Positions 1 through 64,000 of a DNA stretch of 64,000 nucleotides are shown here, one piece after another; position 1 is the first letter of the stretch, and every line of letters starts with the position of its first letter. The notes under the pieces are model-generated. The model saw only the letters and a program-made list of their open reading frames with translations. It had not been told where the DNA came from and did not search any database. The position numbers and the translations under genes were made by a program. The DNA comes from Stomorhina lunata (taxonomy: Eukaryota; Arthropoda; Insecta; Diptera; Rhiniidae): assembly GCA_933228675.1 (NCBI GenBank), contig OW121742.1:128255983-128319982 (forward strand). The letters run 5' to 3'.

Positions 1-1110
1 ATGTGGACCGAATTCAAAAAACTATTGTAACGATAGTTGGTATTGTTGGTAAAATCTTTGGACTAAATAAGTTGTTAAATACTTTTCGTTGTGTTTAATA
101 GTTAGGCCAAACTTAATAGTTAGATATTTAAAAGGGGATGTTATATACATAAGAACTATAGTTAAATGATGACCGATTGTCACACAATTTTATACATTGA
201 CTGGTATTTACTTAAGGCTTATTTATGCTAAATTTAGTAGCCATATCTGTTATAGTTTACAATTTAATAGCTTTTACCTGGCGTTTGTGGCATTTAGTGG
301 TTTTCGGGAGTGGTTTGTTTATGAAAGCTATGGTCAAATATAGACCGATTCCTATAAAACTTGATTTACTGACTAATAGTTGCATAAAACTCCTCTGTTC
401 TAAATTAAGTTGTCATAACTATTACAATTGGATTGAATTTATCAGCATAAATGTGATTCCCAAGGCGGGGTTAAATGGGAGCTCTAACTAAATATGAACC
501 GATTTTGTCCATTTTTAATACAGATATATACTTTCAGAAGATATCAAAAATACTTTTGTAGAATTTTGTCCCTCTAGCTCTTTTTGTTAAGGCGCTATTG
601 CGCTTTTATCTGACGGACAGGCGGACATAAACTCCCTTTTCTTTATGTATTTCATTTTTGTGATACCGAAAGTTTTTTATATGGGAGCTATGGTCAAATG
701 GTGATCAATTGTAACAAAATTTGGCATACTGGCTGGTATTCACATAAGACTTTCTTGTGCCAAATATAGTGGTCATAGCTATTACAGTTTACCATTTATT
801 GACATTAAGGTGTATTTAAGTTGGAATTTAGGCTGTTTCCGTAAGTGTTTTATATGTTTTTGTTACAATTGATATGGAAGCTATAGTTAAATGTGAACTG
901 ATTTCGATGAAATTTCATATGCTGCCTAGTCCTTATGTAAAACTTATATATACCACATTTTGTCATTATAGCTGTTATAATTTGTAATTCATTTGAAAAT
1001 AAGCGATTAGCCTAGACGAGGTTATACGGGAGCTATGGTCAAATGCGAACCGATTTTGCCTAGTTTCAATACCAAAATGAAAAATATCTTTCCCAAGTTT
1101 CAGTGACCTA
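1..1110 (+). repeat. Degenerate dispersed repeat, family A
   Basis: This AT-rich stretch contains several reiterations of a phrase of the type GGGAGCTATGGTCAAATG followed by a motif like AACCGATTTTG (near 681, 868, 1031 and elsewhere). The same wording occurs in the better copies at 7098-7842 and, inverted, at 45397-46126. No intact gene is visible; the 88-codon frame at 225-491 is a chance opening. It is most likely a decayed, rearranged copy of a common fly interspersed repeat whose transposition mechanism I cannot identify. Confidence 0.6.
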
Positions 1111-2197
1111 GCTTCTTCTATTAAACGTTATTGTGCTTTCAAAATACAATTTCTATACATGTACCGACTACTTGAAGCATGGGTTTAAATCTGTGATAGT
1201 GTGTATATAAGTCGATAATTCAAGTAGGTATATAATTATAAGAACGTGTCGCCCAAACTGTCGTTTATATATCAAATTCTATGGAAAGTAAATCTGAGTA
1301 AAAAATACACAATTAATTATAATATTGCCTTTAATCAAATTACTTAAACCACAAAAGTATTTAAAAAGTGGAAACGAAACATATTCACTCACATTCGTAT
1401 TAAAATAATGAATTCCCTATTTAAAAAATTTTACACTTATTTAATTCTGGGAAATTTCTTAAATATAACAATATGTACATTCAATTATTTAAAGATTATA
1501 CATTGAATATACATTTTTTAGTTTGATACACAACAGTGGTCGTATTTAAAAATTATATGCCATAGATTTATAGTCTTTAATCAAATTACTTTTTTACCAC
1601 ACAAATTGGCTTTATTCAAATTTCCCCTACTGTCGTCTAAAACAATCATCAATTAACTAAAAATAAATTAGAGCGATATTTAAAAGTATTAAAGGTATTA
1701 TTATTATTATTCAAATTATCTAGAATTATTTGAGCTTTACAAAAGAAAAAACTTGTTGGATTTTGTCTACAGGTAAAAATAAAAAAAATCTCTTAATCCT
1801 CATGATTTTGATAAGTTTTCTTTTGCTTACAAAAGAAGAAAATATCTTAGACAAGCAATAAATAAAATCGAAAAATAGAATTTTATCACAAACTGAACTA
1901 ATCCATACATGATAGTGTTAAGGATTTTTAATCAAACTAAAAGTAAAGTGTCTAGGTTTGTACATATTTACCTTCCCTGTTTTTGTGATATATTGAAAAA
2001 TGTCTCCATCGAAGGTCATAGGTTTTTGTAATTCGAGAACATTTAGTATTTTATAAGAAGGTAAATTTTCAAAACGTCAACAAAAATGCAAAAGGGCGTA
2101 GATGACATAAAGAGGCCACATTGAGTTATTGTTTGATTAAAAATACCTAAAACAACTAATATTTTGTTAACCTGAACCAAAGACTCAATAATATAAA
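1111..2197. other. AT-rich sequence, no gene seen
   Basis: No coding region, RNA gene or clear repeat is visible here; homopolymer and A/T runs dominate. Confidence 0.6.
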
Positions 2198-2460
2198 GAT
2201 GTTGCATGTCCATACATTGATTTGCCTTATGGTCCATTTGAAAAATCCCATAAAAATGAGAGTATACCGCTTTTACTCTATTTCGTAAACAACTATAGAA
2301 ACGATTATCCAATGAGAGAAAGCTAAGGCATACACACCTGCTCATGAAATGTATGTTTGTTTGTGCGTTTATGACTTTTTTGATTGTTCTTTATCCACTT
2401 TAATTTCACTTTAAGCTGGAAAAATGCATGGAGTGCAATATCTTTATATTATAGACTCTT
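2198..2460 (+). repeat. Dispersed repeat family B, copy 1
   Basis: About 260 bp that recurs in the same orientation at 15189-15445, with roughly 85 percent identity by eye. Shared landmarks are CCATACATTGATTTGCC, AATGAGAGAAAGCTAAG, GCTCATGAAATGTATG and GGAGTGCAATATCTTTATAT. It has no coding capacity, and the ends were not resolved to a terminal repeat. It could be a MITE or an LTR/LINE fragment. Confidence 0.75.
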
Positions 2461-5400
2461 TGCCTGAATTCTTGTATTTATATTTTAGCTGACGATACGT
2501 ATGAATTATATGTAAGATTTGTAAATAATGACCTTTTGGCCTTTTACCCTAAGAAATTATCAGCTTGAATTTTAAAAGAAAATATGTGATTGAAAATAGT
2601 CTAGGTTTTAAATTTCTTACTTTGTAATAGTTATTTTTTACTTAATTTAGTTACTTTAAATAAATATTATTTTAATTTTTGAAACAAAAATATGTACCTA
2701 TATTTTTTTATATCTAAAATCTTTATCTCCTTCCATAAAATCCAGTTTTACAAAAAATAAAGAAAATAATCTTCCTATAAATATTATCTTTATTAACTGC
2801 AAAAAATATGGTAATATGACACTCATTAATTTTAATTATTTCTTAAGGAAATCTGACTTTTTTGTTGCTATGTAAAAAAAAATTAACATTTTAACTTTTC
2901 ATTTAACTGGAAAATAATTGAAAAGTTTTTTGAAAGCAAAATAAATATAAACTTTTCTTTTTAGAATTTCCCACAAACGCTAATTATATTTATAGGACTT
3001 TAAATAACGAATTTTATTATAAACACAAACAATTTCTAAGTAAATTTTAAAACCATTTGCTTTGGCAGATAATTCTAAAAATATTTTGTTGGTTTCTATA
3101 CAAAAAAAAATTACTAAGATTTTTTTTAAGTCTTCATGAAATTTAAAGGATGTTGATAATGTTCTTTAACTTAAGAAAGGAAATTGCACCATTTTTTTCC
3201 TTTTTGTTGGTTAACGGCTGGTTTTTAGGGTTTCCTTTTGCACCATCGATTTTAATGTATTTATTTGCTTCGATAAAGAGAAAAGAAAACTTTGCTAAAG
3301 TTTCATCAGGCAATATGTTACTTCAAAGTTTTTTTTTTTAATCTTAAATTTCACTAATATAAAAAAGTCTTCCAACTTTGAGAGAAAAAATTAATTGACC
3401 AAATAGAAAAAAAAATTTAAAACAGACCACAATCTAATTTATATTTAATGAAATGTTTGTTTGCCATTAATATAGACACTTGTTTATGAAGGCACAATGG
3501 GGAGAATTTAAAAAAAAGTCCAATGAAAAGTAGCAGCAAATCAGTAGACAAAACTTAACGTAACACATATACAATATTATTTTTTAAATAGTGCCTAAAC
3601 GTTTTTCCAGCTTAATCCTTTAATGCCATTTGTTGTTTATAAGCAACATTGTAAATTTTTGGTCATAGTACCTTTAGTTTTTGTTAACTGTTTTATCCCA
3701 ACTGAAATATTAATTTTAAAAACACATTGTTGCTTATAGGCAAATGTGTCCATTGTAACAATATTTTTAAACGTCTGTTTGCGAAACTGCTTTAAAAGAA
3801 GAAAAATTTGTCGAGAAGTCAAATTTCCAGTAAAAAAATACACCGAGTTCTTCGATGATGAAGTTACAATCTTCAAGTTCGACACAAGCGAAAGGCTTAG
3901 TGCTAAATTGTTTAGGGCACTCCTCTTTTATGCATGAACCTATGAAGATTCCAGAACTGACTATATAACATCATACATATGTGAATGGTCTCAGTAATAC
4001 CGCCTATAGAAAATTTGAAGATAATCTATCGAAATATTAAAGGAATCGAGGTGCTGGGTACCAGGATATTATAACGAAATTATGGACGAATTGGCCCATG
4101 TAGACATGTATAGAAGAAATTTTTTCTAAGGATGTATACTCGGACTTGATGTTATTTTCTACAATGCAAGACAAAAGCAAGACAGAAGCAGATACATTGT
4201 GGTATGGGACATAAGGCTATGATCAAACATAAACTTTGTGGGTTCCAAGTCATAGCAACCCAGAAAAACTAATAAAATTGTAGAAGTATTATCTTAGAAC
4301 ACTAGTAGGTATTGTTTCTGGTCATAGTAATCTAAAATATTTCGATTATGTAATAACGATATCAATGACAATTCTGTGGGATTTTCTCTTTAATCTAATC
4401 TAAGATCCGACTAAGTCTTGATAAAATCGGTCATTAGGTAGAATGGGGAGCAAAAGAAAATGCAAAAAAGTTCAAATTTAAGGTATACTTATGTTGTAAC
4501 CCACAAAAAAGTATTAAGTTTTGTTAAAATATTTCCAGCCGCGCTCACATAAATGATGACATGAAAGGGTAAATATGACCCAGGCTCATTGACCATACCT
4601 CAACAAAAGAACAATACAGAAGAAAATATATTGTTTAAGAAAAACAAGTTCGCACAAATAAGAATCTTATGCAGCGTTGGTGATAAACCGAGCAAGTCGT
4701 TGTCGAAGTGCAAGTTATTATAAAAATGTAAATCATTGCAAAAGTACAATACCTTGTCAAATGCATGGTAAAATTACAGTTATTATCAACGTTCAAGTCA
4801 ACAACAACTATTATATTAGCGTTTGAAGAAGAAATAAATTTTTTATCAACAAAATAAACTGCGTCCAAAATGATATGGGTTGATTCCAACAAAGTTTAAT
4901 ATACTGACTTCGGCTTCCACAAGTTATATTTATAATGAATATTATTTTAATTTGTAGCTATAAAGAGCCAGAAACTCTATATCAGGAAGACATCCCTATG
5001 ATTAAAAATATCTGTGCCAAATTTCAATAAATTTGGCAAACATTCTACTCAGAGAATGAATCTGAGTCGATTGGTATACTAAAAGGTGGGTCTGAGACCA
5101 CCTCTGATACTTAGGGTATAATTAAGAAAATATCCTTCGTAAATACGAAAAATGTTCTACATTCAATCTAAATATTTAAGTCCTTATAAAAAAGGATTTT
5201 TTGGATTTTGTGAGGTTTCTGGTAAGTAACGGCGCCAAATTTGTGAAACAAGCTATGAAATAAGATAAGATTTCAGACATAAAAAGTTTGGTTAATAAAA
5301 TTTTGTTGTTAACAAAAATACAATTATACCCCACTGTGCGCCTCGAGCCTATGTATGGGTATATTTTTATGTGTGTGTATATTTAAAATAGATTTAATAA

Positions 5401-7097
5401 CACTTGAATTAACATTATCATCAATTTGGTGTTTTTTTTTTTTTTATATAAACAAAATATTATTTATATAAAATTTTAATTTCTACTCTAAGGCCGTTTT
5501 TGTTATTCTTATTTTGATTTTATTTAAAAAGAAATTTCCGCAGAAATTTACAAAAAAAAAATTCAGCTTTTGGCAAAATCGAGCAATTTTATAAAATACC
5601 AAGAGAAAAGAAATTAAAACGTAAAGAAGGCATATTTTTAGCAATTTTATAAGAAACAAACAAAATTTTTGTATAAACGAATGTTTAATAAAATGAACAA
5701 AAATATTTATAAATTAATGATGGCAACGTGAAAATAAATATAATCAAACATACATACATTCATTTCATTATAAATATTTGTCAGTTTGTGTGTTCAAGTA
5801 TAATTTTATATATTGAGGAAAGCTTCTCTGTACGATACGGATGATGTTTATTCTATTTATTTATAAGGTTTTGTATGCAAATTTATTTTCTTTCTTTTTT
5901 TTAATTTATAATTGACGAATATTTAAAAATACCAAACACTAACAAGAATAAACAATCGAGTACTTACTGTAAGTGACAAAATATTTTCGGGGAACATTTC
6001 AGTAAAAGATTGTTGTATGCAACTTAAGGTCATAATAGACAAAAATGTGACCATAAAAAATATATATTTCATTTTGCTTTTGGTTTTAGACGAAATAAAT
6101 GAAAATGAAATATTAAAGTGCCCATTCATAGTAATACAAATACATATAATAAATAGACTTATCTAATTCTGTAAACTCTGTATAAAGAAAAAAAAACTAT
6201 AAATATTCACTTGTTTCATAAATCCATCCTATATCTCACAAATTTTCTCACCCACTGTACCATTTTTCAAACAAATTCAACCATTTATTTTGCATCTTTT
6301 CATTAGAGACATTTTCATTTCAATACATATTATTAATTTAGTAAACATTTTTAAATGGTCTATTTAAAACAAGATTAATAGGATATAATTTAAATGACAC
6401 AATAAAAACTAAATGAAATGGGAGCCAATAAAATAAACAACAAAAAAATAAATAAAATTCAATAAAACCGAAAACTACTTGTTATTATATTTAAAATGAC
6501 ATAAACAAAAAAGACCTAATTTCTCTGAGGAGGTCCATTTTTTAACTGAACAAAAAGTTTCTGATGCATTCGATATAAATTCGAAATAAATTGTATATTT
6601 ATATTATTTTTTTGTTGTGTTATTAAAAATTTACATATTAACAGAAAACCACATGCATAAATTATTTGTTTTTTTATGAATCATTTAAATCATTTAATCA
6701 TTTTAATGGATTTATAGAATTATTAAGTTTCTAATTGGTTTAAAACTTTGGTTGTACATAATTAAAATTTATTAAATTTAAACATTCCAGGTGTCAGAAA
6801 TAAATTCCATAACTTTGTTTAAAAGTTATGGTTCTATCAAAGCGTTACGAAATGTTTTTTTGGAAATTAACGCCGCCGGTAAAATGATAATTTCACAAAG
6901 TCCCTTTTTATTATTAGAAAGATATTATTGGATATTATTATATTTCTAACTCCAACTCTCTAGCATATGCCCATGTGTTGTTCGAAGTCAACTTCACACT
7001 TGAGCCGCATAACCAATACTCATTTTGTGAGCTGATAAAGCTAGGCTTGAGTCTGAAAACGTTCAATTAATTTTACGCAGCAGATTTTGGTTGGTGT
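2461..7097. other. AT-rich intergenic sequence with a repeat-A scrap
   Basis: No supportable gene. A short piece of repeat family A lies near 5040-5115, recognisable by GATTGGTATACTAAAAGGTG and the adjoining GGGTCTGAGAC. Open frames of 60-100 codons here have fly-noncoding composition and no recognisable domain. Confidence 0.6.
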
Positions 7098-7842
7098 TCT
7101 TTTGAATAGCAAAACAAGTAAGAAAATGCTATAGTCGATCAAGCCCGACCATACGACACTTTTCACCACTAAGGTCAAAGGTGTTCTTTTTAGTGTATAA
7201 AGACAAATATTTGCTAAATTTTGTCATCATACAAACATTTTCTTAAGACTTATATATTTAAGGTGTTTCCGTCATTTGGACTTATATGAGAGCTAGGGTC
7301 AAATATGGATTGATTATCTCGAAATTTCTCAAATTGATTATAGTTTCTACAAAAATTATGTATGAATAAAATAAACTGAAAATTGGCATTATTTTCAGAT
7401 TTACGAGCGTTATAGTGATTTTTAGTGCATTTTGACAGAAGAGTTTGTATGGGAGCTATGGTCAAATGTGGACCTAAATCAACGAAATTTGGTACAGTGA
7501 TTTAAGTTTACATAAGCAGTATTTGTTTTAAATTTCTTGAAAAAATATTGATATTTGTATCCAAAATATTAATTCCGGGAAGTGAGACCCATGGGAGGTA
7601 CCATAAATGAATTTCAAAAAAACTATCTGTGCCAAATTTTATCAAATTATCCTTATTGCCACCTGTAGTTTACATTGGAGTCCAGTCAGACGGACGGACG
7701 GACTGACATCGTTAAATCGACTCAGAAAGTCCATTGGTATACTTAAAGGTGGGTCTAAGACAAATATTTCTATGCGTTACATAAATCAGCACAAACTTAT
7801 AATACCCTTTCCATCTATTGTGGTGAAGGGTATTCAGATTGC
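7098..7842 (+). repeat. Dispersed repeat family A, near full-length copy
   Basis: About 745 bp beginning AAACAAGTAAGAAAATGCTA and ending around the phrase TGGTGAAGGGTATT. The inverted counterpart is at 45397-46126, starting with CACTAGGTGAAAAGGGTATT and ending ACTATAGCACTTTC. It contains repeated phrases about tgtggaccg and gctatggtcaaat. There is no open reading frame that looks conserved. It is likely a non-autonomous mobile element that is common in this genome (six pieces in this window alone). Confidence 0.7.
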
Positions 7843-8655
7843 CGAGGTACAGAAAAACAAACAAACGCTTAATACTAAAAAGGCCTATCTCGATTTTTGG
7901 TTATTTCACCGGAATAGAAAAAAGCTAATAAAATTCGTATAATTTTGGATATAATAAAAATTTCAATACAATTTTTAATACAAAAAAGCAACTCTTTTTA
8001 TTTGAAATTTAATTTTTTTGTTGTAACTAAAATTTTACGGTTTTCATTAAGTTTTTTCTTTCTGCTGTAAATCGAGTAAGGCCTATTTTATAATAAGCCA
8101 TTGATATACATATGTATATCCTGAATTGTTATGAAATTCTAAGATGATTGTGCGATGACCATATGTCTGCCCGTCCGCCTATTGAAATAGCCTGAGCGAA
8201 AGAAAATTTGGCAAAAATATTCCTTACAAAACCACTTAGGGAAACAGCTAAAATACCACAAAGAATAGGTGATTTCAGTCTATTTGTCCATTGAAACAAC
8301 GATAACGCCTAAACGAAAAAATTTGACAAAATTTGACAAAATTACTTTTAGTGACAAAATTTGACAAAATTACTTTTAATTTCTTGTGGAAGAATTTGGT
8401 ATTGAAATTAGACAAAATCCGTAATCGGTCTATATCTTTTTGAGTTATTTTTATTAAATATTTACATGCACTTTTTACTTCAATAGAATAAAATGACGGT
8501 TACAATATGGCGTTGCTAGCCCAAAAACATAGTTACCATTCTTTTATGTTTTAGAAAATTGCCATGCTCTTTTTAAATATATGCGACATCATTAAAATTA
8601 TAAGGGTAATAACGGTAATAAGGTTTAAAAGGGTAAAAAAATAATATTAAAGTCT
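7843..8655. other. Intergenic sequence, no gene seen
   Basis: AT-rich sequence with no recognised gene. There is a small tandem duplication of an ACAAAATTTGACAAAATTAC phrase near 8318-8380. Confidence 0.5.
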
Positions 8656-8722
8656 TTAAAATGGCTCTCCTGAACAAAGCCGTTTTTTACCCTTAGGCCC
8701 CTTTCTATTTTGCACGTCACAT
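8656..8722 (+). repeat. Terminal fragment of MITE family C
   Basis: The phrase AAAATGGCTCTCCTGAAC, then CCTTTCTATTTTGC and CGTCAC, repeats the right end of the 238-bp element found inside the minisatellite at 49863-50098. No matching left terminus is visible upstream, so this is a truncated copy. Confidence 0.65.
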
Positions 8723-8776
8723 ATGTACGTATTTCGAGTGATAAAAATAAAAAAAAATATTTTCAAATAAAAATAA

Positions 8777-8985
8777 TCCGGTATGTGATGGAAATCGATC
8801 GTTTTCAAATCGATCGATTTCAGATATATTTCTGAGATAATTTTCAGTAATTTTTCCAAAAAAAAAAAAAAAATCATGTTAAATAATATCTTATTTTTCA
8901 TTTGGCTTAACTTTTTTTTGGAAATGGGGAAAACTATCTCAAAAATATATCTAAAATCGATCGATTTCCATCACATACTGGAATA
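8777..8985. mobile_element. MITE family D with long terminal inverted repeats
   Basis: About 210 bp bounded by inverted arms of roughly 50-60 bp. The left arm begins near CCGGTATGTGATGGAAATCG and the right arm is its reverse complement, ending CATCACATACTGGAATAATG. The left arm contains a small internal duplication of the CGATCGATTT phrase. There is no coding capacity, so it is a typical non-autonomous DNA transposon. The superfamily is not determined because target duplications are not clear. Confidence 0.7.
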
Positions 8986-10910
8986 ATGAAAAAAAAAAAA
9001 CAATAATAATTTAAATTACTTTTCATCGGCTTACATTTTTGAGCCGATTCGAGCCACGTAACTCGTTGGCGGCTTTATGGCACCAAAGATGTTCGCCGGC
9101 GGCTCTTAGCCGACTTTGAGCCGGTCGACTTGGATCTCTGTTTGTGAGATATGTATGTTTTTTAATTTAAAAGAATGTGATGGTGAGTATATAAGAATCG
9201 ACATAGCCGAACATAATACTCTTACTTGTTTACTATATAGGGATATTCGATCAGGCAATGTTAAAACTGATTAAGGCCAGTTAAAACTGATAAAGATACG
9301 ATACATTTATTGGTAGATGCTAATCGGCGAATAACAACACTTAAGACAGGTTAAAAGTTAAATTTATTTAATTGAACAGATTATGATAACTTAAAAGAAG
9401 CCAAACGCAAGCGTTGATGAAACAAAGCAGATGAACCGGCTGAAAGCATTTCAAAAGCCAATATACACCCGGATATTGGCTTCTTTAGCTTTTACAATTA
9501 ATTCGGAAGTCTGCTTTCATTAGCTGAACAAACTAAATTATGCACTTCAAACAGAAGAAGCCAAAATTAATCAATTAAAATTTGTTATCCCACTGTGCAT
9601 AATGCGAAAAATTAAGCAAAAATGCAATCCAGTTTGAATATACAATATAATAAAAAATGTAAATCCTTTTTAAAATATAATCCTAATTTAAAGGGGAAAC
9701 TTTCATTAAGTAAATATTCTATTTGACCAACTAAATTTTAATTAGAACACAGCTAAACAAGGATATTAAACTAAACTAAAGCAGATTAAAAATAATGAAA
9801 AAAATTAAACTTTTAGATATTTAATATATTAAAAAATTTTTTTTCTTAATACTCACATTAAACCAAAAATTATTTTATTTAGAAATTTTCTCTTTAAAAT
9901 TTTTTAATGAAGCAAGAATTTAATATTTTTTGTTTTAATTTTATTAGATTAAATTTCAATTTATTAATTTAAGAAGTTTTAAGCAAAAATATGTTGTTAC
10001 TTGCTTGGATTATGCGATTGATGATTTTTTTCTTAAATTACTTTTCCGTTTCGAATAATAAATAAAATTGTAAGATGAAACTTAAGTTTTCACGTTGCTC
10101 GTAATTCAAGGATTCATTCAAGACATTTATTACTTATACGTAGATATTTGAAATAGAGAACCAAGATACAAAGATACGATACGATTTCATTTAGATGTCA
10201 TTTAATCATTTATTTATATGTATTTATTATATAATTTAATTAAAGCAGAAGCTTTGTCTGGTGCAAATGATTTGTAAATGTTTGAAATTGTTGACGAATC
10301 TTGAAGTAATAAAATGTTTAAATTATTCAAAAAAAAAAAAAATTATATATAAAAATTTTTAAATTAAATCTATTTTTAAATTCACATTATCTTTTTTATT
10401 TGTTTGTAGAAATTTTTGATTTCTTTTTCTTTATTTGTTTGCTTTTTACAATCTTGTTTAAAATTCAAAAATCACTTTTTTCAATGGAAAAATAATAAAT
10501 TTTTATATAAACCGACAATAAAAACGAAAACAAAAACAAAATATTTTTTTTTTTTTTATAAACTAAAAGAAAACCTTATAGATTTCAATTCACACTTGAA
10601 CAGCAATCGCAAAAAAGAATCGAGCGTTCAGAAAAATTCGTTGAAAAAAACATCAAAAAGAAATTGCAAATGCAACAATTTATTATAAATAAAAACAAAA
10701 TATTTTTATACATATTTTAATTTAGTAAATAAATAAATACTAAAAACAAACATATGTACACACATACATATGTATACACAATTTGCATAATAATATATGT
10801 ATTATTTTTTTTAATATTTAATTTATTATATTTTTTACATTTTCTGTTTCTTATTTTTAATATTTTCTTTTTTTTTATTTAAATGTTATTATTTTGTTTA
10901 ACTACTCAAT
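8986..10910. other. AT-rich intergenic sequence
   Basis: No gene or defined repeat was recognised. The 90-codon frame at 10416 is Lys/Phe/Asn-rich translation of A/T runs. Confidence 0.6.
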
Positions 10911-11215
10911 TACAGCACGCGACGACAACGACGACGTTATGTCTTTAGTAGAAGAAAATAAAGACGACTATTATCGCAGACATGTAGAATAATACTAAAA
11001 TTTGCTCGCAAAGCACAAGTGCGGCGCTCTACTTTACTGCCACAACAACAGTAACGACAGACAGACAGACAACTACAGCCAACATTTAGCACCCGAAACA
11101 GCAAAAGCCAAGAGCAAAGGCAAGAAAACTGAAAGCTAAAAAAATAAAATCACACCGAGTTGGTTGGTTGGTTGTATTTATTGAGAGTGCGTCGTGGTAT
11201 CTGCCTTAAGAAGAG
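10911..11215. other. Higher-GC block, possible 5' UTR or promoter exon
   Basis: Within very AT-rich surroundings this block is clearly richer in C and G (ACGACAACGACGACG, GACAGACAGACAGACAAC, CGAAACAGCAAAAGCCAAG). Such CA/GA-rich, stop-containing sequence is typical of long fly 5' leader exons. A pyrimidine-rich AG acceptor-like site (CAATTACAG) lies at its left border. No long coding frame is present, so the strand and the gene it would serve remain unknown. Confidence 0.25.
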
Positions 11216-11472
11216 ATGGGCATTTTTGTTTAATGGCATGAAAAATATTCCAATCAAATACTTTTTTTTCTATGGACGAGTTGTACTTAGCTCTGAGAAG
11301 AAATTTCATAGACATCGCAAAAAAAACTATTAATTTGCAAAATACACGACAAATATTTATTATGCACAAGATATGGATAAAAAATATGTATTAACAATTT
11401 TATTGTTAATACCTAACCGTTGATAACAGCGATCAAAACTTTTAGGCTAGTCAAAACAATTGATAACATTTT

Positions 11473-11593
11473 CCCCCTTAATTCATAAACGAGTTATAAA
11501 ATTATCAAAGTCTTATAATATGAATTTTGCATGGAAAATTTCAATTATAAGCTTATAAGCATAGCTATATTTTTTGTTTATGAATTTAGGGGG
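11473..11593. mobile_element. MITE family E, copy 1
   Basis: A 121-bp palindromic element. The left end is CCCCCTTAATTCATAAACGA and the right end is the near reverse complement, TTTATGAATTTAGGGGG. A second copy with the same ends lies at 46241-46355. It is non-coding. Confidence 0.75.
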
Positions 11594-12144
11594 TTGAATT
11601 TTAAATTTGGATTTAGTTTTTCGTCCTCAAAAAGCTTGTTTGAAATAAAAGCGTATAATCTTTATCTATGAAAAATGCTTTTTTAATTAACAAAACTTTT
11701 CACCAACAGCTATTTTAGATTTTTGTGAAAGTCTTTTCCGCTATTCTGCAAAAATAATTGTTTCAATATGTAAAAAAGCTTTTTTATTAAGCTTTTGTTT
11801 TTACCAAAGGTTTCGCTTATAATTTTTGTTTGGCCCTAATAAATTTTGTGTGAAGTAAATACAGAAAAGTTTTTCTACAAAAACTTTTTAAAATATTTTC
11901 TATTATTCTGCTAAAAAAAAACTGTTATTTTTTATAAAAAAAAGCTTTAGTAAAAATCCTTCTTAAATCCATAAAGTCTCTTTTGAAAGCTTAGCTTAAA
12001 AATCTGTGGCTTGGTGCTAAAAGGGCTAATGTCAATTTTTGAGTAAACCATTGCATTATATTAACTTTTGTTTTGGGATTTATAATGATTTTTCTGACAA
12101 TGTTACTATGAATTTATATGGAAGAAATAAAGCCCTATCTGTAC

Positions 12145-12640
12145 TAATACAGGGTGGGACAAAAGTCGTCATGGGATTTGAGAAATTAATAACTTTTCTA
12201 ATTAATTTTTTTTTATTTTTCTTTTTAGGACTTGTAAAATAAATCTGGGAGATTAATTATGGAACGTTATCCAAAATCATTGAACTTTATTTTGAACATC
12301 ATCGATCAATAATTCGAACTCAACGAGCCTATCGTCGTCATTTTAATATGCGGAATTCACCATCCAAATCAATGATTCGACAATTAGTAACAAGTTTTCA
12401 GAAACAAGGCTCAGTAAGGGATCTTCCACGAAGCGGAAGAAGCAAATACGCGTTCTGGAGAGTGTTGCGGTGAATCCTAAAACATCAACTCGAAGGCGCT
12501 CTGCTAAGCTGCAAATGTCTCGGCGGTTTTTATGCAGAATATTAAATGGAAATTTAGATCTTTTCCCATACAAGGTGCCGTTAGTGCAAGAACGATTAAT
12601 TTATGCAGTTCGCTTCCAAGAATTGGCAACCCCTTCGTGA
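12145..12640 (+). pseudogene. Tc1/mariner-related transposase remnant (DUF4817-type N-terminus)
   Basis: Starting near CAGGGTGGGACAAAAGTC, a possible terminal repeat, three-frame reading of the plus strand gives an N-terminal helix-turn-helix segment of the form RAYRRHFNMRNSPS, then SMIRQLVTSFQKQGSV, then DLPRSGR. It continues with NPKTSTRRRSAKLQMSRR and ILNGNLDLFPYKV after frame shifts. This is the arrangement seen in transposase-like DUF4817 proteins of insects. The frame is broken by at least one shift and stops, and the DDE catalytic part is missing, so the element is dead. Product assignment rests on motif reading only. Confidence 0.65.
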
Positions 12641-12790
12641 CTTTTGCCCACACTGTACTACCCGTCTTATTTTATGGTGACGAATCATGGGTACTTAGAC
12701 AAGCAGATAAAGCTATTTTGGAGTTTTTGAGAGGAATATCCTACGAAGAATTGAAGGGCCATTTGAACAATGAGCTCAGATGGCGCTTAA
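12641..12790 (+). pseudogene. LINE C-terminal fragment
   Basis: The frame around 12660-12780 reads LPVLFYGDESWVLRQADKAI, resembling the LLYGxESWVLxKAD segment downstream of the reverse transcriptase in RTE/R2-like fly LINEs. It directly abuts the DUF4817-type transposase remnant, which suggests nested decay. No start, catalytic motif or 3' tail is present. Confidence 0.55.
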
Positions 12791-12876
12791 ATTAAACACA
12801 TTAATCTGGATCCCAATGAAAATCAAATTTAAATTAATTTCATCTAATTTTATTTCTCGCCAAGTAAAGCCTACTT

Positions 12877-13215
12877 CTAGTATTTCAGTGCCTTTAATTG
12901 TTTGCCGGTCTTTCTCTTCTGCGAATACCCTTGCGGGTTCCAATAAAGAGCTAAGCGTGCGATGTCATCTTGGGACTTTCTTAGCGTGTGTCCTATACAC
13001 ATCCACTTGCGTAGTGTAATCTCTAAGGCTATTGGTTCCTGGAGCGTCGATTCAAATAAGGCAATATTGGTGATGGTGTTTGGCCAGAAGATACGCATTA
13101 TTTTTCGTAGGTAGCGATTAATAAAGGCTTGCAATGCTTACAATTCTTTGTTGAATTCGTTCCATATCTCGCAGCCGCAAAAAAGCACAGATTTTATACT
13201 GGCGTTATATATTTT
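12877..13215 (-). pseudogene. RTE-like LINE C-terminal fragment
   Basis: The minus-strand frame of 12877-13134 contains FINRYLRKIMRIFWPNTITN, then LRKWMCIGHTLRKSQDDIAR and LALYWNPQGYSQKRKTGK. This is the conserved region after the thumb of RTE-type reverse transcriptases (RKWxWIGHTLRK, ALxWNPQG). The upstream catalytic domain is absent, so it is a 5'-truncated and decayed copy. A related reverse transcriptase piece lies at 17900-18730 on the same strand. Confidence 0.7.
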
Positions 13216-13236
13216 GATTTTGGTGTTACTAGACAT

Positions 13237-13510
13237 AAAGGTATGAACCGCCGTGGTATAGCAGGTTAGTCTTTCTCCTAGCATACCAGAGGTCCTAAGT
13301 TCGATCCCCGGCCAAACTCACTTGAAAAAAAAAAACTAATTTTCAAAAAACCGAAGGTTCACCTCATAACTTCTCTAGCTAATGCATTTTGCCTTTCGGA
13401 GCCGGAGTTAAAATGTAAGTTCCTTTCAATGAGTCTAAAAATAGAATCAGATGCAGCTCATTGTCTCATTGTTCAAATTGGAATGTTGTCAGGGAATTAT
13501 ATCTATATCT
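13237..13510 (+). repeat. tRNA-derived SINE, copy 1
   Basis: The tRNA-like head contains an A-box-like TGGTATAGCAGGTTAGTC and a B-box AGTTCGATCCCC about 35 nt later. It is followed by an A-run and a tRNA-unrelated body with landmarks CACCTCATAA, CTAGCTAATGCATTTTGCC, CGGAGCCGGAGTTAAAA and CAATTTGAACAATG (read as complement). Inverted copies with the same head and body are at 15578-15868 and 42510-42755, and a body fragment lies at 18800-18850. Presence in three places with a pol III promoter-like head supports a SINE rather than a tRNA gene. Confidence 0.8.
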
Positions 13511-15188
13511 ACATAAATGTAGATCTCCATATCTTCTCGAGGGAGCTGAATGCTGCAAGCCCTTTATTGTTTCTGCTTCGAATGTCTTCTGGTGTCCCCC
13601 TTTGGTAGTAATGAGGCTGCCTAAGTAACAAAATTAATCCAAATAAAAATTATAGCAGAATACAATATCTCAGCAGATTAGCTTTAAATAAATTTAAATT
13701 TACCCATTTAACAACAGTTAAGAACATGAACTTTTATTAATACATATTTCTCTTCTTTAAAGGATTTTATTGAAAATAAATGCGTATTTTTTGAGTGTAT
13801 GTCTCAAAAAAACCTATAGCTTTCAATAAAGCGTACGCTTTTTACTAGATCGTACTCTCAGCGGTTTTAAACTCAGTAATGTGATGTTGTCTCGTATATT
13901 GTTTATTAACTTACATACATTAAAAATTTATAAGTAGGTATGTTAGTAGATAAGTATGAATAAGTTATAAAAATCGTATTAAATTAGATCTACAAATATT
14001 TTATAGTAAATGTGTACACACGTACATACATATAAGTAAACGCACTTATAAACACTCAATTACACACAAACATTTCATACATGTCTGCAACTTATTAATA
14101 TGTACAAAAAAGAGAATAATACGAACAAATACTTAAACGCACAGTATAACAATTTCTATCCAAATATTTAAATCGCCTCAAGCTAAAGAAAACAAGAAAA
14201 TTACGGAATTTACTTTGCAACTTATTCCGTATATGATCCAAAAAAAAGCAAACAAACAAAAATGCGAAAAATGAAAAATATAAAGAGATTTGTTAACATT
14301 TAAAAATTTATTAGACAATATCCTCTTTGCCAATGAATTTGAGGGTCAGACAGTCCAGCGAACATCTGATACTGTAATGGTACTTATGTGCGAATTTTAG
14401 AGGTACACTTTAAAATACCAAACACTCATGAAATCAAAAAGTCTCGTTTAAATAAATACAAATACATAGTAGCAATAACAAGTACCCTACACTCTATTAG
14501 TACAAGCGAAAAATTTCATCAATTAGCAGAGTAATTCTATTTTTAAACTCGTGTTAACACAATGTTCTTTTTTATTATTTTATCAGCTGCTTTTTATTTT
14601 AGTGTTGTTGTGGTTCAAGCACGAGTGTTTGTTCATTTGTTCTCATATGACAATCAGTTGGAACGAACCTATACAACCATAATGATCCAGCTTCTGAGAG
14701 TATAAGTTCGAAGACGTACGAACAGTTTTAACGACTATTAAATTCCCTTTTCAATGGATATGTCAAGCTTATCAGTTATTTGTATTTATTATGTTTACCG
14801 CAGCTGTAGACTTATTTATTTATAGAAATAATTGTTTTTTAAGCAGAGACTTAATTTATTATATTATTTTGAGATACATATTTTTTGTAGTTAATCCCTT
14901 AGCAAAAATTTTACTTTAATTTTATTTTCTATATTTAAACGTTATCTTCTTTTTAATTTGCTTTTTCGTATTCTGATCTTGCCGATCATGTAATTACTTT
15001 TGATATTAACATTAAAGGCAAGATGTCTTAATTGTGAGCTATATACAACAAAGAGTCCGTAGTTTAATACTTATTGATCATTTTATTCTCAGATGATTCC
15101 CTGAATGCCGTCTTCTACTCAAACTAACTTTTTTGCCTTAAAAATGGCGTTCGTTATACTAAATCAATCATCTTAAAGTCAGACTAAC
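13511..15188. other. AT-rich intergenic sequence
   Basis: No gene was recognised. Stretches of TACATACA/TATGT microsatellite-like sequence occur near 13975-14110. Confidence 0.6.
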
Positions 15189-15445
15189 GATGTTGCACTT
15201 CCATACATTGATTTGCCATATGGACGTTTTGAAAAATCCCATTAAAAAGAGGGTATACCGCTTTTGCTCAAATTCGGAAACAACTAGTGGAGACGATTAT
15301 CTAATGAGAGAAAGCTAAGACACACACACGTGCTCATGAAATGTATGTTTGTTTGTGCGTTCATGTGTTTTTCATTGTTTTTTATCCACTTTAATTTTAC
15401 ATTTGACAGAATGTATGGAGTGCAATATCTTTATATTGTCTTTTG
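15189..15445 (+). repeat. Dispersed repeat family B, copy 2
   Basis: Same orientation and content as 2198-2460 (CATACATTGATTTGCC, AATGAGAGAAAGCTAAG, GGAGTGCAATATCTTTATAT). It is non-coding. The differences are scattered substitutions and small indels, implying an old dispersed element rather than a recent duplication. Confidence 0.75.
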
Positions 15446-15577
15446 TCAGACGATTTTCTGCTAATGCTTTTAACTGACAGAATCAGTTTTTGTGTCAAGA
15501 AGGTGGTGTTTGTCCGTTTGATAAAGATATTTTCCTCATATTGCAACCATGACTACGTACGTACGGAATTCCCACGA

Positions 15578-15868
15578 CATTTCAATTGGAACAAGGGGTA
15601 CTTCTCTCAGACAATGAGCTGTATCCGATTCTATTTTTAGACTCATTGAAAGGGACCTACGTTTTAACTCCGGCTCCGAACGGCAAATGCATTAGTTAGA
15701 GAAGTTTTAGATAGCCTTATACTCAATAACCAGTGGCTAGCTGATTTATGAGGTCAACCGCTTTTTTTTAATTTATATTTTTCAAGTGGGTCTGGCCGGA
15801 GATCAAACTTGGGACCTTTGGTATGCTAAGCGGTTGACTAACCTGCAATACCACGGCGGTTCATGATT
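15578..15868 (-). repeat. tRNA-derived SINE, copy 2
   Basis: An inverted copy of the SINE at 13237. The body is at the left (AATTGGAACAAGGGGTACTT, CAATGAGCTGTATCCG, CCGGCTCCGAACGGCAAATG) and the tRNA-like head at the right (GGAGATCAAACTTGGGACC, then GCGGTTGACTAACC and CCACGGCGGTTCA). The B-box reads through the complement of GATCAAACTTGG. Confidence 0.8.
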
Positions 15869-17899
15869 GCAACCATGACTGACTTTCAAATATTTTATAC
15901 ATATTTTGGAAAAATATTAATATAAACATGTATTAAACCATTAAAATCTTAATTTGATGATAATCGCTCTACATTTAGGCTAAACGGTTTCGTTTGACAA
16001 GCTACATATAGTATTTTTGTACTTGTGACTGGCTTATGTGATCGTCTACATATATGATCGATTTAACCTCTGACGATAAATATAGTCCATTAATCTAACA
16101 AACGCCATCCAACAGTCTGATAAACAGAAGGTACCACCAACTACATATAGAGCACACCTTGGCCCATCGAAGATTGTATTAATAGCAAAACAAACAAAAT
16201 AATAAAAACGTCAGTTAACCCGCTAGCACCAAAGCAAAATACTCGTACACGATCACAGCTACGCGAATACAGATAAACCGGCAATACATTTTTTTTTTAC
16301 AAAAATCCATATGGAAGTCAACATATACATACATACAACCGCAAAACTTAGCATTTCAAAGTATTTGTGGCAAATAAAAATGGGAATACAATTTTGATAA
16401 GCAGCACCCAAGTTAATCTTTATTATATTGACTTATATTTAAATCAAATGTTCGTTTGTACATTCGTGGATTTCGCAGTAATATCAAAAAAAAGCAAAAC
16501 GTAGCACAGAAAAACAAGGAATATACACAATGAAAACATATAAAAATAATACAGAATTATTCTATAAAAAAGAACGTAATTGGATTTGAAGTGAAAAAAA
16601 TATTTCGTTTTTTTGGTAAAATAAACTTAAAAACTTTCGATGAAATGAACTGAAGCAAAATTTGCGACATTGAAAATAAAAATTCTTCTAATCCTCGGCA
16701 TGTGTATGAATAAAGCTGTTTAGTATTAGAGTGAATCTATTGTATCTGTGTGTCGCGAGTATCTTAATATTTTTTGTATGACTGTAAGCGCCACAATAAC
16801 ACGAAAATAAAGCTAAACATTGTTATGCTCAACTTGTAGATACAATAGAATTGATGACATTTCCGCTTTTATATTCATTCTAAAATACCCTTACAACCAC
16901 AAAAAGCCATATACGGACGCTGAAATCTGTCTGTCATTTCTTGCAGTCAGGAAATTTTACTTTTGTGGGATTGAAGGGAGCTTAACGGTATGACAATATT
17001 GTTGTCTATTCTGTTTGTTAAAAAGCAATTGCACATTTTTATGGTATTAAATTCTAAATGCATCTCCTCATAGCTTTTCTTTGAATTTGTGGAGTTGTAG
17101 GGGTTTGAAAAGAAATAAATACTGTTTTCTCTATTAAAAATATATTACAAATATTTTTAAATAACTTTATTTATAAAGAAAATATGTAGGTTTAATGAAA
17201 TGAATTCTCATCTCATTATAGAATATTCTTTTTTGTTTCATACATTTTTATAACAGAATTTAAATGAAATGTGTAAGTTTATATTATGTAAAAAGCTTTT
17301 CTCATTAATATGATAATTGTGATATATTAAATTAGAAATTGCGTTTCGATAGTTTTGTAGTCCTGTTTTTTTTTTTCTTCCAGATCTTGAATGAGTTATT
17401 GGAAGTTGTAGATAAAAGCCATTACCTCTTAATGTATTAATGCCATACGCACATTTGTAACATATTTTAAACATTCTTTGACAAATTTGTATTTTGAAAT
17501 GAATCTATTATAGTTAACAGCCTTTAGATACTTAGGCCCAATACAAATTGTAGTAACTGAGTGCAATCATGTATTTAAATCTTTTTATAGTTAAACCTAT
17601 ACTGAGACAGAAGAAGAAGGCTTAAGTTAACTAGACATACGAACTTCTATAATATTATGTACATAGAAAGTGCTATGGTAAACCATCTGTTTGAAGCATA
17701 TAATATGTTGAATTTTCATACAAAGTTATACGGGAGATCTACAGGTAAGTTTTAGTGAATGTAAAGTCAAGATAGGGTTGGGCATTTCACAGGTCTTAAT
17801 GTGTTTGGTATAAACATCTTCTGCTTGACTTATAGTGGAGCATACCATCTTTTTATATCGGACTCTATTGCGAGATGTTAGACATACATCATTCCATTA
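15869..17899. other. Intergenic sequence, no gene seen
   Basis: No gene or recognised mobile element was found. The short frames in this stretch lack domain features. Confidence 0.55.
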
Positions 17900-18730
17900 A
17901 TAGTTTGCTGCTTACAACTCCGCATGAATAGATCTTCTCCACGTTCTAGTAGGTGCACCAACACGGCGGCCCCTTCCCTATGGGTTCGAGCAATGTGTGT
18001 ATTTGGACTTCGAATTGTGTGGCCTATCCACCGCCATGTCCGTTGATATACCTCTGTGGAAGTAAGGATTTGGTTTGTAGCGCAAAGTAGATATTTATTT
18101 CTAATGCGATTCGGCCATCATATAATAAGGATTTGCCGTAAGTATTTGTTTGTAAAACCGTAATACAGGACTTGACTTTCGAGTTGTATATTCGTAACTT
18201 AGTTGTTGTTGATATTTGACGAGATTTCCAAATAGCTTAAAGAATGCCGAATGCAGATTTTGCAGAGATTCTACAGTGATAGTATTCTCTTGAAGGTCGC
18301 CTGAGCTTTGGCTTAGAAGACATAAGTCATCGGCATATTCCAAGTCCTCGAGTTGTTCATTAGATACCGTGTCTACCATTTAGAGCCGTGCGTATGTTGA
18401 CGAGGACGAGGCCTTACTCCAGTAGTAACATCGAACGGATCTGATAATTTATTCTTGTGTAGGACTCGACATTTAAAATCAACGTACATGCCTGGATTAA
18501 ATTAATTACATTGCTCTATTACTGTTCTTACTGTGTCCATTAGATCAACACAAGAACGGTTTTCTCTGAATCCAAACTAATTTTCGGGGAGTGTAGTGAA
18601 AACTGCTTCGGATACTCTGTTCAAAATTACACGTAGTTATTGCAGTCTTTGGGGTCACTTTTTTTTGGTATAATGACTAGTATACCTTCATTCCAGGAGG
18701 TTGGCAGAGCTTCTCTTCCCATATATAAAA
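17900..18730 (-). pseudogene. RTE-like LINE reverse transcriptase, decayed
   Basis: On the minus strand, pieces of a reverse transcriptase follow one another across frames. Around 18690 the translation resembles LPTSWNEG and then IPKKSDPKDCNNY; near 18590-18520 it gives a QFGFRENRSCVDLMDTVRTV-like segment. At 18379-18101 there is an open piece with the catalytic LEYADDLCLLSQ motif. Frame shifts and stops separate the pieces, so no functional enzyme can be made. The set of motifs fits the clade to which the C-terminal fragment at 12877-13215 belongs. Confidence 0.75.
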
Positions 18731-18799
18731 AAAAATCTCAAACTACTCATCATAAAACATAAAAGTATTTGATTCCCAACAATGTTTATTTATATAATT

Positions 18800-18850
18800 C
18801 CCCGACAACATTCCAATTGGAACAAGGGCTATTTCTCTCAGGCAATGTTT
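18800..18850 (-). repeat. SINE body fragment
   Basis: CGACAACATTCCAATTGGAA followed by CAAGGGCTATTTCTCTCAGG matches the tail-side body of the SINE copies at 13237-13510 and 15578-15868. The head is missing. Confidence 0.6.
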
Positions 18851-19811
18851 AATCCCTGCCCTAATTTTATTTTATAGCGATTCTTATTACCGAAAAAAGT
18901 CTATTTCAAAAATTAATTGTTTTTAGTTTTTATCTCATGGTACACAGAAAAACGATCGATTGATAAATAGCCTAGTGAAAAGATAAAGCGGCTGCAAAAT
19001 AAAAACAAGTGAGAGTAATCTCTACAAGCAGCTTTTCAGTGTTGCCATTGAGACTAATCTCAAAGAAAATATATGAACAACTTAAAATTCAATTAATTTA
19101 ATTTTAAAACCTTTTTGAAAGTTATAGATTACTGCACTTTCCTAAATGTTCACACTTTTTGAACCATTTCAAGTTAAATTTTATGCTGGCAACACCTTGT
19201 TTACTCAACAAAAATCAGAGAGAGTAAATAAACTCACAAACACATACATATTGACAATGTCTTGCACAGAGATACAAATGAAAAACAAAAGTTGCAGGTT
19301 GTTGTTTTTCCTAAATTCATTTCATTTATTTCATATTGTAAATGTTGGTTGTATTATTTTATTTTTATAATTGGACTTTGTAAAAGAAATAATAAAACGT
19401 TGTTGAAAAAAGCTCTCGGCTTTGAGTATTTGTGTTATTTTTAAAACAACATGAATGCGTTTTACTTAAATAGAAAACAATAATAAAAATTTAAAAGACG
19501 GAGCTGAAATGTAAACAAACAAGATCTTGTTTTTTTATCGTATTTTTCTACTATTTTCTATTAATATTGTCGTTGTAGATTTTGTAGTTCAGTTTTTTAT
19601 TTTCATTTTCATTACTTAGAGGCGAGTATCTCAGCTGAGATGTGTAACTTTGGAACATTTAGTTAGTGATCACGGTACTCTTTAGAAAATCATTGTCTTT
19701 TACAGTGGTTAATATAGTAATTATATATGTATGTATAAGTTATCAGTTGTCTTCGAGTGCGATGCAATAATTATAGTGGTCATATACTATAATTTTAGAT
19801 TTGTCTTTAGC
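18851..19811. other. Intergenic sequence, no gene seen
   Basis: No feature could be supported; the 74- and 60-codon frames at 19146 and 19262 overlap each other and have no recognisable motif. Confidence 0.55.
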
Positions 19812-20018
19812 TTAAAAATAGAACTTTGTTTCGACGATTACTTCTTCATCAGCGCGAAATTTCTTTTTAGCGAGGTCTGAGAACTGGAGAAATGCGCTAG
19901 TGGCTAGATTTTGTGTAACACGGTTGTATAATTGTTTTGATGGGCCTGTTATTCCGCACTTTAATAAACTATGAATATATATATTATACCTTGCTAACCG
20001 ACAGTTGCCTCTTTCCAC
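19812..20018 (-). pseudogene. Possible mariner transposase C-terminal scrap
   Basis: The 68-codon minus frame ends FSDLAKKKFRADEEVIVETK plus FYF. The phrase KKFxxxEEVIxET is common near the C-terminus of mariner-type transposases (GKKFxSNEEVIxETxAYF). The N-terminal two thirds of the frame do not match that family in my reading, so only about 25 residues support the call. Confidence 0.35.
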
Positions 20019-20186
20019 TCATTGCAGTCGGTTCATCACTTGCATTCCACTCAGGGATGGAAAATGGCCTTCCTGATTTTGTATTCGAGTAATACAAAAA
20101 TTAAACGAAAAGTTTTAAAGTCGGATTTGAGCGATCTCGAATGGGTTAGATATAAACCAGTTTAATGCAATCACTTATAAAGTACA

Positions 20187-20436
20187 GTGCCAATACACGC
20201 GGCATGCGGCTGCGGGCGGTCGTAGTATTGCCAGTACATAAAATGTGCGCTTGTTTACAAAAATGTTCATATAATGAAATATTTGAGTAGGATATAATTA
20301 AATCTGACAGCACTGAAAAAATCTGCCGCGCGGAAAAGTAGAACAAAGTTCTACTTTTTTCCATTGCCGCTTGAAATTTGACAAATTAAAAAAACAGCTG
20401 ATTGCCGCCCGCAGTCGCTTGCCGCGTGCATTGGCC
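20187..20436. mobile_element. GC-rich MITE family F with internal hairpin
   Basis: About 250 bp with terminal inverted repeats: GCCAATACACGCGGCATGCG at the left, and at the right the complement of GCCAATGCACGCGGCAAGCG. The similarity continues into CTGCGGGCGG. The centre holds a second perfect hairpin, AAAAGTAGAAC AAA GTTCTACTTTT (20333-20357), flanked by CCGCGCGGA and TTGCCGC. There is no protein-coding potential. It is a non-autonomous fold-back DNA element; the family is unknown to me. Confidence 0.7.
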
Positions 20437-21246
20437 TTCTTTCTATACATTTCAATACCGGAGTGCTGATCGTGTAGAAATGTATGAAATTTCACTGAAG
20501 TAAAATTAGAACCATGTGTCTCTATATCAACACTTTGTACAACAAATGTCCCCAATTTCAGTTCAGTATTGAAATAGCGAATATATGTATCTCAATAGGC
20601 CTTAATTTGATCCCAATGTCTCTATTTGAACGAAAAGCGCTACTAAGTCAATACTAAGTTAATAGTGGTAAAGTCTCCTGGTAGATTTTGTAGGAACTTA
20701 TAATGTTAAATGTCAATAGTACATAGCATTGGATGGCGCAAAATAGGTAAGTAGTGCTGAAGACATTGTAAATAGCGAAACAGTATCTGCCAGCATTTAC
20801 TGCAGGGTTGTGATGTAAAGTAATGCTGAGTTAATCAGAATGCTGCAAGTTGGCCTTAGACCAATTTGTCTATATGTTACAAAATTCAGCAAAATGGAAG
20901 CTACATATAAAAATCAGTTTGAGGAAAAATTAATATTTTCCACTTATACCAAGTAGGACGCGGTAGTGCCATGGTATCAGACAGGTTTAAAATGTATCAA
21001 AAAAAGTACAATTGTACCATGTTTTCCATCCCCAAATCAACATAGCTGACTGCCCATTGAACTCCGGTATGAAATGAGATATATTGTTATATATCGACGC
21101 AAAAATTCGGGTTTAATGTGATTGTATAGCTCAAAAAACTGTTTATAATCATCATTTCGTTATTATTTTCGGTTGATTGTAAGCTTGTGCGGCATACAAT
21201 TTAAAAAGAACTTTTGAGTTAGGTTCCTTTGAAAAAATAACACATA
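20437..21246. other. Intergenic sequence, no gene seen
   Basis: No gene, RNA or repeat could be supported. Confidence 0.5.
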
Positions 21247-21830
21247 CAGTGGTGGAAAAAAATAATAAACATGAGTAAAAAATTTAGTTTTTTCTTAAAT
21301 TTTATCTTAAATTTTTATTAACTCTCACATAAATAAAGTAAAGTTAATAAAATACGTTAAGTTAAACATATTCAATTCGACTATCTAAAATTATTAAAAC
21401 AAAAAGCAGCTCTGCATAATTCTTTTAATTAATTGTGGGTTTTTTGAAAAAATGCCTAGAAAAAATAATAAGAACTTTCTATTTTTTGCAAAATATAATA
21501 ATTTATTTGGTTAAAATGCTATCAAATCATAATATTATTTCAATATTTATTAAAGCTCTTTTCATTGTTATTACTCCTTGGCATCTCCGCGGCATGGAGC
21601 CCACAAGGTTTGCGCAAACTCTCGGCCGAATGGAATACCACTCTTACAGATGTTTTTTCATATTTCGTTCAAATTTTTAGGACTCCCCACAGGTGTTCAA
21701 TAGGTTTTAGGTCTGGTGGCCACTCTAAAACCGGCACATCATTTTCGACAAACCACGATTTTACTCTTCTGGTAGAGGAGTTTGTTTGGATGATTGTCCT
21801 GCATAAATTCCCATTTTAAGGATATTTTCT
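21247..21830 (-). pseudogene. Tc1-like transposase remnant
   Basis: The left edge at 21247 reads CAGTGGTGGAAAAAAATAAT, the style of a Tc1-type terminal repeat. Between about 21560 and 21820 the minus strand gives, across two frames, WEFMQDNHPNKLLYQKSKIV, then WFVENDVPVLEW, PPDLKPIEHLWGVLK and LVGSMPRRCQ. That is the QDNxPxH ... WPxxSPDLNPIENLWG ... SMPRR signature of Tc1 transposase C-termini. Stops and a frameshift are present and the N-terminal DNA-binding part is missing. The right terminal repeat was not found. Confidence 0.75.
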
Positions 21831-22449
21831 CCTCCGCAAATGAAAGCATTTTATTTTTGAGGATCTCTAAATAATCACTGGAGACCATTTTCCAAAAACC
21901 TGTCGGAATGCCAAATTTATGTACCTTTGAATGTAAGGGTAAACATAACCTATAAGTCAGGATACGATCTTGTCATTCTGACCGTTACACATTGACATTT
22001 TCTATGATTGTTTTAAATCATGGTAGGTATACCATAACTTTTTTCTTAATTTTTATACAAAACTATTATGCACTACAAATAAAAAAAAAATTTTAAAATA
22101 GCCTGAAACTCTGTTGGTACCAAGCAAGAGTCGTTTAAATCAATTGATACATTTTAGCTGACCAACACTGACTCGAATCATATTTTAATCAAAACATGAA
22201 AAACTTACGACTTTTATTATAAATTTCACAGACACAAGAAAAATCAGATAAAATATACCTACAGTTAAAAAGAAATTTTAAATATTTTAGAGAACAATAT
22301 TTTTCTGTTATATAAACATTTCTAAAATTTACAAAATATTTATATTTTTTAATATTTTCTTCTAGAAAAAAGTGGTACTTACATCGAAAAATTTTCAACG
22401 AAAATCTAAACGTCAATAAAGTGCTAATTTATTTATAATAAACACAAAC
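21831..22449. other. AT-rich intergenic sequence
   Basis: Sequence beyond the Tc1 remnant with no recognised gene. The 75-codon minus frame at 22189-22416 is Phe/Lys/Tyr-rich and unsupported. Confidence 0.5.
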
Positions 22450-23400
22450 AAACACAATAAAATTTATTTTACTTAATACTTTTTAAACACAAATTTATAA
22501 AATTAAAATTTTTCCTCTAGTTGTTGTTGTTGTTGTGCATTTGTTATTGGTTTTTCTAGATTTTATCACTTGAAATAATTCGAACAATTAATAAATATTT
22601 TTATAATATTTTTCCCGTCAACTCGCGCTGCTTTTTATTATTTTCTTTAACTGCGCGTGTTTTTGTTAAATTTTTAACAAATCATTTAATCACTCTCTTT
22701 TTTTCTTTCTTTCTCACTCTCTCTCTCTCTGTTAAAAAAACAGACACACTCTCTCGCTCTCTTTCTTGCTCGTTCAATCTCCTTTTATCTCTTACATTTA
22801 TTTATTTATTTTTTCATATTTTACTATATTCTACGGGATAAATAAATAAATGGATGGGATGGATGGATGGATCGTTGGTTGGTTGGTTGTGGTTGGATCT
22901 GATCGTGCTTTGTGTGCGAGTGTAGGTGAACGAACAGAAAGAATAAAAATTATTCTTTTATTATTTTTCTTAATTCTTTTTTGTTATAAATTTTCTTTTT
23001 TCTTTATTTTGTTTCAATTAATTGATTAAACACTATTTAATTTATATTTTCTTCCTTCTTTTTTGTTGTAATCTGCAAATTTTATTTCTTAGAATTTTAT
23101 TTAGTTCTTTCTTATTTACGATTTTTTATTTAACACAATTTATATTTTAAAAATTTAAACTCAATTTAGTTAAATTAATTTTCTTTGTATCTTTTTAAGA
23201 CAATAAATATACGGTACTAATTTTAGTGAATGCCACTAAATTTAAACAGAGCCAAAGAAAATAACAGCGATAGCGACAAAAGACAACTCACTCACACACT
23301 CAACCGAATCGTAATGTCTAAAACAAAGGACTGACAAAAGACAACTGAATTGAATGTAAAAGTGCAGAGCTGACAACAAGTGGATAAGTGAATAGTATTG
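22450..23400. promoter_or_regulatory. Possible promoter/5' leader region with GAGA repeats
   Basis: The block holds CTCTCTCTCTCTCT-type runs at about 22690-22790 (GAGA-factor-type sites on the minus strand) and a triplet run TTGTTGTTGTTG near 22522. It also has GGATGGATGGATGG/GGTTGGTTGG tracts near 22850-22890 and an ACTCACTCACACACTCAACC leader-like segment near 23285. Together these resemble a large fly gene promoter and leader on the minus strand. No coding exon could be attached, so the assignment is compositional only. Confidence 0.25.
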
Positions 23401-23958
23401 ATGTCAATGAAGTGCTTTTTAAGCATTCAAATCTAAGAAATAAAAAAGAAAAACGCTAAATAAATAAATCTGTAAAACTGGACTGCAAACTGAACTAAAA
23501 CAAAAAAAAATTAATAATAAATTTCAATTTATGAACAAAAAATGGGAAATATAAAAAACGACATTTAAATGAACTTGCTTTTTTCGTCTACTGTCAGAAA
23601 CGAACGCCCACCAAAAAATCTGTCCCATAAAATTCCCGGTTTCTCTTTCGAAAGTTTAATGAATCAAACAAACTTTCTAATTAGAAAAAATAATTTGTAG
23701 GAAATTAGTGTTCGTGCTACAGCAAACATGGAATGGTTGGTGTCACTACTACTGGTTCGTACAAATTATTCATTTCGTCTTCTTCACCTGATGTGTGTAC
23801 TTGCTATGCAATAAATTCCTGATAATACAGTTCTCTTTAAGGTTTTTGTCTTTGGTTAATATATGAATTCTATAGTCGATAATAATGTTTTCCATAGATA
23901 AGCAATTTTGGACAAACCAGTGTTGGGTTGTAATAACAGTTACAAATTTGATCAACAG
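23401..23958. other. Intergenic sequence, no gene seen
   Basis: No feature could be supported in this stretch. Confidence 0.5.
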
Positions 23959-24192
23959 GGTCATCGGCTTCTGGTGGTATGGGGTCTGCCTACGCCTGAT
24001 TATATGCACCCCTATCGTGAATATTATCTCCCATGGGAATCGTGCTCCGAAAACTTTGTTTACCCTGTAAAACATATAAGAAAAAAGTTTTGTGAACACG
24101 ATTCTCTTGGGAGATAATGTTCGCAGTAGGAGGGGTGCATATAATCAGGAGTTGGGGCCTGCCTACGCACCTATCACCAGAAGCCGATGACC
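23959..24192. repeat. Fold-back repeat at the left edge of a minisatellite element
   Basis: Two imperfect inverted arms, 23959-24044 and 24097-24192, enclose a 52-nt loop. The left arm begins GGTCATCGGCTTCTGGTGG and includes CTGATTATATGCACCCCT; the right arm is its complement and ends CCAGAAGCCGATGACC. The right-arm sequence and the 60 bp after it (TTTTGTAATTTTCGTAAATATC, given here as a landmark in two words: TTTTGTAATTTTCG, TAAATATC) also precede the minisatellite at 49431 and follow, inverted, the one at 58350-58830. Confidence 0.75.
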
Positions 24193-24329
24193 TTTTGTAA
24201 TTTTCGTAAATATCACGATCATTAATGAAGCTCGTGAAAATGAGTATTTAAAGTATTCAGTTAAAATTGGGATATTTTTTTAAATAAATTATAATATTAA
24301 ACAATTTTATATTTTTTAGATTTAATCTT

Positions 24330-25240
24330 TGATAAAAAAATGTTCATGTAGAAACATTTTTGATAAAAAAAAATTTTCTATAGAAATTTTTGATAAAAAA
24401 AATTTTTCTATAGAAAAATTTTCGATAAAAAAATTTTTTCTATAGAAAAATTTTCGATAAAAAAATTTTTTCTATAGAAAAATTTTCGATAAAAAAATTT
24501 TTTCTATAGAAAAATTTTCGATAAAAAAATTTTTGCTATAGAAAAATTTTCGATAAAAAAATTTTTCTGTAGAAAAATATTTTTTGATAAAAAAAATTTT
24601 CTTTAGAAAATTTTTGATGAGAAATATTTTATAGAAAAATTTTTGATAAAAAAAATTTTAATATAAAAATTTTGATAAAAAAAATTACTAATTTTTGATA
24701 AAAAAAATTTTCTATATAAAAATGTTTGATAAAAAATTTTTTGATAAAAAAATTTTCTATAGAAAAATTTTTCATAAAAAATTTTCGATAAAAAATTTTT
24801 TATAGAAAAAAATAAAAAAAATTTTTATAGAAAAATGATTGATAAAAAAATTTTCTATAGAAAAATTTTTGATAAAAAATTTTCGAAAAATTTTTGATAA
24901 AACAATTTTTCGAAAAATTTTTGATAAAACAATTTTCGAAAAATTTTTGATAAAACAATTTTCAAAAATTTTTAATAAAACAATTTTCTATAGAAAAATA
25001 ATTGATAAAAAAATTTTGTATTGCAAAAATTTTTGTTAAAAAAAATTTCTATAGAAAAATTTTTGATAAAAAATTTCCTACAGAAAGAATTTTGATAAAA
25101 AAAAAAAATTTTATAGAAAAATTTTTGATAAAATTTTCTATAGAAAAGTTTTTGATAAAAAAATTTTCTATAGAAATATTTTGATAAAAAATTTTCTACA
25201 ACAAAAATTTTTAATTTTTTTTTTTAATTTTTCAATAAAT
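24330..25240 (+). repeat. AT minisatellite array 1
   Basis: About 910 bp of tandem, variable units of some 26-30 bp built on GATAAAAAAATTTTCTATAG followed by AAAAATTTTT. Unit length drifts through A- and T-run slippage, and some units lose the CTATAG core. Near-identical units occur around 24410-24560 (five or so with TTTTCGATAAAAAAATTTT), suggesting recent local expansion. Open frames across it (IEKFLIKKF-type repeats) are by-products of the unit, not genes. Confidence 0.9.
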
Positions 25241-26033
25241 GAAAATTTTTTGTATAAACAAATTTAGAATTTAACTATTGAAAATTATCCTAAACTTTTG
25301 ATATAGAATTATGCAATGTTAACAATTTTGTATAAACAAATATTGCTATTCAATATTTAGAGGGACAATTGGAACAATTTTCTAAAAACAAAATCACAGT
25401 TTAATTAATAAAATATTTATTTTTTTTTTTTGTTCTAAAAAATATAAAAGTGATAGTTAAAACCTTTTTTATTTATCTGAACTATATGATCTTCATAGTC
25501 AAATTAAAATTGTTACTTAAATTTCACAGGAAAAAGCTGAAAAAAGATAAAAATGCGCTTTATAACAACTTTAAAAATTATAAAGATATATATTTAAAAA
25601 ATATACGTGAATTAATAAATTTTACTATTAAATTAAATTTTACTATTAAAAAAATGTTATACTAAGATTTTCAGAGAAGTTTAAAAAATTTTGTATATAA
25701 AAAAATATTTTGAAAGAATAAAAATTGTATGTATGTCTACTTTCACACCAGTCAGGTTTGGCTCATCAAGTCTTGACTTTGTATGAGAAAAAGCTGACAG
25801 AATTGAAATTGATACAAACCTGACCAATGGCCAGTGACATTACTATAAAGTTTAGGGAAAATAAAATGAAAACTGATTAAGAAAATGTTCGTGTGCGAAT
25901 TTAAAGAAAAAACTGATCAAGTAAACCTGATGCTGTATTTTTATGCATATCCTTTACCGCCATCGATTTATCGAGGCTTATATCATTTTATATACATTTT
26001 AGTCAATCACAAGTATTCCAAATTTCTTCTTAA
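25241..26033. other. AT-rich sequence 3' of the minus-strand gene cluster
   Basis: No gene could be supported; the region lies downstream of the gene at 26034-26854. Confidence 0.5.
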
Positions 26034-26854
26034 CTACTCACCTTTTATTCTGTTCAGTTCTTCACCGGACATTATCGCCGGCAATTGGTGGTTGTCTATA
26101 TTTCCATTGACTTTATTGTAAGGCATTGAATTTTTCAACTGCAGGCACTTGTCCCAAACTGTTAAAGGTTCAGCAATTTTCGTTACATTAATAGGATTAA
26201 CATCCTGATTAATATAAACCTGACGATTCAAATGAACATGGGTACTATTAACGATTATATTTGACATTCTCTCTTCCAGATCGTTTTGTTTGGTAAGCTG
26301 ACATTGCTCCACTGCCTTTATAAGCTTGATTTTGATTTCATTATTTTGTTTTTCCAATTCGTTTAATTTCCATTTAAGATTTTCTTGTTGTTCCTGCAAT
26401 TCGCTTATAGTATCAGTTGTATAATCCTTCTCTAATTTTTCTTCACTTTTTTGGGGCATATAGATCTTACGTCTTAATTTTTTGGCCATATACATTTCTG
26501 CTATATGAACAACATGGGCCAGTACATAAATGCACGCGAGAATGCCCAGGATATTAATATATATATCGTAAGTATTGTTTTCATCAATTTTGATAAATGT
26601 CTGCTCCGATCGAGATGAATCTGGATGATGAGACATGACAGGAACCGGTGGTCGTTCTAGTTATAAATGTTCTTAGTAATTTCTTTATAGTTATTTTAAA
26701 GAGGTGAAAACTAACCTTCTGATTGTACCTGCTGAAGCTGTTCAATGTTATTAGTATAGCACAGAAATTCTTCGATCTGTTTAATGTAACACAAAATAGT
26801 CCACGAAATAAAACCTAATGTCAAGAGAAATAAAAAATTTATGGAAGTAATCAT
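26034..26854 (-). CDS. Two-exon membrane/coiled-coil protein, unrecognised
   Basis: The gene model has exon 1 at 26854-26716 (ATG, 46 codons plus one base) and exon 2 at 26656-26034, separated by a 59-bp intron with GT at 26715-26714 and AG at 26658-26657. The frame is kept through a phase-1 junction, giving 253 residues. The N-terminus (MITSINFLFLLTLGFISWTI) is hydrophobic and fits a signal anchor. A second hydrophobic stretch (INILGILACIYVLAHVVHIA) lies roughly at residues 80-100. It is followed by a basic patch (KKLRRK) and a Glu/Lys/Gln-rich predicted coiled coil (SELQEQQENLKWKLNELEKQ onward). Two candidate membrane passes plus a coiled coil suggest an organelle or ER membrane protein with its coil in the cytosol, but this is inference. 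I do not recognise the family. It is the downstream-most member of a minus-strand row with tsg and the Z600-like gene. The splice junction that restores the frame is the strongest sign that the gene is real. Confidence 0.75.
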
Positions 26855-27097
26855 ATTTATTTATTTCTTTTTTTTTGAGAAAATTTTGAAAAATATGTAC
26901 GTTTTGTTTATGGATTAAAAAAGTGACTTGATAATGAAATATAATTCAGGTTTGGCAAGGCTAAATTGTATTTAAATTATTCTATGTCAAAATTAAGAAA
27001 GTAGATAGACCGGTCCAAGATATTCTTGGAAAATTTTTAAACTACCTCATACTAACGTAAACATAAGTTTAGTATTTAAATCACGATCAGATTCAGA

Positions 27098-27245
27098 GAG
27101 GATGCTTTTAGAATCTGAAGAACAATAAAACTACAGTAGCTATGAGGAAAAACATCTGGAGGGCTTGATCAGAGGATGCTTTAGAATCTGAAGAACAATA
27201 AAACTACAGTAGCTATGAGGAAAAACATCTGGAGGGCTTGATCAG
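27098..27245 (-). repeat. Tandem duplication of about 74 bp
   Basis: Two adjacent copies, 27098-27171 and 27172-27245, differ by a single T in an otherwise identical run (GAGGATGCTTTTAGAATCTG versus GAGGATGCTTTAGAATCTG). It lies between the end of tsg and the start of the two-exon gene, so it may fall in the latter's upstream region. It is a recent local duplication. Confidence 0.9.
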
Positions 27246-27379
27246 ATAATCTTAAACGTGGAATTTTTATAAAAAATAAGGAAAATTTCTATACAAATTT
27301 TAAACAATAAATTAAATGAAATATGTGAAATTTTTAAATTATATGAATATACATTTTATTACTTAATTTTGTGCTAATT

Positions 27380-28120
27380 CTAAATACTATTATCTTTAAG
27401 ATTGTCATCAAAGTTTTCAAAGAGATATGAAACATCCTCATCAAAATCTTCTTCAATATCATCGAACTCATCTTCAACATCTTCCTCAGGGCAAAATTTA
27501 CAGCGACTTTCATTCACTCCATAATTGAGACAGGTGGATCCAACACATTCACAGCAGCCATCGTGAAACCATCTATAACTGCTGGCGCCAGTACTTCTAC
27601 AACTCTGTCGGCATTTGTTCCAAGAAACACAATGATCAAAATATACAACTGTGCAATTGACAGTTAAATTCTCCGAAATTTTACCCTTTTCACTTTGAAT
27701 CTTATTGGTGTTCAAATTGGCTCTTGACATTACCGATTCATAGTCAACAGGAAAGGTAAAAATATTCCAGCTATACTCCAATTCTTCGGTGGGTGATGAT
27801 ACTAAAACATCAAAAAGCTCGGGAACTCCCTCGAAATCTTCCACATGTGATTTTTTTGACAATGAAGTTTTTGTATCGATTTTAGTTTTGGGCGGACACA
27901 ACTCAACACAACCACAACAATCATCAAAATATTTTTTACCCATACAAAGGACACAGTCTTTGTAGCAAGACAAATCTTTCTGTTCGCATTTGCAACTTTG
28001 GGTTAGAATGCACTTTGATACTATGGAACCACAAATCTCCTCATTGCATGATGAGGCTATTGTATTTTGGACAACTTTTAAAATTAAGATGATTTTAATA
28101 ATATTGAAAACTTTTAACAT
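27380..28120 (-). CDS. tsg: Twisted gastrulation family BMP-binding protein
   Basis: A single-exon gene of 246 residues, close to the roughly 250 residues of Drosophila Tsg. It begins with a hydrophobic signal peptide (about residues 1-22) and then a cysteine-rich N-terminal domain (CNEEICGSIVSKC, CKCEQKDLSCYKDC, CCGCVELCPP) that in this family binds BMP/Dpp ligands. An EGVPELFD motif and a C-terminal cysteine-rich domain follow (CRSTGASSYRWFHDGCCECV, CLNYGVNESRC), the latter nearly invariant in Tsg. It ends in a Glu/Asp-rich tail. Tsg is a secreted cofactor that forms a complex with Sog/chordin and Dpp/Scw to shape dorsal BMP signalling. An NESR site and NLTVNCT are candidate N-glycosylation sites. 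Flies have paralogues (shrew, crossveinless), so the assignment to tsg itself rather than a paralogue is less certain than the family. The neighbour at 28469 is another early-embryo-type gene. Confidence 0.9.
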   Translation of the reverse strand: MLKVFNIIKIILILKVVQNTIASSCNEEICGSIVSKCILTQSCKCEQKDLSCYKDCVLCMGKKYFDDCCGCVELCPPKTKIDTKTSLSKKSHVEDFEGVPELFDVLVSSPTEELEYSWNIFTFPVDYESVMSRANLNTNKIQSEKGKISENLTVNCTVVYFDHCVSWNKCRQSCRSTGASSYRWFHDGCCECVGSTCLNYGVNESRCKFCPEEDVEDEFDDIEEDFDEDVSYLFENFDDNLKDNSI

Positions 28121-28272
28121 TTTTCTAATTTTTAAAAAGATGTTATTTTATGGAATGTTAGAGTAATACTAATGGAAAATAATTTTTCCTGTGGAATTTT
28201 ATAAGATAATTCAGTTTATACCTGTGAGTATTAAGTTTTCGTAACTAGTAGGTAAGTAAAGTCATGAAAATT

Positions 28273-28310
28273 TACTTAACCTCAAATTTGAAGAAATTTG
28301 AGGTTAAGTA
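28273..28310. promoter_or_regulatory. Perfect 17-bp palindrome upstream of tsg
   Basis: The arm TACTTAACCTCAAATTT (28273-28289), a four-base spacer GAAG and the exact inverted arm (28294-28310) form a cruciform-capable repeat 150 bp upstream of the tsg start. It lies between tsg and the Z600-like gene. It could act as a terminator-like hairpin for the upstream gene, as a paired regulatory site or as a tiny MITE; the sequence alone does not decide. Confidence 0.6.
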
Positions 28311-28468
28311 TAAAAAAGAATTTACACATCTATATATTATTTAAATTTTTGTTTAACAATTTATTACTAATTAATATGTTTTTATAAAATGTAGCTATGC
28401 TACTAAAAATATTTTCTAAGAAAATGTTTACAAACTAAATTGAAATATAAATTTTTGTCATTAACTTC

Positions 28469-28732
28469 TCAATATGTCAGCGACCTTCTGGCCTTATAAG
28501 ATGATTTGGAAGCATATGGAGTTACACGCGTTTGTAGTTTACGTTTGCTTTTAAATTCGGTAATCAGTGAGCTAGTCGAACTGGGTGTTGAGGGTACAAA
28601 TTTCTTTGTTTCAGCAGGAAATGTTGCATTGAGTTGATCTTTTTTGTTGTAGGGGCTGCACAAATCAAAATCATTTAACTTCAGTGATTTTAAATTCATG
28701 ATCAATTGTTGTGCCAAGGTAGTTTGATCCAT
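28469..28732 (-). CDS. Fruhstart/Z600-like mitotic inhibitor
   Basis: An intronless gene of 87 residues, basic and Ser/Thr-rich. The central KKFVPSTPSSTSS, the following FKSKRKLQTRVTPY and the C-terminal SSYKARRSLTY line up, as I recall it, with Drosophila Z600 (fruhstart), a protein of about 90 residues. Z600 delays mitosis in the blastoderm by binding the cyclin hydrophobic patch and blocking Cdk1 substrates. The RKL in KSKRKL is a plausible RxL cyclin-docking motif, and the SPY and TPSS sites could be Cdk targets. Small, intronless genes are typical of the earliest zygotic transcripts. Upstream on the coding strand lie CAGGTAA (28961-28955) and CAGGTAC (28931-28925), Zelda-type sites. A TATTTAAAG TATA-like element is at about 28830. 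The homology call rests on memory of a short protein and needs alignment. A decayed sister copy lies at 39963-40189. Confidence 0.6.
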   Translation of the reverse strand: MDQTTLAQQLIMNLKSLKLNDFDLCSPYNKKDQLNATFPAETKKFVPSTPSSTSSLITEFKSKRKLQTRVTPYASKSSYKARRSLTY

Positions 28733-28924
28733 TTTTATTTTTTCAATTGACTGCTAATGGCGGATGTTAATGGTAAAATAGATATAGAGGAACTGATGCT
28801 CTTACCTTAGGTACATGCCCTTTAAATACCTAATTGCGAAAACTAACTACATTTTACAGTTCGAAGTAATCTTGGATTAGTTGAAGAGGAAATATTTGCA
28901 TATCTTCTCAAAATTTTAAAATTA

Positions 28925-28961
28925 GTACCTGCAATCGTTTCAGATTTTTCACAATTACCTG
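28925..28961 (-). promoter_or_regulatory. Zelda-type motifs upstream of the Z600-like gene
   Basis: CAGGTAA at 28961-28955 and CAGGTAC at 28931-28925, read on the coding strand, lie 195-230 bp upstream of the ATG. The decayed sister copy keeps a CAGGTAA at 39768-39774, about 195 bp before its ATG. CAGGTA-type heptamers are the sites of the pioneer factor Zelda that switches on early zygotic genes in flies. Function is inferred. Confidence 0.5.
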
Positions 28962-29246
28962 TTTAAGGGAATTTTTATTACATATCAATAAATAGAAAGG
29001 CCAAGTAGAGGAAAATCTTATACACACATACATCTAACATTTAAGGACGATGTGACAGTCCTAATTAAAAGCACTTTATTTCGAATTTGAAATATTTTTG
29101 AATCCAGACCCAATGTATCGTATTAAAGCAGGGTATTATTACATTTTTCTAGTAGGTACTCAATTTAAGTATTCGTTCTGCAGCAATATCTATAATAATC
29201 CGATTTACAATTCGATTTTGTGGACATCTGCTTCATTAAATTCCAA

Positions 29247-29250
29247 ATTG
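29247..29250. repeat. Target-site duplication, left copy
   Basis: ATTG immediately precedes the left LTR; the same four bases (39706-39709) follow the right LTR. Joining the flanks with a single ATTG restores the pre-insertion sequence between the two Z600-like copies. Confidence 0.9.
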
Positions 29251-29693
29251 TGTTATGTTTTCTTATTTTAAAGTATTGCCGTCCAGGGACCCGCTTTAAA
29301 GGCTGGTGTATGTCAGGCTTTTTTCTATTTAAAATAAAAAACAATTATTTAGTGGATTGCCTACTAATAGTAGGTGTTGATTGGTTGCTTTATTTACAAA
29401 AATTCCCTCCTCTTAACTAAATGTTATTACTATTTATACTAATTTAACTATTGACTTATTTAATATATTATTGCGTACAATGCACTTTTCATTGTACGCG
29501 TTTATTGTAATTCAATACTATCAACTTAATTCTTATATTATTATTAATATATTATTGCGTACAATGCACTTTTCATTGTACGCGTTTATTGTAATTCAAT
29601 ACTATCAACTTAATTCTTAATTTGTTTCCAAAATGACAGCAATGCAGTTTGTCATTGTACGAGGGTGAATGTGAAAGTTTTCGACTCACAACA
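29251..29693 (-). repeat. 3' LTR of the retrotransposon
   Basis: 443 bp, TG...CA bounded (on the plus strand TGTTATGTTTT ... GACTCACAACA), identical by my reading to 39263-39705. It carries a tandem duplication of about 76 bp, each unit with a 10-bp hairpin (GCGTACAATG ... CATTGTACGC). In the sense direction AATAAA occurs in each unit (ACAATAAACGCG), a candidate polyadenylation signal. Confidence 0.95.
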
Positions 29694-29707
29694 TTCCTCC
29701 CCCCTTT
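29694..29707 (-). other. Polypurine tract of the retrotransposon
   Basis: Directly next to the 3' LTR the sense strand reads AAAGGGGGGAGGAA. It is the expected primer for plus-strand DNA synthesis. The uninterrupted purines and abutting LTR boundary make the call firm. Confidence 0.9.
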
Positions 29708-29888
29708 ACAGAAAGTACATCCAGGAACTGGATGTTCTTTAAAATTCTGTTTGACATTGACTTTATATGATCTGTTATTGACCGTTTATTTTGCCATGCT
29801 ATTGGAAGGCTTCAATAAGAATTAAGTTGATAAATTTTTAATATGTGTTGATAAACTTTCATTTTAAATATGTTATTATTATTATTAT

Positions 29889-29932
<44 letters not shown>

Positions 29933-31704
29933 TCCTTTTTTTTTTAAATTTCTTATGGTACCTAAAACTATGGAAATATTTCTTACAATGCTCTCAAAAA
30001 TGTTGGTTGTTGCTGTTGTTGTTTCTTGTTGATTTTTTTTTTTTTTCGAGTAGTTGAACTGGTTGTAGATGTGTTGTAGCTGATGTTGTTGTTAATGTTG
30101 TTTTTCGTAACTGAAATTTCTTATAGGTATCGTAAAATAGGCAGTTATTGGATGTAGTAATAGTGTTATTTCAGATTATTTCCTGCACAAACTAACAATG
30201 TAGCAGGCTAGAATCCTTCTTTTGATCGGTCTATTCTTTATATAGACTATCAAATCGACGTTGGTTTCAATACATCTTCAGGCAAAAAGTATATGAATGG
30301 TAGCCAAAACAAACACATGACGCATTTTGTTTCTTAGGAAACCAATTGGCAAGAATAGCCACTACTGAAGAGTATGTTTCATTTGATTGCCAGCGAAGAA
30401 TTGAGTAACACATAGTTTCTTTATCTAGAATGACATCCAGCGGTTTATGAACCCGAATATGGGGCTGTTACATAACTTAGACTGCTGTTATACAACTTAG
30501 TCTGCATATAAAAACAAATTTCAACATTTACTCCAGGGAGATCTAATACAAGAACTTTTAATTAGATCCTCGAACTGGGGAAGTCCCGTACATCTTCAAT
30601 TCCGCCAGAGATAATCACGTTGTAGGTTAGATGTTTATGGACTTTACTTGCATCTTAGAGGGCTATACTAACATTCAGCATGTGCTCTTTGATTGCAACA
30701 ACAGACAACTTGACTTTTGTTTTGATCTGCAATTGGTTGACACTGAGTCGGTTGCATTGAAATGTTGCGACTGCTCCACATCTAAGCTTTCCAGAGATGA
30801 TAAATCATTAACTGCTTATGTTGGAGAGCACCGTACTGAGAATTAACCTATTCTTACTTATTGATCTAGAGATACATATTTATAAATTCTTTTCTTTTGA
30901 CTTACAATTATATATGTTTATTTATATATTTATATGTATATTTTTTGCAAATGCTTATCATGTAATACTATGTACATATATAGTGTGTTGTTATTATTTT
31001 TAATAATTTTTTTCTTTTTTTTTTTTAACTTTATTTGTTGCTTTTGTTTCAAATTTCAACTGATATGTCAGCACTTTATTCATTAAAAAGTGAGTTCAGT
31101 TTAATTTTTTCAAAAAAAAATTATAAAAAGTTTTTTTTTTATAATTTTTTTTTTTATAAAGAGAAAAAGGAATTATTACACTTTAGCTGTTTAAACGATT
31201 TCAATAGAAAATTATTCGCGGGCTTATAATTTTCAAAAAATCGACAGAAAAATGCAGATTAAAAAATCTTTGGCATCTTAACAGTTTAAATAAAAAATTT
31301 TTTAAATTAGACCTTTTTTTTTTTTTTTTTTTTTGGTAAATAATGCAAAAGTTAATTTAAAAATTTTGTACTTATAATATTTTCTAAATTTTATTATACA
31401 CAAATTTTTGTTTAAACATTTTTATTTTTAAAATACAAAAATTTGTTTTGTTTGTTCTCATTACTTCTTTCTAATGGTTTTTCTTTGTTTTGCAGGCTTC
31501 AAACCTGTAGTCGATTAACGTCGAAGTGGTTCGATTCCACCTGGGGGGCGCCAACAAAATTTAGTCATCCCATATCATATAATAAATTACTAATTTGTTT
31601 CTATCAGGTTGTTATTATTATTTTACCATTTTAACATGATTTCAACATCGTTGCTGTTTCTTTTTTGTTTTCAATTTTACGTGGAAGTTTAACATCATAT
31701 TTAT
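29708..31704 (-). other. Non-coding 3' internal region of the retrotransposon
   Basis: About 2 kb between the USP stop codon and the polypurine tract. No env-like frame or any other coding frame is supportable on either strand. In the sense direction there is an unbroken run of 38 A (29928-29891), a run of 21 A (31334-31314) and further A-rich tracts. Candidate AATAAA signals lie near 31391 and 31421. It also holds the 63-bp tRNA-Sec-derived piece (31491-31553). The middle part (about 30180-30850) has more balanced base composition. On the plus strand it shows a phrase YTNIQHVLFDC that faintly recalls the C-terminal region of LINE reverse transcriptases. One explanation is a captured host 3' UTR with poly(A) plus later inserts. 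Confidence 0.6.
31491..31553 (+). pseudogene. 3' part of selenocysteine tRNA, with CCA
   Basis: The 63 bp read, in plus orientation: anticodon stem GCAGG, loop CTTCAAA with anticodon TCA, stem CCTGT, a long variable arm, a perfect T arm (GTGG TTCGATT CCAC), and the acceptor 3' strand CTGGGGGGC, discriminator G and CCA. UCA anticodon, long extra arm and the GCAGGCTTCAAACCTGTAG core are diagnostic of eukaryotic tRNA-Sec. The 5' acceptor strand and D arm are missing, replaced by T-rich DNA, so it cannot be a functional gene. Eukaryotic tRNA genes do not encode CCA, so the copy came from mature tRNA by reverse transcription. Relative to the retrotransposon it is antisense: the element's RNA begins this segment TGGCGCC, exactly as an over-extended primer binding site would. 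Confidence 0.85.
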
Positions 31705-34700
31705 TTACACACGTTCATAGAATAATATATAAGCACTGGACGAGACAAGATTATGTTCCGACAATGAATCACTCACAAGATTATCATTGAATTTATGCCA
31801 TTTCTTTGAGACAGGATGTTTGCAAATAGCTACATAATGTCCACCCGCAGTTGAACCCATATGATTTGTGACACTATATAAGGAATAGCAAATATTTGGG
31901 TTAGCATTGGCATCATAAGGACCCATATTCAATTCACGTTCACCCGTGGAAAATTCGACAATATTCGAGAGTTTACTCTTCAATGTCTCAGAAAAACGTT
32001 TTAAATGTATAACAAGATACTTTGGAAATCGTTGAATTTTAAAGTTTTTTGTACATTTTCGCCGCGTTTGACATTTTGAACATGTAGGCATGTCGTCGCC
32101 CTCCAAAACCTCCTCGCGTAAAAGCAAATCCAAGCAGGTGTCAAGCTTACAACTTGACGATGAAGGTAGGGGAACGCTTAAATCCCAAAAGGGATCAAAA
32201 GTAACGCTAGTATTGCCGCACGTGGTACATCTTAATGTACTCTTAAGTTGACCTACAAATAAATCACGTATTAAAGAATTCTCATGACGGCCATACCATT
32301 TCCAAGTAAGTTCGGCCTTTTTATTGTCACTTAAATTATCATCTATTTTTAAATGTTCACCCTTTGTACCAGTATTGAGGGCACCATGCAACGAATCCAA
32401 AAATAATCGTAAAAATTCTTGAGCGTCTTGTTGATTGTAGTTACTGTACATGTGATATTTGGCAGAAAAGGCTCGTTTTAATTCCGTAGGTGTTACGGTG
32501 TTTACATTACCTCTCCACATTTCCTTAATTAATTTGGAAAGCTCAAATAAGATTTGTTGATTTTTGGACGTTGTAGATTTCGTTGCATTATGATTTAGTA
32601 AGAATTTTGTCAATTCATTTGTGTGATTAAAACACTGAATAATGGTGTTCATAAAACAAGTATTACCGATATTTCTTAGACCACATAAGCCTTCTGTATT
32701 ATCGTCCGTACTATTATGGGACGTGGTAGAAGTCAACAATGGTCCTGTACTATCTCTATCATAGGAATGCGATGAAGTGCGAACACCCTTGTCTTCTGTA
32801 CTATCACAAAGATTGAATTTTTCTATAGAAGCACTAATACCTTTTGAATCACTCGCCGTTTCGTGACGCTGTTCACTACCCGATGAGGTTATTCTGTCGT
32901 TAGTATGTTTGTAAGTATTCTTTTTTTCAAAGAATAGACTATAATTCTTTGGCGACGATGATTTGTCGGTTGACACTATTTGTTCTTGGTTTTGTCTGTA
33001 AAGCTTGACCAAATTACGGTGTAGAATCTTCTGCTTTCCTTTCGCTAGTATTTGAACATTAACTGGGGAGGGAATACCTGTCACTTTATAAGGCCCCTCC
33101 CATAGGGGTGAGAGCTTGTTTTTCCGTGTTTGATTCCTTACCAACACTTGATCACCTATATGAATTATACTATTTTTTGCATTTTTGTCATACCGTTCTT
33201 TCGCTTTTATTTTTGCCTTTATCTGATGTTTGCGCGCCATCTCGTATGCACGCTGAATTTGGTACTTGAGAAATTTTGGATAGTCATAAGGATTGTATAA
33301 AGGAGTACTAACCTTAAGATTCGACGGTAAAGGTGCGTCAAAACCATAGAGTACTCTAAAGGGAGTTTGGTTGGTGGCTGTATGATCTGTATGGTTATGC
33401 ACATGCATAGCCGAAGGCAACCACTGATCCCAGTTTGATCCGTCCTCTTTTGCAAAACTCCTTAGATATTCTGTAAGTGGTCGATGGCTTCTTTCCAACG
33501 ACCCGTTTGCTTGAGGGTGGTATGGAGTGATATGTTGTTTCTTTATCCTCAAAAGTTTACAGACACTTCCGAAAAGCTTGGAAGTGAAATTCGAGCCATT
33601 GTCCGTTATTAATTTTGTTGGAATACCATACTTGGTTATGATTTCACTGTAAAAAATTTTCGCCACCGTTTCAGCCTCCGCATCCGGCATTGGTGCACAA
33701 ATAAAAAATTTCGACAAATCGTCTTGAAAAGTGAGAATGTATTTGTTGCCTGCAGTGGTGGTTGGCAAAGGGCCCACCATGTCCATATAAACTTTTTCAA
33801 ATGGTCTTTGCGGTGTGTCGGTTAACACCATTTGTTCTTTGCCGACTGGTCCGCACTTGTTCTTTTGGCACTTCTGACACTTTCTTATATAATTGTTAAT
33901 ATCCCGTTGCATACCTTTCCATCTGTATTGTCTCCTAATTCGCCTTATGGTCTTCCAGACACCCTGGTGCCCACCTAAAGGCGAGTCATGAAAGCTTCGA
34001 AGAACTTCTTCGATGTCCTTTCTGTCGGTTAAAATTTTAACGGCATCTCTGTGCTCCATACTGAAATTTTCCTCAGCGATCCTTTCTTCTGATGAATCTT
34101 CATTATTTTGAGCTTCTTTTATGCTTGTTTTATTTAACTCTCTTTTTTGAGCTCTGGTAACAACCTGTATTTTCTGGTCTTCTACAGGAAGTCGGCTCAG
34201 CGCATCAGCATTTAAGTTGGTTTTTCCCGGCTTGTAGGCAATGTCGAATTCATACTCCGACAATTTATGCCTGAACCGAGCAAGTCTCGAAGTCTGGTCT
34301 TTTAGGTTTGCAATGCCCCTCAAGGGTTGGTGATCCGTGAATACAGTAAAAGGTCGTCCCAATAAATAGGGGCGGAAAGTGCGTGTCGCCCACACTATGC
34401 CTAACATTTCCTTTTCAATTGTTGAGTACCTTTTTTCAGTGTCGCTTAAGGTCCTACTCGCGAATGCTATGGGGTGGTCTTTGCCATTCCTTAGCTGTGA
34501 AAGTACTGCTCCCAGTGCTTCGTTGCTAGCATCTGTGGTTACACGGAAAGATTCCGAAAAGTCTGGGTAAATTAGAATGGGAGGACTAATAATGTTTTCC
34601 TTAATTCTATTAAAGGCTTGTTGGCACTCCTTTGTCCAGACAAATTTGGAGTTTTTCTTGAGCAGGCGGGTTATTGGTGATGCCAGCTCCGCCATACCCT

Positions 34701-41446: not shown

Positions 41447-44400
41447 ATGTATACAGTTTCCAAAGGTCCCAGCAAAATTGTGGCCAAAACACGTAGAGGT
41501 AAGCAAAACGTGAAGAACTAATTAAGAATTTCATCATAAAATTAATTGGAAAGGAGTCTTTTATTCCTGCCTATAAAATGTTATAAAAATTGTTATGTCA
41601 CAACAGAAAGAAGCAAACAGTCAGCAGCGGACAGACATACAGACGGACAATGAAAAACCAATTTAAAGAGTAACAACAAAATTCATTTTAAAAGAGAATT
41701 TCATATAAAATTGAAGAGAACTTTCGTTTATAACTGAGAATTTTGTTACTTGACTGTTAATTTTATTTTATTGTTGTTTTCTTCTGCCGGTTTCTTGTTT
41801 TGTTTATTCTATTAATTAAAGGCGCTAAATATAAACAATTTAATTGAAGACAAATTAAATTAACTCAGTTGTTTTGTGTTTTTTTTCTTTATTTCTTCAA
41901 AAGGTTTATCACAAAATTTTGAAAAATTTGAAACTATAAAAGAAAGCAGTAAACGCAACAACGACGCAAATAGTCCAGAAAAACTAAGGTAAAAATTCTA
42001 TTCCCTAAATTATTTTATATAACAGTTCCATATTATTGCAAATTATTAAACCCTGCACTTGTCGTCCGTCCCCTTCTCATAAATAAACTATTTTTTCATC
42101 ATTTCATGATAACACACGCATGTTTTTTAAATTTTTACTAACAAAAAATAATTTAGTAATTTGTCGCTAATTACTTAACAATGGCCCTCAAGCAAAGCAC
42201 ATGCTTTTCAATTCACTAAATAGTTATTCTATTGTTGTTGTTTTTTTAATTAAAATGAAAAATCAAATGATTTCAAAACATGTGTTTTGTTTTTGATTTA
42301 AATACTACATAGATTTTCTTTTAGAAATACCAATCGCATGTCTCTATAAGTGTATTGAAGATTTATTCGGGTACGTCATAGTTAAGCACTTACTACATAA
42401 CAACACATACCCACTACACTTCTACTTCGTACAAAAATAAAACACTTAACTAGACAGTGGGCCACAAAAAAATGCATATGATATTTTAGATAGCCTTTGT
42501 ACAAAATTCTATTTTTTTAGATTCATTGAAAGTGACCTACGTTTTAACTCGGGCTCCGAACGACAAATGCATTAGTTAGAGAAGTTTTACATAGCCTAAA
42601 AATACTCAATAATCAGTAGCTAGCTGGGTGATGAGGTGAACCCCCGGCTTGTTTTTTTAATTATTTTTTTTCGAGTGGATCTGGCCAGAGATCGAACTTG
42701 GGACCTCTGGTATGCTAGGCGGATGACTAACTTGCTATACCACGTTGGTTCACTCCAGATACAAACAGTTCGGCTAAGAAATTAATTTTCCCTGTAGTGT
42801 GCAGTATAGTGTTTCGGGAACCATATCTCTAATTTGGTCAGAGCACTTGCCATTGTAGAAGCGATAGAACAGTGGAACAGATCCCACATTGCGACGATGC
42901 TCTAGTAAATCTATAGCGCTGGCTACCCTACTGTCACCGATGACCACCTTCGCTTTCTCCTGTGCGCGGTCCAGAAGCTCCAAAATAGACTTTAAAGCAC
43001 CGGACCTTACATGAGAGTTGTATTCCATCTTTGACCGAATGTAAGTGGTATTAATGCTAAGAGATCATATGGAGTGAAGTACACCTTACATCGACACATT
43101 AAAGATGTGTTGAGTCCAACGGATATCACACTGTATTTTTATGCCCAGAACATCAAGAGCTTCTGATTCCTCAATATTTATACCACCCATTGTTTTACAA
43201 ATAAAGCAACATTGTCTGTTATACGTTTATGTGCCAACATGCAACATTGGGTTTTTTTTGCATTAAAATCCACCCTGTTCGAACGGCTATTTAGAGATTC
43301 TGTCTGAATTTAACTTATCATTCATGTTTTGTCTATTGGCTTCAATTTCCAATAGACATGACCTATAATTAAATGAAAACGAATGACAAATGTTGCTATT
43401 ATCTGCGAAAGAGTATGTAGGATTTGAAATTTGGAAGACATAGAATATCATTTGGAAATATAAGAAAAATAGTAGGAGAAAGAACGGAGCCTTGTGGTAC
43501 CCCTGAGTTAATTTTAAACTAGTTGAAAATATCTAGAGCCACAACCGTATTTTCGCCAACATATGGGAAATTCACCGGCATGGTAAAATGTGCTGTAAAA
43601 TTTTGCTAATGGACATGCCAGCATGGGAGAACCTTGTTTCAAAGAATATTTTTGTCATGGATACTGATACTCTCTCAAGTTGTGGTATCGATTGTTCACT
43701 GTCTGGTAAATTTAAATTTTTAGCAAATAATTCAGCCAGAACATTAGCTTTGTCCACGGGATCAGTGAAGATGTGGCCGTCCTTTAAGAGAGTAGGAATT
43801 GATGAACTAGCATTAACTTTAATAAGTTTGTACTAATGTATGTATGTAACGCATATAAAAATATTAGTCTAAGGCCCACCCTTAAGTATATAAATCGACT
43901 TAAAATCACTTATTGATTCGATTTAATGAAATTTAATTTGGCATCGCTATTAAAATTTACCAAAATCTATTAAATCTGCATTGAAAATAGCCTTTTAATT
44001 CAAAAGACCACATTTCACCATGTGAATATAGGTTGGGCTTGACCGACTAAAAGCTTTTTTACCTGTTCATTATAATTTTTAATTTTTTTTTATTATTTTG
44101 TGTATTTCCCGTAGTTGTTTCATTGTTAATTAACAAAATCAATGCATTACTTTTTCCTTTCACTGTATATACCAGTCGTTTGCATACATACGTTCTATAT
44201 TTTTATATGTTGTTGATCTTTTTATGCAGATCATCTTATTTGACCGCTTATCTCCTCTGCGTTCGTCAATCTAAGGTATCTCTCACAATTCAACTCGTAC
44301 TTGTTTGTGTAATTTGTTTTCAACTGATAAGAATAAAAAAGAACAGAAAAAGTATTGTAGTGGAAATTTTGTATTTGTTGTTAAGGTTAATATTTGAAAA

Positions 44401-47400
44401 CTGATGATGTATGTATATATAATTTTATTTCTATTATTACTTGCAGAGGCAAAAGTGTTTTGCATTAAGCTTTCGTATTGTCAAACATCAATTATTCTGT
44501 TGTCATTCAAAGCAAAGATATGAAAATATTTCTATTGACAAACTATTAAATGGGGAGGCCAGTAGTTGAGAAGTAACCGTTAAAAAGAAGTAATATTGAA
44601 CAATTTGTTTCCAATGCTCTACTTTTTATCAATTTATATTTATTTATGTGGACAATGTACGAAGTATTTAAATAAAAATGCCTAGTCATTTTTGTTTTAG
44701 TATAGGTTCAATAAAATGATAAGAAGACAGGCCTTTTTCCATTTTTAACTTAAAATATGATCTGAGACGTGCCTTCAATAAGATAAAGCAATCAATTCCA
44801 TTTTTTAAACAGCATATTTTTTTTTCAAAACACCTTTTTATGCCTTAAAGAAAATTAGAAAAAAATATTAAATTTTTTTTTCACAAAAAAAAAACTTGAT
44901 TTTAATTAAAAAAAAGTCTGTACAAATATTTTTTTTCACTCTAAAATTAATTTTAGCCATGGAAAAGACATTCTTAATAAAGAACATATTGAAATGTAAA
45001 ATAATTAGTATGCCAGACTCATGCTTATTAAAGGCGTTTAAATACAATTCTTTATAATAGAGGTATTCACATTATGAAGTTTAGTTTTGCAAAAGCTTTT
45101 TAGCTTTAAGTCAATTGTATACATTTATGTTATAGTTATTTTTAGAAAAACTGACATTTTGCACTTGACAAAATTGTCATTGTGAATACCTTTTATTATA
45201 AAGAAATTTTTAACAAATTTCTACATGACAACTAAAGTATTCTAAAGAATTATTGTGTTCAAGTGCCCCCACAATAATATCAAGAATTTCTTTAAAATAT
45301 TCCCAAGTACTAATCACCTGATAAAGAAATTCTATTAATTTTATATTAATGAAAAAATGTCTGGCACAATTTGACGACTAAGATTTTTGCTAATATCTTA
45401 TCATTTCACCACTAGGTGAAAAGGGTATTGTAACGCATAGAAATATTCGTCTTAGACCCACCTTTTAGTATACCAAGAATCACTTTCTGACTCGATTTAG
45501 CCATGTCAGTCCGTACGTCCGTCTGGACCCCCATGTAAACCATGTATTCAATGTACAGGTCTCAATTCTAAAGATAATTTAATGAAATTTGGCACAGATC
45601 ATTTTTTTCGTAGTGGGACCATAGCTTGAAATTCGTCAAAATCGGTCCATTATTTATGGTACCTCCCATTAGTCCCACTTCCCGGAATTGATATATTGGC
45701 CACCAATATCAATATTTTTCATTAAATTTAAAACAAATACTGCTTATATAAACTACAATCACTGTAACAAATTTCATTGAAATCGGTCCACATTTGACCA
45801 TAGCTCTCCCATTACAAACATCTCTAAACACTCATAAATCTTAAGATAATTAGAATTTTGAGTTTATTTTTTGCGTACATAATTTTTGTAAAAACTGCAA
45901 CCAATTTGCGAAATTTCGAGATAATCGGTCCACATTTGACCCTAGCCTTCATATAAGTCCAAATGACGGAAACAACTTAATTATATAAGTTTTGAGAAAA
46001 TGTTTGTATGATGGCAAAATTTAGGAAATATTTATTTTTGTACAGAAAAAAAAACGCCTTTGATCTTAGTAGTGAAGGGTATCGTATGGTCGGGGTTGAC
46101 CGACTATAGCACTTTCTTACTTGTTTTTATATAGTAATGGTTTTTGATATAAGCAAATTTTCTTTATTTATTTATAAAAAAAAATATTGCTCAAATAGAA
46201 ATAAAAAGTTCTAAAAAGTACTTAACTATGTATAAATTTACCCCCTAATTCATAAACGAAAAATAATGATAGGACAAGCATATAAACCAAATTTTTCATA
46301 CAAATTTCCTACTATAAAGCTTTGATCATTTTATAATTCGTTTATGAATTAGGTGTTTAGTTTAAAAATTTTACCTAAACGTATTGCACTAGAATCCCAA
46401 TTTAATACAATTATTTTTTACTGTAACAATTTTTTTTGATAAAACCAACAAAAATTGATGTGGATGGACAACCTTTCCTTAACGCGTTTCGAAGATAAGT
46501 TAGGCCATCGTAATCAGAAGGAGTATTTCTAATTCTAGACAGATCGAAAAACTTTTTTCTAGTTAATTGTACCAACTAAAGCCTTTTGAATATATTCTTA
46601 TAATTTCGACAAACAATATCAATTTATACTTTTTCTTTTAAAATTCCATAAACTTGCATGTGTACATAAATAAATCAAATTTAATTGTCTGGTCAAAGTT
46701 TGCAAAAAAAATTAACATTTTTCTTTTTATAAATAACACATCTTCATTGTTTTGCTTCGTTAATTCATAAATTGTTTTTCGTTTTGTTAAAAAAAAAATA
46801 CTAACAAATTTTAGCTAAAATTTTTCAATATGTATTTATTTTTTTTAAATAAAAAAAAAAACAGTGTACCTCGTCCAGTTTTTCAAACAAAGAAAATTTA
46901 TACGCATCCAAAAATTGTTGAAGAGGAAGTGCTGACACCACAACATGAAGAAATTATCAAATATATAAATGATTGTAAGTTCAATATTTTAACTTAAGTA
47001 ATATTAATTATATAACTTATTTGTATATTTTTCTAATAATAGCTTGGAATATAATAGTAGCCCACAATCCTTACGATCGGACGCCCGCGAATCCCCCAGT
47101 GGCTGATGCTAATAATAATACCGGTAAATATATAATTATTAATGTGCAATGTTTTTGGTTATATCTGAGGGGTTACTGTGCATTTCGATTCGAAAGAAAT
47201 TATGTTTGAGCAAATTATGTTTAAGCATACAAATTCGAACAGTTTTATTTTCGAATCGAGCTACGCAGTTACCCCCCCGATAAGAACAATTTTCTTAAAA
47301 TATCAAAGTTTTTAACAAAATCAAACATTTTAATGATTTTGTAATTTCTATAAATCTTAAATTAATAAAATCAATAAATTTAAATGTTATAAGTAATAAT

Positions 47401-47908
47401 GCACAGTAAAATCTATGTAATATTAAATAATTATTGCGGTTTTTGTGTTGGTTAACTGTCTGGAGCAAAATGTAAGCTGTCGCCGCTAACTAATAATACG
47501 ATTTAGATAAAAATAAACTGTATTTATTATATTTTCTAAACGTCTGTATCCATTAAGATGATTTCCCAAAAATCCAAAAAAATTTCTTCATTATAAAGTC
47601 CATAATTTAAACAGTGGTCTTAAATTTTCCGCGATAATTCCAAATTTAATTAAACAAAACCTGATATTTATTTAAAAAAGTTAAATATCGAGCGAATCCT
47701 AATTATTTTCTTTTTATCAAATCATTTTTATTTTTTAGCTACCTCCCTTATCATTAAATCAGCCAATGGTACTAATGGCCAAATAGCTTCATCATCTTCC
47801 ATTTACTGTGTTGAACCCCCAAGTCCTGTTTTAAGTGACTTTAAACCCTTTGATCTGGAATCATGGTGGGGTCGTCGTCTTTTTAACAACATCACCAAAA
47901 GTCTTTGA
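41447..47908 (+). CDS. MCRIP/FAM195-family protein, five coding exons
   Basis: Coding exons: 41447-41498, 41904-41988, 46865-46974, 47043-47123 and 47739-47908. All introns are GT-AG and every junction keeps the frame (phases 1, 2, 1, 1), giving 165 residues. The conserved part is VPRPVFQTKKIYTHPKIVEE then VLTPQHEEIIKYINDSWN, which matches the TPxHEENVxFIxEAW signature of the vertebrate MCRIP1/MCRIP2 (FAM195) proteins. The C-terminal LSDFKPFDLESWWGRRLFNN recalls their FKPIDL segment. Vertebrate MCRIP1 binds the CtBP co-repressor under ERK control, and both proteins associate with RNA-helicase DDX6 and stress granules. The fly protein has an extra Ser/Asn-rich insert encoded across exons 4-5. 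The second intron (4.9 kb) is filled with SINE, LINE and other repeat copies. Family assignment comes from motif recall. Confidence 0.75.
42510..42755 (-). repeat. tRNA-derived SINE, copy 3 (in MCRIP-like intron 2)
   Basis: An inverted copy of the SINE at 13237 (GATTCATTGAAAGTGACC, CGGGCTCCGAACGACAAATG, GAGATCGAACTTGGGACCTC, GATGACTAACTTGCTATACC). It lies inside the 4.9-kb intron in antisense to the gene. Confidence 0.8.
42774..43830 (-). pseudogene. Jockey-like LINE reverse transcriptase, decayed
   Basis: The minus strand carries, left to right in translation, LLKDGHIFTDPVDKANVLAE with LFAKNLNLPDSEQS (43757 downward). Then comes a GVPQGSVLSPTIFLIFPNDI-like segment with FADNSN near 43430-43520 (catalytic YADDS altered). 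The C-terminal LLEHRRNVGSVPLFYRFYNG, with KCSDQIRDMVP, is at 43028-42774. This is the arrangement of fly jockey-type LINEs. Stops, shifts and a changed catalytic motif make it inactive. It lies inside intron 2 of the MCRIP-like gene, antisense. Confidence 0.8.
43838..44072 (-). repeat. Repeat family A, short copy
   Basis: AACGCATATAAAAATATTAG, CCCACCCTTAAGTATA and GGGCTTGACCGACTA give both ends of the family A element with most of the centre deleted. It is in intron 2 of the MCRIP-like gene. Confidence 0.6.
44073..45396. other. Intronic AT-rich sequence
   Basis: Part of intron 2 of the MCRIP-like gene. No further element could be supported. Confidence 0.5.
45397..46126 (-). repeat. Repeat family A, near full-length inverted copy
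   Basis: The inverse of 7098-7842: starts CACTAGGTGAAAAGGGTATT, contains TCTGACTCGATTTAGCCATG and GTCCGTACGTCCGTCTGG, repeats GGTCCACATTTGACCATAGC-like phrases, and ends GACCGACTATAGCACTTTC. In intron 2 of the MCRIP-like gene. Confidence 0.7.
46241..46355. mobile_element. MITE family E, copy 2
   Basis: 115 bp, left end CCCCCTAATTCATAAACGA, right end TCGTTTATGAATTAGGTG; partner of 11473-11593. It lies in intron 2 of the MCRIP-like gene. Confidence 0.75.
46430..46560 (+). repeat. Dispersed repeat family G, copy 1
   Basis: AACGCGTTTCGAAGATAAGT, GGCCATCGTAATCAGAAGGA and TAGACAGATCGAAAAAC recur in the same order at 50255-50400 (GACGCGTTTCGATGG, GCCATCTCTTCAGGAGGAT, TAGACAGATCAAAAACC). Short and non-coding; ends not resolved. 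Confidence 0.55.
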
Positions 47909-49309
47909 ATCATCATCCGCCACTAAATATAAAACCAGTCTTAACAGTAGTCAAAAACTATTAAGAAACCAAAAAATATTACGAGTTCTTTAAAGATTTG
48001 TAAACTGTTTAGCAACTTTTTTTTTCTTAATTTTAAGTTCTAAATTTAATTATAATGCTCTACTAAATAATTAAATAATTAATTTTAATTTAAGTTTGAT
48101 GCCACAAAACAGTTTTAGAAAAAAAAGAAACCCGAAAATACTATAACTGTATAGGAACAAAATAAAAAAAATCATTGTAAAAATATTTCGCCAGTCATTG
48201 ATTTAGAGTAACATTAATAATGTCTTCCTTTATTAATTAAAAACAGAAAAAAAAAAATAAATAAATTGGTTTTGTTATTATTGTTTATTGTTTGTAAATC
48301 ATTAAGTTAAGTTTTTCTTTTGTAATAAGTTAATAAGGATTTATGTATTTGATGAAATGTAACTCCTTACTTACTTTATCATTATTATTATTGTTTTGGA
48401 ATTGAAAGAAACAAAAAAAAAAAAAAAAAATAAAAACCAAAATTAAAATAATTTCAAAAATCAGCAAAAACATAAATTTTGGAGTTTTATTACATACTTA
48501 TAGTGCTTAAATAATTTCAATCTGTATAACAATATTTGTAAATAATATAGACAAAATGTTTATACAGAATCTGACTGAAATACTTTTATGTAAGGAAAGA
48601 AACCTTATGGAGTCTGTAATTGTTTATGATAAATTTTCTGTCTTATAGTGATTGATTTTTGAATCCTTTCAATTTAGGTCGAGAGTAAATAAATGCCATA
48701 TAATATTAGTATTGTTCGTAGAACATTAAACGACCCTATTGGGGAGAAAAATTTATACAATCTAATACAAAATTTTTAAAATAATGAGATTTCGAAACAT
48801 AAATTAATGTAATGTAATTCTTATTCTCTTCTTTACGTTTTTCTTAAAATAAGGACTTTGATCCTTTATGATGTTTAATTTTTCATCTGACCTGAACTTT
48901 GTGCGGAAATAACTGCTAGAAGTTTTTCACATTTAAGTACCAATTTCCATAACATACTTTAATATCAAACTTATAAAGGAAATATTCAAATTTGACAAGA
49001 ATATTCCTCAATTTTTGGAAATGTTTGATAAAAAGTTGGCAAAGTCGGTTCACATTTGAACATAGCTCTTATATAAACCAATAGAATAGGGGTTTTATGT
49101 CTGCCTGTCTATCCGTCAGTTAAGTATGATAGTGCATAAATGAAAAGAGCTAGACTAACAAAATTTGACAGACTGATTTTTTGGAAAAATATTGAGAATA
49201 TATAAACATATATTTAATGGTAAATAAATCCAATTTTGGATACAAGTTAAATGCTGATAATATCAAATTATAGTAGTCACGACAGTATAATTTAGTACAA
49301 ATATACATT
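47909..49309. other. 3' flank of the MCRIP-like gene and intergenic DNA
   Basis: Probably begins with its 3' UTR (AATAAA-like signals near 48160 and 48260). A decayed piece of repeat family A is visible at about 48960-49160 (GGTTCACATTTGAACATAGC). No other gene. Confidence 0.5.
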
Positions 49310-49430
49310 TTTTATGACTACCAGGCAACCCATAGACTATAATCAGGCGTAGGCAGCCCATACCACCAGAAGCCGAATACTTTTTGTAATTTTCGTAAAT
49401 ATCATTAATGGAACTCTGAAAATAAGTTTT
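49310..49430 (+). repeat. Flank of minisatellite element, copy 2
   Basis: TATAATCAGGCGTAGGCAGC, CATACCACCAGAAGCCGA and TTTTTGTAATTTTCGTAAAT correspond to the right arm of the fold-back at 24097-24192 and the bases after it. The same order, flank then minisatellite, is seen at locus 1. Confidence 0.75.
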
Positions 49431-49862
49431 TTGTAAAAAATTTTTGATAAACAAATTTTCTATAGAAAAATTTTTGATAAACAAATTTTCTGTAGAAAAG
49501 TTTTTGATAAAAGAATTTTTAATAAAAAAATTTTCTATAGAAAAATTTTTGATTAAAGAATTTTCTATAGAAAAAATTTTGATAAAAAATTTTCTATAGA
49601 AAAATTTTTGATAAAAAATAATTTTATAGAAAAATTTTTGATAAAAAAATTTTCTATAGAAAAATTTTTGATAAAAAATAATTTTATAGAAAAATTTTTG
49701 ATAAAAAATTTTTTAGAGAAAAATTTTTGATAAGAGTTTTGGATAAAAATATTTTCTATAGGAAAATTGTTTATAAAGAAATTTTCTATATAAAAATTTT
49801 CATAGAAAAATTTTGGATAAAAAAATTTTGTATAGAACAATTCTTGATAAAAAAAATTTTTC

Positions 49863-50098
49863 TACGTGTCAGCGCATAGAAAAAGGGATATACTACAGAA
49901 AACAAGAAGTAGAGAAGACCTACGCGCGTTTTCAAGGTTAACCAACACGTTCCTGACGTCATGAAATGTGTCGCTTTCAAATGTGGCCGATACCAACACG
50001 CATAGTGATGGTACACCAAAGATGCAAGTATTTAAATCTTGAAAATGGCTCTCCTGAACGAAATACTTAGGTACCTTTCTATTTTGCGCGTCACCTTT
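49863..50098. mobile_element. MITE family C inserted in the minisatellite
   Basis: About 236 bp starting GTGTCAGCGCATAGAAAAAG and ending CTTTCTATTTTGCGCGTCAC. The ends are imperfect inverted repeats (GTGTCAGCGCAT versus GTGACGCGCAAA). The right part (AAAATGGCTCTCCTGAAC) recurs at 8656-8722. It cuts the array into two, so it arrived after the array had formed. Confidence 0.7.
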
Positions 50099-50254
50099 AG
50101 AAAAATTTTCGATAAAAATTTTATATAGAAAAATTTTTGATAAACAATTTTCTATAGAGAAATTATTAAAAAAATTTTTGATAAAAAATTTTTCAAAAAG
50201 AAGAGTATTTGCATTTGATCCCAAACCTGTTACATTTATTTATTAATGTAACAG

Positions 50255-50400
50255 ATCAATTTATTGATAAAAAGCCAAAAAATGTTTGCGGAGAAACCAA
50301 ATTCCTCGACGCGTTTCGATGGTTGGTTAAGCCATCTCTTCAGGAGGATTATCCCCAATTTAGACAGATCAAAAACCTCGCATTGTTACCATATTTACAA
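50255..50400 (+). repeat. Dispersed repeat family G, copy 2
   Basis: Second copy of the sequence at 46430-46560, embedded between minisatellite blocks. Non-coding. Confidence 0.55.
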
Positions 50401-51200
50401 ACACAACTTTTCAGAATTATGTTCATAAACCATAAGTAAAAGCGTAGATCATCGACTGAACAAAAATTTTAAAAATTTTCTATAGAAAAATATTATATAA
50501 AAAAATTTTTGATAAAAAATTTTCTATAAAAAATTTTCAATAAAAAAAAATTTTATAGAAAATTTTTGAATAAAAAAATTTTCTAAGAAAAATTTTTGAT
50601 AAAAAAATTTTCTGTAGAAAAATTTTTTATAAAAAAATTTTCCATAGAAAAATTTTTTATACAAAAATTTTCTATAGAAAAATTTTTTATACAAAAATTT
50701 TTTATACAAAATTTTTTTATAAAAAATTTTTCTATAGAAAATTTTTTTATCAAAAATTTTTCTTAGAAAATTTTTTTATTCAAAATTTTTCTATAAAAAT
50801 TTTTTTATTGAAAATTTTTCTATAAACATTTTTTTATTGAAAATTTTTTATCAAAATTTTTTTTATAAAAAAATTTTTTCATCAAAAATTTTTCTATGAA
50901 AAATTAGTTTATCAAAAATTTATTTATAGAAAATTCTTTATTAAAAACTTTTCTATAGAAAATTTTTTATACAAAAATTTTTTTATAAAAAAACTTTCTA
51001 TAGAAAAAGTTTCGATAAAAAAAATTTTCATAGAAAAATTTTTGGTAAGAAAATTGTCAAAGAAAAATTTTTGATAAAAAATTTTCTATAGAAAAGTTTT
51101 TAATAAAGAATTTTCTATAAATAAATTTTTGATAAACTAATTTTTCAAGAAAAATTTTTTAATGAAAAAATTTTCTATAGAAAAATTTTTGATAAAAACA

Positions 51201-52202
51201 ACAAATGTTGTCGCATTTGCTCCAAATTTCTCACTGTGCATACGTTTTCTGTGATTCCCTCTTTAAAAATCATTTAATTGCTCCCAAAATCCAAAAGAAA
51301 AAAATCAGCAATACGCATCAAGTTATTTTTTGAAAATAACGTTTTTATTATTTCAATAATACTTTGCTTGGCAGCACTTTAGATAAAGAGTGCTGCCAAG
51401 TTAATGGTATGATACAGTATGTTAAAATTCTAAAAGAACAAGTCGTTTAATAAAAGATTCGTATAAAAAGTAATATGAAGTTTTATCAGAAATTTAAGTT
51501 GAAATAGGCTTGATAAAACTTAATAAAATAACTTAAAGTAAAATGTTAGATTAAACATAAAAATCTGACATTTGACCTGTAGTCATTTATAAGTTTACAT
51601 TTAAAAAAAGGTTACTTTTAAAAATAACAGTTTTATTTAAACATACACACACATATATAATGAGCTCACATAAAAGTGTTGCCAAATATCCAAATACAAA
51701 TGCATAACTGTAATAACATTGACTTAAAGGAAAATTTAGTAACTGTTTTATCTCTCTCTCTCTCGCTTCCCCTTTCTCATTTATATTTGTTTATCTTCTC
51801 TCTTATTACTGGTGCACATACTACGTATGAGTTACAATAATAAAACTAATAATAAAAAGTATAATAAATTGTTGTTATGTTTATTTATTGTTTTTAGTTA
51901 TTAAATAAAATTTTTCTGTACTTTTCGTACGTTTAGTCAGTACGAAACTGACATTTGCAAATTAATATCATCGAAATCAATTGAGGAACAAGTTGTGCGG
52001 AAAAGAAAATCACAACCAGAAATAAAATTTAATTGAGTGTTCGTCAGAAAAGGAAAAAGAACACAAACAAACAAAAAGTGTGCAAATTCATTCACCTTAT
52101 CTTAAAAAAAAAGAATTTGCAAAGTTTTTGATATAAATAAAGTTAAAATTTTGAAGTGTTAAGTTTTTAAATAAAACCAGCGAAAATATTTGAATTAAAA
52201 TC
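51201..52202. promoter_or_regulatory. Upstream region of the Mpv17-like gene
   Basis: Contains a TCTCTCTCTCTCTCG run at about 51751-51766, a GAGA-factor-type site. From about 51920 onward there is a C- and A-richer leader (ACGAAACTGACATTTGC, GAAAAGAAAATCACAACC) that probably is the 5' UTR. No exact start site could be fixed. Confidence 0.35.
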
Positions 52203-53673
52203 ATGTCAAAAATATTTAATGTGGTGGGTTCACTGTTCAAGAAACACCCTTTTCTGACCAATAGTGCAGTGTATGGCAGCCTCTATGTAGGAGCAGAATT
52301 TTCTCAACAATTTCTTACCAAAAGAGTTCTGGTAAGTATTAAGAAAATCTTGTAATCTAAGGCAACCTATAACCATTTTCCAAACACTTTAAAACACAAA
52401 CACTCTTTCATTGTTAACAATTTTATTATTGGAAAAATCTTAGGTGGAAAAAAATTCCTTAAACGAGGACATTGATTATGCCACAGTGGGTCGTTATGCG
52501 GTAATGGGAACAGTTGTTTATGCACCTTCATTATACATATGGTTTGTTTCTTATTTGATTTTCTTTAATTTTATTTAAAATCTCTGCAATTTAAAAATCA
52601 TTGCCTATTTATGTTCACATTTATCTCTAATATCATTTTCTCTTTCACAATTTTTTGTTGTTTTAATGTAAAATTTCCATAATTTTTTTCCTAAGTAAAA
52701 GAAAGCACTGCAGCAAGCACAGCAACTACTATTTAGTTTCTATAGAAAATTTAAAATAATATTCATAGGCAAAAAGCACTGTCACTAGTCAAGAGGTATG
52801 TTTATTGTCATGTCACTTATATTTGTGAGATAAATCATTCAAATACACTCTCTATCAGACAGCTTTTGTTAAAGCTTTTAATTCCAATTGTTTATTATTG
52901 TTTACATAACAACAACAAAATTTCATACACGTGCCAAGAAAAAGCTTTAGATAAAACTCAAAACAAATACAGACAATGACACTCGAAATACTTGACGTCA
53001 TACTATTACAGAGAAGTAAAAGCTTTTGTTACACTTAAAAAAAATAAATACTAAAAAGCTTAAATATTCATAGCTTTATCCGTTAGATTATTAACACACA
53101 CATTTCAAATTTAAATTGTAACACTCAGTAAAAATCGTTTAAATGCAACTTATATGTTGCACCAGGCGTATGAGGCATGTCAATTACAATCAATGTAATC
53201 TTATAAATTTTATAAAATTTCAATAACATTTATCAATTTTTTCTAACACAAAAGGTACAAATGGTTGGATCGCACATTTCCGGGCACCGCTAAGAAGGTT
53301 ATCCTAAAAAAATTGTTCATCGATCAATTTGTATTGACCCCTTACTTATTAACAGTATTCTATACCGGTATGTTATGATACAAAATTTAAAAAATTAAGT
53401 TTTTAAAATTTATTGTTTTTCCTTTCAGGCATGTCATGGATGGAGGGTCGTGAGGATCTCACTTTGGAATTGAGACAAAAGTTTCTTCCCACCTTTGAAC
53501 GATCCTGCATGTTTTGGCTGCCCGCTCAAGTATTTAATTTTGTTTTAATACCGCCAAAATTCCGTGTTATTTATATGGGTGTTTGTGGTTTCGTTTGGGT
53601 AAATATTTTATGCTGGATCAAAAGACAAAGCAGTGAAACTAAGGAACAACCACCTGCCTTAACAGCGAACTAG
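52203..53673 (+). CDS. Mpv17/PMP22-family inner mitochondrial or peroxisomal membrane protein
   Basis: Coding exons 52203-52331, 52444-52541, 53255-53367 and 53429-53673; all introns GT-AG, frame preserved (phases 0, 2, 1), 194 residues, the usual size for the family. The N-terminus (KKHPFLTNSAVYGSLYVGAE) has the Pro-containing first membrane helix. The second exon gives DYATVGRYAVMGTVVYAPSL, where the family has the GP..H.WY pattern, followed by YKWLDRTFPG. Exon 3 has KKLFIDQFVLTPYLLTVFYT and exon 4 LRQKFLPTFERSCMFWLPAQ, then VFNFVLIPPKFRVIYMGVCG, the diagnostic WPxxQxxNFxxxPxxxR region of Mpv17/PMP22 proteins. About four membrane segments are expected. It is closest by layout to the Mpv17-like 2 subgroup, whose human member is linked to mitochondrial ribosome assembly; function here is unproven. 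Confidence 0.9.
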
Positions 53674-53912
53674 AGAGCTGTGAAATAATAAAAATAAAAT
53701 CACTTAAAGTGCTAAAAAACGTAACAAATTGATATTAAAAAGCATTCCAAACTTTGTAACTAAATTTATTTAGTATGTAATTTTAGTTTTAAGATTTTAA
53801 GCCAAGCTTTAACAGTGGCTTTGATGCTGAGTTTTTTTCCAGAGGAAAAAATAAAAGCTTTATTTTAAAATTAATTATAAAACTACTACTTTTAATACTT
53901 TATATAGTCATC
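53674..53912 (+). other. 3' UTR region of the Mpv17-like gene
   Basis: AATAAAAATAAAATC occurs shortly after the stop codon and AAAATAAAAGC near 53850; either may direct polyadenylation. Confidence 0.45.
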
Positions 53913-54163
53913 TCGAGCCCTTAGATCAAAATGATCATAAACGACAGCAAAAATATTAATCGTAAGCGACAAAAAATCTTTGTTTAATAAAAAGTTATGG
54001 TCCATATAACTTTCGCAAATATAAGCATGACAAAAAGATTTTTACATGCTTGAAAACTACTTAAGAAAGAGACAAAAATATGTTTACTGTGCTACGATAT
54101 CTCTAATAGCTTAAGAGATATTAACGGAATGTCATTTACGATTATTTTAATCTAAGGGCTCGA
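53913..54163. mobile_element. MITE family H
   Basis: 251 bp with inverted ends TCGAGCCCTTAGATCAAAAT and (right end) ATTTTAATCTAAGGGCTCGA; similarity continues into TGATCATAAACGAC / GTCATTTACGATTA. Non-coding fold-back transposon next to the 3' end of the Mpv17-like gene. Confidence 0.75.
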
Positions 54164-54960
54164 TTTATTAACTATAAATTTTATTGTGGAAAAAAAGTAC
54201 TTGAAATTATTTATAGCTCCCTTAGCTCTTAGTAATTTGATAAGTTAACAATTTTTAAACAAAAATATTAAAGAGCTTAATTTGTTTGAAGTGATAAAGA
54301 AATATTTAACGAAGTCAATCCATAATTGTATTAAATATTATAAAAATTCGGAAGTTTACTATAGTTATAACTTGATTCGAAATAAAACTTGTATATATGT
54401 ATGTACTTCAATCGAAAGTACTAATTGACGTTAGAAATTCGGCCTATTTATTTTCTGCCGTAACGATAATGTTGATTTGCTAAATGCTGAGAGGAATAAA
54501 ATACTGGATTGATTGATCATATAGATAAAGAAATGACTTTCATATTTCGATTGTTCAAGAAATAAGTTAAACAACTTTTTAATACTTTTTTCGGTTAGTT
54601 GAAGTATTTATGTACATCATAACCCGAAAATCTTTTGGATAAAAAATAATTGAGTTCCAAGACCATTGTTCCCAGAATAACTCTCATCAAGTTGGAGAAT
54701 CAACTTCAGATTTTCTTTGATCTTTTTTTTTTTGATAATTTTTAACATTGTGGTTAGTCATTTTTACGTTTAACTACACCAATGTCGGAATAAAGTCCTA
54801 CAGCTCGGTATTTTTCACGACGACCCACAAAGAATAACTTCATAGGGTTGATCAAGTTGCCATGTAGGGAAAATTCCCTTTTACTCAATACAAAGTAGTA
54901 CCTGTGTGTTAGTATGTATTGAAAACCGTTACCGCTGATCTTTTCTCAACTGTAAAAGAT
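54164..54960. other. Intergenic sequence, no gene seen
   Basis: AT-rich sequence without a supportable feature. Confidence 0.5.
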
Positions 54961-55454
54961 TACACTGTGCTAGTTGACCTAGTGGTAAGATAATTCGAGT
55001 TCGCTGAATTCAATGGTGCTAACCATTTTTTAGGTTAGCTCTAGTTTTCGAGATATAGCATTATTTAAAAATGGAATATTCGCGTAACTCGAAAACTGTT
55101 TATTTGTTGAACTAAGTAAAAAAACCGAAATTCTTCAATAAAATTATATTTCAGAAACACAAATTATTTTTTTTTAATCCGAGCAGTCGTTATGTACCAA
55201 ATTTTATTTGTTTGCAAAAAAAATATTTTTGGAAATGAAAATTTTTGTGATTTTTCAAAAAAAAAAAAAATATTTTTTTGCAAACAAAAAAAATTATTTT
55301 TATGTTATGCGAACATTTATTGCACACCTCGTTAATTTTTATAATGATATATCTCGAAAACTAGAGCTAATTAAATTCAGCGTACTCGATTTATCTTTAT
55401 ATACTAGGTCTCCCTTTTGTCGGCGAAAAGGTTGCCAAAATCGAACACAGTGTA
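54961..55454. mobile_element. Long-TIR element family I
   Basis: About 490 bp with ends TACACTGTG...CACAGTGTA and arms of about 100 bp (left GTTCGCTGAATTCAATGG, AGCTCTAGTTTTCGAGATAT; right ATATCTCGAAAACTAGAGCT, AAATTCAGCGTACTCG). The centre has A/T runs. No transposase is encoded. TA at both borders would fit a mariner-like target site. Confidence 0.7.
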
Positions 55455-58349
55455 ATCAGTAAAAGTAGACCACATATTATCGTTGAGAACTATAGCTTCT
55501 AGGTTGTTAAATAATTTGTTTACTCTGGTACTGCTGTGAATATAAAAACGACTTAAGTTTCAAAAGCAAACGTGAAAAGTCTTCGAAAATTATCACGAGG
55601 GATCTCGTAGAAAAGGACGTTCAAAACTTCGATGGAAAGACCAAGCAGAAGAACATTTTTCAAAGTTCAGCCGACGAAATTGCATAATATAAGCACAAGA
55701 TCGAGACTCATGAAATTCTAAAACAGGGTTGACCAAAAGTTTCTTATGAAAGAGCAAACACCAATACATTTTAAAAGAAACCCAAATTTGTATTCAATAT
55801 TTATTGTTGTAAAAACTAAAACATACAAAAAAAAAAAAAAAATAACGAAAAAGCAATATCAATCGCTGTCGTCAATGCTTACGAGCAAACCATACGAAAG
55901 TGTTGTTGCTTTTCACTTGCTTTTATACAATGAAGAACAACAAAAATAATTATAAGACAAAAATGTTTGTGTAATGTGAGTATTGAAACACACAACCTAT
56001 CGCTAAACGCTTTTTCAAAAACAAATGAGTATTAAGCTCATAGAGCTTGGGCATCCTTGTTTTAAAATATGCTCTGACTTTGACCTAAACAGGTTGTAAA
56101 TATAGGCATTTTAAGTATGTAAGTCATTCCTTACTGAAACACTACTTTTAGAACAAAATCTTAAAATAAAATGAAATTATTAAGGTTTAAATAAACATTT
56201 TTCTGAAGAAATTATAACTCACAATGTCAAAAAAATAAAAGACTGGAAACAATTCTTTGATATCTTTGAATTTTATTTACTCTCGAACAAAATGATATTA
56301 TTTTAATATATAGGAAGTACGCCATCATCACAACAACTTCAAACATCACGCATCACAATAAACAGGAACTAACCTTGACATTTGCTTAAGTAAATTCTTT
56401 TGAATAAGATCTTTTTGTTGTTATTTTGCTGGTAGTAGTAGAAAGTAATTGTATAATTTATTATAATACTTAAAAAACATAAAACTTCCTGTTTGTTTTA
56501 CAAGGACACAAAATAAAAGAATGAAGAATGTGAACGCAAAAGAAGAACGTAGCAAAAAAAAAACTAAAATATTAATAATTTATAGCAGTCCTTAAAATTT
56601 TACACACACACATACACATACAAAATAATATTAAAATTAGATATCGTATTAGCAGTGGTATTTTTAATTATGTCTTTTTTGGATATGTGTGTATGTATGT
56701 ATTAATAATTTACATTTTATGTGACCCTGATTTTTGTAATTTTTTTCTGCACAAACTACCAAAAGGAAGCAGCTTTTTAAAATGAATACTTTCATATAAA
56801 TTCATATGCGAAATACTCAATCATTTAATGTTTAACAATATTCCATTAGTGGTCACCATCACTGGGGAATTTCAATTCATTCATTTATGCAAGACTTTTG
56901 TGCTGTTTTGTTGGCTGTAGTAATTTGTTCTTCATATGGTTAGAAATTTGTGGTTGTATGTATGAGTATTTATACATATTTATGTAGATGTATGTATGTG
57001 TATTTTAATTTTGTTTGAACATAGAAAGTTTAAGCTTTCAAACCTAAATACACACAATCAAGTTTATGTTGGAAGATTCTAACAATATTTTATATTTACT
57101 AGACCAACTAAACTAGGAGTCCTAAGCAAGTATTTTCCGCCTCTACCCTTAAGTCCATTCCCCTAATGCTTCTCTTCTGCTACCAGTTTGTTTTCCAATG
57201 ACTTTTTTTTTTCTTAGAACAATTTTTTCGTTAGAAGTTGGTCTTCTTATTTACTTCCGCTTGTTTGTTCAAAGCGGAAAATTAATTCCATCTTGGCTTG
57301 TTTCCGTTTATCTTGTAAAACACATTTTTTTCATGTTTCATCTTGTGTGTCTGTCTGTCTGTCTGTCTTTCTGTCTGTGTGTATGTGTGAGGATTTCCTC
57401 TCCTACAATTTGACTTGAACAGTTAGTAGTAGACTAACTGACTGACTGACTGACTAGTAAGCAGTTGTTTTTGTTTATTTTTATTATTTATTTTTTTTTT
57501 TTACTTTTTTTATATTTTATTTTACAACTAAAGTGTAAATAGAAGTAAATATTTTCTACAGCATCTTAGTAAAATGTATGTAGGTATATATGTATGTATT
57601 TGTTAGTGTAAGTACTTGATAGTAGTGTTGGTAAATGAAAGTACGAGTGGAGTTTATTATTTTGTTAGTCCTCATTTTCTTTTCATTTTCCTGGTATTTA
57701 TTTGTATTTGTTTGCATGTGTATTTAGTGTGTACTTATTTTCTTCTTCTAGATTTTCCTATTTTATTACTTACATACGTAAATATATTTGGTTTTCTTTT
57801 CGGGGTCTTCTTCTTGTTGGTTTAGAGCAATGCTCTAGGAGTCGTTTGGCAGTAGGTTGGTTGAGGAGTGTGTTTGTTTTTTTCTTTTTTTTTTTGCTTC
57901 AAGGCTGGAGGTCATTGCAAATGAAAATTAAGTAAAAGTGTTCCATTTAAACGAATTAAAAAATACTGTACATGACAGAACAAAATTACGTATTAGGGAC
58001 ATCAAAGAAGTTTTCCTTTTACCTAGTTTTCGCAAGCTTTTGCAAAAAAATTGATGATAAGCAAAAACTAATATCGCAAAAGTAAAAGAATTTAACTTCC
58101 ACCAAAGTCCTTAACGAAAACACATATCGCACTTGTTCAACAAGAGGGTATTAACTCAAAATTTTTAAATTTTCACTTTTTAGAAGAAATTGATGTGTAG
58201 TGGTTTTATCTACCCATTGTAAAAATCTGACATCATTTCCACTATAATTTCGCCAAAAACTACAGTTTTACCCCTTTTCTTTATATGAAAATAGTAGTAA
58301 AATAAAATAGTTTTTTGACTCTACTGAAAATTTTAAAATTTTGAGTTAA
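55455..58349. other. Intergenic sequence with simple repeats
   Basis: No gene is supportable. Simple repeats: a TCTGTCTGTCTG run at about 57349-57378, GACTGACTGACTGACT near 57430-57455, and TATGTATG tracts near 56690 and 56980. Confidence 0.55.
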
Positions 58350-58830
58350 TTTCTGAAAAATTTTCTATCGAAAATTTTTTTACTTTTTGAATCATATTTA
58401 CATCTCGGCAATTTTGTTATTTTTTGAGAACATTTTTTTATTAAAAAATTTCTATAGAAAATTTTTTTATCAAAATGTTTTCTATAGAAAATTTTTTTAT
58501 TAAAAAGTTTTCTATAGAAAATTTTTTTTATCAAAAAGTTTCCTATAGAAAATGTTTTTATCAAAAAGTTTTCTATAGAAAATTTTTTTATCAAAAAGTT
58601 TTTTATACAATATTTTTTAATCAAAAATTTTTCTATGGAAAATTATCTTATACAAAAATTTCTTATAGAAAAATTTTTTATCCAAAATTTTTTTATAGAA
58701 TTTTTTTTTCTCAAAATTTTTTCTATAGAAAAGTTTTTTATCAGATATTCTTCAATAGAAATTTTTTTATCAACAATTTTTTTAAAGAAATTTTTATTAT
58801 CAAACATTTTTCTACAGAAAAATATATATT
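58350..58830 (-). repeat. AT minisatellite array 3 (inverted)
   Basis: The same unit as arrays 1 and 2 in reverse orientation (TTTTCTATAGAAAATTTTTT, TATCAAAAAG), about 480 bp. It is followed on its right by the inverted flank (see next entry). Confidence 0.9.
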
Positions 58831-58930
58831 ATACTCATTTTCACGAGTTTCATTAATGATCGTGATATGTACGAAGATTACAAAAAGTCTTTGGCTTCTG
58901 GTGGTATAGGCCTGATTATAAGCATCCATT
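58831..58930 (-). repeat. Flank of minisatellite element, copy 3
   Basis: TACTCATTTTCACGAGTTTC, ATTAATGATCGTGATATG, GGCTTCTGGTGGTATAGG and CTGATTATAAGCATCC are the inverse of the bases at 24110-24255, so array 3 has the same companion sequence in the same relative position as arrays 1 and 2. Confidence 0.75.
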
Positions 58931-61573
58931 TCTCACAATAAAACGATTAAGCTAAATGTAATAAATAATCTAAAGTATAGTAATTTAAAAATTCGTTTTC
59001 ACTGGCTGGTCACACCAAAACATACATTTGGTCACTTTCGAACTTGCTAAAGATGTTCTTGTAGGTTTTTTTGTGTAATCTTTATTGTTTGCCTTGTATA
59101 CTTGTCCAAATAAGAAAAAAATACAGCGAAACACAGGAAGGAAATGACCAAGGGTTCCAGTGAGCCAGCATTTATAATCTATAGTCCTTAACTTCACTGG
59201 CTATCTTTCTAAATATTCACAGGCTAAGACAAGAGTTTAAAAGAAGAAACCCCCACTGTTTAAAAATTTATCTACAAAACTTTTTTTAAGATTTCCTTAG
59301 TTTAAAAACTTGAAATATTAATTTAAAAAATTAATTTTCATTTTGGCTCTTGTCGCATATAAATATTTTTGTGAAAGTGAAAAATGCCAGACGCAAAAAA
59401 AAACAAAACAAATAATGTAAAACAGCTAAAAAAATTTGTCTTGTATAATTAAAATATTTTGTTTTTACATTTTCCTGATTTTCATTAAAGTTAAACAAAT
59501 GCCACTGGCTTATGGAGAAAAATGATTCATATCAAGTTAGTTCAGCCAAGGAAATGTTTTTTCCTGTCTGTTTAATGCCATTTAATTGCTGTAAATTTCT
59601 TACAATAGCTACTTAAAAAATCTTGGCACATAATCTGAAAACCAACAAACATTGAATTTAAACCAAAACCTCCTCCCCGTTACGCCTTTACAAAACCACC
59701 TTAATAAAAAAAGAAAAACCTAATCTAACATACTCTCTCCCTCACATCTAAATACATACACATATCCCAGCAAAAAATTTTGAATGAATGAAATTTTTCT
59801 TATCTTCCTATTGCTTTCAATAAGATTTTTCATATGAATTACATATTAAACCTAAATTAAAAAACAAAAATGCACCCATTAAAAAAAAATTGTACAGAAT
59901 TTACGATGTCCTCTTAATTTGGCTTAAAGAAGCAAAAGCTTCACTTGCATGAGCTTAATTATTTGCTGGTATATTTTCTCTCTCCTACTCTTTACAAATA
60001 AGTTAGTAACTCGTAATTACCGCTAAAACAAATACATAATAATACTAAAACGAGATATTAATAGCAAGAAAAGTAACAGCAGTAACGGTAAATTCAATAC
60101 CAATACAAATAAACGAAATACAATCACACACATAATTAATACTAGTAAACAACACACATACTTATGTACATATGTATACATTAAGGTTTGTATTTTCATG
60201 TGAAAGAACAGCAGCTCAAGATCATGTGTTGGATAAAAGTACCGCAAACTTAATGGTTAATGTAGTATTAGAAGGGCTCAAAAAGAAGTGGTACCAATAA
60301 CAACCCGAAAATTAAGTTTTAAAAACTATTTTAATTTTTTCGGTATTTGTAAATCTGTGTTAATTAATAAAAATGTCTTAAGTCGAAATTTCGTGTTTTG
60401 ACATATTAAGGGCCTAAAAGGGTTAAGGGTTTTGTATAAAGAAGTTAAAATATAAATGCCTATAGCTTTGTTAATAATAACATTTTATACTTGAGATTTG
60501 GTTGAGTGATAGATCTTAAAGAAGATAATAAGAAGATATAAAAAAGCACTTACGTCAACTTTTCATTTATCATTTATTGCCACAGATTTACATATATATC
60601 TTTATTAGGGTTCACCTCATATTACGAAAGTGTGAAATTGAACCGTAACTCCCCCTAGAAATCTTCTTATAACATAAAAACATGATGTGCAATTTTTTTT
60701 TAAATTGCATAAGGTGAAAACGTGCAGCATCAGCCCACAAAGTGTTAAACTTTTTTGTATGGGAAAAAATGGGAGTATATTCGGTTTTGTCCAAATTTTA
60801 ACCACTAAGAATTAAATTATTAAAAAAATTTAATGGATTATAAAAGAGTACTTTAGTTCTCTTTTAAGTTTATTTTAAGTTGTTCAAATTTAAAACCCTA
60901 AAGGAGTTTCGGATTTATTGCAATTTTTTCCCGAAAATTCGTGTCATTAAGGACACGCCTAAGGATATGTACCCAAAAAATATACTTAAGGATAAATAAA
61001 TTTTAAAATAAGACATGATTTACAATTCTATGACCTGTAAGTACTAAATAGTTGAGTTTTGGCAAAATGTAACCGAATTTACGTAGTTTTTTTCTTTTTA
61101 GAAATTTATACTTGTTTTCTCAGACCGGTTTTAAAAATAATTGTTTAATTTTTTGAAATTTTGTTTAACAAATATTTCAAATAATAAATTTGCTTCCAGT
61201 ATCATAAAGCAAATAAATGGGAGGATAAATCCAAGAAAACTGAGGTCGATAACTTTAACCGATTCGCCGCACCTGCGATTTAAAATCTTAAAATTTCACG
61301 AAAATGTGATTTTTTGTAATCATTTGTACATACGCTTGTTAAATTGTACCAATGTTTAACATTAATAAAAGTAATACTGAATATTTTTTCTCAGACTGTA
61401 TAGATTACATGTGTATTGTTTCTTTCAACATTGAAAAAGTTAAACCTTATCTTCATCTTGGTCAAAGGTCAAAATTTGGATTTTTTTTAATTTACTATAG
61501 AAAAATGACGGAATATTAAGAATTTATTACCAAATTTTGTTAAAAATGCAAAAATATATGTATTTTTAATATA
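58931..61573. other. Intergenic sequence, no gene seen
   Basis: No gene, RNA or defined element recognised. The overlapping frames at 60612-60805 (minus) are not supported by any motif. Confidence 0.5.
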
Positions 61574-61785
61574 ATGTCTTTTTTATTAAAAAATATCTAT
61601 TAACCTTAAACAGACATGGGGACTAAAATGACCCAAATTTTTTTTCTTATGATCTTTGAATTATATTTCATTTTTTAATATATTCAAATTTTAAGTCATT
61701 TCATAGGCTCACTTTAGGGTAATTTTAGTCTCCATATCTGTTTAGGGTTAATATATGTGTATATATTTTTTAATAAAAAGTCTAA
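61574..61785. mobile_element. MITE family J
   Basis: About 210 bp. Outer inverted arms: TGTCTTTTTTATTAAAAAAT on the left and TTTTTTAATAAAAAGTCTA on the right. Inner arms: TTAACCTTAAACAGACATGG / CCATATCTGTTTAGGGTTAA with GGACTAAAATGACCC / GGGTAATTTTAGTC continuing the match. Non-coding. Confidence 0.7.
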
Positions 61786-62426
61786 AACTTGAAATTTTTT
61801 TAAATTTGATTTCAAAAAAGATCAAACTTTATTTTTGAAGAATGACTCGAAAGTATTTTTTTAATAATAAACGAGCCATTCTAATGCTCATATGTATTTC
61901 AAAATCTGTGTGTTTTATCTCTATACAATTACCTACATACATTCATGTACATGTATCTGCACTTACTATTTATCTTATACTCAAACACGTTTACTTTCGC
62001 AGGAGTTCTTAAGCTCGAAAAACTGCTTTTAAGACATTTCACGTTTTGTTGTTTTAGTTGCCAATTTCGCTGATGCCGTTGTTCTTACACTTCATATTCA
62101 TCTCGATTTTCATCTTCTAGTTGTTATTATCATGTGAAAATTCTCGTATGTTCTTCCTTTGATATTTGTTCATGTTCTCGTAATGAAAACGACAACACGA
62201 AAGATGGAAAACGAATTAGAAATCAATTTACCAGTTTTGTATTTGTATTTATATTTGTATTACGTTTTGTTCATTCTTTGCCAATACAAATAAAAGTCTC
62301 AAATTCATGTTTTATACGTGGGTGGGATGAAAAGTTACCAGGGCATAGATAGATTAAAGAATCTTTACATTTCAAAGGAATTTTAAATAAAATACTTATG
62401 CCACTTTTGGAATATTCTGAAAAATT

Positions 62427-62762
62427 TATGGCCTGTTCCACGATCTCGAAAGAATGCTTTCTTTCCTATCATATACGAAAGAAATTTGTTTTTCGTTTCA
62501 CTAACTTTATTTTATGCGAAAGATAAGTCGAAAAACAAGTCAAAAGAAAACGTATGTATTTTCATACAAATTTCTGTTTCACTATTTCGAACAAGTTACC
62601 AGCAATACGAAAGCAAATGTCAAAATGAGTCACTTGATATTTTGCTTTCAAATAGAAACGAATGAAAGGCTTCGAAATAGTGAAACCAAAATTAATTCGA
62701 ATACGAGTTACTCACTTTCTTTCGAGTAGATTTTCTTTCGAAATCGTGAAACAGGCTATTAA
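62427..62762. mobile_element. MITE family K
   Basis: About 330 bp with inverted ends GCCTGTTCCACGATCTCGAA and (right) TTCGAAATCGTGAAACAGGC. CGAAA/TTTCG motifs are repeated inside (ACGAAAGAAATTTGTTTTTC, GAAACGAATGAAAGGC). A possible TAT target duplication borders it. Non-coding. Confidence 0.7.
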
Positions 62763-63810
62763 ATTTTAATAAAAAGACTTAACTTAAAGTTAGAAGAAAT
62801 TAGGTTAAATTAAATGTTTGAAAAAAGGCTAATCCGTTTTACTAAAAACTCATGCTTAAAACTGATTGAAACTTGAGTAAAAAATATTAGCTTTAAATAC
62901 ATGATAGTAAATTTAAAGCTAATTATATAATATTTATTTTAAAATATTTATGCATGATTTTTTTTCAAGTTCACTTTCACTAATCCTTTCATTTCTTTAC
63001 CCTTTTGCAAAAAATCAAAAATTTTTCATTTGTGGTTTTAAGCGATTTTAATTGAATCACTCAAAAAAAAGCGAACATATTTTCCACCAAATACATTTTA
63101 CGGCGATCAAATAAATTGACAAGATAAAATTAATTGTTAATCCCAGTACTATTTTTTCAGTTGTGGTCATTATCTAAACCGTTGGATAATTGCGGCTGAT
63201 TAGATAACAATTTGCTGGCCTTAACGGGCAAATGCCATGAATTACAGATAGACGGACAGACAGATACACACATGCATAAATATACATGATTACAAATGGC
63301 ATATGTATGTATGAATGATGACATGGGGATACATTTAAACGAATATACATAATAACATACATATTTATATACTACATACCTATATTTTGTGATTTTGATT
63401 TAAAAGCTTTTGTTAGTGTATGTGCTTTTTGATGAACATATGTTGGTTGGTATTATGACACTAACATTGCTCTGTGTATATCTATATTTGGGTGAAGCTG
63501 TGTGTATGTGCATTCACTCATATGTGTAGGTATATGGGTTTAGGCCACACGGACGCATTGAAACATACATACACATCAACATTCATAAATTCATGTACTA
63601 ATTCGTTTTTCCTAAAAAAAGATAAAACTCAAATAGTTGCCCCCTCAAAATATAGAATTTTAAATGAAATCCTCTTAGAAAGATGTTTTAAAAATAATAC
63701 CAACATTCTTTGTTAATCGTTTAGAGCAAATGGCTAACAAAATATTAGTGATAGGAATCGTATATTAAAATTAGTTGGCTTAACAAATTTCCTATTTTTT
63801 TCCTGAGCCA
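62763..63810. other. Intergenic sequence with ATGTATGT tracts
   Basis: No gene supported. CATACATA/TATGTATG simple sequence near 63295-63380 and 63505-63590. Confidence 0.5.
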
Positions 63811-64000
63811 GTCTTGTATAAATACTATACATGCAATACTAAATTTTGCATTGAAATGTTGTTGGGTTCTGCGGTTGATTTTGATTGTGAAAGGATTTTA
63901 CAAATTGGCTTTCATCGACAGAAGAACAAGCTGAAAAAAGTGAACACTAAAACAGAAAAGTAAAACAACAAAAACAACAATTTGCAAACGAAACAAAAAA
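63811..64000 (+). promoter_or_regulatory. Possible promoter and 5' leader of a gene beyond the window
   Basis: TATAAATA at 63817-63824 is followed about 30 bp later by a possible initiator (TTGCATTG, about 63847). After it comes a purine-rich, stop-containing leader-like stretch (CGACAGAAGAACAAGCTG, AAACAACAAAAACAACAA) to the window end. The layout suits a fly transcription start; nothing coding is inside the window. Confidence 0.35.

What the first reader, a model, noticed from the sequence alone, without database searches (positions are those of the whole stretch)
31705..36687. A Gypsy-type retrotransposon whose Pol polyprotein ends in a complete ubiquitin-specific protease
One open frame runs from protease through RT, RNase H and integrase into a full USP2-type deubiquitinase, inside an element with LTRs, PBS, PPT and target duplication. 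Known: LTR elements normally end Pol after integrase or follow it with env. I know of no described Ty3/Gypsy lineage with a C-terminal USP. Inferred: the element carries the enzyme into particles or infected cells and may remove ubiquitin from Gag, integrase or a host restriction or immune factor (Drosophila Usp2 is reported to act on IMD signalling).
Basis: partly seen in the sequence, partly recalled or inferred. Interest (0 to 1): 0.97.

Follow-up and report, generated by a model that had tools for sequence, protein, structure and literature searches.

The report
Jumping gene carrying a stolen deubiquitinase
A young, structurally complete virus-like jumping gene, most likely in a fly, has the ubiquitin-removing enzyme Usp2, copied from a fly messenger RNA, fused to the end of its DNA-inserting enzyme, so the element may use the host's own ubiquitin eraser to protect itself.

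Summary
A 10.5-kb Ty3/Gypsy element (29251-39705, minus strand) has two identical 443-bp LTRs, an ATTG target duplication, a PBS, a PPT, an intact gag, and one uninterrupted pol frame (36687-31705) reading PR-RT-RNase H-integrase-USP. The USP part is a complete USP2-type domain with Cys1288, His1561, Asn1578 and both zinc CxxC pairs. Upstream it continues into Usp2-specific linker sequence and crosses, without an intron, a splice junction inferred from Usp2 isoforms, so it was copied from a spliced Usp2 mRNA. In a Usp2 tree it falls among calyptrate flies, beside blowflies, on a long branch. The catalytic part has no indels, while the linker has shrunk in frame. The closest listed relative's Pol (75% identical) stops just after integrase. 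No second copy of this junction was seen in the listed database rows; the host genome could not be reached. The habit recurs, though. Two relatives in the same RT clade carry a tyrosine phosphatase in the same place, and two others carry a fast-diverging USP between PR and RT. Most likely the enzyme is packaged with integrase and strips ubiquitin from particle or integration-complex proteins. That step is inferred; activity is untested.

The parts
39263..39705 (-). 5' LTR (443 bp)
   Evidence: identical to the 3' LTR, 443/443; TG...CA ends and ATTG target duplication outside
29251..29693 (-). 3' LTR (443 bp)
39250..39259 (-). primer-binding site TGGCGCAGCC, 3 nt after the 5' LTR (3' limit approximate)
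   Evidence: sequence read; TGG complements a tRNA CCA end; identity of the primer tRNA not tested
29694..29707 (-). polypurine tract directly before the 3' LTR
   Evidence: sequence read
36651..38654 (-). gag ORF, 667 aa, with three C-x2-C-x4-H-x4-C knuckles
36678..36684 (-). GGGAAAT, a -1 frameshift-type heptamer in gag phase inside the gag/pol overlap (36651-36687)
   Evidence: phase computed; frame difference; no significant downstream fold (z -0.45)
31705..36687 (-). pol open frame including the USP; ORF tool start at 36519 gives 1604 aa
36031..36249 (-). aspartic protease (DTG at residue 91 to GVLGRD at 163)
   Evidence: motifs only
34828..35319 (-). reverse transcriptase (YLDD at 514)
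   Evidence: PF00078 E=1.8e-37
34252..34638 (-). RNase H
   Evidence: PF17917 and PF17919
32995..34029 (-). integrase with H2C2, DDE core and GPY motif; homology to other Gypsy Pol proteins ends about residue 1175
32701..32970 (-). Usp2-derived linker (residues 1184-1273), shortened in frame
   Evidence: aligns to Usp2 upstream sequence of Lucilia and Cochliomyia; isoforms
31708..32700 (-). USP catalytic domain (residues 1274-1604), Cys1288, His1561, Asn1578, CxxC 1431 and 1480
29708..31704 (-). non-coding 3' region, A-rich; may include Usp2 3' UTR (untested)
   Evidence: 28% GC, longest sense-strand frame 66 codons

Best explanation
This is a recently inserted, structurally intact Ty3/Gypsy element without env. 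An ancestor picked up a spliced calyptrate-fly Usp2 mRNA during reverse transcription, in frame just after integrase (shown by anatomy; template switching is inferred). A -1 frameshift at GGGAAAT would make a Gag-Pol that ends in IN-USP (inferred from phase). There is no in-frame ATG between the end of integrase and the catalytic Cys, so the USP should be made only as part of Pol and be packaged with integrase. Inferred: in the particle or the integration complex it removes ubiquitin from Gag, integrase or nearby host proteins and so guards them against proteasomal loss. Nothing here shows enzymatic activity.
For: Single frame and domains. Complete element with identical LTRs and TSD. Usp2 linker homology and a crossed splice junction. 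Placement beside four blowfly rows (92/90, moderate) within calyptrates (99/97), branch 0.18 against 0.0023-0.037 for those four. Of 328 catalytic positions 40 differ from the blowfly majority, with no indel against any of the four rows. Changes avoid columns invariant in 30 fly Usp2: 12 of 162 against 28 of 166 (Fisher p=0.011); neutral simulations put 20.5-20.9 changes there on average, minimum 12. Changes are also milder (mean BLOSUM62 0.30 against -0.40 to -0.49 simulated). Relatives in the same 11-row RT clade carry a tyrosine phosphatase with intact loop at the same place. Two others carry a USP between PR and RT with Cys, His and Asp kept.
Against: No second copy of this junction among the listed rows or in viral contigs. 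The host genome was out of reach, so dN/dS is unmeasured and the host's own Usp2 is unseen. The selection signal is modest: simulations stayed stop-free in 5.6-9.6% of runs; the highest simulated mean BLOSUM was 0.28, 0.38 and 0.41 for three transition weights, so the observed 0.30 is extreme but not outside all of them; 12 Diptera-invariant columns have changed; and simulations started from the element's own codons. USP third codon positions are still host-gene-like rather than pol-like, which allows a fairly recent capture. In P0223 the Cys box is degenerate, so accessory USPs can decay. Activity, packaging, frameshifting and cleavage are untested.
Confidence: 0.5

Rival explanations
1. Passenger: a recent one-off transduction of Usp2, carried along by an active element without benefit to it, like captured cellular fragments in other LTR elements.
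For: Only one copy seen; host-like codon composition of the USP; modest selection signal; closest listed relative P0121 lacks it.
Against: The USP differs from blowfly Usp2 at 40 of 328 sites, including 12 columns invariant in 30 flies, so it seems to have evolved outside the host gene for some time. The catalytic part kept its frame and exact length while the linker lost pieces in frame. Separate enzyme captures in relatives suggest usefulness.
Confidence: 0.27
2. Trans-acting suppressor: the enzyme acts on a host immune or restriction factor, for instance Imd, after release from Pol.
For: Drosophila USP2 deubiquitinates Imd and lowers immune gene expression when overexpressed (PMC4140012). 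Fast divergence of accessory domains in relatives (PTP 41% against PR-IN 62%; USP 27% against RT-RNase H 69%) is what a host conflict would give.
Against: Expression only as the tail of a presumed frameshift product suggests small amounts; no env seen and no sign of transmission between cells. I know of no role of IMD against retrotransposons (recalled, not searched). Fast divergence could also be weak constraint.
Confidence: 0.15
3. Integration helper: the USP works in the nucleus with integrase on chromatin or DNA-repair proteins, as was suggested for Ginger1 transposases.
For: Same order, Gypsy-type integrase then ubiquitin/SUMO protease, in Ginger1 (PMC2836005, passages).
Against: The protease families differ (OTU, Ulp1 against USP) and nothing in this element points to nuclear substrates.
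Confidence: 0.2
4. Assembly chimera of a Gypsy element and a host Usp2 exon.
For: Raw reads were not seen.
Against: The USP DNA crosses a Usp2 splice junction without an intron, is in frame, and lies between identical LTRs with a target duplication.
Confidence: 0.03

Closest known systems
Ginger1 DNA transposons (PMC2836005, passages read)
   Same: Gypsy-type integrase followed by a C-terminal protease acting on ubiquitin or SUMO; the authors suspected a role in transposition. The same passages mention a Trichomonas transposase with a Peptidase C19 (USP) domain.
   Different: Cut-and-paste DNA transposons with TIRs, not LTR retroelements; Ginger1 has OTU or Ulp1, not USP.
Orchid Ty3/Gypsy elements with an AlkB m6A demethylase (PMC9289625; abstract, passages and section 12 read)
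   Same: Ty3/Gypsy element that took up a host enzyme which may counter host control.
   Different: Separate additional ORF in 25-kb plant elements, in 38 and 23 consensus sequences of two species and shown active in vitro; not a Pol fusion, not a deubiquitinase.
Burro giant Gypsy-like elements of planarians (PMC6431247, passages)
   Same: Gypsy-like elements with extra domains linked to ubiquitin and apoptosis (MATH_TRAF_C, SUMO-like, BIR, BCL2-like). The same review says LTR elements can capture ORFs downstream of pol.
   Different: Over 30 kb in total; no USP named in the passages seen.
Bs1 of maize and other transduced host genes (named in PMC7264820, passages)
   Same: Host gene sequences taken into an LTR element.
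   Different: Plant element; not a complete C-terminal enzyme fused after integrase, as far as I recall.
Retroviral transduction of cellular genes (recalled, no call)
   Same: A spliced host mRNA captured by reverse transcription and fused to gag-pol.
   Different: Transduced oncogenes usually replace viral genes; here gag and pol are whole.

Membership tests
Ty3/Gypsy LTR retrotransposon (Metaviridae) | PR-RT-RNase H-IN order in Pol | tested here: met
   best solved match Ty3 Gag-Pol; protease by motif only
Ty3/Gypsy LTR retrotransposon (Metaviridae) | LTRs, short target duplication, PBS, PPT | tested here: met
Ty3/Gypsy LTR retrotransposon (Metaviridae) | GPY/F motif at the integrase C-terminus | tested here: met
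   WEGPY at residues 1140-1144, seen in the alignment
Errantivirus (insect endogenous retrovirus) | env gene downstream of pol | tested here: not met
   no sense-strand frame over 66 codons in 29694-31704; no ORF of 100 aa or more there on either strand
Chromovirus | chromodomain at the Pol C-terminus | tested here: not met
   no such Pfam hit at E 0.001; UCH instead
USP2 group of ubiquitin-specific proteases (C19) | catalytic Cys, His, Asn/Asp and zinc CxxC pairs | tested here: met
   the roles of these residues are recalled
USP2 group of ubiquitin-specific proteases (C19) | nearest to Usp2 proteins | tested here: met
   best hits Usp2; nested in calyptrate Usp2, 31 rows; that tree held Usp2 and no other USP
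USP2 group of ubiquitin-specific proteases (C19) | deubiquitinating activity | not testable with these tools
Ginger1 DNA transposon | TIRs, no RT, OTU or Ulp1 domain | tested here: not met
   RT and LTRs present, USP domain

The most novel reading that the evidence does not exclude
A branch of animal Ty3/Gypsy elements repeatedly takes up host enzymes that erase protein modifications. Examples are Usp2 or a receptor-type tyrosine phosphatase after integrase, and another USP between protease and RT. They are kept as Pol domains that evolve fast against the host, so that deubiquitination and dephosphorylation become part of the particle's own equipment.
Probability: 0.4. Interest if true: 0.92.

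Novelty: new variant of a known kind. Interest (0 to 1): 0.82.

Why it matters
If the enzyme is active in particles, it would show that ubiquitin marking is a real barrier to LTR retrotransposons in animals, strong enough to select for carrying an eraser. It would also give a natural system in which substrates can be found by comparing elements with and without the domain. The parallel phosphatase and second USP captures would turn a curiosity into a rule about which host pathways restrain these elements.

Tried and rejected
The genome search in the window's own assembly (for other copies, the host Usp2 gene and dN/dS) did not complete. Three viral-contig scans gave no relatives. A downstream RNA structure at the frameshift site was not significant. 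No splice site or independent start that would express the USP alone was established: the first in-frame ATG after residue 1175 is residue 1290, behind the catalytic Cys, and one acceptor-like tract lies within the integrase reading frame. The idea that P0139's Herpes_teg_N match is another deubiquitinase was dropped, because it is below Pfam's cut-off (19.1 against 25 bits). The claim that P0127 lacks the phosphatase loop came from an over-strict pattern and was withdrawn. An assembly chimera was considered and judged unlikely.

Full report
What is there. The window holds a Ty3/Gypsy element on the minus strand, 29251-39705; no other stretch of the window matched its pieces or its Pol. Its LTRs (29251-29693, 39263-39705) are 443 bp and identical, so the insertion is young. 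The flanks repeat ATTG; a TGGCGCAGCC primer site lies 3 nt inside the 5' LTR and a purine tract before the 3' LTR. Gag is 36651-38654 with three CCHC knuckles. It overlaps gag by 37 nt in the -1 frame, and GGGAAAT at 36684-36678 lies in the phase needed for a -1 shift. The fold after it is not unusual (z -0.45), so frameshifting is an inference.

The USP. Pfam places UCH at residues 1279-1601 after RT, RNase H and integrase. By sequence the best solved match is USP2 (3nhe, 291.7 bits), and the alignment keeps Cys1288, His1561, Asn1578 and both zinc CxxC pairs (that these are the catalytic and zinc residues is recalled knowledge). The nearest proteins are Usp2 of blowflies, 84% over the aligned 69% of a 520-aa query for Lucilia cuprina.

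It came from a spliced mRNA. Homology to other Gypsy Pol proteins ends at about residues 1172-1177 in most of the 120 listed relatives. From about residue 1184 the sequence matches the Usp2 linker far upstream of the catalytic domain (SLxFEK...ASIEKFN; Lucilia sericata 377-430), then skips about 140 Usp2 residues in frame, then goes on into the catalytic domain. Usp2 isoforms of Lucilia differ upstream of VRNSATLRS/VRSSATLRS and agree after it, which I take to mark a splice junction; no fly gene was read. The element has matching sequence on both sides of it with no intron. The domain ends where blowfly Usp2 ends. Template switching onto a packaged mRNA is the usual explanation and is inferred here.

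How old the capture is. In a tree of 31 rows (Hermetia was dropped because the search motif was missing) the element falls with four blowfly rows (92/90, moderate, order within the group unresolved) inside calyptrates (99/97). Its branch is 0.18, against 0.0023-0.037 for those four. Against the blowfly majority 40 of 328 catalytic residues differ, with no indel. Changes hit 12 of 162 columns invariant in 30 fly Usp2 and 28 of 166 variable ones (Fisher p=0.011). Neutral simulations from the element's own codons put 20.5-20.9 changes in the invariant columns on average (minimum 12). The mean BLOSUM62 of the changes is 0.30 against simulated means of -0.40 to -0.49 with maxima of 0.28, 0.38 and 0.41. 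The same simulations leave no stop in 5.6-9.6% of runs. So the case for purifying selection is moderate, not decisive. Against a very old capture, USP third positions (T 0.41, GC 0.31) resemble the neighbouring host gene tsg (T 0.42, GC 0.32), not integrase (T 0.28, GC 0.41). I read this as a capture well before this insertion but after the calyptrate radiation began. The species of the window is unknown to me; that it is a fly is inferred from the USP's closest matches.

Is it alone? Each of three protein searches listed 120 rows out of 3583, 2929 and 4430 proteins under the cut-off, after a cap of about 8000 scored candidates each. No listed row joins integrase to a C-terminal USP; unlisted rows were not seen. 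The viral-contig scan found none. The own-genome search did not complete. The closest Pol, P0121 (75% identical over 70% of the query), ends 10 residues after integrase; I could not read its contig, so a cut end is not excluded. Of 120 relatives 111 end within 33 residues of it. The nine others are P0127 and P0128 plus seven proteins of over 2200 aa, which I take for gene-model fusions without having tested it.

The pattern around it. In an RT tree of 121 rows (quick method, SH-aLRT only) the element pairs with P0121 (100) in an 11-row clade (99) that also contains P0127 and P0128 (sisters, 99). Those two carry a receptor-type-like tyrosine phosphatase in the same place, after integrase (PF00102 E=4e-68 and 1.2e-70; best solved phosphatase match of P0127 is RPTP alpha). 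Both keep HCSAGIGR. Their phosphatases are 41% identical while PR-IN is 62%. P0206 and P0223 (sisters, 99, another clade) carry a USP between protease and RT, 27% identical to each other against 69% for RT-RNase H. Aligned with Usp2, both keep Cys, His and Asp, though the Cys box of P0223 is degenerate. Three of the 120 rows carry a macro domain and two a G-patch by the precomputed table. So, by parsimony, the Usp2 fusion is one of at least three separate enzyme gains among these relatives. This is my main reason for taking it as more than a passenger. These relatives are from unnamed assemblies, so chimeras cannot be excluded, though the sister pairs argue against it.

How it may work. There is no in-frame ATG between residue 1175 and the catalytic Cys (first at 1290), so the enzyme should appear only as the tail of Gag-Pol, be packaged and sit next to integrase. 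The simplest use is to keep Gag, integrase or the integration complex free of degradative ubiquitin. Ginger1 transposons show the same order with OTU or Ulp1, and the same paper mentions a Trichomonas transposase with a Peptidase C19 domain (PMC2836005, passages); there the authors suggested a part in repair during or after transposition. That Ty3 particle formation in stressed yeast is blocked through ubiquitin is recalled from the literature; my search did not list that paper.

Novelty. Paper searches for a USP or deubiquitinase in LTR elements listed no title or abstract describing such a case. They cover one open-access library; papers other than the five named here were seen as listings only, including the three and the two that hold every search term. 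The kind (an LTR element with a captured host enzyme) is known; a Pol that ends in a complete Usp2 is, to my knowledge, new.

Noticed in passing
31477-31552 (+): 3' part of a selenocysteine tRNA followed by CCA, antisense to the element, about 150 nt after the pol stop (Rfam RF01852 at 31477-31549, 37.8 bits, below the gathering score of 47). It looks like a reverse-transcribed tRNA piece.
   Followed up: partly
28409-28905 and 39783-40250: Inverted repeats (74-79%) flank the element, which seems to sit inside another, older repeat.
   Followed up: no
27380-28120 (-): Uninterrupted ORF with both Tsg Pfam domains (twisted gastrulation); the element lies about 1.1 kb upstream of its start codon.
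   Followed up: no
29694-31704: Long A-tracts (sense strand) in the non-coding 3' region: 38 at 29891-29928 and 21 at 31314-31334; possibly the poly(A) of a captured mRNA.
   Followed up: no
29460-29619 and 39472-39631: Each LTR contains a direct repeat of 76 identical bases at a spacing of 84.
   Followed up: no
P0194, P0209, P0235 (relatives): Macro domain listed in three relatives, which also have about 180-240 residues between RNase H and integrase, against 53 in the element; many relatives in that part of the tree have similar inserts. Whether the macro domain lies in the insert was not tested.
   Followed up: partly
P0139 residues 743-891: Weak match, below cut-off, to the herpesvirus tegument N-terminal region, a deubiquitinase family by recall, between RNase H and integrase.
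   Followed up: no
38829-38871 and 39078-39120: Imperfect direct repeat (86% over 43 nt) in the element's 5' leader.
   Followed up: no
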